Assembly: GCA_001829185.1 (NCBI GenBank) | Contig: MIAR01000023.1 | Span: forward strand, 1 to 64,000 | Length of the DNA: 64,000 bases | Direction: 5' to 3' | Source of the DNA: Spirochaetes bacterium GWB1_60_80 | GTDB taxonomy: Bacteria; Spirochaetota; Spirochaetia; Treponematales; UBA12059 | Shown here: positions 1 to 64,000 of the stretch, piece after piece | Numbering within the stretch: position 1 is the stretch's first letter | Layout of the letters: each line of letters begins with the position of its first letter | Notes under the pieces: generated by a model | Told to the model about the DNA's origin: nothing | The model's input: only the letters and a program-made list of their open reading frames with translations | Databases searched by the model: none | Program-made: the position numbers and the translations under genes

Positions 1-370
<370 letters not shown>

Positions 371-530
371 ATATTATTGTCCGCTTTTTGTTAGCCGGAT
401 TCTATCATTCGTCGTTCACACAACTCTGTTTCCCCCTTGACTTTGTGCTTTGCCTGTAGGCTCCTGAGCGCGTCATCCATAGGAAGACTGCCGCCGGCCG
501 ACAGCTAAAGCGAGTGATGTAGTAAACATT
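371..530 (+). other. 23S-5S internal spacer
   Basis: 160 nt between the 23S 3' end and the 5S gene. I see no tRNA fold, ORF or convincing promoter here; it is expected to be removed during rRNA processing. Confidence 0.6.
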
Positions 531-642
<112 letters not shown>

Positions 643-643
643 T

Positions 644-763
644 TTTTTTTTATGGCGCGGGATCTGCTGCGTTGAAAAGGCCTTTGAAATCCTCGACGTG
701 CAAGAGCACGCCTCCGGTTTCGAAGGCCTTTTCGCCTTGTAGCTCCTCGCGCCATAAAAAAAA
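644..763. repeat. 120-nt imperfect palindrome behind 5S rRNA
   Basis: A single long hairpin centred between 703 and 704. The outer arm (644-661, T8 then ATGGCGCG) pairs with 746-763; the inner arm GAAAAGGCCTTTGAAA (674-689) pairs with 718-733 with one G-T wobble; the tip is CGTGC-AAGA-GCACG (697-710). The T-rich and A-rich ends make it look like a bidirectional terminator or a miniature palindromic element. It starts inside the T tract that follows 5S rRNA. Confidence 0.85.
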
Positions 764-781
764 GACGTTGCGGTGTGAAGA

Positions 782-850
782 GGCTGGGCAGGGGCACGGC
801 GCTGCGCGCGTGCAATGTGGCTGGGTTGGGGCACGGCGCTGCGTACGTGC
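782..850. repeat. Two 32-bp direct repeats with internal hairpins
   Basis: 782-813 and 819-850 match at 28 of 32 positions. Each copy contains GCACG...CGTGC, which can form a small stem. They lie between the 5S palindrome and the first TetR gene. No function is evident. Confidence 0.75.
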
Positions 851-911
851 CAGGGAGTTGGCTTGTACTGGGGACTGCAAATACGGTACTACATAGTAAT
901 GAGGCTTGATG

Positions 912-1475
912 ATGACGAGTGAGGTTCTTTCCAGACCTGATCGCAAGCGGCTTGAGGTGACGCGGCGGATTACAGAGGCGGCGGCGGCGCTGTTTATTGA
1001 GCGCGGCGCGAGTTCGGTGTCGATGGATGAGGTGGCGGTTCGGGCGGATGTGGCCAGGCGGACTTTGTTCAACTACTTTGAGAGCAAGGATGCTTTGTTG
1101 TTCGCGGTGGCTGCGCCGGTGCTCGAGGAAGCAGTGCGGCTGGTGCGGCTGGCTATGGCCGGCGAGACAGTCGGTTTGGGTTCGGTTTTTGGCGTCTGTT
1201 ATACGCTGCATGCCACATTTGGCGGACGTTTGAGATTGCTGTACGCGTTTGAGCTGGCCGAGTCGGATCGTTTGGCGGCTTTGCATACTGAATACATGGT
1301 GGCTTTCGCCGCTTTGGTGGAGCGTGCGGTTGGTGCCGGGCAGGCACGGCTGGTTGGCAGGTTGATTTACCGGAATTTTGTGCCGTTGTTGCAGGCGCTG
1401 GAGCGGGAGCCGGATGGCGAGCGGCGGTTTATGGCTGGCATGCAGGGGTTGGTAGCTGGCGTTCTGGCTGGCTGA
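912..1475 (+). CDS. TetR/AcrR-family transcriptional repressor
   Basis: A 187-residue one-component regulator. The N-terminal TetR_N domain occupies about residues 12-58, with the typical sequence around RGASSVSMDEVA and ARRTLFNYFESKDALL (recognition helix); the rest is the divergent ligand/dimer domain. In-frame starts lie at 906 (TTG), 909 and 912; GAGG at 901-904 best fits 912. The next gene, 80 bp downstream on the same strand, has a promoter overlapped by two palindromes that are the obvious operator candidates for this protein. The ligand is unknown. Confidence 0.88.
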   Translation: MTSEVLSRPDRKRLEVTRRITEAAAALFIERGASSVSMDEVAVRADVARRTLFNYFESKDALLFAVAAPVLEEAVRLVRLAMAGETVGLGSVFGVCYTLHATFGGRLRLLYAFELAESDRLAALHTEYMVAFAALVERAVGAGQARLVGRLIYRNFVPLLQALEREPDGERRFMAGMQGLVAGVLAG

Positions 1476-1489
1476 GTGCTTGACGGCGA

Positions 1490-1519
1490 TTGATGTTTCC
1501 AGTATATTTGCACTATAAA
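1490..1519 (+). promoter_or_regulatory. Sigma70-type promoter of the membrane-protein gene
   Basis: TTGATG (1490-1495), 18-nt spacer, TATAAA (1514-1519). The -10 box lies inside an 8-bp perfect inverted repeat, so a bound repressor would block RNA polymerase. Confidence 0.6.
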
Positions 1520-1543
1520 GTGCAAATTAGCACTTGCAAGTGC
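1507..1543. promoter_or_regulatory. Two palindromic operator candidates (TetR type)
   Basis: Site 1: TTTGCACT-ATAA-AGTGCAAA (1507-1526), a perfect 8-bp inverted repeat over the -10 box. Site 2: GCACTTGCAAGTGC (1530-1543), a perfect 14-bp palindrome next to the ribosome binding site. Both share the AGTGCA/TGCACT half-site. This arrangement is typical of TetR-family operators; the assignment to the repressor at 912-1475 is inferred. Confidence 0.65.
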
Positions 1544-1554
1544 ATGGAGGCATG

Positions 1555-2262
1555 ATGAGCGGTTTGTTCGGCACAATAATGGAGAATTCTTTCAATGTCG
1601 GCTATTTACTGACGGTCTGGATCCTGGTGATCTTGATGGCTTCTGGCTGGAAGCGCTGCCCGGCGGCTGACCGACCCTTGGCGGGCCGCTTTTTGCTGGC
1701 TTTTCTGTTGTTGGCGCTGGGTGACACGTTCCACGTCGGGGCGCGGGTGCTGGTGGCGTTGGTCGGGGCCGGGCAGGCGGTAGTGGCCATCAACGGCGTT
1801 CGGTCGTCACTTTTAGGGCTGGGCATGCTGGCCACGGCCTATACCATGACGCTGTTTTACATGGTTCTGGCTGACGCGCGGGTCCGGCGGGCTGGCCGGG
1901 GGCGCGATGCCGCTTTCTGGCTGATGCAGGGTTTGCTGGTACTCCGCCTGATCTTGATGGCCCTGCCCGGTAACGGCTGGGAACTGTCCGACCCGCCGTA
2001 TGTGATGGGTTTGCTGCGCAACGCTCCGCTGGCATTGGCGGGCGTTTTGCTGGCTAGCCTGGTCATCCGGGAAGGACGACGTGACCACGACCCGACCTGG
2101 ACCGGTATCGGCTGGGCGATGGTCGCCTCGTACGCTTTTTATGTTCCGGTAATTCTGTTTGCCAACCTAGTGCCACTGCTGGGGCTGTTGATGATCCCCA
2201 AGACCGTGGCCTACCTAGTCATGGGTTTTTTGGCTTTAAAGCGGTATTGGCCTCGTCGCTAG
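1555..2262 (+). CDS. Polytopic membrane protein of unknown function
   Basis: 235 residues with about six or seven hydrophobic helices: near residues 12-30, 45-62, 68-75, 85-105, 120-140, 155-175 and 190-230. I recognise no transporter or enzyme signature. ATG codons lie at 1552 and 1555; GGAGG at 1546-1550 is closer to normal spacing for 1555. It stands alone behind a repressible promoter and next to a TetR gene, so it probably answers the repressor's ligand, for instance in lipid or solvent stress; that role is a guess. Confidence 0.8.
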   Translation: MSGLFGTIMENSFNVGYLLTVWILVILMASGWKRCPAADRPLAGRFLLAFLLLALGDTFHVGARVLVALVGAGQAVVAINGVRSSLLGLGMLATAYTMTLFYMVLADARVRRAGRGRDAAFWLMQGLLVLRLILMALPGNGWELSDPPYVMGLLRNAPLALAGVLLASLVIREGRRDHDPTWTGIGWAMVASYAFYVPVILFANLVPLLGLLMIPKTVAYLVMGFLALKRYWPRR

Positions 2263-2417
2263 TCGCGATGAGGCGGCGCTTGGCCATGGCGCCGAGCGGG
2301 GCGCAGACCAGCACCGAAATCACCAGGCTGTAAAAGACGCGTGGCGAAGAAGCGTTGGCGCTGTTCTGGTGGCAGTTCGAGGTTGCTGGCAAACTGTTGG
2401 CGTTGGTCTTTGTCCAT
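2219..2417 (-). pseudogene. Small membrane-protein gene, apparently frameshifted
   Basis: Reading from ATG at 2417, the first 26 codons give a polar, Gln-rich segment (MDKDQRQQFASNLELPPEQR...). The same frame then runs to a stop at 2259 without character. Shifting frame near 2340 gives VFYSLVISVLVCAPLGAMAK, a transmembrane helix with a positive end, ending at 2219. The join suggests a 65-residue single-helix protein broken by a frameshift or a sequencing error. TATAAT-like bases (2426-2431) lie 8 nt before the ATG. Its end overlaps the convergent gene at 1555-2262. No family is recognised. Confidence 0.4.
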
Positions 2418-2534
2418 CACGCTGTATTATACGGGAGACGAGGCTGTTTGGTTGGAAGAAATATTCAGGTTTCCGGTTTGCTTATTTTCGCCCGAACTAG
2501 TAGCATTTAGTCACTGGTACCTGGAATGGCTGGC

Positions 2535-2981
2535 CTAGTCGGTCATCGGTTCTGAATCCTCAGCCAGCCTTCTTAACACCTGGAGGGCGGTGTGGCCGTC
2601 TTCACGCACCAGCCGCACTAGCACTGGACCCTGCAAGGTCAGGCGCTGCCACCAGCTTTCGCGGGCGAACCATTCGATGGTCGGCGCTAAATCGGCCATC
2701 GTGTTCAGTCGCCCTTGGCAGAAGGCGTAGCGGCCGGAGGCCAGGCCGGCTGAGGGGTCGCCGCTTTCGGCCGCCTGTGGGCTACGACTGGCGGCGTGCG
2801 GAGGCGGCAGCGTGGCGCTGCATTTCGGCCCGTCTTCGGTTTGATGCAGCAGGCTGGCTTCGTCCCACGTCAGCAAGGTTTCGGCACCGGCCGTGTCGTC
2901 GCCCAACAAGGCCTGCCAATAGGCCGGATTTTCGGCCACGAGGCTGATAGGTTTGGCCAAGTTCAAGGTGTATAGGGTCAT
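2535..2981 (-). CDS. Hypothetical protein
   Basis: 148 residues, no signal peptide or membrane helix. The ends look like folded protein (N-terminal MTLYTLNLAKPISLVAENPA; C-terminal Leu/Arg-rich helix), while residues about 55-80 are Ser/Ala/Pro-rich. No family is recognised. A good promoter sits so close to the ATG that the mRNA would have essentially no leader. It diverges from folP, 122 bp away. Confidence 0.55.
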   Translation of the reverse strand: MTLYTLNLAKPISLVAENPAYWQALLGDDTAGAETLLTWDEASLLHQTEDGPKCSATLPPPHAASRSPQAAESGDPSAGLASGRYAFCQGRLNTMADLAPTIEWFARESWWQRLTLQGPVLVRLVREDGHTALQVLRRLAEDSEPMTD

Positions 2982-2987
2982 GCCGCT

Positions 2988-3016
2988 ATTATACGGATTT
3001 GGAGGGGCTTGGTCAG
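2988..3016 (-). promoter_or_regulatory. Promoter of the 2535-2981 gene, probably leaderless
   Basis: On the minus strand: CTGACC (3011-3016), 17-nt spacer, perfect TATAAT (2988-2993), then six bases and the ATG at 2981. The predicted transcription start falls on or next to the start codon, leaving no room for a Shine-Dalgarno site. Confidence 0.6.
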
Positions 3017-3103
3017 CCGGCGTAGTCTCTAGTCGCTTTTTTGTTTTCCAGCTTCACTTGTTGGCCCTTTTGGTGTACAACTATGGTAGCGGTGAGGTCA
3101 GCC

Positions 3104-3967
3104 ATGGTCGAATTTTTGCGTCTGCAAGCCAATCGTCGCCTGCTCTTGGATGGCACTGCCCATGTAATGGGCGTGTTGAACGTGACGCCCGACTCTTTTT
3201 ATGCCTCCAGTCGGGTGCTGGTTTCCGACGTCGTCGACCGGGCCGCCCGCATGGTAGCGGCCGGCGTATCCATTCTCGATGTCGGCGGCGAGTCGACCCG
3301 GCCGGGCGCGGCTTATGTCGGCCAGGAAGAAGAACTGGAGCGGGTGGTGCCGGCCATCGGCGAATTACGCTGTCGCTGGGATATCGCGCTGTCGGTGGAT
3401 ACCCGCAAGGCGGTGGTGGCCCAGGCGGCGGTGGCCGCCGGCGCGGACATGATTAACGACGTGGCGGCCTTGGGCGACGATCCTGATATGGCGCCGTTCT
3501 GCGCCGCGGCCGGCTTGCCGGTGATCTTGATGCACAAGAAGGGTATCCCGGCCACCATGCAGGAACAGCCCTATTATGAAGACTGCCCTGCCGAAGTCCG
3601 CCATTTCCTGTTGGAGCGGGCGGAGTATGCCCTGTCGGCCGGCGTGGCGGCCGAGTGTATTATCCTGGATCCGGGCATCGGCTTCGGCAAGCGCCTGGAA
3701 GATAACGTGGCTCTTCTCAATCACCTGGACAGCCTGGTCGCCTGCGGTTATCCGGTGTTGGTCGGGCTGTCGCGCAAGAATTTTATTGGCCAGCTGACCG
3801 GTCGGGCTATTGACGAGCGGCTGGCTGGCTCGCTGGCCGCCTTGTTGTATGCCAGACTGAAAGGCGCGGTTATTTTTCGGGTGCACGATGTGGTCGAGTC
3901 GGTCGATGCTCTGCGGGTCTTCGACGCATTACGGAAAGGCGGATGGGCAAACCGTGAATTTGAGTGA
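3104..3967 (+). CDS. folP: Dihydropteroate synthase
   Basis: Condenses 6-hydroxymethyl-dihydropterin pyrophosphate with p-aminobenzoate in folate synthesis; cytosolic TIM barrel. At 287 residues it has normal family length. Motifs in order: MGVLNVTPDSF, GGESTRPGA, DTRK, INDVAAL, VILMHKKG, IILDPGIGFGK and VGLSRKNFIG, all expected pterin and sulfonamide-site segments. ATG 3104 is preceded by GTGAGG (3092-3097); an upstream extension to 3041 is open but lacks a ribosome site and homology. It is first gene of an overlapping operon continuing into cdaA. Confidence 0.96.
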   Translation: MVEFLRLQANRRLLLDGTAHVMGVLNVTPDSFYASSRVLVSDVVDRAARMVAAGVSILDVGGESTRPGAAYVGQEEELERVVPAIGELRCRWDIALSVDTRKAVVAQAAVAAGADMINDVAALGDDPDMAPFCAAAGLPVILMHKKGIPATMQEQPYYEDCPAEVRHFLLERAEYALSAGVAAECIILDPGIGFGKRLEDNVALLNHLDSLVACGYPVLVGLSRKNFIGQLTGRAIDERLAGSLAALLYARLKGAVIFRVHDVVESVDALRVFDALRKGGWANREFE

Positions 3968-4757
3968 CTTGCTGTCGTTTTTCGACCACTGGGTGCGGCC
4001 GCCGCTCGATATCTTGCTGCTGGCCTGGCTGCTCTATAAAACCTACAAACTCCTTATCAAGACGCAGGCCATTCAACTGGTACGCGGCGGCGTCCTCCTG
4101 GCGGTGGTGTACGCGGTTGCCTATTTCCTGAATCTGTCTACCCTGCTGTGGATACTCAACTTGTTGGCGCCTGGTTTGGTTATTGCCCTGGCTATCATTT
4201 TCCAGCCAGAGCTGCGCAAGATATTTATCAAGCTGGGGCAGGGCCGTTTTTTCATGCGCGGCCGCAATCCGCGGGCCGGACAGATCGAGGCCATTCTGCA
4301 TGCCGCCGAAATTCTGGCCGAGAAACGGCGCGGCGCTTTGATCGCCTTCAGCCGCTATGTCAGCCTGGACGAACTCATCGAGCGGGCCACTGTCCTGGAT
4401 AGCGAGCTATCCAGTTCGCTGCTACTGTCCATTTTTGAGTTCGACACGCCGTTGCACGACGGCGGGGTGATCATCCGCAACGGCCGCATTGTGGCGGCCG
4501 GCTGTTTTTTCCCGCTCTCCCAGCAGAAGGACATCAAGCAGAGCTTCGGCTCGCGCCACCGGGCCGCCCTGGGCCTGACCGAGGAGGCGGACGCCGTGGT
4601 CTTGGTCGTTTCCGAGGAAACTGGCGCCTTGTCGTTGGCCTACGATGCCAAGCTGTACTACAACCTCGAGGTCGGCGTCATCCGCAAGCGTCTAGTCCAG
4701 TTGATAGAAGACGGCGATGCCAGCATCCTCAAGGACGGGAACTACGATGCCGAATAA
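3954..4757 (+). CDS. cdaA: Membrane diadenylate cyclase (c-di-AMP synthase)
   Basis: Makes cyclic di-AMP from two ATP at the membrane. Residues about 18-82 hold three transmembrane helices, followed by the DAC domain. DTPLHDGG (residues 164-171) and GSRHRAALG (199-207) are the two catalytic motifs; the usual DGA triad reads DGG here. At 267 residues it matches CdaA/DacA length. The start is GTG 3954, overlapping the folP stop by 14 nt; an ATG further upstream is not in frame with a ribosome site. It is followed by its usual partner cdaR, overlapping by 11 nt. Confidence 0.93.
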   Translation: MNLSDLLSFFDHWVRPPLDILLLAWLLYKTYKLLIKTQAIQLVRGGVLLAVVYAVAYFLNLSTLLWILNLLAPGLVIALAIIFQPELRKIFIKLGQGRFFMRGRNPRAGQIEAILHAAEILAEKRRGALIAFSRYVSLDELIERATVLDSELSSSLLLSIFEFDTPLHDGGVIIRNGRIVAAGCFFPLSQQKDIKQSFGSRHRAALGLTEEADAVVLVVSEETGALSLAYDAKLYYNLEVGVIRKRLVQLIEDGDASILKDGNYDAE

Positions 4758-5718
4758 GAAAAAAATCCTCGACCTAATTTTCGACGACTGGATAGCCAAG
4801 GTGCTTTGCCTGGTGGTCGCCCTGGTGCTTTACGCCTTTTTCCATTTTAACAGCCTGGATGAGGTGCCGCTGTCCGTTCCCCTCACTATCATCACCAACG
4901 ACGCCTTCGTGCCGGCCAGCCAATATCCGCGTATCGCCAACCTGGTGCTGCGCGGCGAGAGCGTGGCCATCAAGGCCATTCAGGAGAGCGACCTTGAGGC
5001 TATCGCCGATTTCGGCGCATACGGCGCGCCGGGTACCTGGCGGGTGCCGGTGCGCATAGTCAAGCGCGGACAAGCCGTGCTAGTCGATCCACTGTCGATT
5101 TCGGTGGAGCCTTCGGAAGTATCGTTGACCATCGAGGCGCGTTTGGCCAAGCCGTTGACCGTGCGTCCCGACCTGCATGGCGAGGTGGCGGCCGGCTTTG
5201 AACTGACCGGCTTTACGGTGTTGCCGGAGTCGGTCGAGGCCTACGGACCGGTCTCGCTGCTGGCCGGCATCGATGAGGTCCTGACCGAGCCGATCAGCCT
5301 GAACGGGCGCGATAAAGACTTTGAGATCATGGTGCGGGTAGTGCGCTCCAACGTCCTTATCAACCACGGCTCGAGCGAATTTATCACGGTCCGGGTGCGG
5401 ATCAGCCAGGAACTGGTTTTCAGGACTTTCAACGACGTGCCGGTACAATTCGTTGGGTTGCCGGATCGCTTTGGCCTGAGCGCTGAAATACCGCCGGTAG
5501 CGGCGGTATCGGTGGTGCTGGGCGGACCGCGTCGTCAGATCGAAGCCTTTCGGATTGGCGCGGATGACTTTAGTGTCGACTTGAGCCTGATTGACGCCGT
5601 CGGCGAGCATGAACTCTCGGTGTTGGCCGTCCTGCCGGAAGGCCTAACCCTGCAGTCGATCCAGCCCGCCACCGTCCTGGTGACGGTGGAGCCGCGCGAC
5701 ATCGGGGGGGCGCAGTGA
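4747..5718 (+). CDS. cdaR: CdaA regulator, YbbR-domain protein
   Basis: 323 residues: short cytosolic tail, one transmembrane helix (about 17-33), then extracytoplasmic YbbR-like beta repeats seen as recurring PxxVxVxG/PxxVxxxxP segments. In Firmicutes CdaR binds CdaA through the membrane and tunes c-di-AMP synthesis; the same gene pairing here supports that role. ATG 4747 overlaps the cdaA stop and has AAGGACGG upstream. Its stop is fused to the acpS start as GTGA. Confidence 0.88.
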   Translation: MPNKKKILDLIFDDWIAKVLCLVVALVLYAFFHFNSLDEVPLSVPLTIITNDAFVPASQYPRIANLVLRGESVAIKAIQESDLEAIADFGAYGAPGTWRVPVRIVKRGQAVLVDPLSISVEPSEVSLTIEARLAKPLTVRPDLHGEVAAGFELTGFTVLPESVEAYGPVSLLAGIDEVLTEPISLNGRDKDFEIMVRVVRSNVLINHGSSEFITVRVRISQELVFRTFNDVPVQFVGLPDRFGLSAEIPPVAAVSVVLGGPRRQIEAFRIGADDFSVDLSLIDAVGEHELSVLAVLPEGLTLQSIQPATVLVTVEPRDIGGAQ

Positions 5719-6125
5719 TTCAGGGCATCGGCGTCGATATCGTCCAGGTGAACCGGATGCGCGGCTGGCTGGCCGACCGCGCCCTCATGGAACGATTTTT
5801 CTGCGCTCGGGAGCTGGAGCGTCTGGGGGAGGGAGCGGAACGCCGCGCCCAGTCGCTGGCCGCCCGCTTCGCGGCCAAGGAAGCCTTCGGCAAGGCTCTG
5901 GGAACCGGGTTGCGTGGCTTTGCTCTGCGCGATGTCTGGGTGGAGAACAACGCCTCCGGCCGGCCCTTTCTGCGCCTGGCCGGTCGGGCGGCGGCCCGCT
6001 TAGCGGCCTTGGGGGACGAACCAGGCGGCCGTGCCCAACCGGTCATACAGCTTTCCTTGTCCCACGAGCGCGACTACGCCGTGGCCATGGTGGTAATCGA
6101 GGTCAATAATGCAGCGAACGACTAG
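5715..6125 (+). CDS. acpS: Holo-[acyl-carrier-protein] synthase
   Basis: Transfers 4'-phosphopantetheine from CoA to apo-ACP for fatty acid synthesis. The Mg-binding IGVDIV (Asp8) and RFAAKEAFGKALG (Lys55, Glu56) motifs are intact. At 136 residues it is slightly longer than the usual 120-125. GTG 5715 overlaps the cdaR TGA, so translation is probably coupled. Confidence 0.94.
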   Translation: MIQGIGVDIVQVNRMRGWLADRALMERFFCARELERLGEGAERRAQSLAARFAAKEAFGKALGTGLRGFALRDVWVENNASGRPFLRLAGRAAARLAALGDEPGGRAQPVIQLSLSHERDYAVAMVVIEVNNAAND

Positions 6126-6999
6126 CGCCCCGAAGCCGGACAAGGACAGGAAAATAACCTTCTACACCAAGGAATCCATCCATTGCCCGATTTGCGACGC
6201 CGCCTTCAAGCGGGAGGAATTATTTACAGGTCGCCTGAACGTCGACGAGCTGACCGATGAGCTGCATCGCCAGTACAAGCCCAAGCAGGCTTTTGGCGAG
6301 GTGTATCCTCTCATTTACGAGGTGGATGTTTGCCCGCATTGCTATTATGCCGCCTACCGCGGTGATTTTCTGCCCGGCGGCAAGGCGGCGGCCACCGCCA
6401 TCAGCGACGATTTCGAGCATCGGGTCAACAGCGTTTCCAAGCTGTTCGACGCCATCGACTTCCAAGGGCCACGTCGCCTGCCAGAGGGTCTGGCCAGCTA
6501 TTTCTTGGCGCTGCAATGTTACCAGTTCATGGGCAAGGAATACGCGCCGGCCATCAAATCGGCGCTTAGCGCGGTCCGGGCCGCCTGGCTGTGCAAAGAC
6601 CTGCATAAGCGTAAGCCAACCGAAAACTGGGACTACCTGGCGACGCTGTTCTATCGCAAGGCCCGCTACTTCTACAAACTGGCTTTGGAAAAGGAAGCCT
6701 CCGGCAAGGAAGCCTATTCCATGGTGCGCAACCTGGGGCCGGATACCGACAAGAATTACGGGCACGAGGGCGTACTGTACATGACCTACATGCTGGAGCT
6801 CAAGTACGGGCCGACCGACAAGCGCGAATACCGCGAGAAGTTGCTCAATGCCGGTAAGAACGCCATCGCGCGCATGTTCGGCGTCGGCAAGAAGACCAAG
6901 TCCAAGCCGGGGCCGCTTTTGGATAAGGCGCGCGAGCTCTATGACAAGCTGAAGGCGGAGCTGCGCGACGCGGCGGATGACGAGGAAGATGAAGACTGA
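6109..6999 (+). CDS. DUF2225 family protein
   Basis: 296 residues. Near the N-terminus CPICDAAFK and, about 50 residues later, CPHCYYAAYRGDF form the paired Cys motifs of DUF2225, likely one zinc site. The central part is helical and repeat-like (Tyr- and Leu-rich, TPR-like), and the C-terminus is a highly charged acidic tail (DDEEDED). Function is unknown. ATG 6109 overlaps acpS by 17 nt, and the end overlaps truA, so it is made with the operon. Confidence 0.85.
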   Translation: MQRTTSAPKPDKDRKITFYTKESIHCPICDAAFKREELFTGRLNVDELTDELHRQYKPKQAFGEVYPLIYEVDVCPHCYYAAYRGDFLPGGKAAATAISDDFEHRVNSVSKLFDAIDFQGPRRLPEGLASYFLALQCYQFMGKEYAPAIKSALSAVRAAWLCKDLHKRKPTENWDYLATLFYRKARYFYKLALEKEASGKEAYSMVRNLGPDTDKNYGHEGVLYMTYMLELKYGPTDKREYREKLLNAGKNAIARMFGVGKKTKSKPGPLLDKARELYDKLKAELRDAADDEEDED

Positions 7000-7894
7000 G
7001 CGCTGTATCCGGATGACCATGTCCTACGATGGCAGCGATTTCGCCGGCTGGCAGCGCCAACTAGACCGCCGCTCGGTGCAGGGCGAGTTGGAGAAGGCGC
7101 TGCGCACCATGCACGGCCATGATGTATCCGTAACCGCCGCCGGCCGGACCGACTCGGGGGTGCACGCCATTGGCCAGGTGGTGCATTTCCACACCGACAT
7201 CGCCTCCATTCCGGCGGCCAAGTTTCGCGTGGCCCTCAACAAGCTGATGCCGGTTGATGTGCGCGTGGTCGAGGCCGCCGCGACGCGGCTGGATTTCCAC
7301 GCCCGCTTCGACGCCCGGTTGCGGCGCTACAAGTACTATATCCGCGCCTGTACCCCGCCGCTGCCGCACCTTGACCGCTACGCCTGGCGGCTGGATCATC
7401 AGCCGGACTTGGGCCGGCTGAACCGCCTGGCGGCCTGCCTGCGCGGCGAATTGGACTGCACGGCCTTTTCTAGCGCCCGCGACGAACACGAAAACCGCCA
7501 TCGTTACCTGCACCATGCCACGTTTTACATGGAGCAGGACGCTCTGGTCTTTGACGTGGCCGCCAATGCCTTCCTGTGGCACATGGTGCGTTCGCTGGTC
7601 GGCACGCTGGTGGAACTGGACCGGGCCGGGGCGCCAGACGACGCCATGCAAGCTATCTTGCGCTCCGGCGAGCGCCGCCAGGCCGGCGTCACCGCGCCGC
7701 CGCACGGCCTGTTCCTGTGGCAAGTGGAATACTACCGGGCCGCCAGTCATGCCCGGCCCGGCAGCGTAGCCGCCGGCGGAGGCTTGACCGTGCCCGGCGG
7801 CGACCTCCTGGTGGGGCAGGCGAGCGGGCTGCCGGCCGGCGATGAGGTTCCCGGGCCGCGGCTGATACCCGGCCTCGGCTATGTCGACAGCTGA
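6989..7894 (+). CDS. truA: tRNA pseudouridine(38-40) synthase, extended C-terminus
   Basis: Isomerises uridines 38-40 in the anticodon arm. The catalytic Asp55 lies in GRTDSGVHA; YDGSDFAGWQRQ, FHARFDARLRRYKYYI and FLWHMVRSLVGTL are family segments. The TruA fold ends near residue 250; the remaining ~50 residues are Gly/Pro-rich and unusual for this enzyme. ATG 6989 follows GAGGAAG closely; an in-frame ATG at 6977 is the alternative. It overlaps the DUF2225 gene by 11 nt and is the last gene of the folP operon. Confidence 0.93.
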   Translation: MKTERCIRMTMSYDGSDFAGWQRQLDRRSVQGELEKALRTMHGHDVSVTAAGRTDSGVHAIGQVVHFHTDIASIPAAKFRVALNKLMPVDVRVVEAAATRLDFHARFDARLRRYKYYIRACTPPLPHLDRYAWRLDHQPDLGRLNRLAACLRGELDCTAFSSARDEHENRHRYLHHATFYMEQDALVFDVAANAFLWHMVRSLVGTLVELDRAGAPDDAMQAILRSGERRQAGVTAPPHGLFLWQVEYYRAASHARPGSVAAGGGLTVPGGDLLVGQASGLPAGDEVPGPRLIPGLGYVDS

Positions 7895-7942
7895 TCGCGC
7901 ACTGGCCTTGATTTTTGCATTACCTGGCTTGAGGAGGAAGAT

Positions 7943-8848
7943 ATGAGGAAGTTCTTGACGGTGGCCGTCCTTGGCCTGGCAGCGTTTGGCTTACTGGCGG
8001 CCTGCGCCAAGCGGGCCGATTACGGAACGGCTGCCGAGTACGCGCCGGCCGGCATGACGCAGTCTGCCGACATGACTGGCTTCGCGGCCGATAGAACCGC
8101 CAGCCCTGAGCCCGGCGCGCCGGACGGTGGCACCGCCGCCAACCTGGCCAACGCCCAAACCGGTCGCAAATTCGTCCACACCGCCCAATTGGAGCTGGAA
8201 GTCGTCGACCTGGACGCCGCTGCCCAAGCCCTGGAGGCGCTGATCCGTTCCTTTGGCGGCTATGCCGAGAGTAGCAACAGTAGCCAATCCGGCGCTGCCT
8301 TTGCCATTCGGGTGCCGGTGGGCCGCCTGGACGAACTGCTTGGCTCGGTGGGCGAAATTGGCAAAATTCTGTCGCGTTCCCGGAATGTCCAAGATGTGAC
8401 CGAAAGCTTTTATGACCTGGAAGGCCGGCTGCGCACCCTGCGCATCCTCGAGGACCGCTACCGCGATTACCTGCGCCGGGCCACCAATATTGAGGAAATT
8501 CTGCAAGTCGAGCGGACGCTGTCCGAGACCACCGGTCAGATTGAAGGGCTGGAGGGCAGCTTTCGCGACCTGTCCGGCCAGATTGAGCAGGCCACCGTAC
8601 ACGTCCAGCTGTACCCGGAACGGACCGTCGAGCTGAACCGGCCGAGTTTCTTGAACGCGTTGCGCCGTCTGTTGGCGGGTTTTGGTGACGTAGTGCGCAG
8701 CGTGGCCCTTATCCTGTTGGGTATGATAATCTACGGCGTGCCCTTGGTGCTGCTGCTGGCCACCTTATGGTGGCTGTTGTTCGGCCGCGTTGGCCTGCTA
8801 CGCCGCCTGTTTGTGCTGGTCACCAGACCGGGCAAGGCCCCCAAATGA
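7943..8848 (+). CDS. DUF4349 lipoprotein
   Basis: 301 residues. A signal peptide with lipobox LLAA-Cys21 is followed by a low-complexity linker (to about 70). The DUF4349 domain (about 72-225) includes QLELEVVDLDAAAQAL, IRVPVGRLDELLGSVGEIG and a coiled coil around EERTLSETTGQIEGLEG-like sequence. A C-terminal transmembrane helix (about 250-280) and basic tail follow. It probably spans the periplasm, lipidated at one end and anchored at the other. GAGGAGGA (7930-7937) precedes ATG 7943. Confidence 0.88.
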   Translation: MRKFLTVAVLGLAAFGLLAACAKRADYGTAAEYAPAGMTQSADMTGFAADRTASPEPGAPDGGTAANLANAQTGRKFVHTAQLELEVVDLDAAAQALEALIRSFGGYAESSNSSQSGAAFAIRVPVGRLDELLGSVGEIGKILSRSRNVQDVTESFYDLEGRLRTLRILEDRYRDYLRRATNIEEILQVERTLSETTGQIEGLEGSFRDLSGQIEQATVHVQLYPERTVELNRPSFLNALRRLLAGFGDVVRSVALILLGMIIYGVPLVLLLATLWWLLFGRVGLLRRLFVLVTRPGKAPK

Positions 8849-8852
8849 AGAC

Positions 8853-8895
8853 GGGGCGCCGCCAAGGCCGGTGCTGTTCCGGCTGGCGGCGCCCC
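8853..8895. terminator. Hairpin between convergent genes
   Basis: A perfect 12-bp stem GGGGCGCCGCCA (8853-8864) with TGGCGGCGCCCC (8884-8895), plus an inner GCCGG/CCGGC helix. There is no T tract on either side, so it may stall or protect both convergent transcripts rather than be a classical intrinsic terminator. Confidence 0.65.
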
Positions 8896-8904
8896 GCGCA
8901 TAGG

Positions 8905-9225
8905 TCAGGGTCTTGAATTGCCGGACTTGAGGGGCAGGAAGAGTTTGGCGATGCCCAGGTACTGCTGCTGCACTTCATCACCAAGCTTGGAAGTGTAGAG
9001 ACTGGCTACAAACAGGTTGCTGCGGTCAAAGCCGGCTCCAGCACCGGCGCTGGCCAGGCCGCCGACCAGACCGCCTATGACGTTGCCGAGGACGCCGCTA
9101 GCCCCGACCGAGGCGCGGGCCTTGTTTTCGACATACTTCTTGAAGTCATCCATGGTGGGGTTGAGGGCGACCAGCAGTACCGCGATGGCTACTAGCACTA
9201 CCAGTGGCCCGATTCGTCGTTTCAT
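8905..9225 (-). CDS. Small DUF4359-like membrane-anchored protein
   Basis: 106 residues. One N-terminal membrane helix (MKRRIGPLVVLVAIAVLLVA) is followed by LNPTMDDFKKYVENKA, the start typical of DUF4359 proteins, then a Gly/Ala-rich hydrophobic stretch and a hydrophilic C-terminus. AAGGAG lies 6 nt before ATG 9225; the in-frame ATG at 9231 is too close to it. It diverges from the 7TM receptor gene. Function unknown. Confidence 0.75.
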   Translation of the reverse strand: MKRRIGPLVVLVAIAVLLVALNPTMDDFKKYVENKARASVGASGVLGNVIGGLVGGLASAGAGAGFDRSNLFVASLYTSKLGDEVQQQYLGIAKLFLPLKSGNSRP

Positions 9226-9248
9226 AAACATCTCCTTGCGTTTGCCGC

Positions 9249-9276
9249 TTGAGCGGCCGATAATGTAGTGTATAAT
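9249..9276 (+). promoter_or_regulatory. Sigma70-type promoter of the receptor operon
   Basis: TTGAGC (9249-9254), 16-nt spacer, perfect TATAAT (9271-9276). It lies in the 121-bp divergent gap, about 70 bp before the ATG at 9347. Confidence 0.6.
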
Positions 9277-9346
9277 CTCTTGGCAGGTCTGTACAGAGTG
9301 ATTCGGCCGACCGACAGTGCAACCGGATAGACAGGATCCCAAACCC

Positions 9347-11533
9347 ATGAAAAGACTGCTTTGCCTTTCAGCTTTGATAATTTGTAGCCTGGCCGCGTGG
9401 TCCCAAGAGGTCGACCTGACCCAGCTCGACTGGTACGTGCGCGGGGGCTTCAACCGTGGCTGGACCACCAGTGCGCCCTCCCCAGACGACGCCAACTGGC
9501 AACGGGTGACCGCGCCAGCCGGTGAGCGAACCCTCTTGATCCGCGACTTGCCCATCCCCGGCATGGTAGAGGGTAACCCGTGGAACTTCCTCAATGATCG
9601 CGTCGCTACCGTTACCGTCCTGATTCCGTTCGAGGCTGACTTCTCGCTGTTCTCGCTCAACGACGTGGCTCTCTACTTGGCGCACATCGGCCACATCTAC
9701 GAAATATACATCAATGGCCAGCCTAGCAACCCGGAAGAGGAGGGTAATCTACTTAACCGCCTAAGCGTGCTGTACGACGCCAATATCGTCAACCGCAACC
9801 AATTACGCCACGGGGTTCTGATTCCCTTCGGCCGCAATGTCATTCAGCCCGGTATCAATATCATCGCCATCCGGCTGTCCGGTCCAGCCAACGACGACCA
9901 GTTTGGCCTGGCCTTGCGCTCACCCTACCTCCTGGGATCCTATCGCCTGCTGTCGGCCTTGCGCAACGAGAGCCTTGAAATTTCCTTAATCGGCATCTAC
10001 ATCATTTTTGCCTTGTACACCTTGGTACTGTTCATCCTCCGGCCACGCGACCTGGAGTACCTGTTCTTTGCCCTGACTACCATCGCCTTTTCGGTTTTCC
10101 TGGCGACCCGTACCCACCTGGTTATTTCCCTGGTTAGCAATATCTATATTTTGGCTCGCCTAGAACTGGCTAGTATGTTCATGATCATGCCGTTTTTCTT
10201 CGCCTTCCTGGATCACCTAGAACGGCACCGCCTGACCCTCGTCACCAAGCTCTATAGTTTGTTGACCCTGGGTATGATAGCCGCCACGTTGTTCCTGCGG
10301 CTGGAGCCCTTCCACAATATCTGGCGCTACAGTACTCCCGTGTTGCTGGTCTATGCCCTGGTCTTCGTCATTGGCAAAGTGGTGGTGCACGATGTGCGCG
10401 AACTGCGTAGCTCCAACACCCGCAAGGGCTTCGGTGGCCTGGTGGCGGTGCTCTACCGCTTCTTCGCCAGCACTGATTCCGGCAAGATCGTGGTCGGTGC
10501 CCTGGTGATTATGGTGGCGCTGGTGCTCGATATCCTGCGCCTGATGCGTGGACAAGACTTGATCTATACCGGTTATGCCTTTGTATTCTTCCTGCTGGGC
10601 GCGGCCTCCATGTTGGCCGGCCGTTTCATCAACGTGTACAATAGCTTGGAAACGCTCAATGCCGGCTTGGAGTTGAAGGTCGAGGAGCGAACCGCCGAGC
10701 TGACCCAGGCCGCCGAGGCCCAATTGCAGATCAATGCCCGCATCGCCGAGAGCAACCATGGCCTGCGCACCGCTATGGAAGAGGCCGAACGCGATATGAA
10801 AGTGGCCATTTCGGTGCAGAAAGGCTTCTTCCCGGGCGTGGCGCCAAAACTGGCCGGCTGGGATATCGCCCTGGCCTTTGAAGTGGCCTCGGGCATCTCC
10901 GGTGACTTTTACGATTTCTACCAAAAGGCCGGCAAGCTGGAAGGCGTCATCCTCGGCTCGGTATCCGGCCAGGGCATCGCCAGCGGCTTGATCACGGTGC
11001 TGACGCGCAGCATTTTCTTCCGCAAGTTCAACGAGTTCACCGGCAGGCCGATGCCGGCCATGATGTACCAGATCAACAAGGAGATGGTGCGCGAACTGGC
11101 CTCGGTGGACAACAGCATCAGCGGCGTGATGCTGCGCATCCGCGACAAGCATTTCGAGTACGCCAACGCCGCCGGCGCCGATGCGCTCATCAAGCGCAAG
11201 GCCGACCAGACCTTCACGCCGCTCATCCCCGGCGACCAGCCGGATTTCCGGATGGTGCCGTTGGGGCGCAATCAGCTGGAGGAAGACGCCAAGTGCCTGG
11301 CCTTGCCCTTGTCGTCCGGCGATACCATCCTCTTGTTTACCGAGTACCTGTTGACGGCCAAGAACAGCAAGGGTGAGGCTTACGGTTCGGCCCGCCTGGC
11401 CGCCTCGCTGAAGCGGGCCGACCAGGACAGCGCCCAGACCCTGTTGTCGTCCATCATGATCGATTATCGCAACTTTCTGGTAGGCGCCAAGCGCCAGGAT
11501 GACACGACGGTGCTGGTACTGCGCAAGTCGTGA
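9347..11533 (+). CDS. 7TM receptor with C-terminal SpoIIE/RsbU-like PP2C domain
   Basis: 728 residues: signal peptide (1-19), a beta-rich extracytoplasmic sensor domain of 7TMR-DISM type (about 20-195), seven membrane helices (about 205-430), a coiled coil (about 440-490) and a SpoIIE-type phosphatase domain. In that domain the first motif (SGDFYDF) and last motif (DDTTVLVL) are kept. The usual D in the DVSGHG motif is Ser (LGSVSGQG), and the TDG motif reads TEY. Catalysis may therefore be weakened or lost. In related systems such enzymes act on anti-sigma antagonists. ATG 9347 starts a good signal peptide; its stop is fused to the next gene as GTGA. Confidence 0.85.
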   Translation: MKRLLCLSALIICSLAAWSQEVDLTQLDWYVRGGFNRGWTTSAPSPDDANWQRVTAPAGERTLLIRDLPIPGMVEGNPWNFLNDRVATVTVLIPFEADFSLFSLNDVALYLAHIGHIYEIYINGQPSNPEEEGNLLNRLSVLYDANIVNRNQLRHGVLIPFGRNVIQPGINIIAIRLSGPANDDQFGLALRSPYLLGSYRLLSALRNESLEISLIGIYIIFALYTLVLFILRPRDLEYLFFALTTIAFSVFLATRTHLVISLVSNIYILARLELASMFMIMPFFFAFLDHLERHRLTLVTKLYSLLTLGMIAATLFLRLEPFHNIWRYSTPVLLVYALVFVIGKVVVHDVRELRSSNTRKGFGGLVAVLYRFFASTDSGKIVVGALVIMVALVLDILRLMRGQDLIYTGYAFVFFLLGAASMLAGRFINVYNSLETLNAGLELKVEERTAELTQAAEAQLQINARIAESNHGLRTAMEEAERDMKVAISVQKGFFPGVAPKLAGWDIALAFEVASGISGDFYDFYQKAGKLEGVILGSVSGQGIASGLITVLTRSIFFRKFNEFTGRPMPAMMYQINKEMVRELASVDNSISGVMLRIRDKHFEYANAAGADALIKRKADQTFTPLIPGDQPDFRMVPLGRNQLEEDAKCLALPLSSGDTILLFTEYLLTAKNSKGEAYGSARLAASLKRADQDSAQTLLSSIMIDYRNFLVGAKRQDDTTVLVLRKS

Positions 11534-12306
11534 GCGCCTCGACCCGGGCCACGGCCGCCAGCCTGGCCGAGGCGCCCGGCATCGGCCTGTATGGCGAGAC
11601 CGACCTCCATGCCGAGCTGAAAGCCCTCTACGCCAGCCCTCTGGCGCGCTACGAGGTGAACATCGCCGGCAAGATCGTCGACGTGGTCAATCCGGATGAA
11701 TTCGTCGAGATCCAGACCCGCAACCTGGCCGCCATCACCGCCAAAGTGCTCAGCCTGGCCTGCCGCGGCGCGGTGCGCGTGGTCTACCCGATCCACGCCG
11801 AGCGCTTCATCGAGCGGCTGGCCGGCAGCGAATCGTTCGGCGCCGATCCGGCTGGCGCTGGCCTAGCCATGGCCCGCCGACGCAGCCCGTTGAAGCGAAA
11901 TTTTTATCACATCTTCGAGGAGCTGGTGCACGCCCCCCGCCTGGTGGCCTCGCCCAACGTCAGCCTCGACGTGCTGCTGGTGCGGGTAACCGAGCTGCGC
12001 CGCCGTTCCGGCGTCCTGTATCGCGGCCGCTACCGTGACGAGGTGCTGGAGCGCCGGCTGGACGCCGTGCTGGAGCGCCGCCGCTTCGACAGCCAGGCCG
12101 ACTGGCTGAACCTATTGCCGGCCAACCTAGACGGGCCGCTGACCTCCGGCGCCCTGGGTACGGCCCTGGGTATCGCGCCTGAGCGGGCCAGGCAGATCCT
12201 GTATGTCTACTGCCGGGCCGGCCTGCTGGCGGAGCAGGGCCGAGCGGGCCGGCAGAAACAATACGCGTACGCGGCGCACACCGGCCGTGGGGAGACTACT
12301 ACATGA
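11530..12306 (+). CDS. Conserved protein with PD-(D/E)xK nuclease-like domain and winged helix
   Basis: 258 residues. The N-terminal half (LHAELKALYASPLARYEVNI...GKIVDVVNPDEFVEIQTRNL) shows an E...D...ExQ pattern of strands and acidic residues like the PD-(D/E)xK fold. VRVVYPIHAERFIERL follows. The middle and C-terminus (AALGTALGIAPERARQILYVYCRAGLL) look like a winged helix. I recognise this as a conserved bacterial family of unknown function (possibly DUF8091; the number is from memory). Start GTG 11530 overlaps the receptor stop; its end overlaps the methyltransferase as ATGA. Nuclease activity is an inference. Confidence 0.7.
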   Translation: MSASTRATAASLAEAPGIGLYGETDLHAELKALYASPLARYEVNIAGKIVDVVNPDEFVEIQTRNLAAITAKVLSLACRGAVRVVYPIHAERFIERLAGSESFGADPAGAGLAMARRRSPLKRNFYHIFEELVHAPRLVASPNVSLDVLLVRVTELRRRSGVLYRGRYRDEVLERRLDAVLERRRFDSQADWLNLLPANLDGPLTSGALGTALGIAPERARQILYVYCRAGLLAEQGRAGRQKQYAYAAHTGRGETTT

Positions 12307-13181
12307 AAACCTACTTTAAGCCGCCGCGGCCGGGCGAGACCAGCGTCGCGGCCGCCTGCCCGATTTGCGGCTGCTACACCGTGCGCCAGTTCTGGCGCTT
12401 GCCGGAATACTCCTTCCAGCGCTGTACCGGCTGCGGCCACGTCTATCAAAACCCGCGGCCCAGCCCGCTAGACCTGGTGGAGCGCTACGACGAGGACTAC
12501 AAGCAGTACGAGGTGGACAACGCCGATAATTTCTTCAACCTGATGCGGCTGGGCCTGGACGACGTCGGCTTCTCTGGCCTAGAGGCCAGCCTGCCGCCCG
12601 GCAAACGCGCCCTGGACGTCGGCTGCGCCACCGGCATGCTGGTGGCCGCCCTGGAAAAGCGCGGCTGGCAGGCCGAGGGCGTCGAAGTCTGCCAGGCTTC
12701 GGCCGACTACGGCCGGGCCACGCGCGGCGTGACCATCCACGTCGGCACCCTGGACAGCCTACACTTGCCGGCCGCCAGCTTCGACCTGGTGCACTCCAGC
12801 CACGTCATCGAGCACGTAAGCGAACCCGGCGCCTTCCTGCGCGAAATGCACCGCATCCTGAAACCGGGCGGCTACCTGGTCTGCGCCACCCCCAACTTGG
12901 CCAGCTACCAAGCCCGCCGCTTTGGCACCGAGTGGCGCTCGGCCATCGCCGACCACGTCCACCTGTTTTCGCTGCGTTCCCTGCGCCGCCTCATCCGCCA
13001 GTGCGGCTTCCAGCCCTTGCGCCACAAAACCTGGGGCGGCATCGCCCTGGGGCTGGCCCCGCCGCGCCGCAAAGCCTGCCTGGACCGCTGGGCCAAACGC
13101 CTCGGCTTCGGCGACGTCCAGATCCAGCTAGCGCGCAAACCCCTGGTGTCTGGTATAAGTCGTCGGAGCGGCGGGGGCTGA
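12303..13181 (+). CDS. Class I SAM-dependent methyltransferase with N-terminal zinc ribbon
   Basis: 292 residues. CPICGC...CTGCGHVYQNPRP (about 19-50) is a zinc-ribbon head, followed by a Rossmann-type methyltransferase: ALDVGCATGMLVAALEKRGW (SAM loop), VHSSHVIEHV and LKPGGYLVCATPN. This architecture is common in methyltransferases acting on glycans, lipids or small molecules; the substrate is unknown. The ATG overlaps the previous stop by 4 nt, so all three genes from 9347 form one translation-coupled unit. Confidence 0.88.
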   Translation: MKTYFKPPRPGETSVAAACPICGCYTVRQFWRLPEYSFQRCTGCGHVYQNPRPSPLDLVERYDEDYKQYEVDNADNFFNLMRLGLDDVGFSGLEASLPPGKRALDVGCATGMLVAALEKRGWQAEGVEVCQASADYGRATRGVTIHVGTLDSLHLPAASFDLVHSSHVIEHVSEPGAFLREMHRILKPGGYLVCATPNLASYQARRFGTEWRSAIADHVHLFSLRSLRRLIRQCGFQPLRHKTWGGIALGLAPPRRKACLDRWAKRLGFGDVQIQLARKPLVSGISRRSGGG

Positions 13182-13288
13182 CCCCCAGTGTCCAAGGACC
13201 GGACCATCAGCCAGCATTACCGGCACACCGGCTGGTGAGGCGGCGCTTCCCGCGCTGATTACCAACTTCAACTACCGCCAGGCCGCCA

Positions 13289-13317
13289 TTGACATTCAAG
13301 TGGTTTGCTTATACTAT
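13289..13317 (+). promoter_or_regulatory. Strong sigma70-type promoter before second TetR gene
   Basis: Perfect TTGACA (13289-13294), 17-nt spacer, TACTAT (13312-13317). The following 13318-13350 segment is AT-rich with partial symmetry (GTTAATCATGGTTAAAAC) and could hold an autoregulatory operator. Confidence 0.65.
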
Positions 13318-13369
13318 ATGTTAATCATGGTTAAAACATGTGTAAATATTCTCTGTCGGAGGAACATCG

Positions 13370-13936
13370 ATGGGCGAAGACGCCAAAGAAAATATTTTTC
13401 AGGCCGCCTCCCGGTTAGTGGCAGAGGGAAAAGACGAAGGGCAGATAACGACAAGGGCAATCGCCGCGGTAGCTGGCGTAAACTCGGCACTTGTAAACTA
13501 TTATTTCCAGTCTAAGGAAAATCTGCTGAGCTGCGTAGTGGCTACGATGATGGGTGACATAATAAAAAGATTCTCTAAACCGGACGACAAAAACGCAGAC
13601 ATGGTATGGAGGCTCAAAAACATGCTTACCGGTACCGCGGAAGCCGCGTTCAGGCACCGGAATATCTGTAAAATCGCGATTTCGCAAGAACTTAAGGCGG
13701 GGTGCCGCAATTCATGCATCATGGTCATGCCTTTCCTTAGGGGGATATTGCCGAGCCGGGAAGATGGCGATCTGGTAATAATCGCCCTCCAGTTGATGCT
13801 GCCGTTTCATTATATCGTTTTATACCCTGAACTTTATGGCGACTATTTAGGCACGGATTTTTTCGACCGGGACAGACGGGAAGCGACGATCGGCCGGATG
13901 GTTGACTGCCTATTACCGGGAAAAGGAGACGCTTGA
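13370..13936 (+). CDS. TetR-family transcriptional regulator
   Basis: 188 residues. The DNA-binding domain spans about residues 5-55, with ITTRAIAAVAGVNSALVNYYFQSKENLL as the helix-turn-helix. The C-terminal domain is unassigned. GGAGG (13358-13362) lies 7 nt before ATG 13370. GC content (locally under 40-55%) and codon use are clearly lower than in flanking genes, suggesting recent acquisition together with the next gene. In related clusters such regulators sit with flavodoxin genes. Confidence 0.85.
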   Translation: MGEDAKENIFQAASRLVAEGKDEGQITTRAIAAVAGVNSALVNYYFQSKENLLSCVVATMMGDIIKRFSKPDDKNADMVWRLKNMLTGTAEAAFRHRNICKIAISQELKAGCRNSCIMVMPFLRGILPSREDGDLVIIALQLMLPFHYIVLYPELYGDYLGTDFFDRDRREATIGRMVDCLLPGKGDA

Positions 13937-13937
13937 A

Positions 13938-14621
13938 ATGAAGCAACGAGAACTTAAGGCCGTGGTCGTAGGAGGAGTCAACCGAGCGATAAAGACGGTC
14001 GTGGCTGTCATGGGAGCCGTATTCGGCATAGGCGGCATGGGGCATGGCTTTTTCGAGGCGCTTCAGGGTAACAAACCAACGGGAGGGTTATTTATCGAGG
14101 CGATCGGCCCGGCTCACCGTTTTTGGGAACATGGCCGGGAACCGGCCTTTACTATAATTCCCAACTTTCTTGTTACCGGAATCGCGGCTATCGCCGTCGG
14201 TATAGTGGTTCTAGTTTGGTCGCTTGGCTTTATGCACAGAAAGCAAGCTCCAGCGGTTTTCCTCGGCCTGTTCATCCTCCTGTTGTTAGTGGGTGGCGGC
14301 GTGGCCCAGGTAATTTTCTTCACGATCCTGTGGGCTTTTTCCACGAGAATACACGCGCCGCTTTCATGGTGGAAGAAAAAATTACCACCGAGCGTTCGTC
14401 CCGGCCTGGCGAGGCGGTGGGCTTATTGGCTGGCGGCAAGCGCGGCTCTGATAATATTCACGCTCCAAGTAGCCATATTCGGATGGGCACCCGGAGTGAC
14501 CGATCCAGACGCGCTTAGCCTCATCATGGTAGCGACGCTCGGGACAGGGCTTCTGTTCTTGGTGTTGGCCTTCATCTCTGCCTGCGCCGCTGATATCATA
14601 CATGGGGAAAACCCTGCCTGA
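13938..14621 (+). CDS. Membrane protein of acquired cluster
   Basis: 227 residues with about five membrane helices: near 12-30, 70-90, 100-125, 155-180 and 195-215. Start ATG 13938 follows the tetR stop by one base, with AAAGGAGA at 13922-13929. No transport signature is recognised. It overlaps a truncated flavodoxin reading frame by 20 nt, so the original operon was tetR - membrane protein - flavodoxin. Base composition is lower in GC than the neighbourhood. Confidence 0.75.
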   Translation: MKQRELKAVVVGGVNRAIKTVVAVMGAVFGIGGMGHGFFEALQGNKPTGGLFIEAIGPAHRFWEHGREPAFTIIPNFLVTGIAAIAVGIVVLVWSLGFMHRKQAPAVFLGLFILLLLVGGGVAQVIFFTILWAFSTRIHAPLSWWKKKLPPSVRPGLARRWAYWLAASAALIIFTLQVAIFGWAPGVTDPDALSLIMVATLGTGLLFLVLAFISACAADIIHGENPA

Positions 14622-14724
14622 AAGGATACTCGTTGCCTACGCCTCGCAGGAAAGCTGGATAGTCAATAACGTAAACGCCGGGGCAGGCAGGAAAGAGGGT
14701 CTGTCCCCGGTATTTACATTTTAG
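14602..14724 (+). pseudogene. Truncated flavodoxin gene (5' remnant)
   Basis: A 40-codon frame beginning MGKTLPERILVAYASQ, the N-terminal strand and start of the FMN-phosphate loop of flavodoxins (usual form (K/R)ILVAYAS+xGST). After about codon 16 the similarity ends and the frame runs into unrelated sequence to a stop at 14722-14724. The rest of the roughly 150-residue protein is absent. It looks like the 3' break point of an inserted segment. Confidence 0.6.
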
Positions 14725-14817
14725 GCGCTTCTGTGCCATACTCTGGCGGCGGTCGCAGGTGGTGCCGGCTGTTCCCGGCCTCTGGCTGGTTTGATACTCT
14801 TTTGCAAGGAAGTTCCC

Positions 14818-15381
14818 ATGATTCGAGGCGGCGAGATAAATAAAGGTACGATTCTGGTGATTAACTGTCACCCGCATATCGTGGTGGAGCGCGAATTCGT
14901 CAGCCCCGGCAAGGGTTCGGCCTTTGCCCGGGTACGCGCCAAGAACCTGCGCAACGGCAACGTGGTCACCCAGACCATCAAGACCCAGGAAGAGGTCGAG
15001 GACGCCCAGGTTGACCTGCTGCAATGCCAGTACCAGTACGCCGACGGCGAGCATTTTACCTTCATGAACAACGAGAGCTTCGAGCAGATCCAGATCCCGA
15101 TGGCCGACCACGAGAACGCCCAGTTTTACCTCAAGGACGGCGACAGTTACGACATCCTGTTTTACGAGGGCGAGGCCATCGACATCCGCTTCCCCTTCAA
15201 GATGGTCTTTACCGTCGCCCAGAGCGAGAATTACATTAAGGGCGACACGGTCTCCGGCGCTACCAAGCCGGTAATCACCGAGACTGGCCTGACGGTGCGG
15301 GTGCCGCTGTTCATCAAGCAGGGCGAGAAGATCCTGGTGAACACCGAAACCAACGAATACGTCGAGCGCGTCAATAGCTGA
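14818..15381 (+). CDS. efp: Elongation factor P
   Basis: 187 residues, normal length. It binds between the P and E sites and relieves ribosome stalling on polyproline. The KOW-like N-domain carries the tip loop SPGKGSAF with Lys32 as the residue for beta-lysylation or similar modification; two OB domains follow, ending in TGLTVRVPLFIKQGEKILVNTET. ATG 14818 is preceded by AAGGAAG. It is transcribed apart from the low-GC segment upstream. Confidence 0.96.
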   Translation: MIRGGEINKGTILVINCHPHIVVEREFVSPGKGSAFARVRAKNLRNGNVVTQTIKTQEEVEDAQVDLLQCQYQYADGEHFTFMNNESFEQIQIPMADHENAQFYLKDGDSYDILFYEGEAIDIRFPFKMVFTVAQSENYIKGDTVSGATKPVITETGLTVRVPLFIKQGEKILVNTETNEYVERVNS

Positions 15382-15484
15382 TTTTTGACGCTTTTTATAC
15401 CGCGGACGGCGACAGGCCGGGAGCGGCGCGGGCACTCCGGCCACTGGTCGCGGGTGCCTTTGCTTTTTTTACAGGAGTATGCCG

Positions 15485-16762
15485 ATGATCGACTGCCGAC
15501 CCTATATCCTGAAAACCGTCAGCCTGCGCTACAACGGCGCCGACCTGGCCTTCGACCTGAGCCATGCCCTGTTCAGCTCTAATGACGTCGACGTCGGCAG
15601 TCGCTTGCTGCTGAAGAGCGTGGTGCGGCAAGTGCCGGCCGGCTCGGTGCGTTCGGTGCTGGATATCGGCAGCGGCACCGGCGTGCTGGGCATCGCCTGC
15701 GCCAAGTCGTTTGAGGCCGACAGCCTGCTGCTGGTAGATCGCGACGCCCTGGCCGTGGCTTTTAGCCTCCATAACGCCCGGCGCAACAAGTGCCGCGGCG
15801 TGGCGGCCGAGACGGCGCTCTTTCTGGACGGCCTGGACGGGCGGACCTTTGACCTGGCGCTGTGCAATGTGCCGGCCAAGGCCGGGACGCCGGTGCTGGA
15901 CTGGCTGCTGCGCCATCTGTCGACCAGTCTGACGCCGGCCGGGGTGGCCGCCATCGTGGTGGTGAACACTATCGCCGCCGCCGCCCGGCTGTCGCTGGAG
16001 GCGGCTGGCGTCAGCATGAAGCATTCCGAGGAGGGCAAGGGGCATACCACCTTCCTGTTCGGCCGTCCGGCTGAGGCGGCGGGGCAAGCACTGCCGGCTG
16101 GCCAAGGCGTCGCCCTGCCACCGACCATCGAGATTGCCCGGCGCACCGAGCTGCAGGCGGCGGTTTTAGCCGGCAAGCGTTACGCCTTCCGCGGCTATTA
16201 CGGTCTTCCGGAATTCGACACCGCCGCCTTTGCCACCGAGCTGGCCGCCGACCTGTATGACGCCGCCGCGGCCAGTTTTGTTTTGCAGCGCGGCCTGGCG
16301 TTGGAACCGGGCGCCGGCCGTTTGCCCTGTTACTTGCGCGCCCGCGGCCGCGCCCCGCTGGATCTGTGCTCGCGCGATGCCCTGGCCCTGGCGGCCAGTC
16401 GGGCCAACCTGACCCTGGCCCGGCCGGCCGGCGGCGCGCCGTCCGCCGAGACCGGCGCGGCGGCAGTGGTAGAGCCAGAAGCCGATTATGCTTTTCTGGA
16501 GGACGTGCCGGCCTCTTCGTGCAATCTGCTGGCCGCCTTTCCAGAAGTCATTCCCGGCGCCGACCGCTCCGAGGCTTTCTGGCAGGAGGCCGCGCGAGTT
16601 CTGCAGCCTGGCGGCCTGGTGCTAGCCGTCCTGCCGGCCACTTTTTTTGACCGGCTGGAGAAGCGCAAGCCGCGCGGCTTCGTCAAGCAACGCCAGAAAA
16701 AGCGCAAGGGCCAGGTCGGCGCCGTCTGGCGCTTTGAAGGTTTACCTGATGTAAACGGTTGA
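15485..16762 (+). CDS. RsmC/RlmG-like methyltransferase
   Basis: 425 residues. The N-terminal half is a methyltransferase-small (MTS) domain: VLDIGSGTGVLGIACAK is the SAM loop. The usual NPPF catalytic motif reads NVPA (in LALCNVPAKAG). The second half (about 215-425) resembles a degenerate second methyltransferase-like unit (EDVPASSCNLLAAFPEVIP, LQPGGLVLAVLPATFF) and ends with a basic tail. Such enzymes usually methylate rRNA guanines; loss of NPPF makes this uncertain. GGAG (15474-15477) fits ATG 15485 better than ATG 15479. Confidence 0.75.
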   Translation: MIDCRPYILKTVSLRYNGADLAFDLSHALFSSNDVDVGSRLLLKSVVRQVPAGSVRSVLDIGSGTGVLGIACAKSFEADSLLLVDRDALAVAFSLHNARRNKCRGVAAETALFLDGLDGRTFDLALCNVPAKAGTPVLDWLLRHLSTSLTPAGVAAIVVVNTIAAAARLSLEAAGVSMKHSEEGKGHTTFLFGRPAEAAGQALPAGQGVALPPTIEIARRTELQAAVLAGKRYAFRGYYGLPEFDTAAFATELAADLYDAAAASFVLQRGLALEPGAGRLPCYLRARGRAPLDLCSRDALALAASRANLTLARPAGGAPSAETGAAAVVEPEADYAFLEDVPASSCNLLAAFPEVIPGADRSEAFWQEAARVLQPGGLVLAVLPATFFDRLEKRKPRGFVKQRQKKRKGQVGAVWRFEGLPDVNG

Positions 16763-16969
16763 ATTGTGGCCTGTGGTCACTCGCTGGGTAGCCATTTTTA
16801 GCGGCCGACTCAGGTGGTCGCCAGACATTTTTATAACTTTTGTCAGCCTGCAAACTGCCTCTTTCCTAATCCGGGATTCGGATGTATAAATGAGGGGTAC
16901 TATATGTCGGATCCCGTGCCGCTTCTGTGGCGGCGTTCATGAGGCGGGATTCAAAAAAGGAGACACATC

Positions 16970-18775
16970 ATGACCCTTGACTCCATCAAACATCCGCGGC
17001 TGCGCGCCTGGATCGACGAGAACGTCGACATGTGCATGCCCGATGACGTCTACGTTTGCGACGGCGGTCAGGAAGAAGCCGACCGCCTGGCCGAGCGGCT
17101 GCTGCGCTCGCACAGTTTTTTCCGGCTGGAAAACCGGCCCGGCTCCTTCCTGGTGCTGTCCGACCCCGGCGACGTGGCCCGCGTCGAGAATAACACCTTT
17201 ATCTGCTCGCGCTTCCGCGAGGAGGCTGGGCCGACCAATAACTGGGCCGATCCGCAGCAGATGAAGGCCGAGCTGCGCCAGCGCTTCTTCGGCTCGATGC
17301 GAGGCCGCACTATGTACGTGATTCCCTATTCCATGGGGCCGGTTGGCGGTCCGCTGTCCCATATCGGCATCGAATTGACCGACAGCATTTACGTGGTGCT
17401 GAACATGCGCATCATGACGCGCGTCGGCCAGGCGGTGCTCGACGCCCTCGGTCGCGACAGCCCCTTCGTGCGCTGCCTGCATTCGGTCGGCTTCCCGCTG
17501 ATCGCCGGCCGCTACGAGCCGGCCTGGCCTTGCGACGCCAACAACAAGTACATCGTCCACTTTCCCGAGGAGCACGCCATTTGGTCGTATGGCTCCGGCT
17601 ACGGCGGTAACGCCCTCTTGGGCAAGAAGTGTTTCGCGCTGCGTATCGCCAGCGCCATGGCCCGCGACCAAGGCTGGTTCGCCGAGCACATGCTGATTCT
17701 GGGCATCACCAGCCCGGAAGGCGAGAAGAAGTACCTCGCGGCGGCCTTCCCCTCGGCCTGCGGCAAGACCAACCTGGCCATGCTTATCCCGACGCTGCCC
17801 GGCTGGAAGGTGGAGACCGTCGGCGACGATATCGCCTGGATGCGCTGGGGCGACGACGGACAACTCTATGCCATCAATCCGGAGGCCGGCTTCTTCGGCG
17901 TGGCTCCCGGCACCAGCCGGCAGTCCAACCCCAACGCCATGGACGCTATCCGCGAGAACACCATCTTCACCAACGTGGCGCGCACCCCCGACGGCGATGT
18001 TTGGTGGGAGGGCATCGGCTACGACCCGCCCGAGGGACTGATCGACTGGCGGGGCGAACCCTACAACCCGGCGCTGGGCAAGCCGGCCGCGCATCCCAAC
18101 GCCCGCTTCACGGCGCCGGCCAGCCAGTGCCCGGTCATCGACCCGGCCTGGGAGCAGCCGCAGGGCGTGCCGATCAGCGCCATCCTGTTCGGCGGCCGGC
18201 GGGCCGGCACCGTGCCGCTGGTGCACGAGGCCTTCGACTGGGTGCACGGCGTCTTCATGGGCTCGATCGTCTCCTCCGAGACTACGGCCGCCGCCGCCGG
18301 CGATGTCGGCAAGCTGCGCCGCGACCCCTTCGCCATGCTGCCGTTCTGCGGCTACAACATGGCCGACTATTTCCACCACTGGCTGCGCATGGGCGAGCGC
18401 ACCGGCGTCAAGCACCCCAAATTCTTCTACGTCAACTGGTTCCGCAAGGACGCCAACGGCAAATTCCTCTGGCCGGGCTTTGGCGAGAACTCGCGCGTCC
18501 TCAAATGGATATTCGAGCGCTCCGGTCGGCCGGCCGGCGACGTCAGTCAGGCTACCGAGACGCCGATCGGCTTTGTACCAGCGCCCGGCGCCCTGGACGT
18601 GGCCGGCCTCAAGGTCAGCCCGGCCGCCATGCAGGAATTGCTAGCGGTGCGCCGCGACGAGTGGCTGGCCGACCTGCCCGGGATCAAGGCTTTCTACGGC
18701 AGCTTCGACGAATTCCCGCGCAAGCTGAAGCAGCAGCTGGAAACAATCGAGCAGCGGCTGCGGACGTCGGAGTAG
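16970..18775 (+). CDS. pckG: Phosphoenolpyruvate carboxykinase (GTP)
   Basis: Interconverts oxaloacetate + GTP and PEP + CO2 + GDP. At 601 residues it matches the GTP-dependent family, not the shorter ATP-dependent one. Signatures: [19 protein letters not shown], the P-loop [12 protein letters not shown] near residue 260 with its reactive Cys, [21 protein letters not shown] and [21 protein letters not shown] (16957-16963) lies 6 nt before ATG 16970. Monocistronic; it converges on recG with only 4 nt between stops. The enzyme could run in the PEP to oxaloacetate direction in a fermenter. Confidence 0.97.
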
Positions 18776-18779
18776 GGCT

Positions 18780-20930
18780 TCACCCCGCCCCGCCGACTTT
18801 TTCGCTGAAGGGGCTGGCCCGCTCCAGCACCAGGCGGACCAAGCGGCCGGTCTCCCCGTCCAGGGTTGGGTCGGCGGCCAGCAGTTCCATGGCGTCGGCG
18901 CGGGCCACCTCCAGGAGGGCGGTGTCAACCGCCGGGTCGGCGAAGGACAGGCGCAGGGCGCCGGCCTGGCTGGTGCCAGTGATCTCGCCGGGGCCGCGGA
19001 TGCGCAGGTCTTCTTCGGCGATGACGAAGCCGTCGGCGGTGTTCTTCATGGCCATGACGCGCTGCTTGCCTTCCTCGCCCAGCTTCTCCGACCAGACCAG
19101 GAAGCAGTACGACTGTTGCGGGCCGCGGCCGACGCGGCCGCGTAGTTGGTGCAGGGCGGCCAGGCCGAAGCGCTCGGCGTGCTCCACCACCATGCAGGTG
19201 GCGTTGGGCACGTCGACGCCGACTTCGACCACGCTGGTGGCCACTAGGAAGCGCAGTTTGCCTGTGGCGAACTCTCGCATGGTGGACCGTTTTTGTTCTT
19301 CTGGTAAGCGCGAGTGGATCAAGCCGCCTGGAAAGCCGGTAAACGTTTTATCGCGCAATTCCTCGAACATCGCTTCGGCGTTCTTCAGTTCCAGCTTGTC
19401 GGAGCGGTCGACCAGCGGGTAGACGAAGTAAGCCTGTCGGCCGGCCTGCAATTCCTGGCGCACGAAGTCGTAGACCTTGGCCTCGTTGCCCTGTTTGGCT
19501 AGGTGGGTCAGGATGGGCTTGCGGCCCGGCGGCATGGCGCGGATGGTCGATATGGACAGGTCGCCGAAAGCCGTCAGCGCCAGGCTGCGCGGGATGGGCG
19601 TGGCGCTCATCATCAGCACGTCGGGCGCCTGTCCCTTGGCGCCTAACGCCAGACGCTGCAGCACGCCGAAGCGGTGCTGCTCGTCGACCACTACCAGGCG
19701 CAGGTGGCGGTAAGTAACATCGTCGGAGAACAGGGCGTGGGTGCCAAGCACCAGGTCGATGTCGCCTGAGGCCAGGGCGCGCAACAGCGGCCGGCGGGCC
19801 GGTTCGCCGACGTTGCCGGACAGGAAGGCCAGGCGCACGCCTAAGGGTTCGAGTAGAACGGCGGCGGTCTCGGCATGCTGGCGGGCCAAGAGCTCGGTGG
19901 GGGCCATGATGGCCACCTGGCCGCCGGAGGCGATGCAGTACAGGGCGGCCATGAAGGACACCAGGGTCTTGCCGCAGCCGACGTCGCCCTGTAGCAGGCG
20001 GGCCATTGGCCAGGGGCTGGCCAGGTCGGCGGCGATCTCGGCCAGGGCGGCGTCCTGGTCGCTAGTAGGCTGGAAGGGCAGGCGGGCGCGCAGGCCGTCG
20101 ACCAGGCTGGGGTTGAGGCTGCCGCGCGTCAGGCTGGTGCGGCGACGCTCCAGGTTGCGGCGCAGTACCATGATTTGCAGGTAGAATAATTCTTCGTAGG
20201 CCAGGCGGTGCAGCGCCTGGTCGCGTTCCGCCAGGCTGGCCGGCAGGTGCAAGCCGCGCAGGGCGGCCGCTTTGGCCATCAAGCCGCGCTTGGCCAGAAG
20301 CGGCGCCGGCACTTCGTCGTCGACCGAGCCCCAGCGTTGGATGGCGGCCTTGGTCAGCTTGCGCAGGATGGCCTGGCTGAGGCCATCGGTCAGCGGGTAG
20401 ACCGGCAGGATACCGCGCTTGTCCTCGGGGACGGCCATCGGCTGGTCGGCTGGGGCCGGGTTGACTGTAAACGGGGTGGGCGCGGCGGCAGGCTGCCGAT
20501 CGCCGGTCGGCGGGTCGGCGGACGGCAGGGTTTCCAGCTCGAAGGCGGCTGACTGCAGGTCGCCGTATTTGTAGTCGAGGCGGCCGTACAGCCAGGCTTT
20601 GCTGCCGGCCGGGAAGCTGGTTTCCATGAACGGCCGGTTGAAGCAGGCCAGGGCCGCCCCGCTGGCCTGATCGTCCTGGACGATCAGCTTGAGGGTCTTC
20701 ATGCGGCCGAAACCGAACCATTCGTGGGCGATGACGCGGACGGCGCAGTTGACCGGGCCGGCCGCCCAGTCGCGCAGCTGGCGGCGGACCGAGCGGTCTT
20801 CCCAGTCGCGCGGGGCGTACAGTAGCAGGTCGGCGGCGTTGTAGAGGCCGAGGCGGGCCAGTCGCCGGGCGATGGCCGGCCCGGCGCCGCGTAAGGCGGC
20901 CACTGGCTCAAGCAGTTCGCGGGTAAACAC
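18780..20930 (-). CDS. recG: ATP-dependent DNA helicase RecG
   Basis: Remodels stalled forks and Holliday junctions. 716 residues: wedge/OB domain at the N-terminus, Walker A LLQGDVGCGKT, motif II DEQH, motif III MSATPIPRSLA, and C-terminal VEVGVDVPNAT with HQLRGRVGRG. A Pro/Ala-rich insertion (about 140-170) interrupts the N-terminal region. Start GTG at 20930, 7 nt after the stop of the lipoprotein gene; no strong ribosome site, so it probably depends on upstream translation. Last gene of a three-gene minus-strand operon. Confidence 0.96.
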   Translation of the reverse strand: MFTRELLEPVAALRGAGPAIARRLARLGLYNAADLLLYAPRDWEDRSVRRQLRDWAAGPVNCAVRVIAHEWFGFGRMKTLKLIVQDDQASGAALACFNRPFMETSFPAGSKAWLYGRLDYKYGDLQSAAFELETLPSADPPTGDRQPAAAPTPFTVNPAPADQPMAVPEDKRGILPVYPLTDGLSQAILRKLTKAAIQRWGSVDDEVPAPLLAKRGLMAKAAALRGLHLPASLAERDQALHRLAYEELFYLQIMVLRRNLERRRTSLTRGSLNPSLVDGLRARLPFQPTSDQDAALAEIAADLASPWPMARLLQGDVGCGKTLVSFMAALYCIASGGQVAIMAPTELLARQHAETAAVLLEPLGVRLAFLSGNVGEPARRPLLRALASGDIDLVLGTHALFSDDVTYRHLRLVVVDEQHRFGVLQRLALGAKGQAPDVLMMSATPIPRSLALTAFGDLSISTIRAMPPGRKPILTHLAKQGNEAKVYDFVRQELQAGRQAYFVYPLVDRSDKLELKNAEAMFEELRDKTFTGFPGGLIHSRLPEEQKRSTMREFATGKLRFLVATSVVEVGVDVPNATCMVVEHAERFGLAALHQLRGRVGRGPQQSYCFLVWSEKLGEEGKQRVMAMKNTADGFVIAEEDLRIRGPGEITGTSQAGALRLSFADPAVDTALLEVARADAMELLAADPTLDGETGRLVRLVLERASPFSEKVGGAG

Positions 20931-20937
20931 GCTCGTA

Positions 20938-22083
20938 CTAGCGGTAGCCGGCGGCGGCGGTCATGATGCCGAAGAATTCCAGGCCGCTGACCGGGGTTTC
21001 CGGCTGGAAGTTGCGGCCGTCCGGCAGGGTCATGATGTCTTCCTCGACGACGCCCAGGACGGCGTCGAACCAGGGCGAGCCGATGGCCACGTCCGGCACC
21101 GGGCTGGCCGTCCGTCCGGCGTAGCGGGTGGAATATTTTCGTAACATGTTTGATTGCCCGCGGGCTATCAGGTTCCAGATGAACAGGGCGACGTCGGCTC
21201 TAGTGGCTGGCGTGCCGGCCGGCAGCGAGCCGTCGGCGAACCAGCCGGCGGCCTTGGCGCGCTCGAAGATGACGCCCGGCGACCAGGGCGCGCCGCCGGT
21301 GAACCATTCGAGCAGGTTTGATTCCTGCTGGACTACCACGATCAGGCCGAGGTAGCTGATCGGCTGGGGCGTCAGGTGGCTGGCGGCGGCGGCCTGGACG
21401 GCGCCTTCGGAGTCGCGCAGGGCATAGGCCCGGTCGCGGCCGGCCTGGTGCAGTTGGCCGTATTCGGCTGGCAGCCGCGGCAGGGCGGCGTCGAAGGCGG
21501 CCAGGGCTTCGCGGTAGCGGCCGGCCTCCAGCAGGCTGGCGCCGAGCTCGGCGCGCAGCCGCCAGGCCGTGTCCGACGAGGTTAGCGCCGCCTGTAACAG
21601 GACTATGCGCGCCGCCGGGTCAAGTTCCAGGCGGGCGGCGACCAGCGCCGACAACTCGTCGCCGGCGTAGGCCGCCGTGGCGCCGTCCAGCTGGGCCTGG
21701 GCTTCGCGGCGGTTGCCGGCCAGTAAGGCGGCCTCGGCGGCCAGGGCCCGGCCGCGGGCCTGCAGCAGCGGGTCGCTGTGGTCAAGCCGGTTCAGTTCCT
21801 GCAGGCGGGCGCGCAGGCTGGCCAGCAAGGCCATGTCCGGTACGGCGCGCAATTGGACCAGCTGCAGCTCGATTGTCTCCAGTTCCTGGCTGGACTGGCC
21901 CGGGACGGTATCGTAAACGATGTCGGTCTGGATGGTGGCGCAGCCGACGGCCAGGAGCCCGGCCAGCAGGATGGCGCAGCGGGCCACAGTGGCCAGCGGC
22001 CGGCGGCGACCGGTTGGCCGCTGGCCGCAAGCCGGGCGGCTTGCAATGGCGGAAGCCGCTAGCGTCCAATTCAATGCTGTCAT
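20938..22083 (-). CDS. Lipoprotein with repeat-helical and SLH-like regions
   Basis: 381 residues from ATG 22083 (GAGGAAA upstream). ILLAGLLAVG-Cys48 is a lipobox preceded by an unusually long N-region; a GTG at 21987 would give a standard-length signal but lacks a ribosome site. Residues about 70-230 are Leu/Ala-rich helical repeats of TPR type. The C-terminus (PGVIFERAKAAGWFADGSL...ATRADVALFIWNLI...FQPETPVSGLEFFGIM) resembles S-layer-homology segments. Likely envelope-associated. It is between a large anchored protein and recG, spaced by 7 nt on each side. Confidence 0.75.
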   Translation of the reverse strand: MTALNWTLAASAIASRPACGQRPTGRRRPLATVARCAILLAGLLAVGCATIQTDIVYDTVPGQSSQELETIELQLVQLRAVPDMALLASLRARLQELNRLDHSDPLLQARGRALAAEAALLAGNRREAQAQLDGATAAYAGDELSALVAARLELDPAARIVLLQAALTSSDTAWRLRAELGASLLEAGRYREALAAFDAALPRLPAEYGQLHQAGRDRAYALRDSEGAVQAAAASHLTPQPISYLGLIVVVQQESNLLEWFTGGAPWSPGVIFERAKAAGWFADGSLPAGTPATRADVALFIWNLIARGQSNMLRKYSTRYAGRTASPVPDVAIGSPWFDAVLGVVEEDIMTLPDGRNFQPETPVSGLEFFGIMTAAAGYR

Positions 22084-22090
22084 ATTTTCC

Positions 22091-24901
22091 TCACTTGCCG
22101 GTTCGGTAGGCGTTGATGCTGTCGTCGGCGCCGGCGATGACCAGTTCCCGGCTGCCGTTGCCGTCGATGTCGATGAAGCCGGGCCGACCCTGTCCGGCCA
22201 GTGGGAAGCCAGGCAGGTTGGCCAGGTTGCTGTCCAGGCCGTGCAGGGCGTTGCCGTCGTTGCCGATGAACAATTCCTCGCGGCCGTCGCCGTCTTGGTC
22301 GAAGGCCGAGAGGCGGCTATCGCGCCCGGAGAAATTCGGCAACTGCCGGGAGTCGAGGATGCGGCCGTCGCGGCCGATGCGCCAGACGACGCCTGAGTCG
22401 TTGACCAGCACCAGGGCGCCGTGGCCCGGCACCCACAACGGCTGGCAGTCGAAGACGCCGGGCAGCAGCAGCGGGAAGCCGGGCTGCACACGGCCGTCGG
22501 CGCCGAACAGGTAGAGGCTGCCGGACTCGCTGACGGCGGCGACGAGCTGGCCGGAGCCGCCATCGCCGGCCACGAAGGCAGGACCGGCCGAGGCGATACC
22601 CTGCAACTGGACCGGCCAGCCGGGCAGGAAGGCGCCGCTGCCGTCCATCAGGTAGAGCCAGGAGTCGAAGCTGCGCGGCAGAACGGCGATTAAGCCGCCG
22701 CCGACGGCGGGGGCGCTGCGGCTGCGGGTGTACATGGAGGCGGAATAGCTGACCGGTCCGTCCGGCGCGACGATCATCAAGGCGGCGGCCTCGTTGATCG
22801 GCACCAACAGGCTACGGCCAAGCGTGGCTGGCGGGCCGCTGACGGCTTGGCCGCTGACCAGCGGGAAGCCGGCGGCCGGTTCGAGTTTGGCGTCGAGCCG
22901 GTAGACCGTGCCGCGCACTGAAACCGCCCACAGGCTGTCGATGCGGCCGTTCGCCAAGGCGGGTACAAGGTAGCCGCGGTCGTCTAGCTCCAGGTTGAAG
23001 CGCTCGCCGGAGGACAGGTCCAGGCCGTGGACGCTACTGCCCGAGCTCCAGTAGCTCATCGGCGACCCGCTGGCCGACCGGCCGTTGATTAGGTCGCCGT
23101 CGATGCTGCCGCCGGCGGCCAGCGGGTAGCCGGGCAGGCTACTGTCGCCACTGGCGGTAACCCGTACCGCCGACAGTTCGACGGTTAGTTTGCCGTCGCG
23201 GGTGGACAGGGCGAAGGCGCCGATACCGTAGTGCCGCAGGGTGTCGGCCAGGCCGCCGGCCGAGCGCAGGAAGAAGGGCAGGCTGCGTTCCAGGTTGTAG
23301 TAGACCATGGCCGAGCTCTGGGCCGACACGCCGCCGGCGACGCTTTCCCACTGCGGGGCCTTGACCAGTTGCTGGCCGGAGCGGACTTGCTCCAGGCAGG
23401 TGCCGAGCACTTCGGCCGAGGCGGAAGCGTAAATAAAGCCGTCCTCCACCACATAGAAGGGCTCGGGCAGGTTAATATCCAGTAGCGCCAGGAAGCCGGC
23501 GATGAAAGGCGGGAAGACCAGGCGCGGGATGCGGACGCCATTGACGACGGTGGAGACGTCGCGGCCGACCAAGAGCGAGCCGAACAGGTCGTCGAAGACC
23601 ACCCGGCGGGCGCGTTCGTCCCCTACCCGGGCGAAAAAGACGGGGGCCGGTCCCAGGTCGGTGCCAAACACGCCCAGTTCGTCGCCCATCCAGGAGAACA
23701 ACAACTCGTCCACCGTCTTCCCGAAGGCCAGCGTGGCCGCCCGGTCGGCGTTGGCCTTGGCCTGTACAACGCCGGGATCCAGGAAGGGGCCGAGGGCTGA
23801 CCACAGTTTGGCCGGGCTGCCCAAGCTGAGCAGGCTGAAATACTCGGCGGCGGCCGGCAGGCGCGACAGCAGGGCCGGGGTGCGGGAACGGACTGCCAGC
23901 AGGCCGCTCAGGCCAGCGTCGTCGGTCTGGGGCTGGGCGGTGAAGCGTAGGCCGATGGCATCGTCGGCCAAGCTGAGGTCGACCACCACCAGGTCGGGGA
24001 AGTCCAGGGTGGCGCTGAGACGGCCGACCAGGCTGCCGTCGCCGGAGAGGGCCTCCACGAAGCGCTGCGGGTCGGCCAGGAAGCGCAATGAACGGTCGCC
24101 GGGCTGGGCCAGCAGCCGGGCCATTTCGCGGTCGTCGGCCTGGTTGCCGGCCAGCGCGGCGCGGAAGCCTTCGAATGAGGAGGCGATGATCAGCAGGTTG
24201 CGCCGGGCGGCCAGGTAGATGTGGAGGCTGTCTTTTTCATAGAGGAAATAGGACAGTTCGGCATCATTGACATAGGTAAGGTTTTCGATCTGGTAGAGCT
24301 TGCCGAGGACGAAGCGGCCGAATAGCCCGGCCAGCCGGGTGGCGGCCGAGCGCAGGCCCAGGTCGGCCACCGCGACGTAACTGCCGTCCGGGTACATGGC
24401 GGCGTCGACCCGGATATCGGCCAGGCGCTGGAAATGGGAATTGCGCAGGAAAGGGGCGCTGCGTAACGACCGGATCAGGCTGCGGGCTTTAATGGTTTTG
24501 GGCGTGGTCAGGATGGAATCGAGGGCCTGTAGGTGGATGACGTCGTTGGCAAAGCGGCTGGCCGAGGGAATGCTGACGTAGAAATCAAAGCCGGCCGGGA
24601 CATGGCGACCCAGCGGCAGACGGCTGACCAGGGCCGTGATGGCCAGCGCGGCGGCGGCCAGCAGCGGCAGACCGACCAGCACGAACAGCAGGCCGCCCAG
24701 CAGCCGCAGCAGGGGATGGCGCCGGCGACGGCGTTGCCGGGCCTGGTGGGCCGCCTCGAGCAGGCCGCCGGCCGGCGCCTGTCCGTCCACCAGGGTGGTG
24801 TCCGAGGTGTTTGGTGTGGCCGGCCTGGCTGGCGGCGGCGACTGGTCGTCGGCCTTGCGGATCGGTTTGCTGGCGCTAGGTTTCGGGTTATTGTCGCTCA
24901 T
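22091..24901 (-). CDS. Large membrane-anchored protein with DUF3352-like and beta-propeller regions
   Basis: 936 residues. Residues 1-60 are disordered and basic; one transmembrane helix lies about 63-95. Then comes a long extracytoplasmic part: residues about 100-590 resemble DUF3352-type domains (FDFYVSIPSASRF..., repeated ELLFSWMGDELGVFG-like segments). Residues about 600-936 hold beta-propeller repeats with FG-GAP/VCBS-like calcium loops (FDQDGDGREELFIGNDG, IDIDGNGSRELVIAGADDS). Probably an envelope scaffold or adhesion protein. CAGGAGC precedes ATG 24901. Start of the operon with a lipoprotein and recG. Confidence 0.75.
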   Translation of the reverse strand: MSDNNPKPSASKPIRKADDQSPPPARPATPNTSDTTLVDGQAPAGGLLEAAHQARQRRRRRHPLLRLLGGLLFVLVGLPLLAAAALAITALVSRLPLGRHVPAGFDFYVSIPSASRFANDVIHLQALDSILTTPKTIKARSLIRSLRSAPFLRNSHFQRLADIRVDAAMYPDGSYVAVADLGLRSAATRLAGLFGRFVLGKLYQIENLTYVNDAELSYFLYEKDSLHIYLAARRNLLIIASSFEGFRAALAGNQADDREMARLLAQPGDRSLRFLADPQRFVEALSGDGSLVGRLSATLDFPDLVVVDLSLADDAIGLRFTAQPQTDDAGLSGLLAVRSRTPALLSRLPAAAEYFSLLSLGSPAKLWSALGPFLDPGVVQAKANADRAATLAFGKTVDELLFSWMGDELGVFGTDLGPAPVFFARVGDERARRVVFDDLFGSLLVGRDVSTVVNGVRIPRLVFPPFIAGFLALLDINLPEPFYVVEDGFIYASASAEVLGTCLEQVRSGQQLVKAPQWESVAGGVSAQSSAMVYYNLERSLPFFLRSAGGLADTLRHYGIGAFALSTRDGKLTVELSAVRVTASGDSSLPGYPLAAGGSIDGDLINGRSASGSPMSYWSSGSSVHGLDLSSGERFNLELDDRGYLVPALANGRIDSLWAVSVRGTVYRLDAKLEPAAGFPLVSGQAVSGPPATLGRSLLVPINEAAALMIVAPDGPVSYSASMYTRSRSAPAVGGGLIAVLPRSFDSWLYLMDGSGAFLPGWPVQLQGIASAGPAFVAGDGGSGQLVAAVSESGSLYLFGADGRVQPGFPLLLPGVFDCQPLWVPGHGALVLVNDSGVVWRIGRDGRILDSRQLPNFSGRDSRLSAFDQDGDGREELFIGNDGNALHGLDSNLANLPGFPLAGQGRPGFIDIDGNGSRELVIAGADDSINAYRTGK

Positions 24902-24992
24902 CGCTATATGCTCCTGCCGGCCGAAACTTCGGCGCGCTTGCTGTCATTGTCAACTATTATCGCGGTCCGCGTCAACGTCACCGCGGCTGGGC

Positions 24993-25131
24993 TTTAGCAG
25001 GTTGTTGAAAAAGCCGGTTGCTTTCTCAACAACCTTAACAATTCCTCGCATAGCTTGCGCTATGCTGCGTAATTGTACCGGCTTTTGAAGTGTTGAAAAG
25101 CCGCATCCGCGTTTTTCAACACCCTGTTAGG
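24993..25131. repeat. 139-bp inverted repeat, left copy
   Basis: An exact reverse complement of 26178-26316. Its own ends are imperfect inverted repeats (TAGCAGGTTGTTGAAAAA against TAACAGGGTGTTGAAAAA, 16 of 18 identical). It holds three internal hairpins: AGGTTGTTGA...TCAACAACCT, GCATAG-CTTGCG-CTATGC and GTGTTGAAAA...TTTTCAACAC. It supplies the TAA stop (25127-25129) of the oxidoreductase gene. It looks like a MITE or REP-type element with TA at both ends. Confidence 0.95.
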
Positions 25132-26170
25132 CCGTGAACGGCAGCCTCCGGCCTTCCTGCGCGCTGCGCCGGGCGGTATCCAGGAGCTTCATGACCAGGC
25201 GAGCCGCTTCAGCCGGCACCGGGTTTGGTTCCCGTCCGGCCAGGGCGGCCAGTATGGCCCGGTAGAAACAGCCGTAATCGCCGGGTAGCGCTTGGATTGG
25301 CCGCCTGTCCAGGCGGTCTTGGCCGCCGGTCAGGGTCGGCCAACTGGCCTGATCAACCGTTTCCGGCCGACCGGCGAGCGGCCAGGTAGCGGACCGCAAG
25401 GCGTTTTCCTGGGGGTCGAGTCCGTGTGACCGGAAGCTGGCCTGGTCGCCTTGTACCAAGAAGCGCGGCCCCGGCTCGCGCACCAGGCTGCCGGCGCTCA
25501 GGAGCGCCCGCCGCTCGCCCCAGGCCAGGCTGAGTTGGAACCAGTCGTCGACCTGGGCATGAAGCCGTTGCCGGGCCAGGTCGGCCTGGACGCTGTCCGG
25601 CGGGCCGAATAACAGTAAAGCCTGGTCGACCAGGTGGGGCCCCAGGTCGTAGAGTAAGCCGCCGCCGGGCTGGTCCAGTTCGCGCCAGCGCGACCCCACC
25701 TGCGGCCGGAAGCGGTCAAAGCGCGATTCATACTGCTGGATGACTCCCAGGGCACCAGCGTCGATCAGCTGGCGCAGGGTCAGGAAATCGCCGTCCCAGC
25801 GCCGATTGTGGTAGACGGACAGGAGCAGGCCGCGCCGGGCCGCCAGTTCGATCAGGGCGTCGGCTTCCGTCAGGCTGACGGTGAAGGGTTTCTCGACCAC
25901 CACCGGCCGGCCGGCCTCCAGCGCCTGGCGGGCGTGGTCGTAGTGTAAGGCGTTTGGGGAGCAGACTATGACCAGGCTTACCGCCGGGTCGCGCAGCAGG
26001 GCCGGAACGTCGGCATACAGCTTGGCATCCGGCCAATCGGCCGCCGCCTTCTGGCGTTGCGAGCTGACGATAGCCGCCACCCGCAGCCCCGGCGTGCGGG
26101 CGATGACCGGCGCGTGGAAGGTCGAGCCGGAAAGGCCGTAGCCGATGATGCCCACGCCGGTGGTCTGCAT
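25127..26170 (-). CDS. Gfo/Idh/MocA-family oxidoreductase
   Basis: 347 residues, normal family length. The Rossmann start VGIIGYGLSGSTFHAPVI binds NAD(P); CSPNALHYDHARQALEAGRPVVVEKPFTV contains the hallmark EKP motif. DLGPHLVDQAL holds the catalytic-site His and Asp. Substrate not predictable, probably a sugar or polyol derivative. AGGAGG (26175-26180 on the plus strand as CCTCCT) lies before ATG 26170. The gene is exactly boxed by two perfect 139-bp inverted repeats, one giving its stop codon and the other adjoining its ribosome site. Confidence 0.93.
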   Translation of the reverse strand: MQTTGVGIIGYGLSGSTFHAPVIARTPGLRVAAIVSSQRQKAAADWPDAKLYADVPALLRDPAVSLVIVCSPNALHYDHARQALEAGRPVVVEKPFTVSLTEADALIELAARRGLLLSVYHNRRWDGDFLTLRQLIDAGALGVIQQYESRFDRFRPQVGSRWRELDQPGGGLLYDLGPHLVDQALLLFGPPDSVQADLARQRLHAQVDDWFQLSLAWGERRALLSAGSLVREPGPRFLVQGDQASFRSHGLDPQENALRSATWPLAGRPETVDQASWPTLTGGQDRLDRRPIQALPGDYGCFYRAILAALAGREPNPVPAEAARLVMKLLDTARRSAQEGRRLPFTA

Positions 26171-26177
26171 GCTGCCT

Positions 26178-26316
26178 CCTAACAGGGTGTTGAAAAACGC
26201 GGATGCGGCTTTTCAACACTTCAAAAGCCGGTACAATTACGCAGCATAGCGCAAGCTATGCGAGGAATTGTTAAGGTTGTTGAGAAAGCAACCGGCTTTT
26301 TCAACAACCTGCTAAA
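26178..26316. repeat. 139-bp inverted repeat, right copy
   Basis: The reverse complement of 24993-25131 without mismatch. It begins at the AGGAGG ribosome site of the oxidoreductase gene and ends at TAGC/GCTA before the glgP leader. Any promoter of the oxidoreductase gene must lie inside it or beyond it. Confidence 0.95.
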
Positions 26317-26529
26317 ACGCTTTGTTGGATCATGCCCGGTTGCCGTGCCAAGCGGCGAGACGCTGGCCGTAGCCGGCTGGCAGCGACCCCCCAGCCATAC
26401 TACAAGCCGCCGGATGACTTGTCAACAAAGACTGGCCGTACGCTGGCTTGGCGGCCTGCGCCATCATCTGGTAGGCGGCGGGGCGGTTTTTTAGGGTCGC
26501 GCTTGAGGCGTTTTTTTAGGTCGCACGTC
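26317..26529 (+). other. Leader region before glgP
   Basis: No gene is supported here. Two T-rich runs (around 26489-26494 and 26511-26518) follow GC-rich segments and might act as weak plus-strand terminators upstream of the glgP promoter, but the stems are poor. Confidence 0.35.
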
Positions 26530-26558
26530 TTGCCAAAGCGGCCGCGAAGCCTCACAAT
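26530..26558 (+). promoter_or_regulatory. Probable promoter of glgP
   Basis: TTGCCA (26530-26535), 17-nt spacer, CACAAT (26553-26558), about 50 bp before ATG 26608. Confidence 0.45.
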
Positions 26559-26607
26559 TGCAGAGGGGCCTGGCAATGCCGCCCCAACTCTACGTAGGGA
26601 GCCAATC

Positions 26608-29133
26608 ATGAGCAAAGCGAACGAAGTTCTCTCGGCGGCGGCCAATTGCCGCTGGGGCAAAGCGTCTGCCGATATCGCCTGGGGCTATGCCAAGCATCTT
26701 AAATACACCTTAGGGGTCGACCGCTATTCGACCTCCGCCCATGACCGCTATTTAGCCCTGGCCTACGCGGTGCGCGACCGGCTAATCGATCAATGGATAG
26801 CCACGCAGCAGGTTCACCATGACGAGGACGTCAAGCGGGTCTATTACCTGTCCCTGGAATTCCTGATGGGCCGGGCGCTTGGCAATAACGTCATCAATAT
26901 GAGGATCGAAGATGCCACCAGCCAGGCCTTGCAAGACCTGGGCTACGACTGGGAGGACCTGCGCGAGCAGGAAATGGACGCCGGCCTGGGCAACGGCGGC
27001 CTGGGCCGCCTGGCCGCCTGCTTCCTGGACAGCATGGCCAGCCTGGACCTGCCGGCCTTCGGCTATGGCCTGCGCTACGACTACGGCATCTTTAAGCAGC
27101 GCATCGAGAACGGCTATCAGCTGGAGCAGCCCGACGAGTGGCTGCGCTTCGGCAACCCCTGGGAGCTGGAGCGACCGGACATCACCGTGCCGGTGCAGTT
27201 CGGCGGCTGGGTGGAAACCCACGTGGACGAGGGCCGCACCCGCATGAAGTGGCACGGCGCCGAAACCGTGCTGGGCGTGGCCTACGACACGCCGGTAGTG
27301 GGCTACGGCGGCCACACCGTCAATACCCTCCGCCTGTGGAGCGCCAAGGCTACCGAGGAATTCGACTTTGACGAGTTCAACGAGGGCGACTACGTGGACT
27401 CGGTCAAGACTAAGGTGATGGCCGAGAATCTGACTAAAATTCTCTACCCGAACGACAAGCTGTACATGGGCAAGGAGCTGCGCCTCAAGCAGCAGTACTT
27501 GTTCGTGGCCTGTTCGTTGTGGGATATCATCCGGAGATTCAAGAAGTCGAAGAAGGATTGGTCCGAACTGCCCAATCTGGCCGCCATCCAGCTCAACGAC
27601 ACCCATCCGTCGCTGGCCGTGCCGGAGTTGATGCGCATCCTGGTGGACAACGAGGGCGTGGAATGGGACAAGGCCTGGGAGATCACGGTCAAGACCTTGG
27701 CCTACACCAACCATACCCTGATGCCCGAGGCCCTCGAGAAGTGGCCGGTACCGATGCTGGAGAAGATCCTGCCGCGCCACCTGCAGATCATTTACGCCAT
27801 CAACCACAAATTCCTGCAGCAGGTGGCCTTCAAGTACCCCGGCGACATGGAGCGCATGAAGCGCATGAGTATCATGGAGGAGGGCGAGGTCAAGCACATC
27901 CGCATGGCCAACCTGAGCATCGTCGGCTCGCACTCCACCAATGGCGTAGCGGCGCTGCATACCGAGCTTTTAAAAAGCCGGCTGGTGCCCGATCTGGCCG
28001 CCATGTACCCCGAGCGTTTCAACAACAAGACCAACGGCATCACCCAGCGGCGTTGGCTGCTCAAGGCCAACCCGCCGCTGGCCCGCCTGATCACCGAGGC
28101 CATCGGCGACCGCTGGATCTGCGATCTGGACGAGTTGACCAAGCTCCGGCTCTTGGCCGAGGACGCCGTCTTCCGCCAGAAGCTGGCCGAGGTCAAGCGC
28201 CTGGGCAAACTTAAGCTGGCCGAACAGGTGCAGCGCGAGACCGGCTGGCTGCTAAACCCGGACAGCCTGTTTGACGTCCAGGTGAAGCGCATCCACGAGT
28301 ACAAACGCCAGCTGCTCAACGTATTGCACGTGGTATTGCTGTACAATCGAATGCGCGCCGGCCAGGTGGCCGACTTCGTGCCGCGTACCTTCATCTTCGG
28401 CGGCAAGGCCGCGCCGGGCTACCTGACGGCCAAGCTGATCATCAAGCTCATTAACAACATCGCCAGCGTGGTCAACAACGACCCGCAGCTCGAGGATCGC
28501 CTCAAGGTCTACTTCCTGCCCAATTACCGGGTTAGCCTGGCCGAACGTATCTTCCCGGCCGCCGACCTGTCGGAGCAGATATCCACCGCCGGCACCGAGG
28601 CTTCCGGTACCGGTAACATGAAATTCATGTGCAACGGCGCCCTGACCATCGGCACCCTTGACGGCGCCAACATCGAGATCGCCGAGGAGGCGGGACACGA
28701 GAACGTCTTTATCTTCGGGCTCAAGGCCGACGAGGTGGCCCAGCTGCGCATGACCTACGACCCGCGCGAAATGTATGCCGCCAACCCGGAAGTGAAGGCC
28801 GCCATCGACCTGATCTTCTCCGGTTACTTTAATATCAGCGAGGAAAATATCTTCGAGCCGCTGCGCCAGAATCTCCTGCACAACGGCGACCATTACATGC
28901 ACATCGCCGATTTGCCGGATTACGCCCGGGCGCAGCAAGCTGTCGCCGACACCTACCGTCGCCCGGCCGAGTGGTACAAAAAGGTAACCTTGAACATCGC
29001 CGCTTCCGGCAAGTTCAGCTCCGACCGCACCATCCGGCAATATGCCCAGGAAATCTGGGGCGTCAAGCCGTGCCCGATCAGCCTGGAGCACGACCCGCTG
29101 CTGACGCTGGACGAGGCCCGGCGCATGCGCTGA
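26608..29133 (+). CDS. glgP: Glycogen/maltodextrin phosphorylase
   Basis: Releases glucose 1-phosphate from alpha-1,4-glucans. At 841 residues it is a full-length family 35 enzyme. YYLSLEFLMGRALGNN, GLGNGGLGRLAACFLDSMA, QLNDTHPSLAVPE and TEASGTGNMKFMCNGALTIGTLDGAN are present, with the pyridoxal-phosphate Lys at residue 672. AGGGAG (26596-26601) precedes ATG 26608; the open frame upstream has no family similarity. It points to storage-glucan use. Confidence 0.97.
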   Translation: MSKANEVLSAAANCRWGKASADIAWGYAKHLKYTLGVDRYSTSAHDRYLALAYAVRDRLIDQWIATQQVHHDEDVKRVYYLSLEFLMGRALGNNVINMRIEDATSQALQDLGYDWEDLREQEMDAGLGNGGLGRLAACFLDSMASLDLPAFGYGLRYDYGIFKQRIENGYQLEQPDEWLRFGNPWELERPDITVPVQFGGWVETHVDEGRTRMKWHGAETVLGVAYDTPVVGYGGHTVNTLRLWSAKATEEFDFDEFNEGDYVDSVKTKVMAENLTKILYPNDKLYMGKELRLKQQYLFVACSLWDIIRRFKKSKKDWSELPNLAAIQLNDTHPSLAVPELMRILVDNEGVEWDKAWEITVKTLAYTNHTLMPEALEKWPVPMLEKILPRHLQIIYAINHKFLQQVAFKYPGDMERMKRMSIMEEGEVKHIRMANLSIVGSHSTNGVAALHTELLKSRLVPDLAAMYPERFNNKTNGITQRRWLLKANPPLARLITEAIGDRWICDLDELTKLRLLAEDAVFRQKLAEVKRLGKLKLAEQVQRETGWLLNPDSLFDVQVKRIHEYKRQLLNVLHVVLLYNRMRAGQVADFVPRTFIFGGKAAPGYLTAKLIIKLINNIASVVNNDPQLEDRLKVYFLPNYRVSLAERIFPAADLSEQISTAGTEASGTGNMKFMCNGALTIGTLDGANIEIAEEAGHENVFIFGLKADEVAQLRMTYDPREMYAANPEVKAAIDLIFSGYFNISEENIFEPLRQNLLHNGDHYMHIADLPDYARAQQAVADTYRRPAEWYKKVTLNIAASGKFSSDRTIRQYAQEIWGVKPCPISLEHDPLLTLDEARRMR

Positions 29134-29159
29134 AGTACGCGAAGCCGATGGCCCGTTGC

Positions 29160-29188
29160 TTTACAAGCGCCGGGCTATCGGTTATAGT
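29160..29188 (+). promoter_or_regulatory. Promoter of the CNNM gene, probably leaderless
   Basis: TTTACA (29160-29165), 17-nt spacer, TATAGT (29183-29188), then GGCGGC and an ATG at 29195. The predicted transcription start coincides with that ATG. The promoter overlaps an imperfect stem (29145-29155 with 29170-29181) that may end the glgP transcript. Confidence 0.65.
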
Positions 29189-29194
29189 GGCGGC

Positions 29195-29299
29195 ATGAAT
29201 ACCGACGACCCTTACCCTTCTACCGGGCTGCCGACCACCCTGCCTGACAGGCGGCCGGCAGCTTCCCGCACCGCCTTTCCGGCCAGGAGCCCGGCATGA
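29195..29299 (+). CDS. Probable leaderless upstream ORF coupled to CNNM gene
   Basis: 34 residues (MNTDDPYPSTGLPTTLPDRR...), Pro/Arg-rich. Its ATG falls at the predicted transcription start, and its TGA overlaps the ATG of the next gene (ATGA at 29296-29299). Termination would leave ribosomes at the downstream start, which has its own CAGGAG site. The peptide itself need not matter. The evidence is positional only. Confidence 0.4.
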   Translation: MNTDDPYPSTGLPTTLPDRRPAASRTAFPARSPA

Positions 29300-30534
29300 G
29301 CCCAGCCCTGATAGGCGTCATCGTCTGCCTGCTGTTCTCGGCCCTTTTTTCGGGCGTCGAGACGGCTTTCACTTCCCTGACCGTTTTCCAGCTTGAGGGC
29401 ATGAAGAAGCGCGGCTGGGCCGGTGCCCTGGTGGCGCGCCTGGCTAGGAAGCCGGAAACGCTGATCGCCACCATCCTGGTCGGCAACAATACCGTCAACA
29501 TCCTGGCCTCCGTGCTGGCCACCGAGTGGGTGCTGCAGGCCTTCGGCTCCGGCGCCCTGGCCGCCATGACCGGCATCCTGACCTTTGTGATGCTGGTCTT
29601 CAGCGAGGTTACCCCGAAACGCATCGCCATCAACCACAACGAAGCCATCGCCAGCCTGCTGTCTCCCTTCATCTTCGTGGCTACCATCGTCTTCAAACCG
29701 GCGGTGTTGGTAGTCAACGGCCTGTCGTCGCTGGTTACCCGTTTCTTCAGCCGGCCGCAAAAGGCCGCTTTATCGATGGACACGGTCATCCAGATGCTGT
29801 CCATGGCCGAGCACCTCGGCATCATCGACTACTCGCGCACCCTGATGGTGCGCAATATCTTTCGCCTTAACGTCACTACCGTCCAGGCCATCATGACGCA
29901 CCGCAAGGACGTCTTCAGCCTCGACAAGGACATGTCCTGCGCCGAGGCTTGCCGCCTGCTCATGCCGCGCGAGCACAGTCGCATCCCGGTCTTCACCGGC
30001 AGTACCGAGAATATCACCGGCGTCGTTACCCTGCACGCCATCGTTAACGAAGTGCTCAACCAGCGCGGCCAAACCCGCCTGGCGGCCATCAGCCGCGAGC
30101 CGCTTTTCATCACCCATGGCAAGCTGGCCGGCCAGCTGTTCACCATTTTTAAGGAGCGCAAGGAAACCTTCGCGGTGGTCATCGACGAGTACGGCGGCTT
30201 GGCCGGCATCGTGTCGGTACGCGACCTGATCGAGGAGATCGTCGGCATCATCTACGAGACGCGGCACGAAAAATCGCGCGAGCGGGTGGGGCAGCAGCCC
30301 GACGGCTCCTGGTTACTGGCCGGGGAGACGCCGCTGTCGTTGCTGCTCGAATTGTCGGCCGTGGAGCCGGTCGAATCGCCGCCGGCCCAGACCGTGGCCG
30401 GTTACGTTTCCTGGGTGCTGGACCGTTTGCCGGTGCAGGGCGACCGACTGGAGACGGAGCTGGGCGAATTCCAGGTTATAGCCATGCGCGCCAACCGCGT
30501 GGAGCAAGTCAATTACCGACCTCCGCAAGCCTGA
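29296..30534 (+). CDS. CNNM/CorC (HlyC) family transporter
   Basis: 412 residues. The DUF21/CNNM membrane domain (about 1-145) has the signature FSGVETAFTSLTVFQLEGMKKRG and GNNTVNILASVLAT. The CBS pair spans about 195-325 (including IPVFTGSTENITGVVTLHAI and FAVVIDEYGGLAGIVSVRDLIEEIVG), and a CorC/HlyC C-terminal domain follows (about 335-405). Such proteins are implicated in Mg or Co export; older names call them hemolysins (TlyC). CAGGAG (29282-29287) precedes ATG 29296. Confidence 0.92.
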   Translation: MSPALIGVIVCLLFSALFSGVETAFTSLTVFQLEGMKKRGWAGALVARLARKPETLIATILVGNNTVNILASVLATEWVLQAFGSGALAAMTGILTFVMLVFSEVTPKRIAINHNEAIASLLSPFIFVATIVFKPAVLVVNGLSSLVTRFFSRPQKAALSMDTVIQMLSMAEHLGIIDYSRTLMVRNIFRLNVTTVQAIMTHRKDVFSLDKDMSCAEACRLLMPREHSRIPVFTGSTENITGVVTLHAIVNEVLNQRGQTRLAAISREPLFITHGKLAGQLFTIFKERKETFAVVIDEYGGLAGIVSVRDLIEEIVGIIYETRHEKSRERVGQQPDGSWLLAGETPLSLLLELSAVEPVESPPAQTVAGYVSWVLDRLPVQGDRLETELGEFQVIAMRANRVEQVNYRPPQA

Positions 30535-30849
30535 AAGCGCTGGCCCGGCTGGGCCGGTCGCTGGTCCTCTCGCCGGGCCTTTCCCGGCCGGCTGTCGACA
30601 GCTCACTTGGTTTTCTTGATCGTTATTTTTCAGTTCGGAAAAAACCTCTATTATATCCAATCATTCGGTAGATTCTAATATTCAATTTTACAACTAACAA
30701 TCTCATATAGAATTAGTAGCCATGTTTCACCAACGGCTGCCAGTTGGGCAGCGGTCCAAGCGCAATGGCAAGAGTGACATTGCTATACAGATATGTAGTG
30801 CTTTTCTACTAAATAATTCTGTCCAGTTACTTGCGCTCCAAGCCCTTTG
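30535..30849 (+). other. Intergenic region before mraZ: hairpins and AT-rich DNA
   Basis: No gene. GCCGGG-CCTTT-CCCGGC (30572-30588) is a clear stem behind the CNNM gene and a candidate transcript end, although the T-rich stretch is about 20 nt away. From about 30600 to 30850 the DNA turns strikingly AT-rich for this genome and contains a GCTGCC-AGTTG-GGCAGC stem near 30736-30752. I see no DnaA boxes or ORF. It may act as an upstream activating or insulating segment for the mraZ promoter. Confidence 0.55.
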
Positions 30850-30880
30850 TTGACATTGTGGGAATAAAAGGTAGTATATA
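30850..30880 (+). promoter_or_regulatory. mraZ (division cluster) promoter
   Basis: Perfect TTGACA (30850-30855). The -10 is TAGTAT (30872-30877, 16-nt spacer) or the overlapping TATATA (30875-30880). Transcription would begin inside the MraZ box array. Confidence 0.7.
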
Positions 30881-30922
30881 GGGAGATTGTGGGAAAAAGT
30901 GGGAAAAAAAGGGAATTAGTGG
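30860..30922 (+). promoter_or_regulatory. MraZ box array (autoregulatory operator)
   Basis: Five GGGA-headed repeats: GGGAATAAAA (30860), GGGAGATTGT (30881), GGGAAAAAGT (30891), GGGAAAAAAA (30901) and GGGAATTAGT (30911). Spacings are 21, 10, 10 and 10 bp, so all face the same side of the helix. MraZ is known to bind tandem TGGGA-type repeats with about 10-bp period upstream of its own gene and to regulate the dcw cluster. The array sits between the -10 box and the mraZ ATG. Confidence 0.85.
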
Positions 30923-30923
30923 A

Positions 30924-31367
30924 ATGGATCTGTTAACCGGGGAGTTCAAGAACACCCTCGACGACAAAGGACGCCTCTCCTTGCCAGCCAAATTGCGTAA
31001 CGGTTTGGCTGGCAACGTTCTGGTGGTTACCCGCGGCATCGACAAATGCCTGTGGGTGTTCACGCCGGAACGCTGGACCGCCTTGTCCGACCAGGTCTTT
31101 TCCAACACCAGCCTGTTCCAGCAGCAATCCCGCATTGTGCAATTACGTATTATCGCGCCGGCTCAGGAAGTCGAGATCGACAAGGCCGGCCGCATAGCCG
31201 TGCCGCAATCGCTGCGCGAGTACGCCGGGCTGACCAAGGACTGCGTGGTGCTCGGCGTGACCAAGCGGCTGGAAATCTGGGACCTAGAGGCCTACAAGGC
31301 CTGGCTAGATGCGACTGAAGCTGATTTTACCGCGGCCTCTGAGGCGCTTAATATCCAGAATTTTTAA
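30924..31367 (+). CDS. mraZ: Transcriptional regulator MraZ
   Basis: 147 residues, two SpoVT/AbrB-like halves: GEFKNTLDDKGRLSLPAKLR and QEVEIDKAGRIAVPQSLREYAGL. DDKGRL and DKAGRI are the conserved DNA-contact DxxGR turns. MraZ forms a ring-shaped oligomer and represses or activates the dcw cluster through GGGA repeats, which lie immediately upstream. First gene of the division block; rsmH follows after 14 nt. Confidence 0.96.
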   Translation: MDLLTGEFKNTLDDKGRLSLPAKLRNGLAGNVLVVTRGIDKCLWVFTPERWTALSDQVFSNTSLFQQQSRIVQLRIIAPAQEVEIDKAGRIAVPQSLREYAGLTKDCVVLGVTKRLEIWDLEAYKAWLDATEADFTAASEALNIQNF

Positions 31368-31381
31368 GGAAGCGGGAGACG

Positions 31382-32359
31382 ATGGACGGATATCATGTGT
31401 CGGTAATGCTGGACGAAGTCCTGGCCATGCTGAACACCACCAAGGAACAGCCTCTTCTGGTCGACGCTACCCTCGGCTTGGCTGGCCATGCCATCGCTTT
31501 TCTCGAAAAATACCCCGGCTTGCGCCTAGTCGGCGTCGATGCCGACCAGGAGGTGCAAGCCATCGCCCGCGCCCGCCTGGACCCCTATGGCGATCGGGTA
31601 CGCCTCTTCCATGCCTATTATGATGACTTTTTTAAGGAATTCGCGGCCACCGGCGAGCGACCCGATCTGATTTTGTTCGATTTGGGCATGTCAATGTACC
31701 ATTTTCGCAACGCGCGGCGGGGGTTCAGCCTGCAGTCCGACGACGAGTTGGACATGAGGCTGGATCCGCAAACTGGGAGGTCCGCCTTGCAGTTGCTCGA
31801 ACAAGTCGACGAGGCCGAGCTGCGCCGCATTCTGCAGCAGTACGGCGAAGAACCGCAGGCCGGGCGCATCGCCGCTGCCATCGTACGCCAGCGCCAAAGC
31901 GCGCCGGTCCGGACAGCCAGCCAGCTGGCCGAGCTGGTGCGCCGAGCGGTGCCGGCCAATCAGCGTTACGGTCGGGTACATCCGGCCACCCGCAGCTTCC
32001 AGGCCATCCGCATCGCCGTCAATGACGAGCTGGGCCGCATCGAGCGGGTTTTGCCGCTGGCCGTAGACTGTCTGGCGCCGGGTGGGGTGATGGGCGTAAT
32101 CAGTTTCCATTCGCTGGAAGACCGCCTCGTCAAGCGCTTTTTCCGCGAGCGGACGGTTCACCTAGAGCGCGACAAGTTTAAGCCGGCGGGCGTTGCGCCG
32201 ATATCTACTATAGATGGGTTGCGGGCTTTGTATCCGGTCAACCGGAAGCCATTGGAGGCCGGCGCCGTCGAAGTGGCGGCCAATCCGGCGTCGCGTAGCG
32301 CCAAACTGCGCGTGGCCCGGGTTAGTCCGGCCGCCAGCCTGCTGGAGGCGAAGCAATGA
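31382..32359 (+). CDS. rsmH: 16S rRNA (cytosine-1402-N4)-methyltransferase
   Basis: 325 residues; formerly mraW. HVSVMLDEVLAMLN, VDATLGLAGHAIAFLE (SAM loop, with LAGH for the usual GGGH), LFDLGMSMYHF, RGFSL...LDMRLDP, AIRIAVNDELGRIERVLP and GVISFHSLEDRLVKRFF are in order. It N4-methylates C1402 of 16S rRNA. GGAAGCGGGAGACG lies before ATG 31382. Overlaps ftsL as ATGA. Confidence 0.96.
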   Translation: MDGYHVSVMLDEVLAMLNTTKEQPLLVDATLGLAGHAIAFLEKYPGLRLVGVDADQEVQAIARARLDPYGDRVRLFHAYYDDFFKEFAATGERPDLILFDLGMSMYHFRNARRGFSLQSDDELDMRLDPQTGRSALQLLEQVDEAELRRILQQYGEEPQAGRIAAAIVRQRQSAPVRTASQLAELVRRAVPANQRYGRVHPATRSFQAIRIAVNDELGRIERVLPLAVDCLAPGGVMGVISFHSLEDRLVKRFFRERTVHLERDKFKPAGVAPISTIDGLRALYPVNRKPLEAGAVEVAANPASRSAKLRVARVSPAASLLEAKQ

Positions 32360-32646
32360 AACGTGTCATGACCATTGTGATGCTGGTGTCGATTCCCCTG
32401 GTTCTATTGGCTCTGGTAATTCAGAGCGCCGCGCATTATTCCCTGACCAGCGAACTTCGCCTGCTGGAAAAACAGCAGGCTGTCCTGGTGGAAGCCAATC
32501 GGACCTTGCTGTCGGAAATCTCCCAGGCCGCCGCCCGCGAACGCGTCGAGGCGATTGTCCGTCAGGCGGACCGTTTTGTGCCCATCGGTCCGGCCAATAC
32601 CCTGCGTATCCTAATTCAGAGCGCCGAGGATGGACTGGATGGCTGA
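32356..32646 (+). CDS. ftsL: FtsL-like divisome protein
   Basis: 96 residues: short cytosolic N-terminus, one transmembrane helix (about 6-24), then an extracytoplasmic coiled-coil segment (ELRLLEKQQAVLVEANRTLLSEI). This is the size, topology and place of FtsL, which joins FtsB/FtsQ at the septum; FtsL sequences diverge, so the name rests on topology and position between rsmH and murF. Confidence 0.75.
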   Translation: MKRVMTIVMLVSIPLVLLALVIQSAAHYSLTSELRLLEKQQAVLVEANRTLLSEISQAAARERVEAIVRQADRFVPIGPANTLRILIQSAEDGLDG

Positions 32647-34099
32647 AATGCTGCAGCGGCCGGATACGGCCTTCGTGGCCAAGGCGGGGCAAGCCTCCTT
32701 GCATGGTACCAGCCTGTCCTTTAACCGCGTCGTTACCGACTCCCGCGCCGCGGGAGCCGATTGCCTCTTTGTCTGCCTGTCCGGCGAGCGGGTAGATGGC
32801 CATGATTTCCTGCCTCCAGCCCGGGCGGCCGGTTGCCGGGCTTTCCTGGTGGCCGAGGCCTGGTTCCGCCGGCACGGCGGTGGTTTCAGCGCCGACGACG
32901 CCGTGGTGGTGGCAACCGATACCTTGGCCTGCCTGCAAAGCGCGGCCAAGGCCTGGCGGCTCTTGTGCCAGACCGCGGCGACAGCCAGCGGACACGGCCT
33001 GCTCAAGGTCGGCATCACCGGGTCGTCCGGCAAGACCACCGTCAAGGAAATGGTGGCGGCTATCCTGCTGGACTGGAAGCCCGGCGTCAAGAATCCGGGA
33101 AATCTCAACTCCGATATCGGCCTGGCGGCGTCGTTGTTCCTGCTGCGTCCGGAACATCAGGTGGCCATCTTCGAGATGGGCATCAACCGGCCGGGCGAGA
33201 TGGATTTGCTGGCCGGCTTGTTCGAGCCGGATTGCGCGCTGATCACTAATATCGGCAGCGCCCATATCGGCGTCCTGGGCGGCAGCCGACAGGCCATCGC
33301 CGCCGCCAAGAAACGGATCTGCGCTTATTTTACGGGCAGCCAGCTTTTGCTGGTGCACGAGGAAGACGATTTCCGCGAATACCTGATGCGCGACGTGGCC
33401 GGGCGGGTAGCCTGCTTCGGCCCGCGCTCGCTGGCCGGCTTCTCCGGCGCCACTAGTCTGGGGCTAGCCGGCTGGGAGCTGCAGTATAACGGCTCGACCA
33501 TCCGCCTGCAGCTGCCGGGCGCCCATAACCTGCTGAACGCCCTGGCCGCCATCGGCCTGGCGGCCGCCTGCCAAGCGCCTGAGGCGTCGATCCGGCGCGG
33601 CCTGGAGAGCGTGTCCGCGCTGTCCGGCCGCTCGGAGGTGCTGCAAGCCGCCGGCCTGACCATCGTCAACGACTGCTACAATGCCAACACCGATAGTATG
33701 GGCCGGGCCATGGCCCTGTGCGACGAAGTACCCTGTCAGGGTCGGCGCCTCTATGTGCTGGGGGCCATGAAGGAGCTCGGCGACTTCTCTACCGAGGCCC
33801 ACCACCAGCTCGGCCAGGCCGCCGCCCGCTCGGCCGCGGCCTGCGTGGCTTTTTTCGGCGCCGAGACGGCCGATGCCTGGCAGGCCGCCTTGGCCACCGA
33901 GGCTGCGGATCTGTCCGAGGGCCGGCTGGCGGCGGCTGGCCGCAAGTCATACATCTATACCGCCGATTTTGACGAGCTGTGCCAGCTGGTCAGGGCCGAG
34001 CTGGCTCCCGGTGATCTGGTGCTGATTAAAGGTAGTCGCTCGATGGCACTGGAACGGCTAGCCGCAGCCTTGACGCAGGAGGTAGCCCGTGTTCCTTGA
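32639..34099 (+). CDS. murF: UDP-MurNAc-tripeptide-D-Ala-D-Ala ligase
   Basis: Adds D-Ala-D-Ala to the UDP-MurNAc tripeptide. 486 residues. N-terminal VVTDSRAAGADCLFVCLSGERVDGHDF, ATP loop GITGSSGKTTVKEMVAAIL, NPGNLNSDIGLAASL, EMGINRPGEM and VNDCYNANTDSM are diagnostic of MurF. GAGGA (32626-32630) fits ATG 32639 better than ATG 32630; it overlaps ftsL by 8 nt. murE, murD, murG and murC, often in dcw clusters, are absent from this one. Confidence 0.95.
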   Translation: MAEMLQRPDTAFVAKAGQASLHGTSLSFNRVVTDSRAAGADCLFVCLSGERVDGHDFLPPARAAGCRAFLVAEAWFRRHGGGFSADDAVVVATDTLACLQSAAKAWRLLCQTAATASGHGLLKVGITGSSGKTTVKEMVAAILLDWKPGVKNPGNLNSDIGLAASLFLLRPEHQVAIFEMGINRPGEMDLLAGLFEPDCALITNIGSAHIGVLGGSRQAIAAAKKRICAYFTGSQLLLVHEEDDFREYLMRDVAGRVACFGPRSLAGFSGATSLGLAGWELQYNGSTIRLQLPGAHNLLNALAAIGLAAACQAPEASIRRGLESVSALSGRSEVLQAAGLTIVNDCYNANTDSMGRAMALCDEVPCQGRRLYVLGAMKELGDFSTEAHHQLGQAAARSAAACVAFFGAETADAWQAALATEAADLSEGRLAAAGRKSYIYTADFDELCQLVRAELAPGDLVLIKGSRSMALERLAAALTQEVARVP

Positions 34100-35171
34100 A
34101 TGGATTTACCCGCTGGTGCGGTTCTTCACGCCGCTCAATGTCTTCCGTTACCTCACCTTCCGGTCGGCCTACGCCGCCGTTACCGCCTTGCTGCTGGCCT
34201 TTCTGCTTGGCCCAAAAGTTATTGAAAAGTTGCGTGCCATCAAATTCGGCCAGTCGGTCCGGCTGGACGGGCCGCAGAGCCATCTGGTCAAGAGCGGCAC
34301 GCCGACCATGGGCGGGGTGCTTATCCTGCTGTCGGTTTCCGCCGCCGTCTTGCTGTGGGTTGACCTGACCACCATCTACAGCTGGGTCTGCCTCGGCTCG
34401 TTGCTCGGCTTCGGCGTCATCGGCTTCATGGATGATTACCTGAAAATCAAGAAGAAGAACTCGGACGGCCTGTCGGCCAAGGCCAAGCTGGCGCTCCAGT
34501 TCCTGGTGGCCGCTACAGCGGTACTGATACTTTACCTGGCGCGCACGCCCGATACCACCATGCTGTACTTGCCTTTCTTCAAGAACGCGGTGGTAGACCT
34601 GGGTTTTTTTTGGGTGCCGATCGCCATCGTCTATGTCGTGGCCTGGTCTAACGCGGTTAACCTGACCGACGGCCTGGATGGCTTGGCTACCGGCCTGGTC
34701 ATTATGGCCGTCATCGCCTTTTCGCTCATCACCTATCTGTCCGGCCGGGCCGACTGGTCCGAGTATCTGGGCATCCCATTCATCCGCGGCACGGGCGAAT
34801 TGACCGTCTTCACCATGGCCCTGATGGGGGCCTGCGTCGGCTTCCTGTGGTTCAACGCCCACCCGGCCGAGGTCTTCATGGGCGACGTCGGCTCGCTTGG
34901 CCTGGGCGGGGTGTTGGCCGTATTGGCCTTGATCGTCAAGAAGGAAGTGCTGCTGTTTATCGTCGGCGGCGTCTTCGTCCTGGAAGAGGCTTCGGTCATC
35001 ATTCAAGTAATTTATTTTAAACTCACTAAAGGGAGACGGGTGTTCAAGATGGCCCCGCTCCACCATCACTTCGAACTCGTCGGTTGGAAGGAAACCAAAG
35101 TCGTCGCCCGCTTCTGGATACTGGGCGGCCTCTTTGCGTTAATCGCCCTTTCCACCCTCAAGATACAATAG
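34089..35171 (+). CDS. mraY: Phospho-MurNAc-pentapeptide transferase
   Basis: Makes lipid I at the inner membrane. 360 residues, about ten helices. PTMGGVLIL, GFMDDYLKI (the catalytic Asp pair), NAVNLTDGLDGLA, WFNAHPAEVFMGDVGSL and MAPLHHHFELVGWKE are all intact. Start GTG 34089, preceded by CAGGAGGTAG, overlapping the murF stop by 11 nt. Confidence 0.97.
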   Translation: MFLEWIYPLVRFFTPLNVFRYLTFRSAYAAVTALLLAFLLGPKVIEKLRAIKFGQSVRLDGPQSHLVKSGTPTMGGVLILLSVSAAVLLWVDLTTIYSWVCLGSLLGFGVIGFMDDYLKIKKKNSDGLSAKAKLALQFLVAATAVLILYLARTPDTTMLYLPFFKNAVVDLGFFWVPIAIVYVVAWSNAVNLTDGLDGLATGLVIMAVIAFSLITYLSGRADWSEYLGIPFIRGTGELTVFTMALMGACVGFLWFNAHPAEVFMGDVGSLGLGGVLAVLALIVKKEVLLFIVGGVFVLEEASVIIQVIYFKLTKGRRVFKMAPLHHHFELVGWKETKVVARFWILGGLFALIALSTLKIQ

Positions 35172-35182
35172 GAAGGCTCAGG

Positions 35183-36358
35183 ATGTCAGCAGCGGCCTTC
35201 GCCATGGAAAAACCGGTAGACAGAACTCGAAATGATTATGTGCTCTTAGTCTGCCTGCTCTTGCTGGCCGGCTTGGGGCTCGTGAACCTGTATTCGGCCT
35301 CTTACGGTTATGCCGTGGCCATCGGCAAGGAGCCGGGCTATTTCGCCTTCCGCCAGGCCTTCATATTCTTGCCTCCGGCCTTGTTGGCCTTCCTGGCCGG
35401 CACCTTTGTCAAATTCGACACCGTCCGGCGCCTGATCGGGCCGGCCATGCTGCTGGCCATCCTGCTGCTGGCCCTGCCGTTGGTGCCGGGCATCGGCATT
35501 ACCAAGAACGGCGCCTCGCGCTGGTTCGGCGTCGGACGCTTCATGTTCCAGCCTTCGGAGCTTTTCAAGCCGCTGCTGGTGCTCTACCTGGCCCACATCC
35601 TGGGCAAGAAGAGCGACCGCCTGTCCGACTTGGTCAATTCGGTGCTGCCGCCCCTGATCATCGCCGCCGCCGGTATCGGCCTGGTCCTGCTCCAAAACGA
35701 CTTTTCCACGGCCATCGTGCTGACGCTCATCGCCGTGGTCATGTTTTGGGTGGCCGAGGTTCCGGTCGTGTTTTTCACTGCCTTGGCTTCCATTGGCATT
35801 CCCCTATTCGCCTTAATGGTGCTGACCAGCGACTATCGCCTCAAGCGGGTGCTTGGCTTCCTCGTGCCGTCGTTCGACCCGGCCGACATTTCCTACCAGG
35901 TTAATGGTTCATTACGGGCCATCCGCTCCGGTGGCCTGTGGGGGAAGGGTTTTGGGCAGGGCGTGCTTAAGCTGCGCAATATTCCCGAGGTCCAGTCCGA
36001 CTTTGTTTTTGCTGCCTGGGTGGAGGAAACTGGCCTCCTTGGCATGCTGTTGTTCGTGGCCTTGTGGGCGGTTTTTCTGGTTCGGGTCTTTGCGGCCGTT
36101 TTCCGGGTATCGGACCACTATGCCGCCCTGGTTCTTTTGGGTATGGGTTCCTACCTTGGTTTACAGACGCTTCTCAATATCGCGGTGGTGTCCGGCGTGG
36201 TGCCGGCTACCGGCATTCCGCTGCCCTTCTTCTCGGCCGGTGGTTCTTCCCTCCTATCGGTAGCCATCGCCAGCGGCTGCATCAACCAGGCGGTGCGCCT
36301 GAGCCGCGGTCAAGCCATAACGGCGGCTAGTGCCGATCGCGTGGTCAACTATGTCTGA
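35183..36358 (+). CDS. ftsW: SEDS glycosyltransferase FtsW
   Basis: 391 residues, about ten helices. It polymerises septal peptidoglycan with a class B PBP. GASRWFGVGRFMFQPSELFKPLLVLYLA and, near the end, VVSGVVPATGIPLPFFSAGGSSLL are the SEDS signatures; the Asp in LLQNDFSTAIV lies in the conserved loop. GGAAGG (35171-35176) fits ATG 35183. RodA is the alternative name, but the place in the dcw cluster favours FtsW. Confidence 0.93.
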   Translation: MSAAAFAMEKPVDRTRNDYVLLVCLLLLAGLGLVNLYSASYGYAVAIGKEPGYFAFRQAFIFLPPALLAFLAGTFVKFDTVRRLIGPAMLLAILLLALPLVPGIGITKNGASRWFGVGRFMFQPSELFKPLLVLYLAHILGKKSDRLSDLVNSVLPPLIIAAAGIGLVLLQNDFSTAIVLTLIAVVMFWVAEVPVVFFTALASIGIPLFALMVLTSDYRLKRVLGFLVPSFDPADISYQVNGSLRAIRSGGLWGKGFGQGVLKLRNIPEVQSDFVFAAWVEETGLLGMLLFVALWAVFLVRVFAAVFRVSDHYAALVLLGMGSYLGLQTLLNIAVVSGVVPATGIPLPFFSAGGSSLLSVAIASGCINQAVRLSRGQAITAASADRVVNYV

Positions 36359-37202
36359 AATCGTCTGGACCGAACATCCTTTCCGCGCCAAACCGCTGGC
36401 CTTGAGCGACGGCGCCGAGGCGCGGCCGTCCCGGTGGCTGCGCTCGGCCAAGTGGCTGTTGGCTGGACTGACCATCCTGATGTTGGCCGTACTGTTCGCC
36501 GTTTTGATCTTCCTGCCGGCCACCGGCATCGAAGTAGTGGAGGTGACCGGCAATGCGCGTTTGGAGGCTGGCGAGATACTGGCCTGGAACGTCATGCCGC
36601 TGGAGGCCAATTGGTTCTCGGTGGATCTGGCGGCCATCGCGGCCGGCTTGCTGCGCAATCCGCGCCTGGCCACCGCCACGGTCGACAAGCTGTTTCCCGA
36701 CCGGCTGGTGGTCGCGGTCACCGAGCGTCAGCCGGTGGCCTTGATCCACGTCCGCGACGCCGACAACAGGCTGCGGCCGCAATGCGTCGACGCCGCCGGC
36801 GTGGTCTTCGCGCCGCTGGCCGACTGGGAGGACGCCGCCGCGATGCCCATCCTGTCAGGCCTCGAGCTGCGCAACCTGCAGTATGGCATGTCGCTGGGGC
36901 CGCGCTTCGGGCCGCTGCTCCAGTCGGTCGACCGCCTGCGCCGCGAGCAGCCGCTGCTGCTGGCCGCCATCTCCGAGTTGCGGGTCGTCGACCTGCACGA
37001 GGCCGGCCTGGAGCTCTTGCTGTATCCGCTGCACTATCCGGTGCCGGTGCGCATCCGCCCCATCCTGGATGCCGAGTTGGTTAAATCGATACTGCTGGTG
37101 CTGGACGTGGTGTCCGGCCGCGGCCTGATCCCCACGATACAAGAACTCGATTTCAGAACCGATACCTATGTGTATCGCATCAAGGAGGCCGTTTCTGAGT
37201 GA
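36351..37202 (+). CDS. ftsQ: Divisome protein FtsQ/DivIB
   Basis: 283 residues: basic cytosolic N-terminus, one membrane helix (about 38-58), then a POTRA domain (GIEVVEVTGNARLEAGEIL...DKLFPDRLVVAVTERQPVALI) and the FtsQ beta domain. It links the FtsL/FtsB complex. ATG 36351 overlaps the ftsW stop by 8 nt; GTG 36330 is an alternative with no better ribosome site. The last codons contain the ribosome site of ftsA. Confidence 0.85.
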   Translation: MSEIVWTEHPFRAKPLALSDGAEARPSRWLRSAKWLLAGLTILMLAVLFAVLIFLPATGIEVVEVTGNARLEAGEILAWNVMPLEANWFSVDLAAIAAGLLRNPRLATATVDKLFPDRLVVAVTERQPVALIHVRDADNRLRPQCVDAAGVVFAPLADWEDAAAMPILSGLELRNLQYGMSLGPRFGPLLQSVDRLRREQPLLLAAISELRVVDLHEAGLELLLYPLHYPVPVRIRPILDAELVKSILLVLDVVSGRGLIPTIQELDFRTDTYVYRIKEAVSE

Positions 37203-38448
37203 CACTATCATAGTCGGGCTCGACATCGGCACGGCCAAGACCTGCGCCGTGATCGGCGAATACAACGATGCCGGCGTGCTGGAAATTACCGGCGTCGGCA
37301 CGGTGCCCAGCACCGGGCTGCGCAAGGGCGTCGTCGTCAATATCGAGGCCACGCTCCAGGCCGTCGCCAAGGCCATCGAGGCCGCCGAGCTGATGTCCGG
37401 CCGCGAGGTTAAGGAATGTTTTGTCGGCGTGGCCGGGGCCAATATCGAGGGCATCAACTCGCGCGGCGTGGTGGCCGTCACCGGCAAGAACCGCGAGATA
37501 TCGCGCGAGGACATGACGCGGGTCATCGAGGCCGCCCGCGCCGTCGTCATCCCGATGGACCGCGAGGTGCTGCACGTCATTCCGCAGAGCTACATCGTCG
37601 ACGACCAGAAAGGCATCCGCAACCCGCTGGACATGATCGGCGTGCGGCTGGAGGCCGAGGTGCATATCATTACCGGCTCCATCACCACGGCCCAGAACCT
37701 GATCCGCTGCGTCAACCGGGCGGGCTTCAAGGCCTCGGGCCTTATATTGCAGAGCCTGGCCGCGGCCCGGGCGGTGCTTAACAACGACGAGAAGGAACTC
37801 GGCTGCCTATTGGTCGACTTGGGCGGCGGCACCACCGACGTGCTGATGTACGCCGACGGCGCGCCGTATTACACCACCGTGATCGGCGCCGGCGGCGCCC
37901 AGGTGACCAACGACCTGTCCATCATCCTGAACGTGCCGATGGAAGCGGCCGAGCGCCTGAAGAAGGATAGCGGCATCTGCTTCCTGCCCCACGTCGACCC
38001 GGAAGAGCGGGTGATAGTGCCGGGCGTCGGCGGGCGCGCGCCGCGCGAGATACCGCGGCTGGAAATGGCCAGCGTCATCCAATCGCGCATGGAAGAACTG
38101 TTCATGATGGTCAAGGAGCGCGTCGAGAGCATGGGCTACTGGCGCCACGTCAAGGGAGGCGTCATCCTGACAGGCGGCGGCTCCCAGATGCAAGGCGCCG
38201 CCGACCTGGCCTACAAGGTGTTCGGCGTGCCGGTACGCGTCGGCTCGCCGGCATCAACGGGCGGCCTGATCGAGGAATACCGCAACCCGGTCTACTCCAC
38301 CGCCGTCGGCTTGGTCCAGATCGGCGCCGAGCGCTTAATAGCCCTGGAGGGCGACGAGCCGACGCGCAAACCCGACAAGAAGGGCAAGAAAGCCAAGAAC
38401 GGCGGCGTCGGCCGCAAGATCAGCGATTGGTTCAAGGAATTTTTCTAG
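37195..38448 (+). CDS. ftsA: Actin-like divisome protein FtsA (CTG start)
   Basis: 417 residues, anchoring FtsZ to the membrane. IIVGLDIGTAKTCAVIGEY (phosphate 1), CLLVDLGGGTTDVLMY (phosphate 2) and GVILTGGGSQMQG (adenosine) are actin-fold motifs; GRKISDWFKEFF is the amphipathic membrane-targeting helix. AAGGAGG (37182-37188) lies exactly 6 nt before CTG 37195, which gives the family-like N-terminus MSDTIIVGLDIGT. The only other in-frame start is ATG 37168, which precedes that ribosome site. The start overlaps the ftsQ stop by 8 nt. Confidence 0.93.
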   Translation: MSDTIIVGLDIGTAKTCAVIGEYNDAGVLEITGVGTVPSTGLRKGVVVNIEATLQAVAKAIEAAELMSGREVKECFVGVAGANIEGINSRGVVAVTGKNREISREDMTRVIEAARAVVIPMDREVLHVIPQSYIVDDQKGIRNPLDMIGVRLEAEVHIITGSITTAQNLIRCVNRAGFKASGLILQSLAAARAVLNNDEKELGCLLVDLGGGTTDVLMYADGAPYYTTVIGAGGAQVTNDLSIILNVPMEAAERLKKDSGICFLPHVDPEERVIVPGVGGRAPREIPRLEMASVIQSRMEELFMMVKERVESMGYWRHVKGGVILTGGGSQMQGAADLAYKVFGVPVRVGSPASTGGLIEEYRNPVYSTAVGLVQIGAERLIALEGDEPTRKPDKKGKKAKNGGVGRKISDWFKEFF

Positions 38449-38512
38449 GTAAATCTCACAGACGACGGTCGGGGAACCGCCGTTTTAAGGTCTGTTTTTC
38501 GGGAGGGGAGAC

Positions 38513-39820
38513 ATGACAATCAGATTCGTGGACGATAGGGATTCGACGGCCCAGGCGGCTGTCCAGGACTCAAGTACCCAGCTGCCGGCGGACAAGGTTA
38601 GGCCCTTCGCCAGGCTGGGCGGCGATATCCGCCAGTCATCGTTCCCGCAGCCAGAGGCGATGTACCCGCTCGACGGTTTCGACGCGCCCAGCCCGACCTG
38701 CATCAAGGTGATCGGCGCCGGCGGCGGCGGCTCCAATGCCGTCAACCGCATGATCGACGCCGGGCTGCGCAACGTCGAGTTCATCGTTGCCAACACCGAC
38801 AAACAGGCGCTGGTCCGGTCCAAGGCGCCGGTGCGCCTGGCGCTCGGCGCCAAGGTCACCAACGGCCTGGGCGCCGGCGGCCGGCCGGAGGTCGGCGAGA
38901 AGGCCGCCCTCGAGGACCGCGCCATGATCGCCGACGCCCTGCGCGGCGCCGACATGGTGTTCGTGACGGCCGGCATGGGCGGCGGCACCGGCACTGGCTC
39001 CGCCCCGGTCATCGCCGCGGTGGCGCGCGAACTGGGCGCCCTGACGGTGGCCGTGGTCACCAAGCCCTTCGGCTTTGAGGGCAAGGTCAAGATGCGCCTG
39101 GCCGAGGAAGGCATCGAGCGCCTGCGCCAGTCGGTCGACACGCTGATCATCATCCCCAACCAGCACCTGCTCAAGATCGTCGAGAAGCGGACGCCCATCC
39201 GCGAGGCCTTTACCCTGGCCGACGACGTGCTGCGCCAGGGCGTGCAGGGCATCTCCGACCTGATCACCATCCCCGGCGAGATCAATATCGATTTCGCCGA
39301 CGTGCGCACCGTCATGCTGGAGCAAGGCGACGCTATTATGGGCGTCGGCTTGGCCAAGGGCGACAACCGCGCCGTCGAGGCCGCCGAGAAAGCGGTCTGC
39401 AATCCGTTGCTGGAAGACGCCAGGATAGACGGCGCCCGCAACATCCTCATCAATGTCTGCGGCGGCGACAACTTCACGCTCAGCGAGTATGAAGAAATAA
39501 TCACTATCATTACCGAAAAGGCCGACAAGGAGGCCATGATCATTTCCGGCCTGGTCAGCAACCCGGCTTATACCGACGAGGTGTCGGTGACGGTGGTGGC
39601 CACCGGTTTCATGCGCTCCATCAATTCGGCCGTCCCCGCCCCGGCGGCGGTCAAGGAAGCCGGCCACAAGCCGGACGATTACATCTCCAGCGACGAATGG
39701 AAGAATTTAGTCGATCCGCGCGGCAAGGCCTACTTGCTGGGCCGCAACGACAGCGACGACCTGGACGTGCCGACCATCCTGCGCGAGCGCAAGTCCGTTT
39801 TTGACCGCAGCGAGGCGTGA
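38513..39820 (+). CDS. ftsZ: Cell division GTPase FtsZ
   Basis: 435 residues; tubulin-like ring protein. [21 protein letters not shown] begins at residue 64, [13 protein letters not shown] (about 155-167) is the tubulin signature, and the C-terminal peptide [10 protein letters not shown] (418-427) binds FtsA. The first ~60 residues are an extra Gln/Ser/Asp-rich extension not found in E. coli or Bacillus. GGGAGGGGA precedes ATG 38513. A 64-nt gap separates it from ftsA. Confidence 0.97.
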
Positions 39821-39822
39821 GC

Positions 39823-40722
39823 ATGCCTGTTTCTCCCTGGCTGGAGCGGTACAGCGCCTGGCTCCTGGCGGCGCGGCGTCTGTCTCCCCTGACGCTCGAC
39901 GTCTACCTGCGCGAGACCAGGCTGCTCCATGCCTGGCTGCGGGAGCGGTCCTTGGCGGTGGAGACCTTGACCAGCGTCGACCTTTTGTCCTATCTGGTGG
40001 CTCGGCGCAGCCAGGGCCTGAGCGCCCGCACCATTGCCCGGGTGGTCTCCAGCCTGCGTAATTTCTTCAAGTTCCTGCGCGTCGAAGGCCTGCGGGCCGA
40101 CGACCCAGGCGAGCTCCTGGAGTCGCCCAAGCAGCCGCGGTCCCTGCCCGACGTCTACAAGGCGGAGGAAGTGGAGCGTATTTTGCAAGCCATCGACCTT
40201 TCGACCGCTGGCGGCTTGCGCGACCGGGCCTTGTTCGAGCTGATTTATTCCTGCGGCCTGCGCATCTCGGAGGCGGCCAGCCTGACCTTCGAGATGCTGT
40301 TCATGAACGAGCGCATGCTGCGCATCACCGGCAAGCGCCAGAAGGAGCGCATCGTGCCCTTCGGCGAGGAAGCGGCCAACTGGCTGCAGCGCTATCTGCA
40401 GGAGGCCCGGCCGCAGCTGGCCGGACCGGCGGCCGAGGCGGTGCGGCGGACCGGCCGCGTTTTTTTGAACCGGGTGGGCAAGGGTATCACCCGCAAGGGC
40501 ATCTGGAAACGCTTCTCCGAGCTGCGCCTGACCAGCGGCGTCTCGGGCAAGGTGCACGGCCTGCGCCATTCGTTCGCCACGCACTTGTTGGCCGGCGGCG
40601 CCGACTTGCGCACCGTCCAGGAGTTGCTCGGACACGCCGACATCACCACCACCCAGATCTACACGCACGTCGACGCCGAGCAGCTGCACGCCGCCCACGA
40701 TGCCTATTTCCCGGAAAGGTGA
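39823..40722 (+). CDS. xerD: Tyrosine recombinase XerD/XerC type (copy 1)
   Basis: 299 residues. N-terminal SAM-like domain, then catalytic domain: Arg in [11 protein letters not shown], Lys in [36 protein letters not shown] with the nucleophilic Tyr. Family role: resolution of chromosome dimers at dif. GAGG (39812-39815) fits ATG 39823 better than the overlapping GTG 39817. A second Xer gene lies 4 kb downstream, so this pair may be the heterotetramer partners; which is XerC and which XerD is not certain. Confidence 0.85.
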
Positions 40723-40777
40723 GGCCGATGTGCAGGCGAAGGCCAGACCCGGCCCGTACCGGGCAGCGGAGGACAGT

Positions 40778-41536
40778 ATGATTCATGGAAACGTCGCGAT
40801 CGGCCGGCCTTTACCGACCGCCATTTTGCTCCTGGCTAGCCTCGTCAGCCTGGCGGCCTGCAATAGCGAGCGCGAGAATTTCATCCTGCGGGCTTTTGAT
40901 CGCGAAGCCCGCCTGGCGGCCGGAACGTCCCCGTCCACGATGGAAGAACTGCGGCTGGCCATGGCCGAGTCGGAAAGCGCCGTTAACGCCACCGTGGCGG
41001 CCAATGACCAGCTGGCCTCTTATTGGCGCCTGCTGTCGCACCGTTACATCGAGGCCGCCATGTACGGCGAAGCCTACGACGCGGCGCTGAAGGCCTTGCA
41101 CTTCTATCCTGACAACTCCGGACTGTACAATATCGCCGGCATGTCGGCCGCTTGGCTGGCCAAGGTAGCCGACGTCGACGCCCGCCAGGTACAACCCAGC
41201 GCCGCCGGCCTGTTAGCCGCCGCCGAGCGGGCCTTCCTGACCGCCATCGAACTGGACGACCGGGCCACCCGCTCGATGTATGCCCTGGCGGTACTCTACA
41301 GCTTTGAGCTGGACCGGCCGGAAGAGGCGCTGGTCTGGCTGGAGCGTTACATGACCATCATCACCGAGAATATCGATGCCTTGTTCTTGTATGCCCGCAC
41401 CCTCTACGTGCTCGGCCGACCGGAAGAAGCCATCACGGTCTACGACCGGATCATTGACCTGACCCGGGTTGACGAGAAGCGCGACCAGGCTAGAACCAAC
41501 AAGCAACAGATACTGGACGAGCTCTATGCCGACTAG
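40778..41536 (+). CDS. TPR lipoprotein
   Basis: 252 residues. Signal peptide ending LVSLAA-Cys28, then helical TPR units (YWRLLSHRYIEAAMYGEAYDAALKAL; ATRSMYALAVLYSFELDRPEEALVWLERYM; IDALFLYARTLYVLGRPEEAITVYDRII). GGAGG (40768-40772) lies before ATG 40778. It overlaps dprA by 11 nt. It may be an outer-membrane assembly or envelope scaffold factor; no specific function is evident. Confidence 0.82.
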   Translation: MIHGNVAIGRPLPTAILLLASLVSLAACNSERENFILRAFDREARLAAGTSPSTMEELRLAMAESESAVNATVAANDQLASYWRLLSHRYIEAAMYGEAYDAALKALHFYPDNSGLYNIAGMSAAWLAKVADVDARQVQPSAAGLLAAAERAFLTAIELDDRATRSMYALAVLYSFELDRPEEALVWLERYMTIITENIDALFLYARTLYVLGRPEEAITVYDRIIDLTRVDEKRDQARTNKQQILDELYAD

Positions 41537-42488
41537 CCTGCGTTCCGTGAAGGCCTTGCTGCTGGCCCGGATGGCCTGCCTCAGTAACCTAGACCGCATC
41601 GCGCTCGACGACCTGGTGGCCGACGCCGGCGAGCTGCGCGCCCTGTCCCGCGCCCGCCTCGAGGAATTGTGCGGCCGGCGCTTCCGTTCCGCCGCCTGGG
41701 AGCCGGAACTGTGGTGGCATCAGGCCGAGGCCGATGGCCAGACCCTGCGCCAGCTATCGATTGCCTTCGTCAGCTGGTTTGATCCGGCTTATCCGGCGCT
41801 GTTACGCGAGACGTCCCGGCCGCCCTTCCTGCTCTACGTCCGCGGCCGCCTGCCGCTCCAGGATCGGTCGGCCTTGGCCATGGTCGGTACGCGCTTCCCG
41901 ACGGGGACCGGCCTGGAGCTGGCCCGCCGTTTGGCCGAAGACGCCGCCGCCGCCGGCGTGATGGTGGTGTCGGGTCTGGCGCGCGGCATCGACGCGGCGG
42001 CTCACGGCGGCGCCCTGGCCGGCGGGGCCGTCGCCGGCGGCGCGCCGACCGTGGCCGTCCTGGGCTGCGGCATCGACCAGGTCTATCCGCCGGCCAACCG
42101 CTCGCTGGCCGCCCGCATCGTCAATGCCGGCGGCGGCCTGGTTTCGGAATATCCGCCCGGGACCAATCCGGCGCGCTGGACTTTCCCGGAACGAAACCGC
42201 ATAATCGCCGGCCTGGCCCGCGCCACCTTGGTGGTGGAAGCGCCGGAAGGCTCCGGCGCCCTGATAACGGCCGATTTCGCCCTTGAGGAAGGGCGCGATG
42301 TCTTTGTGGCCGCGGCCTGCCTGCACAGCAGCCGGGGCAAGGGAGCGCTGGCCCTGGCCGGTGACGGCGCCCGGCCGATCGACAGCTTCGCCGACATAGC
42401 CGACGACTGGCTGGCCGGTGGCGCGCTGGCCGAGCCTGGCGTGGCTTACCCGAGCTCCAGGCCGGCTCGGTCGCCGGAATTCGCGTGA
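41526..42488 (+). CDS. dprA: DNA-processing protein DprA/Smf
   Basis: 320 residues. The Rossmann-like DprA core: ALAMVGTRFPTGTGLELARRLAEDAAAAG, VVSGLARGIDAAAHGGAL, TVAVLGCGIDQVYPPANR, ISEYPPG-like LVSEYPPGTNPARWTFPERNRIIAGLA and GSGALITADFALEEGRDVF. Loads RecA on incoming single-stranded DNA in competent bacteria; conserved also in non-competent ones. ATG 41526 overlaps the TPR lipoprotein gene. Confidence 0.94.
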   Translation: MPTSLRSVKALLLARMACLSNLDRIALDDLVADAGELRALSRARLEELCGRRFRSAAWEPELWWHQAEADGQTLRQLSIAFVSWFDPAYPALLRETSRPPFLLYVRGRLPLQDRSALAMVGTRFPTGTGLELARRLAEDAAAAGVMVVSGLARGIDAAAHGGALAGGAVAGGAPTVAVLGCGIDQVYPPANRSLAARIVNAGGGLVSEYPPGTNPARWTFPERNRIIAGLARATLVVEAPEGSGALITADFALEEGRDVFVAAACLHSSRGKGALALAGDGARPIDSFADIADDWLAGGALAEPGVAYPSSRPARSPEFA

Positions 42489-42524
42489 CGGACACGCAGA
42501 CTATGAACATCAGGAGTGAACAGC

Positions 42525-44780
42525 ATGGCTACTGAGAAGACCGGCGCTAAAGCCGCTACCGCTGACGGAAAGCCCGTCAAGACCGTCAAGCCGGCTTTGG
42601 TTGGCGGCGCCGCCGCCGTTAAACCGGCCGCCAAGGCCGCCAAGAGTTCCTCCAGTAAGGCTGCCAAACCCCGGAAGGCGGTCGCCAAAACCCTGGTTAT
42701 CGTCGAGTCGCCGGCCAAGGCCAAGACCATCGAGAAATATTTGGGCAACAAGTACACGGTGCTGGCTTCGATGGGTCACCTGATCGACCTGCCCAAGTCG
42801 CGCATGGGCGTCGACGTCGAGCACGACTTCACGCCCGAGTACCTGACTATCCGCGGCAAGGCCAAGCTGCTCAAGGACCTGCAGAAAGAAGCCAAGAAAT
42901 CCTGCGCCGTCATGCTGGCCTCTGATAACGACCGCGAGGGCGAGGCCATCGCCTACCATATCCGCAACGCGCTGGTCGACAAGCTGCCCGACCTGCAGAC
43001 CAGCCGCATCGTCTTCAATGAGATTACGCCCCAGGCCATCCGCGATGCCGTGCAGTCGCCGCACAGCCTGGACGAAGACAAGGTGAACGCCCAGAAGGCG
43101 CGGCGGGTGCTGGACCGCGTGGTCGGCTACAGCCTGTCGCCGCTGCTCTGGAAGAAGGTCAAGAATGGCCTGTCGGCCGGCCGGGTGCAATCGGTGGCCT
43201 TGCGCATTATTTGCGAGCGCGAGCGCGAGGTGGAGCAGTTTATTCCCGAGGAGTACTGGAGCCTGGAGGCCGATTTCAAGAAGGGCCGCTATGCCTTCTC
43301 GGCTGAGTTGGCCGCCTACCAAGGCGAGCGGCCGGCCCTGCGCAAGGAGTCTGACGTCCAGGCTATCATCAACGCCATTGACGGCCAGCCCTGCGTGGTG
43401 GCCGACGTGCGCGAGGCCGAGAAAACGGTCCGGCCCAAGCCGCCGTTCACCACTTCCACCCTGCAGCAGACCGCCGCCAACCGCCTGGGCTTCACCAGCA
43501 AGAAAACCATGCAGCTGGCCCAGCAGTTATACGAAGGTATCGCCCTGGGGAGCACCCGCATTGGCTTGATCACCTACATGCGTACCGACTCGGTGCGCCT
43601 GTCCGACCTGGCCCTGCAGGACGTGCGCGCCTGGATCGGTACAAACTATCCGGTGGAGCTGCCGGGTACCGTCGTTCCCTATGCCACCAGCAAGAAGGCC
43701 GAGGACGCCCACGAGGCCATTCGCCCCACCATGACCCAGTACACGCCGGACAGCGTTGCCAAGTACCTGTCCAAGGACCAGCTGCGCCTCTACACCATCA
43801 TCTGGGAACGCTTCGTCGCCTGCCAGATGATTCCGGCCCGCCTGCGCTCGACCACGGTCGACATCGCCGTCGGCCAGGCTACCTTCCGCGTTTCCACCTC
43901 GCGGGTGGTGGAGAAGGGTTTCCAGAAGGTAATCAAGCTGTTGGCCTCCAAGGAAGACAAGGAAGTCGTCGTGCCCGAACTGCGCTCTGGCGAGGAACTC
44001 AACCTGCAAGGCTACCGCCCGGAGCAGCATTTTACCCAGGGCCCGGCCCGCTTTACCGACGCCTCCATCATCAAGATGCTGGAGGAAAAGGGCATCGGGC
44101 GGCCTTCCACCTACGCGCCCATCATTTCGGTGTTATTGGAACGTTACTACGTGACCCGCGACAACAAGCAGCTGGTGCCCACCGCCCTCGGCCTGATCAT
44201 CAACGACCTTCTGGTAGCCTCCTTCCCGGACGTAGTCGACACCGGCTTCACCGCCGGCATGGAAACGATGCTCGACGAGGTGGAAGACAGCAAACGCGAC
44301 TGGGTAGCCACCCTCAAGGAATTTTACGGGCCGTTCAAGCTCAAGGTCGAAAACCTGATGGAAACTCTGGCCTCGGTGCGCGGCAAACTCGACGAGCCGA
44401 CCGACAAGGTCTGCGAGAAGTGCGGCAAGCCGATGGTCAAGAAACTCGGCCGCTTCGGTTTCTTCCTGGCCTGTTCCGGCTTCCCGGAATGCCGCAATAC
44501 CAAAAGCGTGCCGCTGGCCCGTTGCCCGCGCCCCGACTGTTCAGGCGAGATCGTCGCCCGGCGCAAGACCAAGGGTCGCGGCCGCGAGTTTTACGGCTGC
44601 AGCCGCTTCCCGGACTGCGATTTCGTCACCTACTTCAAGCCGACCAATACCTACTGCCCGAAGTGCGGCTGGTTCCTGGTGGAGCGTTTCGACAAGAAAC
44701 AGGGCTCGCATAAGGCCTGCATCAACCCGACCTGCGACTATCTGCACCTGCAAGGGGACGAGCATGTGCCAGAGAATTAA
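42525..44780 (+). CDS. topA: DNA topoisomerase I
   Basis: 751 residues; relaxes negative supercoils. The Toprim domain starts TLVIVESPAKAKTIEKYL with ASDNDREGEAIAYHI; the active-site Tyr351 lies in ITYMRTDSVRLS. Three C-terminal four-Cys zinc ribbons start at CEKCGKPM, CPRPDCSG and CPKCGWF. Residues 1-55 are an Ala/Lys/Ser-rich, histone-H1-like extension. AGGAG (42512-42516) fits ATG 42525; GTG 42516 overlaps it. Confidence 0.97.
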   Translation: MATEKTGAKAATADGKPVKTVKPALVGGAAAVKPAAKAAKSSSSKAAKPRKAVAKTLVIVESPAKAKTIEKYLGNKYTVLASMGHLIDLPKSRMGVDVEHDFTPEYLTIRGKAKLLKDLQKEAKKSCAVMLASDNDREGEAIAYHIRNALVDKLPDLQTSRIVFNEITPQAIRDAVQSPHSLDEDKVNAQKARRVLDRVVGYSLSPLLWKKVKNGLSAGRVQSVALRIICEREREVEQFIPEEYWSLEADFKKGRYAFSAELAAYQGERPALRKESDVQAIINAIDGQPCVVADVREAEKTVRPKPPFTTSTLQQTAANRLGFTSKKTMQLAQQLYEGIALGSTRIGLITYMRTDSVRLSDLALQDVRAWIGTNYPVELPGTVVPYATSKKAEDAHEAIRPTMTQYTPDSVAKYLSKDQLRLYTIIWERFVACQMIPARLRSTTVDIAVGQATFRVSTSRVVEKGFQKVIKLLASKEDKEVVVPELRSGEELNLQGYRPEQHFTQGPARFTDASIIKMLEEKGIGRPSTYAPIISVLLERYYVTRDNKQLVPTALGLIINDLLVASFPDVVDTGFTAGMETMLDEVEDSKRDWVATLKEFYGPFKLKVENLMETLASVRGKLDEPTDKVCEKCGKPMVKKLGRFGFFLACSGFPECRNTKSVPLARCPRPDCSGEIVARRKTKGRGREFYGCSRFPDCDFVTYFKPTNTYCPKCGWFLVERFDKKQGSHKACINPTCDYLHLQGDEHVPEN

Positions 44781-45741
44781 CGAGTACCTGGCCTACGCCG
44801 ACGGCGTGCGTTGCCTGTCGCGGCGCACCCTCGACGCTTACCGCGAGGATTTGCGGCTGTTCGAGGACTGCTGCCGGCGCCACGACCGTGACGTGCTGTC
44901 GGCCGGCGCTGCCGAGGTGCGCGCCTTCATGGCCGAGTTGGTCCAGCGCGGCTCGGCCAACGCCTCCGTCAACCGCGCCCTGTCGGCCGTCAAGGGGCTG
45001 TACCGCTACCTGGTGCGCTTCAAGCTGTGCCTGTCCAACCCGACCAGGGATATCGAGGGCCTGCCCAACCCGCGCCGGCTGCCGCACTTTTTGTTCGAGC
45101 AGGAGATGGCCGAATTCCTGGCCATGCCGGCCGACGATAGTTTCTGCGCCGCCCGCGACAAGGCGTTGTTCGAGTGCATGTACTCCACCGGTTGCCGCGT
45201 CTCCGAGATCGCGGCCATCCGGCTGGCCGAGCTGGATTTTGATACTCGCCGGGTCACCGTTCGCGGCAAGGGCTCCAAGGAGCGGGTGGTGTTCTTCTCC
45301 GTTCAGGCCATCAAGGCTATCGCCGGCTATCTGCCCTACCGCGCGGCCCGCGTCAAGCGCGACCACCCGGAGGTACATCTGTTCATCAATGCCCGGGGCG
45401 GGGCTTTAAGCCCGCGCGGCATCGCCTGGCTGGTGGAACGCTATGCCCTGCGCTCCGGCCTGCAAAAGCCGTTGTCGCCGCATGGTTTCCGCCATTCTTT
45501 CGCCACCCACCTGGTCAGTAACGGCGCCGACATCCGCACCGTCCAGGCCATGTTAGGGCATGAGAGCATCTCGACTACCCAAATTTACACGCATGTCAAT
45601 CTGGAGCACTTGCGCGCCGTCTACGCCAAGGCTCATCCGCACGCCGCCCGCCAGCGACCCAAGCCGGCCGCTACAGCGCGCCCCAAAATCGGCACTGAGG
45701 CCGCCCCGGCCAGTCCGGGCAGCCTGGAGGATACACCATGA
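44764..45741 (+). CDS. xerC: Tyrosine recombinase XerC type (copy 2)
   Basis: 325 residues. Catalytic residues are in [12 protein letters not shown] (Arg), [11 protein letters not shown] (Lys), [12 protein letters not shown] and [15 protein letters not shown] (Tyr). A 30-residue Pro/Ala-rich tail follows. It overlaps topA by 17 nt and hslV by 4 nt (ATGA). This topA-xer-hslVU order matches the codV/xerC cluster of many Gram-positives and treponemes, so the XerC name is more secure here than for copy 1. Confidence 0.9.
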
Positions 45742-46267
45742 AATTCCGATCAACCACCATTCTGGCCGTCCGACGCGACGGCAAGGTAGCCATGGCCGGC
45801 GACGGCCAGGTCAGCATGGGCAATACCGTCATGAAGAGCAACGCCCGCAAGGTGCGCACCATTTACGACGGCAAGATACTGACCGGCTTTGCCGGCGCCA
45901 CGGCCGACGCCTTCACCCTGTTGGAGCATTTCGAGATCAAAGTTAAGGAATATTCCGGCGACCTGACCCGGGCGGCCGTCGAGCTGGCCAAGGACTGGCG
46001 CACCGACAAGATGCTGCGCCGCCTGGAGGCCCTGCTGCTGGTGGCCGACAAGGACAAGACCCTGCTCTTGTCCGGCACCGGTGACGTCATCGAGCCGGCC
46101 GAGGCGGCCATCGCCATCGGCTCCGGCGGCCCCTACGCCTACGCCGCCGCCCTGGCTTACCTGGACGGCACGGCGTTGTCGGCGGCCGACATCGCCAAGC
46201 GCAGCTTGAGCATCGCCGGCGGCATCTGCATCTATACCAACGAGCGAATCATGGTGGAGGAGTTGTA

Positions 46268-46268
<1 letters not shown>
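45738..46268 (+). CDS. hslV: ATP-dependent protease subunit HslV (ClpQ)
   Basis: 176 residues; threonine peptidase forming a double ring capped by HslU. N-terminus [26 protein letters not shown]: a four- or five-residue propeptide would expose Ser5 or Thr6 as nucleophile. [23 protein letters not shown] is typical. Overlaps xerC and, by one base, hslU. Confidence 0.96.
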
Positions 46269-47739
<1,471 letters not shown>

Positions 47740-47758
<19 letters not shown>

Positions 47759-47787
47759 ATTATTATGGCAAAATTCATCTTGTAGAC
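47740..47787 (+). repeat. Duplicated hslU stop region
   Basis: GGCTAAGTTCATCTTGTAGA (47740-47759) recurs as GGCAAAATTCATCTTGTAGA (47768-47787), 28 bp apart, with two differences. The second copy preceded by AT reads MAKFIL-stop. It looks like a small tandem duplication just behind hslU. Confidence 0.75.
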
Positions 47788-47823
47788 AGAATTGCCGATA
47801 CATAGGAAAGAACGGAGGACGAC

Positions 47824-48243
47824 ATGCTTGAGAATACCGGTTTTGGACGCAGCGTCGAGATGCTGCAGCGTTCGATGGACGTCAGCCTGCTGCGCCGCGA
47901 CGTCATCGCCAACAACATCGCCAACGCCGACGTGCCCAACTACAAGCGTTCCGTCATCAATTTCGAGGCGACGCTCAGCCGGGCGGTGGAGGCGGAAGAC
48001 CTGCAGCCGCGGCTGCTCTTGGCCACTACCGACGAGCGGCACATCAGCAACGACCGCCAGACCGACTGGCGCAGCGTGCAGCCGCGTCGGGTGCTCGACT
48101 ACCTGTCGACCGAGAAGAACAACGGCAACAACGTCAATCCGGAAGAGGAATTCATGGACGCCATGACCAACCAGCTGACGTACTCGCTGATGACTCAGGC
48201 CGTTAACTTTGAATTCAACCAGGTTAACCTGGTGCTGCGCTGA
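47824..48243 (+). CDS. flgB: Flagellar rod protein FlgB
   Basis: 139 residues; proximal rod of the periplasmic flagellum. LLRRDVIANNIANADVPNYKR is the conserved rod/hook N-terminal motif; the C-terminal helix (MTNQLTYSLMTQAVNFEFNQVNLVL) is the partner segment. CGGAGGAC precedes ATG 47824 by 7 nt. First gene of the fla operon, 65 bp after hslU. Confidence 0.95.
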   Translation: MLENTGFGRSVEMLQRSMDVSLLRRDVIANNIANADVPNYKRSVINFEATLSRAVEAEDLQPRLLLATTDERHISNDRQTDWRSVQPRRVLDYLSTEKNNGNNVNPEEEFMDAMTNQLTYSLMTQAVNFEFNQVNLVLR

Positions 48244-48293
48244 AAATAGACCGAGGGGTGGCCGGCATTGTGGCGGCTTAAGGAGGAGTGAAG

Positions 48294-48752
48294 ATGGGCA
48301 TGTTTACCAGTATCAATATAGCGGCCAGCGGCATGACGGTGGAGCGGATCCGCCAGGATGTCATATCCAACAATATCGCCAACCAGGGTACCACCCGAAC
48401 GCCGGAAGGCGGCGTCTTCCGGCGCAGCCGGGTGGTCCTCGAGCCGGTCACCGATACGCCGTATTTCCGGCTGCCCTTCCTGCCCAAGCAGTGGGACGAA
48501 GGCGCCGGCGCCGGAGTGCGCGTCTCCGAGATCCAGGAAGACCGCTCCACCGAGACCCGCCTGGTCTACGACCCGACCCATCCGGACGCCATCATGACTG
48601 GGCCGCGGGCCGGCTATGTCGAGATGCCGAACGTCAACATCGTCACCGAGATGGTCGACCTGATCGCCGCTTCGCGCGCCTATGAGGCCAACGCCGCCAT
48701 CGTCAATGGATCCAAGGCCATGTTCATGAAGGCCCTGGAAATCGGGAGGTAA
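48294..48752 (+). CDS. flgC: Flagellar rod protein FlgC
   Basis: 152 residues. FTSINIAASGMTVERIRQDVISNNIANQGTTRTPEGG and the C-terminal NVNIVTEMVDLIAASRAYEANAAIVNGSKAM are the rod-family ends. GGAGG (48282-48286) lies 7 nt before ATG 48294; a GTG at 48288 is inside that site. Confidence 0.95.
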   Translation: MGMFTSINIAASGMTVERIRQDVISNNIANQGTTRTPEGGVFRRSRVVLEPVTDTPYFRLPFLPKQWDEGAGAGVRVSEIQEDRSTETRLVYDPTHPDAIMTGPRAGYVEMPNVNIVTEMVDLIAASRAYEANAAIVNGSKAMFMKALEIGR

Positions 48753-48756
48753 GTAA

Positions 48757-49167
48757 ATGTCGACAATAATGCCGCTCGACGCGGTCAGCCTGTTCAACCG
48801 CGCCATGGGCGTTCAAGGCAACACGACGCTGCTGGAGCCGGGCCAGTCGGCCGTGCCGGCCCGCGGCCGCCAGGTGGAGCTACTGCGCACCGACCCCCGG
48901 CACATGATGCCCGGCGGCGTCATGGCTAGCCTGGACGAGGAGAGGGCGCCGACCTTCGACGAGGCCATGCTGGAGGCCCTGAACGGCGTCAACGACCTGC
49001 AGCTGGAAAGCAGCGACGCCATCGAGACGATGATGACCAATCCGGACGCCGTCGACCCGCACGACGTCACCATCGCCATGGCCAAGGCCAATATGTCGCT
49101 TAATATCACGCGCACCGTGCTGGACCGGGTGGTCCGGGCCTGGCGCGACCTGATCAATACGCGCTGA
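48757..49167 (+). CDS. fliE: Flagellar hook-basal body protein FliE
   Basis: 136 residues, longer than the usual ~100-110. The C-terminal half (FDEAMLEALNGVNDLQLESSDAIETM...DPHDVTIAMAKANMSLNITRTVLDRVVRAWRDL) is typical FliE; it connects MS ring and rod. The N-terminal 50 residues are less conserved. Four nt after flgC. Confidence 0.93.
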   Translation: MSTIMPLDAVSLFNRAMGVQGNTTLLEPGQSAVPARGRQVELLRTDPRHMMPGGVMASLDEERAPTFDEAMLEALNGVNDLQLESSDAIETMMTNPDAVDPHDVTIAMAKANMSLNITRTVLDRVVRAWRDLINTR

Positions 49168-49268
49168 CGATGAGGCGCCGGCCGGGACTGACAGCCCGCT
49201 GACCGCCACTGCTTGAATCGGCCGGCGAGAGCCGCGCCCTGTTCAGTCTTCTGGGAGGGGGAACGAAC

Positions 49269-50972
49269 ATGAATGCCATAAAAGAATTTTTTAACCGCAT
49301 CAAGACCGCCTGGACCAGTTGGGGCCTGCCCCAGAAACTGATCCTGATCGGCGTCGCCCTGGCCCTGATCATCGCCGCGGTGGTGCTGATCGGCGTGTCG
49401 CGCACCCCCACCATGGTCCGCCTGATCAACACGCCCATCCAGGACGGCGAGGAACTGCGCCGCATCACCAGCCGGCTGGACCGCGAGAACATCGCCTTCA
49501 GCGTCGGCGAGGGCAACGTCCTCTACGTCAAGAACGAGCAGGTGCGGACCGACGCCATCTCCATCCTGATGCGCGAGGACCTCATCCCGGAAGGCACCAG
49601 CCTGTGGTCGGTCTTCGCCATCGACCGCTTTACGGTGACCGACTTCGAGCGCAACGTCAACCTGCGCCAGGCCATCATCCAGGAAGTGACGCGCCACATC
49701 GAGGCCATCGAGGCCATCGACAAGGCCAACGTCATCCTGGAGATGCCCGAGGAGACGCTCTTCGCCGCCGAGCAGAAGCCGATCACGGCCAGCGTCATCC
49801 TCTACCCGCGGCCGGGTTCGGACATCGCCACCAACCGCCAGCAGCTGGAAGGCATCCAGAAGATCATCCTGTTCGCCGTCTCCGGCCTGACGCCGGAAAA
49901 CATCGTCATCACCGACCAGAACGGCATCATCCTGAACGATTTCGCCGGCATGGAGGACTTTGACCGCCTGGAGCGCACCCGGCGCGAACAGCAGCTGATC
50001 CAGCGCATCGAGGCCCAGTACCGGGCCGCCGTGCTGACCGCCCTGCAGAATACCTTCACCGCTGACCGGGTGCGTGACCTGAACATCAAGATCGACATGG
50101 ACATGAGCAAGATGAACGTCACCACCCTGGAACACTTCCCGTTCACCATCAAGCCGGACAACCCGATTACGCCCTACGACGACTCGGACATCCGACCCAG
50201 CGTTCGCCTGTCCACCACCGAGGAAACTTACACCTACCAGGGCACCGGCTTCAATCCGGAAGGTCCGGCCGGCATGGAGGGCCAGACCTCGCCGGCTTAT
50301 CGCGACCTGCAGAACATGGTCGGCTCGGCCGAAACCACCAGCGTAGTGGCCAACGAGGCCATCAACCGCCGCGACATTGTCGAGGACCGCTCGCCCAGCA
50401 TGGACCGCGTCACCGTTTCGGTGAACATCGACGGCGTCTGGCGCTGGAAGTACGATGACAAGAACCAGCCGCTGATCGGGCCGGACGGCAGCATCGAGCG
50501 CGAGTACGTCGCCGTGCCCCAGGAGGTGCTGGATAGCGCCACCGCCTTGATCCGCGACTCGATCGGCTACGACCGGGCCCGCGGCGATTCGGTAACGGTG
50601 CGCAGCATCCAGTTTGACCGGTCGGCCCAGTTCAAGGCCGAGGATGCCGAGTACTTGCGCAAAGCGCAGGTAAACCAGATAATCCTCTATTCGCTGATCG
50701 GTCTGGCCGCGTTGCTGATCGCCTTTATCGTCTTCCGGATGGTGTCGCGCGAGCTGGAGCGCCGCCGCCGCATCGCTGAGGAAAAACGGGCCCTCGAGCA
50801 GCAGATGATGCGCGAGAACGCCATCCGCCAGGCCGAGGAACAGAATATCGAAGTCTCGATGTCGGTCGAGGAGCGGAAAAGGCTTGACTTGCAGGAGCAC
50901 GCCATTAATATGGCAAAAGAGCATCCCGAGGACGTGGCCCAGCTGATACGCACCTGGCTCAGGGAGGAATAA
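49269..50972 (+). CDS. fliF: Flagellar MS-ring protein FliF
   Basis: 567 residues: N-terminal transmembrane helix (about 22-45), two ring-building domains (including RQAIIQEVTRHIEAIEAIDKANVILEMPEE and ASVILYPRPG), a second transmembrane helix (about 475-495) and a cytosolic FliG-binding tail ending HPEDVAQLIRTWLREE. GGGAGGGGGA precedes ATG 49269. Confidence 0.97.
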   Translation: MNAIKEFFNRIKTAWTSWGLPQKLILIGVALALIIAAVVLIGVSRTPTMVRLINTPIQDGEELRRITSRLDRENIAFSVGEGNVLYVKNEQVRTDAISILMREDLIPEGTSLWSVFAIDRFTVTDFERNVNLRQAIIQEVTRHIEAIEAIDKANVILEMPEETLFAAEQKPITASVILYPRPGSDIATNRQQLEGIQKIILFAVSGLTPENIVITDQNGIILNDFAGMEDFDRLERTRREQQLIQRIEAQYRAAVLTALQNTFTADRVRDLNIKIDMDMSKMNVTTLEHFPFTIKPDNPITPYDDSDIRPSVRLSTTEETYTYQGTGFNPEGPAGMEGQTSPAYRDLQNMVGSAETTSVVANEAINRRDIVEDRSPSMDRVTVSVNIDGVWRWKYDDKNQPLIGPDGSIEREYVAVPQEVLDSATALIRDSIGYDRARGDSVTVRSIQFDRSAQFKAEDAEYLRKAQVNQIILYSLIGLAALLIAFIVFRMVSRELERRRRIAEEKRALEQQMMRENAIRQAEEQNIEVSMSVEERKRLDLQEHAINMAKEHPEDVAQLIRTWLREE

Positions 50973-50976
50973 GATC

Positions 50977-52032
50977 ATGGCCGAAACGGCGCCCGCCAAA
51001 GGTAAGACTTCCGGCAAGAAACCGAAAAGCATCAAGGAGCTGTCGGGTCGCCAGAAAGCCGCTATTTTTCTCATTACCCTGGGCAGCGAGATCTCATCCG
51101 AGATCTTCAAGCACCTGCGCGAAGACGAGATCGAGACCCTGACCTTCGAGATCGCCCGGCTGGAGAACGTCGAGCCGGAGCTCAAGGACATGATCCTGCT
51201 GGAGTTCCAGGAATTGATGATGGCCAGCGACTTCATCTCCACCGGCGGTATCGACTACGCCCGCGAGCTCTTGGAGAAGTCGCTGGGCTCGCAGAAGGCC
51301 ATCGACATCATCAACCGCCTGACCAGTTCGCTGCAGGTGCGGCCCTTCGACTTCATCCGCCGCACCGATCCGGCCAACTTGCTCAACTTTATCCAGACCG
51401 AGCATCCGCAGACTATTGCCTTGATCCTGGCCTATCTGGAGCCGAACAAGGCCAGCTACATCCTGACTAAACTGCCCAAGGAGCATCAATCCGACGTGGC
51501 CCGGCGCATCGCCACCATGGACCGTACCTCCCCGGAAGTGTTGCGCGAGGTGGAACGGGTGCTGGAAAAGAAACTGTCCACCCTGTCCAGCGAGGATTAT
51601 ACGGCGGCCGGCGGCGTCGACGCCATCGTCGAGATTCTCAACCTGGCCGACCGAACCACGGAGAAAGGCATCCTCGAGGCCCTGGAAGAGGAAAATCCCG
51701 AACTGGCCGAAGAAATCAAGAAGAAGATGTTCGTGTTCGAGGACTTGGTGATGCTCGACAACCGCTCCATCCAAAAGGTGCTGCGCGAGGTCGATACCCA
51801 GGACCTGACGCGGGCCCTCAAAGGCGTCGACAGCGAGGTGCAGGACAAGATATTCCAGAACATGTCCAAGCGCGGCGCCCAGGCCCTCAAGGAAGACATG
51901 GAATACATGGGGCCGGTGCGCATCAAGGACGTCGAGGAAGCGCAGCAGAAGATCGTGGCGGTCATCCGCCACCTTGAGGATTCCGGCGAGATCGTCATCG
52001 CCCGCGGCGAAGACGACCAGTTGATACAATAA
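50977..52032 (+). CDS. fliG: Flagellar switch protein FliG
   Basis: 351 residues; rotor protein that contacts MotA. SGRQKAAIFLITLGSEISSEIFKHL at the N-domain, EHPQTIALILAYL in the middle, and FVFEDLVMLDNRSIQKVLREVD...ALKGVD in the C-terminal torque helix with the charged residues. GGGAGGA lies 8 nt before ATG 50977. Confidence 0.97.
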   Translation: MAETAPAKGKTSGKKPKSIKELSGRQKAAIFLITLGSEISSEIFKHLREDEIETLTFEIARLENVEPELKDMILLEFQELMMASDFISTGGIDYARELLEKSLGSQKAIDIINRLTSSLQVRPFDFIRRTDPANLLNFIQTEHPQTIALILAYLEPNKASYILTKLPKEHQSDVARRIATMDRTSPEVLREVERVLEKKLSTLSSEDYTAAGGVDAIVEILNLADRTTEKGILEALEEENPELAEEIKKKMFVFEDLVMLDNRSIQKVLREVDTQDLTRALKGVDSEVQDKIFQNMSKRGAQALKEDMEYMGPVRIKDVEEAQQKIVAVIRHLEDSGEIVIARGEDDQLIQ

Positions 52033-52044
52033 GGGGACGTTGGC

Positions 52045-52962
52045 ATGGCAAAAACCGTATTCAGGCCGCAGGAAACCGTACCCCTCAGCAGCGCCTTCAT
52101 CGTCGGCAGCAAGTACGCCGCCGCCGTGGAGGAGGAAGTCGAGGAAGTTTCCGCCGTCGAGGAATATACCGGCCCCACCGCCGACGACCTCCGGCGCGAG
52201 GCCGAGGCCTTCAAGCTGGCCTGGGAGAACGAGAAAAATGCCATGCAGGCCGCCGCCCGGGCCGAGGCTGACGATATCGTCGCCAAGGCCGAGGCTACGG
52301 CCTTTGACGAGGTGAAGCGCAAGAACGACCAGGCCCTCAAGATTCGGCACGAGGCCGAAGCCGGCGCCGAAGCCGCCATCAAGGCAGCCGAGTCCAAGAT
52401 CGGCGAACTGGAGCGCCTCGCCCAGGGCCGCATCGACGAGGTGACCAAGGCCGCCCAGAAAAAGGGTTTTGACCAGGGGCGCGAGGAAGGCTTCCGCGAA
52501 GGCAAGAACGAGGTCGAGCGCCTGATCAACCGCCTGCACGTCATCTTAGAGCGGGCCATGGATAAGCGGGCCGACATCCTGGACCAGACCGAGGGCCAGA
52601 TCATTGAGCTGGTGCTGCTGGTCTCGCGCAAGGTGGTCAAGACCATTTCCGAAAACCAGAAGAACGTCGTCGTTTCCAATATCGCCCAGGCCCTGCGCAA
52701 ACTCAAGGCGCGCAGCGAGGTCGTCATCCGCGTTAACCTGGCCGACCTGCAGCTTACATCCGACCACGTCAAGGACTTCGTCGAGCTGGCCGAGAACGCC
52801 AAGCGCATCTCGGTGGTCGAGGATTCGGCCGTCGACCGCGGCGGCTGCGTCATCGAGACCGACTTCGGCGAGATCGATGCCCGCATCCAGAGCCAGCTGC
52901 GCGAGCTCGAGGAAAAAATCCTGGATATTTCGCCGATCAAGTCGCGCGGCAAGGCGCAATAG
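52045..52962 (+). CDS. fliH: Flagellar export protein FliH
   Basis: 305 residues; regulator and stator of the FliI ATPase. Residues about 50-180 are a long charged coiled coil, with GFDQGREEGFREGKNEVERL resembling the Gly-spaced FliH motif, then a globular C-terminal domain (NVVVSNIAQALRKLKARSEVVIRVN...GGCVIETDFGEIDARIQSQL). Starts 12 nt after fliG, two nt before fliI. Confidence 0.92.
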   Translation: MAKTVFRPQETVPLSSAFIVGSKYAAAVEEEVEEVSAVEEYTGPTADDLRREAEAFKLAWENEKNAMQAAARAEADDIVAKAEATAFDEVKRKNDQALKIRHEAEAGAEAAIKAAESKIGELERLAQGRIDEVTKAAQKKGFDQGREEGFREGKNEVERLINRLHVILERAMDKRADILDQTEGQIIELVLLVSRKVVKTISENQKNVVVSNIAQALRKLKARSEVVIRVNLADLQLTSDHVKDFVELAENAKRISVVEDSAVDRGGCVIETDFGEIDARIQSQLRELEEKILDISPIKSRGKAQ

Positions 52963-52964
52963 AC

Positions 52965-54362
52965 ATGGACTTGGTGGCCAAATACCTGGACGTCATCGAC
53001 TCCACCGAACCGATTAAATACACCGGCCGCGTCACCAAGGTGCAGGGCCTGCTCATCGAGAGCCACGGCCCGCAGGCGGTGGTCGGCGAGGTCTGCAAGA
53101 TACTCATCCCGCGCCTCGACAAGGTGGCCTGGGCCGAGGTGGCCGGGCTCCACGGCCAGACGGTGCAACTGATGGCCTACACCGGGCTGGAGGGCATCGA
53201 GGTCGGCTGTACCGTCATAGCCTCCGGCGAGCTGCTCCAGGTGCCGGTCTCCTATAAGCTGCTGGGCCGCGCCCTCGACTCGATGGGGCACCCGATGGAC
53301 GGCCTGGGGGATATCGCCAGTAGCGTCAAATACCCGGCCGTGGCCACGCCGCCGGACGCCCTGACGCGGCGGCGCATCGACAAGCGCATCGTATCCGGCA
53401 TCCGCTCCATCGACGGGCTCTTGCCCTTGGGGCGGGGGCAGCGCATCGGTATTTTCGCCGGCTCCGGCGTCGGCAAGTCCACCCTGCTTGGGATGGTGGC
53501 GCGTAACACCAACGCCGACGTCAACGTTATCGCCCTGATCGGCGAGCGCGGCCGCGAGGTGCGTGAATTCCTGGAAAACGACCTGGGCGAGGAAGGCCTG
53601 GCCCGTTCGGTCATCATCGTCTCCACCTCGGACACGCCGCCGCTGGCCCGCCTGCGCGGCGCCTACGTGGCTACCGCGGTGGCCGAATTCTTCCGCGACC
53701 AAGGCGCCGACGTCATGCTGCTCTTCGACTCGGTGACCCGTTTCGCCCGCGCCCAGCGCGAGATCGGCCTGGCCATCGGCGAGCCGCCGGCCACCCGCGG
53801 CTACACGCCTAGCGTCTTCGATTCGCTGCCCAAGCTGCTGGAGCGCTCCGGGTCGTCCAGCAAGGGCTCCATCACCGGCATCTACACCATCCTGGTGGAC
53901 GGCGACGACATGGACGAGCCGGTGGCCGACACGGTGCGCGGTATCCTGGATGGCCACGTCGTCCTGACGCGCAAGCTGGCCGAGCGCTTCCACTATCCGG
54001 CGGTCGATGTCCTCAAGTCCATCTCGCGCCTGACCAACGCCGTTACCGGCCCCATCACCCAGAAGGCCATGGGCATATTGCGTCGCCTGTTGGCCACCTG
54101 GGAAGAAGCCGAGGACATGATCAACATCGGCGCCTACGTCAAGGGCTCCAACCCGGCCATCGACATCGCCATCGACAAGCACCAGGCCATCGAAGCCTTC
54201 TTGGTGCAACTGGTCGACGAAAAGGCCCCCATCCTGGACACCATCAAGCGGCTGGGCGACATCGCCGGCCTGCACATCCCGGTGGAGGAGGTCCAAGCCT
54301 TCGCCGAGCCGGCCGGCAAGAGCTTCAGCCTGCCGCGGCCGGCCGACGAGGCGCTGGCATGA
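52965..54362 (+). CDS. fliI: Flagellar export ATPase FliI
   Basis: 465 residues, F1-beta-like. Walker A FAGSGVGKST at about 164-173, GERGREVREFLE, LLFDSVTRFARAQREIGLAIGEPPATRGYTPSVF and Walker B-type VMLLFDS. Powers loading of export cargo. Starts two nt after fliH and overlaps fliJ as ATGA. Confidence 0.97.
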   Translation: MDLVAKYLDVIDSTEPIKYTGRVTKVQGLLIESHGPQAVVGEVCKILIPRLDKVAWAEVAGLHGQTVQLMAYTGLEGIEVGCTVIASGELLQVPVSYKLLGRALDSMGHPMDGLGDIASSVKYPAVATPPDALTRRRIDKRIVSGIRSIDGLLPLGRGQRIGIFAGSGVGKSTLLGMVARNTNADVNVIALIGERGREVREFLENDLGEEGLARSVIIVSTSDTPPLARLRGAYVATAVAEFFRDQGADVMLLFDSVTRFARAQREIGLAIGEPPATRGYTPSVFDSLPKLLERSGSSSKGSITGIYTILVDGDDMDEPVADTVRGILDGHVVLTRKLAERFHYPAVDVLKSISRLTNAVTGPITQKAMGILRRLLATWEEAEDMINIGAYVKGSNPAIDIAIDKHQAIEAFLVQLVDEKAPILDTIKRLGDIAGLHIPVEEVQAFAEPAGKSFSLPRPADEALA

Positions 54363-54829
54363 GGGCCTTCCGCTTCCGCCTGGAGCGGGTGCTGGAATTG
54401 CGCCGCTATGCCGAGAAGGCGGCCGAGGCTGCCCTGGCGGCCAAGGTCGGCGCCTGCGCCGCGCTGGATCTGCAGCTACGCGAAAACGCGGAGCGTACCC
54501 ATAAGCTGACCGCTGAGCGTTTCCGTCTTGGGGCCAGCCTGGACGATTACCGGGCCAGCGAGCGCTTTGGCCAGCGCCTGCAGCAGGAGCGCGAACGCTG
54601 CCTGAAAGCCCTGGCCCTGGCCGAGGCGGAGCGCGAAACCGCCCGCCTGGCCTATGTGGCCGCCCGGCGGGCCAGTGAGCTGATCGACAAGCTGCGCGAG
54701 CGCGGAGCGGCCGCCTGGCGCAAGGACGCGCTGCGGGCCGAAACCGCCGTGCTCGACGATCTGGGCTCCCAATCACGTCAGCGCCGGCGCGCTCAGGCCG
54801 GCGTCGTTCCCGAAATCAACAGAGGATAG
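54359..54829 (+). CDS. fliJ: Flagellar export chaperone FliJ
   Basis: 156 residues, nearly all charged coiled coil (FRFRLERVLELRRYAEKAAEAALAAK...), the FliJ pattern. It sits in the FliI ring centre. The C-terminus is basic. Identity rests on shape, start motif and place between fliI and flbB. Confidence 0.85.
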   Translation: MRAFRFRLERVLELRRYAEKAAEAALAAKVGACAALDLQLRENAERTHKLTAERFRLGASLDDYRASERFGQRLQQERERCLKALALAEAERETARLAYVAARRASELIDKLRERGAAAWRKDALRAETAVLDDLGSQSRQRRRAQAGVVPEINRG

Positions 54830-54834
54830 GTACC

Positions 54835-55467
54835 ATGGCATCGTTCGGAAAGCAAAGGGTCCTGGGGCGCATCATCCTGATGCTCATCGTCATTATCGCC
54901 CTCGTCCTGGGCGGCTTGTTCTGGTTTGATTTCCTGGGCTTGATCGACGCCAAGGCGCTGTTCGCGCCGGCGGTCCGCCTGGCTGGCCGGGTGGTACGAA
55001 CCCGCACCCAGGTGGACATCGACTCGCCGACCCTGCTGGATGACGAGCGCTTCGCCAAGCAGTTTGAGGCCATCGACGTGCTGCGCCAGGAGCTGACCGA
55101 ACGCGAGCGCCTGGCCCTCGAACAAGAGGCCGTGTTGCTGGCCCAGGCCCGGGAAATCGAGGATCGGCAGAAAAACATCGAAGAACAGCAGAATTCCTTC
55201 AATAGCCTGCGCGAACAGTACGAAAATAGAAGAGCGAATATCGAGCAGAACGCCCGTTACCTGAGCGGCATGCCGCCGGCGGACGCCGTGGATATCCTGG
55301 CTGCCCTGGACGACCAGACGGCCATCGAGACTCTGCGCGCCGTCGAGGAGCTGGCCAAGCTGCAGGGCGAGGCTTCGGTGGTGTCCTACTGGCTATCCTT
55401 GCTGCCGGCCGAACGATCGGCTACCCTGCAGCGCAAGATGGCACAGATGCCGGACAGCCTGGACTAG
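54835..55467 (+). CDS. flbB: Periplasmic flagellar collar protein FlbB
   Basis: 210 residues: one N-terminal transmembrane helix (about 13-33), a long coiled coil (ELTERERLALEQEAVLLAQAREIEDRQKNIEEQQNSF...), and a small helical C-terminal domain like MgtE N-domains (GMPPADAVDILAALDDQ). In Borrelia, FlbB builds the base of the spirochaete-specific collar around the motor. Located between fliJ and fliK as in other spirochaetes; strong support for the taxon. Confidence 0.88.
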   Translation: MASFGKQRVLGRIILMLIVIIALVLGGLFWFDFLGLIDAKALFAPAVRLAGRVVRTRTQVDIDSPTLLDDERFAKQFEAIDVLRQELTERERLALEQEAVLLAQAREIEDRQKNIEEQQNSFNSLREQYENRRANIEQNARYLSGMPPADAVDILAALDDQTAIETLRAVEELAKLQGEASVVSYWLSLLPAERSATLQRKMAQMPDSLD

Positions 55468-55512
55468 GTCCCCCGGTCTGAGGGCTGCTCGATTCGGAAG
55501 GAGTTCGTATCG

Positions 55513-56778
55513 ATGCAAGCCACCGGCCACCTCAAGGTCGCCCCGGATGCCAATCCGGCTGACCTTTCCTTGAAATCCATCAGGAAAAAGGCTGATAAGG
55601 CTTTCGGATCGCTGCTCGACAAGCTGAAGTCGACCTTAGCCGGCAAGAATAGCCCGGGGTTTGATGACGGCGCGGAGCAGGCCCTGACCGCGAAACGCGC
55701 CACAGCCGAATTGCTCCCGAAACCAAAAACAGCCCGTAACCTGGCGCCATCCACCCAGCCAACGCTCGGTGAAACTGACACAGCCGCCACACCGGCCAAG
55801 ACGGCCGCCCGCCTGGCCGCCACGCCGGCCCAAACGGCTGTCGCCAGCAGCGATGCCAGCCGTCTGGCCGGACCAGCCACAGCGGCGCTTTCGGCTGCGG
55901 CTGGCGCGCCGGCCGCGCCAGAGTCGGCTCCAGTCCGCCCGGCCGCCCGCAAGCGCGACGGCGGCGATAGCGCCGCTGAGTCCGGCTTGGCTGCCCTAGC
56001 TGGACTGACACTGCCGGGCCAGCCGCCGTCGCCGCGGCCGGTGGCCGCCGCCACCAAGGCTACAGCCGAAGCTGGCCAGGATTTCACGGTCTCTAGTACG
56101 CTCACCAAGGAGGGCCGGCGCATCTCGGTGGTGGATATGCGCCTCGGCGCTAGCAAGCAGCGATCGGAGAATACGGCTGGCAGCGCTGACGCCAACCCAG
56201 CCGGGAAGCCGGCGACCGGCGAGGGCTTTGCCGCCGCCTTCGACGCCGGCAGTCATAATCCGGCGGCCGCCAGCCTGCCGCGCGACCCGGCCAGCGGCCA
56301 GTGGTCGTTGGCCGCCGACCGGCCGGCCGCCCCAACCCCCAGTCTGGCCGAGAATCTGGCCGCCCATATCCGCCAGTCCGGCGCCGCCGACATCGTCCGC
56401 GCCGCCCAGATCGTGCTCCAGGATGCCGATACCGGCCTCATCCGCCTGCATCTGGAACCGGAAACGCTCGGTAAAGTCAAGATTGAACTGAAAATTGCCG
56501 ACAAGGAGATCAGCGGCAAGATAGTCGTGGATTCGGACCTGGCTGGCCAGGCTTTCCGCGATTCGCTGGATGCGCTGCGCGACGCCTTCGCCGCCGCTGG
56601 CCTGGAGACCACCGCCCTCGAGGTGGAAGTTCGCCAGGGCGGCCAGCAACAGGCCGGCAGCCAGGCCGACGACGACCGCTCGTCGCCCTTTTACAGCCGC
56701 CGCCTGAAAGACCTGGACGCGGCGGTGCCGGTCCTGACCGCCGCCTCGCGCGATGGCTTACTGAACGTTTTTGTGTGA
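55513..56778 (+). CDS. fliK: Flagellar hook-length control protein FliK
   Basis: 421 residues. Residues about 60-330 are a Pro/Ala/Thr-rich, low-complexity ruler region; the C-terminal domain (about 300-400: LIRLHLEPETLGKVKIELKIADKEISGKIVVDSDLAGQAFRDSLDALRDAFAAAGLE) is the conserved Flg_hook/FliK fold that signals the export switch. ATG 55513 has GGAAGGAG upstream. Length of the ruler region may set hook length. Confidence 0.92.
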   Translation: MQATGHLKVAPDANPADLSLKSIRKKADKAFGSLLDKLKSTLAGKNSPGFDDGAEQALTAKRATAELLPKPKTARNLAPSTQPTLGETDTAATPAKTAARLAATPAQTAVASSDASRLAGPATAALSAAAGAPAAPESAPVRPAARKRDGGDSAAESGLAALAGLTLPGQPPSPRPVAAATKATAEAGQDFTVSSTLTKEGRRISVVDMRLGASKQRSENTAGSADANPAGKPATGEGFAAAFDAGSHNPAAASLPRDPASGQWSLAADRPAAPTPSLAENLAAHIRQSGAADIVRAAQIVLQDADTGLIRLHLEPETLGKVKIELKIADKEISGKIVVDSDLAGQAFRDSLDALRDAFAAAGLETTALEVEVRQGGQQQAGSQADDDRSSPFYSRRLKDLDAAVPVLTAASRDGLLNVFV

Positions 56779-56796
56779 CAGAGCAAGGAGAAATAG

Positions 56797-57231
56797 ATGA
56801 ATACGACATTTATGCTGAATCCCGCCGAGCTAACCAGGGCGCGCCTCGACGCCGAGGCCGTTAATCGAGGGTTGGCCGAAGGCCGGCAGGTTAAGCAGGA
56901 TTTGGACAAGGATGACTTCCTCAAGATACTAGTCACCCAGCTACAGCACCAGGATCCAACCGCGCCGATGGAGGACCGCGAATTCATCGCCCAGATGGCC
57001 CAATTCTCTTCGCTCGAACAAATGACCAATATGTCGCAGAATTTCGCCAGCATGGCCGGCGTGCTCAATTCCAGCGAGGCCCAGTCCCTGCTCGGGCGTA
57101 CCGTCGAGATTCTCGACGGCGAGCGCACCGTCTACGGCCCGGTCAGCCAGGTAGTGCGCGGCGAGTTCCCGATGGTCATGGTCGATGGTTCGTTCTACGA
57201 CCTCGACCAGGTCAGTAAAGTTTCGGAATAA
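56797..57231 (+). CDS. flgD: Flagellar hook-capping protein FlgD
   Basis: 144 residues. LDKDDFLKILVTQLQHQDPTAPMEDREFIAQMAQFSSLEQM is the FlgD N-domain signature. The rest is short (SLLGRTVEILDGERTVYGPVSQVVRGEFPMVMV), lacking the longer Tudor/Fn3 domains of E. coli FlgD; this short form is usual in spirochaetes. AAGGAG before ATG 56797. Confidence 0.94.
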   Translation: MNTTFMLNPAELTRARLDAEAVNRGLAEGRQVKQDLDKDDFLKILVTQLQHQDPTAPMEDREFIAQMAQFSSLEQMTNMSQNFASMAGVLNSSEAQSLLGRTVEILDGERTVYGPVSQVVRGEFPMVMVDGSFYDLDQVSKVSE

Positions 57232-57243
57232 GGAGGCTCTGCC

Positions 57244-58635
57244 ATGATGCGATCACTCTACTCCGGCGTCGCCGGCTTGCAGAACCACCAGATACGCATG
57301 GACGTGCTGGGCAATAATATCGCCAACGTCAACACCAATGGCTTCAAGAAGGGCCGCGTAAATTTCCAGGACCTTCTGTACCAACAAATGTCCGGCGCCG
57401 CCCGACCGACCGAGCAGGTGGGCGGTATCAACCCAAAAGAGATCGGCTTGGGCATGAGCGTGGCCAGCGTCGACACTATCCACACCCAGGGCTCGCTCCA
57501 GACCACCGGCATCATGACCGATCTGGCCATCCAGGGTAACGGCTTCTTCGTCATGGAGCGGGGCGACTCGCGCTTCTTCACCCGGGCCGGCGCCTTCAGC
57601 CTGGACGCCGAGGGCCGCTTGGTCAATCCCGGCAACGGCTTCCGCGTCCAGGGCTGGAACGCCCAGATTCTGGACGGCATCGAGGTGCTGAACACTTCCG
57701 GCGAGCTCCAGGACCTGGTTATCCCGATCGGCGCCAAGGACCCGGCCCGCGCCACCGAACAAGTCTACCTAGCCTGTAACCTCGATAAGCGCCTGATCGA
57801 GATTCCCGAAGGCGCCAACGAGGCCGTCATCCGCCAGAACACCTGGCGCGTCGAAGAACGTATCTACGACAACTTCGGCATCGAGCATACCCTGCGCGTC
57901 GACTATACCCGCGTCCCGGGCCAGCCCAACCAGTGGCAGGGCACGGTGGCCATCGATCCAGAAGCCGCCGCCGGCGCCAACGTGACGCTGGGCCTGGGGC
58001 CGGAAGGTCAGGCCGGCGATACCTTCATCGTCCAGTTCAGTAACCTCGGCGTTTTGGAACGCGTCTACGACAGCCAGGGCAACGAATCGCCGACCGAGGG
58101 CCTGCTGTCCATGAATCTGTCCTTCGACGTGGCCGGCTCGACGCCGGACGCCGCGGGCAACCTGGAGCGGCAGAATTTCCAGCTCAACCTGGGCGAGGTC
58201 GGCAGCGTGCGCAACACCGTCACCCAGTTCGCCGAGGCCTCCAGCACCCGCGTCTTCGAGCAGGACGGCTATACCATGGGCTACATGGAAAACTTCCGCA
58301 TCGACCAGTCCGGCGTCATCACCGCCATCTACTCTAATGGCTCGGTGCGCACGGTCGGGCAGGTGGCCCTGGCCAGCTTTACCAACCCGAACGGCCTGGA
58401 AAAGACCGGCGATACTAACTTCGTGGAATCGATCAACTCCGGCATGGCCAATATCGGACCCTCCGGCATCGCCGGCAAGGGCCGCATCCTGGCCGGCAAC
58501 CTGGAAATGTCCAACGTCGACCTGGCCGAGCAGTTCACCGACATGATCGTTACCCAGCGCGGTTTCCAGTCTAACTCCAAGACCATCCAGACTTCCGACC
58601 AGATGCTGCAGGAATTGCTGCAACTCAAGCGGTAA
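57244..58635 (+). CDS. flgE: Flagellar hook protein FlgE
   Basis: 463 residues. N-terminal MRSLYSGVAGLQNHQIRMDVLGNNIANVNTNGFKK and C-terminal LEMSNVDLAEQFTDMIVTQRGFQSNSKTIQTSDQM are the paired hook helices. Counting from ATG 57244, Lys165 (57736-57738, GAKDP) and Cys178 (57775-57777, YLACNLD) fall on the numbers of the residues that form the interpeptide lysinoalanine cross-link in T. denticola FlgE, a spirochaete trait that makes hooks very stable. Followed by a strong terminator. Confidence 0.97.
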   Translation: MMRSLYSGVAGLQNHQIRMDVLGNNIANVNTNGFKKGRVNFQDLLYQQMSGAARPTEQVGGINPKEIGLGMSVASVDTIHTQGSLQTTGIMTDLAIQGNGFFVMERGDSRFFTRAGAFSLDAEGRLVNPGNGFRVQGWNAQILDGIEVLNTSGELQDLVIPIGAKDPARATEQVYLACNLDKRLIEIPEGANEAVIRQNTWRVEERIYDNFGIEHTLRVDYTRVPGQPNQWQGTVAIDPEAAAGANVTLGLGPEGQAGDTFIVQFSNLGVLERVYDSQGNESPTEGLLSMNLSFDVAGSTPDAAGNLERQNFQLNLGEVGSVRNTVTQFAEASSTRVFEQDGYTMGYMENFRIDQSGVITAIYSNGSVRTVGQVALASFTNPNGLEKTGDTNFVESINSGMANIGPSGIAGKGRILAGNLEMSNVDLAEQFTDMIVTQRGFQSNSKTIQTSDQMLQELLQLKR

Positions 58636-58704
58636 AGGCGGCATGACGGCTGGCTAGGCGCGAGCCTGGCTGGCCGTGGCGCCTGAACTGGCTAGAACAG
58701 GCTG

Positions 58705-58742
58705 ACGCCGGGCCGGCATTCCGGCGCCGGCGTTTATTTTTT
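58705..58742 (+). terminator. Intrinsic terminator between flgE and flbD
   Basis: Stem ACGCCGG...CCGGCGT (58705-58711 with 58727-58733), inner GCCGG-CATT-CCGGC, followed by TTTATTTTTT (58733-58742). It lies inside the flagellar operon, so it may lower expression of flbD-motAB relative to hook genes. Confidence 0.8.
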
Positions 58743-58760
58743 GAAGCAGGGAGCAGGCAG

Positions 58761-58958
58761 ATGATCCAGTTGACCAAGATGTCCGGCACTACGTTCTGGC
58801 TTAATCCGCACCAGATCGAGTATATTGAATCCACCCCCGATACCAACATTACTATGCTGTCGGGCAAGCACCTGGTGGTGCTGGAGGATATTGCCACGGT
58901 CCGCGCCAAGATTGTAGAATACCGCCGCCAGATAGGCGCTTTCAAGAACGAGGAGTAA
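58761..58958 (+). CDS. flbD: Flagellar protein FlbD/SwrD
   Basis: 65 residues. MIQLTKMSGTTFWLNPHQIEYIESTPDTNITMLSGKHLVV is the SwrD/FlbD family pattern (FxLNxxxIExIExTPDTxIxLxxGKK). In Bacillus SwrD raises flagellar torque through the stator. It sits directly before motA, 3 nt away. CAGGGAGCAGG precedes ATG 58761. Confidence 0.92.
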   Translation: MIQLTKMSGTTFWLNPHQIEYIESTPDTNITMLSGKHLVVLEDIATVRAKIVEYRRQIGAFKNEE

Positions 58959-58961
58959 GAC

Positions 58962-59744
58962 ATGGATTTTGCGACGATTATCGGCCTAGTCGGCGGTATT
59001 GGCTGTATCCTGCTGTCCATGATCACCGCCGGCGCCACACCGCTGACCTACGCCGATCTGCCGTCCTTCTTCATGACGGTAATGGGTTCCTGGTTCGCGC
59101 TGATGATCAACTATACCATCAAAGATATGTTGGACGTCTTCAAGATCCTGGGCAAGGTTGGCCGTACCGTTGACTACGGCGAAATGAAGGTGGCCGAGGC
59201 CCTCATTTCCCTCTCGGAGCGCGCTCGCCGCGAAGGTATCCTGTCGCTGGAAGAAGAAATCGAGAGCCTCGACAACATGTTCATGAAGCGCGGCCTGCGC
59301 ATGGTGGTTGACTCGGTCGACCCCGAAGTCATCCGCAATATCATGGAAACCGAGCTCAACCAACTGAACGACCGCCACGGCAAATGGCTCAAGATGCTGG
59401 ACCAGTGGGCCAAGCTGGCCCCCGGTATGGGCATGTTGGGCACCGTCCAGGGTCTGATAGCGATGATGAAGAACCTGGAAGATACCGCCAGCATCGGCCG
59501 TAACATGGCGGTGGCGCTGGTCACCACCTATTATGGCGCCATGATGGCCAACTTCCTGATCATGCCGATGATGGGTAAGCTGGCGGTGCGCGACGCGGCC
59601 GAAACCAAGGTTTGGGAAATGGTCATCGAAGGCGTGCTGTCCATCCAGCAAGGCGACAACCCCCATATCCTGCAGATGAAACTGACTTCCTATCTGACTC
59701 CCGCCGGACAGAAACAGCTCGACGAGGCCCATCCCCAGACTTGA
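58962..59744 (+). CDS. motA: Flagellar motor stator protein MotA
   Basis: 260 residues, four membrane helices. FATIIGLVGGIGCILLSMI (TM1), LPSFFMTVMGSWFALMI, then the cytosolic loop with EALISLSERARREGILSLE (charged FliG contact), and LAPGMGMLGTVQGLIAMMKNL and GAMMANFLIMPMMGKL. Forms the ion channel with MotB. Starts 3 nt after flbD. Confidence 0.97.
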   Translation: MDFATIIGLVGGIGCILLSMITAGATPLTYADLPSFFMTVMGSWFALMINYTIKDMLDVFKILGKVGRTVDYGEMKVAEALISLSERARREGILSLEEEIESLDNMFMKRGLRMVVDSVDPEVIRNIMETELNQLNDRHGKWLKMLDQWAKLAPGMGMLGTVQGLIAMMKNLEDTASIGRNMAVALVTTYYGAMMANFLIMPMMGKLAVRDAAETKVWEMVIEGVLSIQQGDNPHILQMKLTSYLTPAGQKQLDEAHPQT

Positions 59745-59769
59745 CCGAAGCTGATCGAGGAGGCTGCCC

Positions 59770-60501
59770 ATGGCGCGAAAAAAGAAAAAACAGGAACTAG
59801 GCGGTATCGCGGAGTGGATCGTGACTTATGGCGACATGATTACCCTGTTGCTGGTCTTTTTCGTCGCCTTGTTCAATATTACCGAATCCGACACCACCCA
59901 GGTATCGCAGTTGATCTCGACCTTCAACAATATCGGCATGGGCGCCTCCACCGGCGGCAACTCGCTGGCCAGCGGCCGTCTGGCCGAGATGGGCAACTCC
60001 ATCGCCACCCTGCCGTCGATGGAGCGCGGCCGCATGCTGGCCGTGGCCATGCGCAAGGCGGTGTCGCTCTTCCAGCCGGAAATCCGCTCCAACAAGGTGC
60101 GCATCACGGCCGACGAGCGCGGCCTGGTCATTACCCTGGCTTCGGACATGTTTTTTATGCCGGCCAGCGCCCAGATCAATATCGACGAGACGCGCGGCAC
60201 CCTGATTCGCCTGGCCGAATTACTTAATTCCGAACAGCTTTCCGGCCGAAAATTCAGGATAGAGGGACACACCGACAGTCTGCCGACCGATCCGGCCGGA
60301 CCTTGGTTTAGCAACTGGGAATTATCGGCGGCGCGGGCGGTGAACACCCTGCATTACCTGACCGACTTTGGCGTCCAGGAAAGCCGTTTCCAGGTGGCGG
60401 GCTTCTCGGCTACCGTGCCGGTGGCCGAGAACGCCACCGAGGAAGGCCGGGCTTACAACCGGCGGGTCGACATCATCATCCTGGATGAGGGTCACCTCTA
60501 G
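59770..60501 (+). CDS. motB: Flagellar motor stator protein MotB
   Basis: 243 residues: basic start, one transmembrane helix with the ion-carrying Asp22 in YGDMITLLLVFFVALF, plug region, and OmpA-like peptidoglycan-binding domain (FRIEGHTDSLPTD...LSAARAVNTLHYL...RAYNRRVDIII). CGAGGAGGC precedes ATG 59770. A REP-like hairpin follows 10 nt after the stop. Confidence 0.96.
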   Translation: MARKKKKQELGGIAEWIVTYGDMITLLLVFFVALFNITESDTTQVSQLISTFNNIGMGASTGGNSLASGRLAEMGNSIATLPSMERGRMLAVAMRKAVSLFQPEIRSNKVRITADERGLVITLASDMFFMPASAQINIDETRGTLIRLAELLNSEQLSGRKFRIEGHTDSLPTDPAGPWFSNWELSAARAVNTLHYLTDFGVQESRFQVAGFSATVPVAENATEEGRAYNRRVDIIILDEGHL

Positions 60502-60510
60502 TTTTTAAAA

Positions 60511-60543
60511 GCGTTGAAAAGCCGCCTTCGCGTTTTTCAACGC
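60511..60543. repeat. REP-like hairpin behind motB
   Basis: GCGTTGAAAA (60511-60520) pairs with TTTTCAACGC (60534-60543). The 33 nt match the inner hairpin of the 139-bp repeats (25090-25122) at 29 positions; the second base pair changes from T-A to C-G, a compensatory change that keeps the stem. It lies between motB and fliL. Confidence 0.85.
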
Positions 60544-60630
60544 CTTGCTCGCTGATAAGGCCAGCCGATTTTAACTAAATAGCCAGGCAGCGGCCGATCC
60601 CCGGTGGCCTGCCAGAAAAGGATAGCTGCG

Positions 60631-61200
60631 ATGGGTGATTTCGAAGGTGGCGTTGATTTTTCCGAGAATCAGGAAGCGGCCGGCGCTCCCGGCAAGGTTA
60701 AGGCTCGGGGCGGCGGCGGCAAGGCTATTCTCGGCTTGCTCAAATGGATAGGCATCGGCCTGGGGTTCATTATCCTGGTCTTCGTGATCGTGGCGGTATC
60801 GATCCGCATCCTCGGCAACCAGTCGCGGCCGCTGTCTGATTTGCCCAACGCCGAGACCATGCAACGGGTCAGCGAGGCCTGGGCCGTCTACAACGGCGTC
60901 GAGGAAATCCGATCCACGGTGCGCGGCATCAAGGATACCGAGCAGTGGATGGTGGTCATCAAAATCAACCTGGCCTTCGACGGCGCGGATAAGACCATCC
61001 CCAAGGAATTGAGCGACCGCCGCTGGCAGATCCAGGATTTCCTGCGCAGTTATATCAGCCGACTGCGCATCGACGAGTTGATGGCCGACCAGGAAGAGCT
61101 GCTGAAGGTCGATATTCGCGATCGGCTTAATAACCAGATTTTCAGTCGTCCCTTCATCAAGGACATCTATTTCGAGAATTTCCAACGCACTCAGATGTAA
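60631..61200 (+). CDS. fliL: Flagellar basal-body protein FliL
   Basis: 189 residues. Gly-rich cytosolic N-terminus, one transmembrane helix (about 45-67), then a periplasmic stomatin-like domain (MVVIKINLAFDGADKTIPKELSDRRWQIQDFLRSYISRL...IFSRPFIKDIYFENFQ). Strengthens stator assembly. AAAAGGA (60616-60622) fits ATG 60631. Confidence 0.92.
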   Translation: MGDFEGGVDFSENQEAAGAPGKVKARGGGGKAILGLLKWIGIGLGFIILVFVIVAVSIRILGNQSRPLSDLPNAETMQRVSEAWAVYNGVEEIRSTVRGIKDTEQWMVVIKINLAFDGADKTIPKELSDRRWQIQDFLRSYISRLRIDELMADQEELLKVDIRDRLNNQIFSRPFIKDIYFENFQRTQM

Positions 61201-61343
61201 ATTCCGGCTTGGTGGCGTTGCGGAATCGCGCTTTCTGTGTCATTATAGGGTAACGGGTCGCCGGCGGCCGCGCGCCAACCGATCGGCTCGTTCCAGTCCA
61301 CCGGCCGGTGGCCAGCCATCCAGCGCAAAGGCGGAGTACCAGC

Positions 61344-62378
61344 ATGACCGAAGTCCTGTCTCAGGACGAAATTGATCAACTACTCACCGCCATCAATGCC
61401 GGCGATACCTCGCTGGAAACCGTCCAATCGGCCACCGATTCGCGCAAGATCAAGATCTACGACTTCCGCCGCCCGGACAAGTTTTCCAAGGAGCAGATGC
61501 GTACCGTGCAGAACATGCACGAAACCTTCGCCCGCCTGACCACCACCAACCTATCGGCGTCCTTGCGCATCCTGTCCAACGTGCACGTCGCGTCGGTCGA
61601 CCAGCTGACTTACGAAGAATTCATCCGCTCCATCCCGACCACCACCACGCTGGCCCTGGTCAGCATGGATCCGCTCAAGGGCCAGATTATCCTGGAGATC
61701 GACCCGGCCGTCACCTTTACCATCATCGACCGCCTGTTCGGCGGCCAGGGCGAGGGCTCCAAGCTGACCCGCGAGCTGACCGACATCGAGCGCTCGGTGG
61801 TCGAGGGCATCATCGTCAAGATCCTGGGCAACTTGCGCGAAGCCTGGACCCAGGTCATCGACCTGCGGCCGCGCCTGTCCCAGATCGAGGTCAACCCGCA
61901 ATTCGCGCAGATCGTGCCGCCCACCGAGATGGTGGTGCTGGTAACGCTGGAAACCAAGATCGGCGAGGTCGAGGGCATGATGAACCTCTGCATTCCCTAC
62001 CTGACCATCGAGCCGATCATCTCCAAATTGTCGGCCCAGTATTGGTATTCGTCGGTGCGCCGCGGCGCCACCACCGAAAACCTGAACATCCTGAAGGATA
62101 AACTGTCCACCATCGAAGTACCGGTCATCGCCGAGATCGGCCGCATCAAGGTGACGGTGCGCGATGTGCTCAACCTGCACCTGAACGACGTTATCCGCCT
62201 GTACAACGTCAAGGTGGACGACGCGATGCTGCTCAACGTCGGCAACAAGAAGAAGTTCCTGTGCCGGCCCGGCGTCATCGGCCGCAAGATGGCGGTGCAG
62301 GTTACCAGGCGGCTGGAAGAAGCCGGCCATGAGGAATTCGAAGAATTGACTGCGGAAGGCGAGGATAGTTATGAGTGA
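61344..62378 (+). CDS. fliM: Flagellar switch protein FliM
   Basis: 344 residues. N-terminal LSQDEIDQLLTAI binds phospho-CheY; the CheC-like middle domain includes QNMHETFARLTTTNLSASLR and FIIDRLFGGQG-like FTIIDRLFGGQGEG; the C-terminal SpoA domain follows (LSTIEVPVIAEIGRIKVTVRDVLNL). GGAG (61333-61336) lies 7 nt before ATG 61344. Overlaps fliN by 8 nt. Confidence 0.96.
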   Translation: MTEVLSQDEIDQLLTAINAGDTSLETVQSATDSRKIKIYDFRRPDKFSKEQMRTVQNMHETFARLTTTNLSASLRILSNVHVASVDQLTYEEFIRSIPTTTTLALVSMDPLKGQIILEIDPAVTFTIIDRLFGGQGEGSKLTRELTDIERSVVEGIIVKILGNLREAWTQVIDLRPRLSQIEVNPQFAQIVPPTEMVVLVTLETKIGEVEGMMNLCIPYLTIEPIISKLSAQYWYSSVRRGATTENLNILKDKLSTIEVPVIAEIGRIKVTVRDVLNLHLNDVIRLYNVKVDDAMLLNVGNKKKFLCRPGVIGRKMAVQVTRRLEEAGHEEFEELTAEGEDSYE

Positions 62379-63612
62379 TGGTTCCCTCTCCCAAGAAGAA
62401 ATTGATTCCCTGTTGTCCGGCCTCGATCCGGGAGTAGGCGCGGCGGCATCGCCCAAGGCCGGCGCCGGCCTGTCGTCCGGCGAGGTGAAGGCCTTCAAGG
62501 AGATGCTCGACTCGCTTAGTTCCACTCAGGCCCAGAACCTGTCGGCCATCACCGGCGAAAATGTCCAGGTGAGCGCCTTCTCGGTCGACCAGACTAACCG
62601 CGACGGCATGTTGCCGTCGCTGCCCGACGAGGCTCTTGAGGTGCGGGTCGACATGACCGGCGGCATCCCCGGCGACCACTTCTTCCTCATCCCCAAGGAT
62701 ACGGCGGTCAAGATCGCCGCCCTGGCCAACAAAGACGAATCGCTGACCGACCTCGACGACATGGCCATTTCTATCGTCGCCGAGTGCGTTTCCAATATCA
62801 CCGGCACCGAGATCACGCTCTTCTCCGAGAAATCGGGCAACCGCTCGCTGCAATCCGACCCGGCTGAAGGCAACTTCGGTCCCAAGGCCATGGCCCGCTT
62901 CCCGAACGGCGACTTTTTCCGGGTGGCCTGGGAACTGCAGATGGAGGGCAAACCCTTCCGGCTGTGGGAGGTCTTCGCCCAGTCCTTCGTCAAGGATATC
63001 GTGGCCGGTTCCGGCCTGGCCGTCGACAACAGCCCGGCGCCGGCCGCCATGGGCATGCAAGGCGGCATGGGCCAGGCGCAGATGGGCAACATGGGCATGC
63101 AGGGCGGCATGGGCCAACAGCAGATGGGCAACATGGGTAACATGGGCATGCAGGGCGGTTATGGCCAGCAGCAAATGGGCAACATGGGCATGCAGGGCAA
63201 CATGGGCCAACAGCAGATGGGCAACATGGGTATGCAGGGCGGTTACGGCCAGCAGTCCATGTACCAGCAAGGCGGCATGCCGGGCATGATGTCGCCCAAC
63301 GTCCAGCCGGTCCAGTTCGCCAACCTCGGCGTGGGCATGCCAATGCACGAAGGCGGCAATATCGGCTTAATCATGGACGTCTACATGGAGCTGACCGTCG
63401 AGCTGGGACGCACCAAGCGGCTGATCAAGGATATCCTGGGCATCGGCGAAGGCACCATCCTCGAGCTGGACAAGCTGGCCGGCGAGCCGGTCGACATCCT
63501 GGTAAACCACAAGCCGATCGCCAAGGGCGAGGTCGTGGTCATCGACGAAAACTTCGGCGTGCGCGTCACCGAGATTCTGTCGCCCATGGAACGGGTCTCC
63601 GATCTGGGCTGA
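62371..63612 (+). CDS. fliY: Flagellar switch protein FliN/FliY with Met-Gly-Gln repeat linker
   Basis: 413 residues, far longer than FliN (~140). N-terminal SLSQEEIDSLLSGL resembles the FliM CheY-binding peptide; residues about 60-215 are a CheC/FliY-like domain; about 227-300 a Met/Gly/Gln/Asn-rich linker of five near-14-residue repeats (MGMQGGMGQQQMGN type); the last ~90 residues are the SpoA domain (LIMDVYMELTVELGRTKRLIKDILGIGEGTILELDKLAGEPVDILVN). So FliY architecture, replacing FliN in the C-ring. Overlaps fliM as ATGAGTGA. Confidence 0.93.
   Translation: MSDGSLSQEEIDSLLSGLDPGVGAAASPKAGAGLSSGEVKAFKEMLDSLSSTQAQNLSAITGENVQVSAFSVDQTNRDGMLPSLPDEALEVRVDMTGGIPGDHFFLIPKDTAVKIAALANKDESLTDLDDMAISIVAECVSNITGTEITLFSEKSGNRSLQSDPAEGNFGPKAMARFPNGDFFRVAWELQMEGKPFRLWEVFAQSFVKDIVAGSGLAVDNSPAPAAMGMQGGMGQAQMGNMGMQGGMGQQQMGNMGNMGMQGGYGQQQMGNMGMQGNMGQQQMGNMGMQGGYGQQSMYQQGGMPGMMSPNVQPVQFANLGVGMPMHEGGNIGLIMDVYMELTVELGRTKRLIKDILGIGEGTILELDKLAGEPVDILVNHKPIAKGEVVVIDENFGVRVTEILSPMERVSDLG
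63049..63267 (+). repeat. Five imperfect tandem repeats in fliY
   Basis: Units start at 63049, 63091, 63142, 63184 and 63226; four are 42 bp and one 51 bp (an extra MGN). Each encodes MGMQG(G/N)(M/Y)GQ(Q/A)QMGN or close to it. Third-position differences between units show that the peptide is under selection or that the repeats are not brand new. Confidence 0.9.
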
Positions 63613-63637
63613 TCCAAGCGGCCCGTGCATCATCGAA

Positions 63638-63663
63638 CCGTCCGCCAACGCGGGCGGTTTTTT
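63638..63663 (+). terminator. Intrinsic terminator behind fliY
   Basis: CCGTCCGC (63638-63645), loop CAAC, GCGGGCGG (63650-63657, one U-G pair), then T6 (63658-63663). Confidence 0.88.
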
Positions 63664-63768
63664 AGTCTCCCCGGAGTGGCTAGCGCTGCCGATTGCCGAC
63701 CGGCGGCCAGCCAGATCAAATCAAGGCCGGATCAATAAATATTCGCGACTGCCCCAGCACGGGGCGTG

Positions 63769-63797
63769 TTGCCATTTTTACCTAAACAGGATAGAAT
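63769..63797 (+). promoter_or_regulatory. Sigma70-type promoter of fliO
   Basis: TTGCCA (63769-63774), 17-nt spacer, TAGAAT (63792-63797); five of six matches in both boxes. It lies between the fliY terminator and the fliO start and would give a leader of about 13 nt. Confidence 0.75.
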
Positions 63798-63816
63798 AAG
63801 GCTTGGGGGAGGGGCA

Positions 63817-64000
63817 TTGAAAAAAAATATCCGGATACTCTGCCTATGCTCGGCCTGGCTGTTGCTGAGCGGCCTGGCGATGGCTCAGAGCGCCGCTGCC
63901 CCGCTAGGCGATGGCAACACGAACGGTGGCGCCGCTGTCGCGGATGCTACCGAACCAGCCGCCGCCCCGGCCATTACCGACGAGACGCTGCTTGGCTTTG
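63817..64000 (+). CDS. fliO: Flagellar biosynthesis protein FliO/FliZ (5' part)
   Basis: A frame open to the window end, 61 codons. TTG start at 63817 after GGGGGAGGGG (63805-63814). It begins with a signal peptide (MKKNIRILCLCSAWLLLSGL, cleavage near AMA-Q) and continues as an Ala/Thr-rich periplasmic segment, as in spirochaete FliO/FliZ, which precedes fliP. Gene identity is inferred from position and signal; the conserved transmembrane part lies outside the window. Confidence 0.65.
   Translation, partial: MKKNIRILCLCSAWLLLSGLAMAQSAAAPLGDGNTNGGAAVADATEPAAAPAITDETLLGF

Follow-up and report, generated by a model that had tools for sequence, protein, structure and literature searches.

The window analysed here (64,000 nucleotides, positions 1 to 64,000 of contig MIAR01000023.1 from Spirochaetes bacterium GWB1_60_80) contains a pair of arms, 24993-25131 and 26178-26316, with only one gene between them, an oxidoreductase on the minus strand. 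The arms had been described in the initial annotation as exact reverse complements, and a repeat search confirmed this: they are 139 nt in length, 100% complementary and 1046 nt apart. Chance cannot account for a perfect match of 139 bp. Each arm is composed of a 129-bp element, classified below as a MITE, together with 4+4 bp of target duplication (TTAG) and 1+1 base that matches by coincidence (Table 1). Both element copies, read in their own orientation, are flanked by TTAG on either side, and each is a complete insertion in its own right.

Table 1. Features of the arms and the enclosed gene (window positions).
Feature	Position	Strand	Basis
TTAG, left target duplication of MITE copy 1	24994..24997	.	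sequence reading, TSD table
MITE copy 1, 129 bp, ends CAGGTTGTTGAAAAA / CAGGGTGTTGAAAAA (reverse complement), without an ORF of its own	24998..25126	+	
Terminal hairpin 1 of MITE copy 1	24998..25036	+	single-strand fold, covariation
Central hairpin of MITE copy 1	25038..25077	+	single-strand fold, covariation
Terminal hairpin 3 of MITE copy 1	25090..25126	+	single-strand fold, covariation
TTAG, right target duplication of MITE copy 1; minus-strand CTAA includes the oxidoreductase TAA stop	25127..25130	.	
Gfo/Idh/MocA-type oxidoreductase, 347 aa, intact	25127..26170	-	PF01408 and PF02894 matches, ORF
Shine-Dalgarno AGGAGG, 5' letters inside the duplicated target beside MITE copy 2	26175..26180	-	sequence reading
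CTAA (TTAG on the minus strand), gene-side target duplication of MITE copy 2	26179..26182	.	
MITE copy 2, 129 bp, the same as copy 1 in every letter	26183..26311	-	
CTAA, outer target duplication of MITE copy 2	26312..26315	.	
Sigma70-like promoter TTGACA-17-TAGTAT, lying past MITE copy 2 and facing the oxidoreductase	26397..26425	-	consensus match only

The minus-strand end of the oxidoreductase reads ...GGCC TAA. The stop codon predates the insertion because CTAA is the target. Upstream of the gene, the sequence reads TTAGGAGGCAGC ATG, in which TTAG (followed directly by GAGG) is the target. The left arm had been said to supply the stop codon and the right arm to abut the ribosome site; the arms do contain the former and reach the latter, but in both cases the letters belong to the target site and not to the element. 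Since the stop codon and the Shine-Dalgarno sequence lie within the duplicated targets, both were left intact by insertion. For the oxidoreductase, the MITE copies likely do no more than equip the untranslated regions of its transcript, 5' and 3', with hairpins.

The element is abundant in the source genome (3.6 Mb, 59 contigs). At least 42 similarity matches to the arm were found, and separate counts of the two element ends gave 169 and 162 matches, while reversed control patterns gave 0. The end counts give an estimate of about 160-170 near-identical copies, roughly one per 22 kb. About 100 places were taken with their flanks and aligned, and the common part is 129 bp. This yielded 94 full matches, of which two rows are copies with a palindromic centre counted in both directions, leaving about 92 distinct. 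In two MITE copies (L091 391-518 and L095 290-417) the centre is perfectly palindromic; the usual form has a mismatched arm. Identical tetranucleotides flank 89 of the 94 full matches (CTAG 33, TTAG 27, TTAA 15, CTAA 13, GTAG 1), and identical YTAR is present on both sides in 88. The element is short (<about 500 bp) and non-coding, as the listed ORFs overlapping the arms extend beyond it; it has terminal inverted repeats (27-nt arms, 81% complementary), a target-site duplication and many dispersed copies, the features that define a MITE. It is thus a recently amplified MITE with a 4-bp YTAR target duplication. The family is new, though its kind is already known; a literature search found no description of the 129-bp element.

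For targets that are not palindromic, the flanks form a direct repeat in 40 cases and an inverted one in 1, and this lone inverted case contains an assembly gap. Duplication in direct orientation is the mark of a DDE transposase and speaks against REPIN-like elements. A doublet of REPIN type, mobilised by a Y1 transposase of the RAYT/IS200 kind that recognises a tetranucleotide and hairpin, would account for the hairpin beside a conserved tetranucleotide at each end and for the existence of single-hairpin derivatives. REPIN tetranucleotides would, however, be inverted (TTAG...CTAA) and not direct, and those observed here vary with the site and are therefore target duplications; we regard such a doublet as exceedingly improbable. 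The single-hairpin derivatives, ∼48 bp in length, occur at three unrelated places (L042 1642, L043 3660 and L053 4801), all broken off at the same inner point and flanked by YTAR on either side, as though the shortened version were itself capable of transposing. In another stretch of the source genome (L043 556-1528, C11:23555-24527), three MITE copies are spaced by exactly 422 bp and share their flanks, which is a tandem duplication; its middle copy has the mismatched flanks CTAG/TTAA. Another family of repeats, with ends GGAGTCTGTCGGRCTTTGGA beside CTA(G/A) and a length of about 300-450 bp where complete-looking, directly adjoins several of the 129-bp MITE copies (L084, L085, L098, L107, L024, L050 and L005) and seems to have the YTAR target in common with them.

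The positions of 55 clean insertions were scored against genes called by a simple codon-usage method, for which the window genes were the training set, with 322 YTAR sites as controls. Insertions fell on stop codons in 13 of the 55 cases (24%) compared with 10 of the 322 control sites (3%; Fisher p 1.3e-6), and the excess persisted when intragenic sites were excluded (p 7e-4). Only 6 of the 55 lay inside genes, as against 178 of the 322 controls (p 3e-10). The insertions land on stop codons because YTAR contains TAA or TAG. Thus, in a G+C-rich genome, the MITE can reach gene ends with the proteins unharmed. Gaps of <1400 bp between neighbouring copies were found for 6 of the 66 listed, and about 10 would be expected genome-wide if 165 copies were placed at random. 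Close neighbours are therefore expected, and the boxing of a gene between two copies is most likely a coincidence.

These data bear on the proposal, made in the initial annotation, that recombination between the arms keeps them identical and inverts the cassette, so that the gene changes strand and its expression may phase-vary. Two perfect 129-bp copies in inverted orientation, separated by 1 kb, could in principle sustain homologous inversion, which would also part the gene from the promoter-like site outside the right arm, and the flanks are mismatched in 5 of the 94 full matches, as recombination between copies would leave them. Identity, however, is not special to the pair in the window: of the 94 full-match rows, 68 agree with the window copy in every letter and a further 11 have a single-base difference. 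As most full matches across the genome are identical, the perfect identity of the arms reflects a recent burst and not an exchange between them. Neighbouring pairs occur at chance frequency; promoter, Shine-Dalgarno sequence and stop codon are all in their native places in the present orientation; no gene of invertase or other recombinase type was recognised among the ORFs listed for 20-32 kb; and the assembly showed no second orientation. Many scattered copies, one of the two observations that the initial annotation had itself set against the cassette, are what the end counts revealed. The invertible cassette is thus very unlikely, and the candidate phase switch is replaced by an ordinary yet very active element, most examined copies of which are identical. 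RecA-type inversion between the two copies is possible as a rare event, as with any inverted repeat, with no dedicated switch. Both targets being TTAG, inversion of the 1.3-kb segment would leave the same duplications, which neither prove nor exclude one.

No MITE copy was found in a genome of the same genus (G001). Its glgP (86% identical) and neighbour A (60%) share a contig but are separated by 10.5 kb that contains other genes. The interval between glgP and A is variable, since G001 holds about 10 kb of other genes there. The oxidoreductase is absent from this interval, and its homologue in G001, 43% identical, lies elsewhere; the homologues in relatives are 40-45% identical and non-syntenic. 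A search of the relatives for an empty site at the window locus found no clean one. Elsewhere in the family and the order, other genera carry diverged versions of the element, 129-137 bp in length, with matching YTAR duplications. That the oxidoreductase is without a syntenic relative would fit a composite transposon, in which both copies carried the gene along as one 1.3-kb unit. The outermost flanks of the 1.3-kb block, however, read TTAG on the left and CTAA on the right and form no direct repeat, whereas a matching duplication of its own surrounds each of the two copies; the stop codon and the Shine-Dalgarno sequence lie exactly within these single-copy targets; and the interval in G001 varies without any MITE. 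We therefore consider a composite transposon highly improbable. The suggestion of two mobile-element copies forming a composite cassette thus held for the two inserted copies and found no support for the composite.

The arm folds into three hairpins with a z-score of -6.3 relative to shuffled sequences, and each end of the arm has a hairpin of its own. Covariation is seen in all three stems, with 96% of cells paired and 17 of the 38 pairs changed on both sides. Two-sided changes were counted in 63 cells compared with 19 in shuffles, and the signal collapsed when the partners were slid by one column; these counts overstate the number of events, since the copies are related and therefore non-independent, and since the same sequences served to derive the structure. 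A covariance model built on 17 copies from seven genomes (E up to 1e-4, roughly calibrated) detected it in 26 of the 294 genomes searched, and in 21 of the 83 sampled genera of the order, a few of these hits being weak. Compensatory stems and a steady length of 129-137 bp could indicate that selection keeps the three-hairpin form across many genera, the hairpins serving either as a DNA fold required in transposition or as RNA structures of 3'/5' untranslated regions, brought to gene ends by the stop-codon-containing target; we consider this unlikely. The conserved, co-varying form raises a testable question of hairpin function. A known structured RNA family was also considered and set aside: no Rfam match was obtained in the window region at E up to 1, and a relative gave only sub-threshold noise.

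Five contigs of the source genome end about 95 bp into a repeat starting YTAR-CAGG[TC]TGTTGAAAATT (or YTAR-CAGG[TC]TGTTGAAAATTACACACC). This repeat, seen over ∼95 bp, shares its first 14 bases with the MITE and likewise has YTAR alongside. Judged by this end, the most reasonable reading is a multicopy insertion sequence at which the assembly broke, and which could plausibly be the partner of the MITE. The 95-bp end was searched in 294 genomes and was found in the source genome only, apart from one weak 28-bp match. Other recurrent repeats, for example CATTGACTCATAATTAATCTAGCC, are present at further contig starts (L201, L202, L208, L210 and L213), and several further insertion sequences probably break the source assembly. 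No DDE_Tnp_1 domain was found in the source genome assembly and no DUF772 in ten genomes (the source genome and nine relatives); two scans of viral contigs for an autonomous partner found nothing. A pair of ends 1.54 kb apart in another genome (G014, L121), considered as an insertion sequence, proved to be a solo hairpin and a separate MITE flanking an aminopeptidase-like gene. One Nitrospira contig (L176 2-38) starts in a lone hairpin, CTAGCAGGCTGCTGAAAATAATTTTCAACAGCCTGCTAG, in which two ends adjoin each other directly, back to back. In a distant organism, Aromatoleum evansii (L182), a 1.39-kb element has similar ends, CAGGGTGTTGA and CAGGCTGTTGA (CAGG[GC]TGTTGA), and is flanked by CTAG on either side; it encodes an IS5/IS1182-like transposase, the frame of which is broken. 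IS5 insertions carry YTAR duplications, according to one report (PMC10359306). By the likeness of ends and target, the mover of the MITE is likely IS5-like.

Taken together, the arms are almost certainly two independent insertions, in opposite orientation, of one 129-bp non-autonomous transposable element, the MITE. We propose that a DDE transposase from a resident insertion sequence would recognise the CAGGKTGTTGAAAA ends, cut YTAR targets with a 4-bp stagger and insert copies, with filling-in yielding the direct repeats. As YTAR contains TAA or TAG in a G+C-rich genome, such insertions would often hit stop codons and gene borders harmlessly. At the window locus, one insertion would have struck the oxidoreductase exactly at its stop codon and the second a site just 5' of its Shine-Dalgarno sequence, each signal being regenerated.

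Among known systems, the MITEs of the IS5 group are likewise short and non-coding, with inverted ends, a 4-bp YTAR target (for IS5, PMC10359306) and many copies; the likeness is one of ends and target, and no IS5-type transposase was found in the source genome or nine relatives. Correia, ERIC and other high-copy bacterial MITEs, as portrayed in a review (PMC10969869), are alike in their length of 100-200 bp, in exceeding 100 copies, and in being mostly intergenic and palindromic with truncated derivatives. The window element differs from Correia and ERIC in its sequence, in the letter identity of most copies and in its YTAR target, which often coincides with stop codons. Correia uses TA, and ERIC has ends of its own. 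REP and REPIN sequences also have hairpin ends beside a tetranucleotide and occur in single and double forms; in these, the tetranucleotides are inverted parts of the element, whereas in the window element they are direct duplications of the target.
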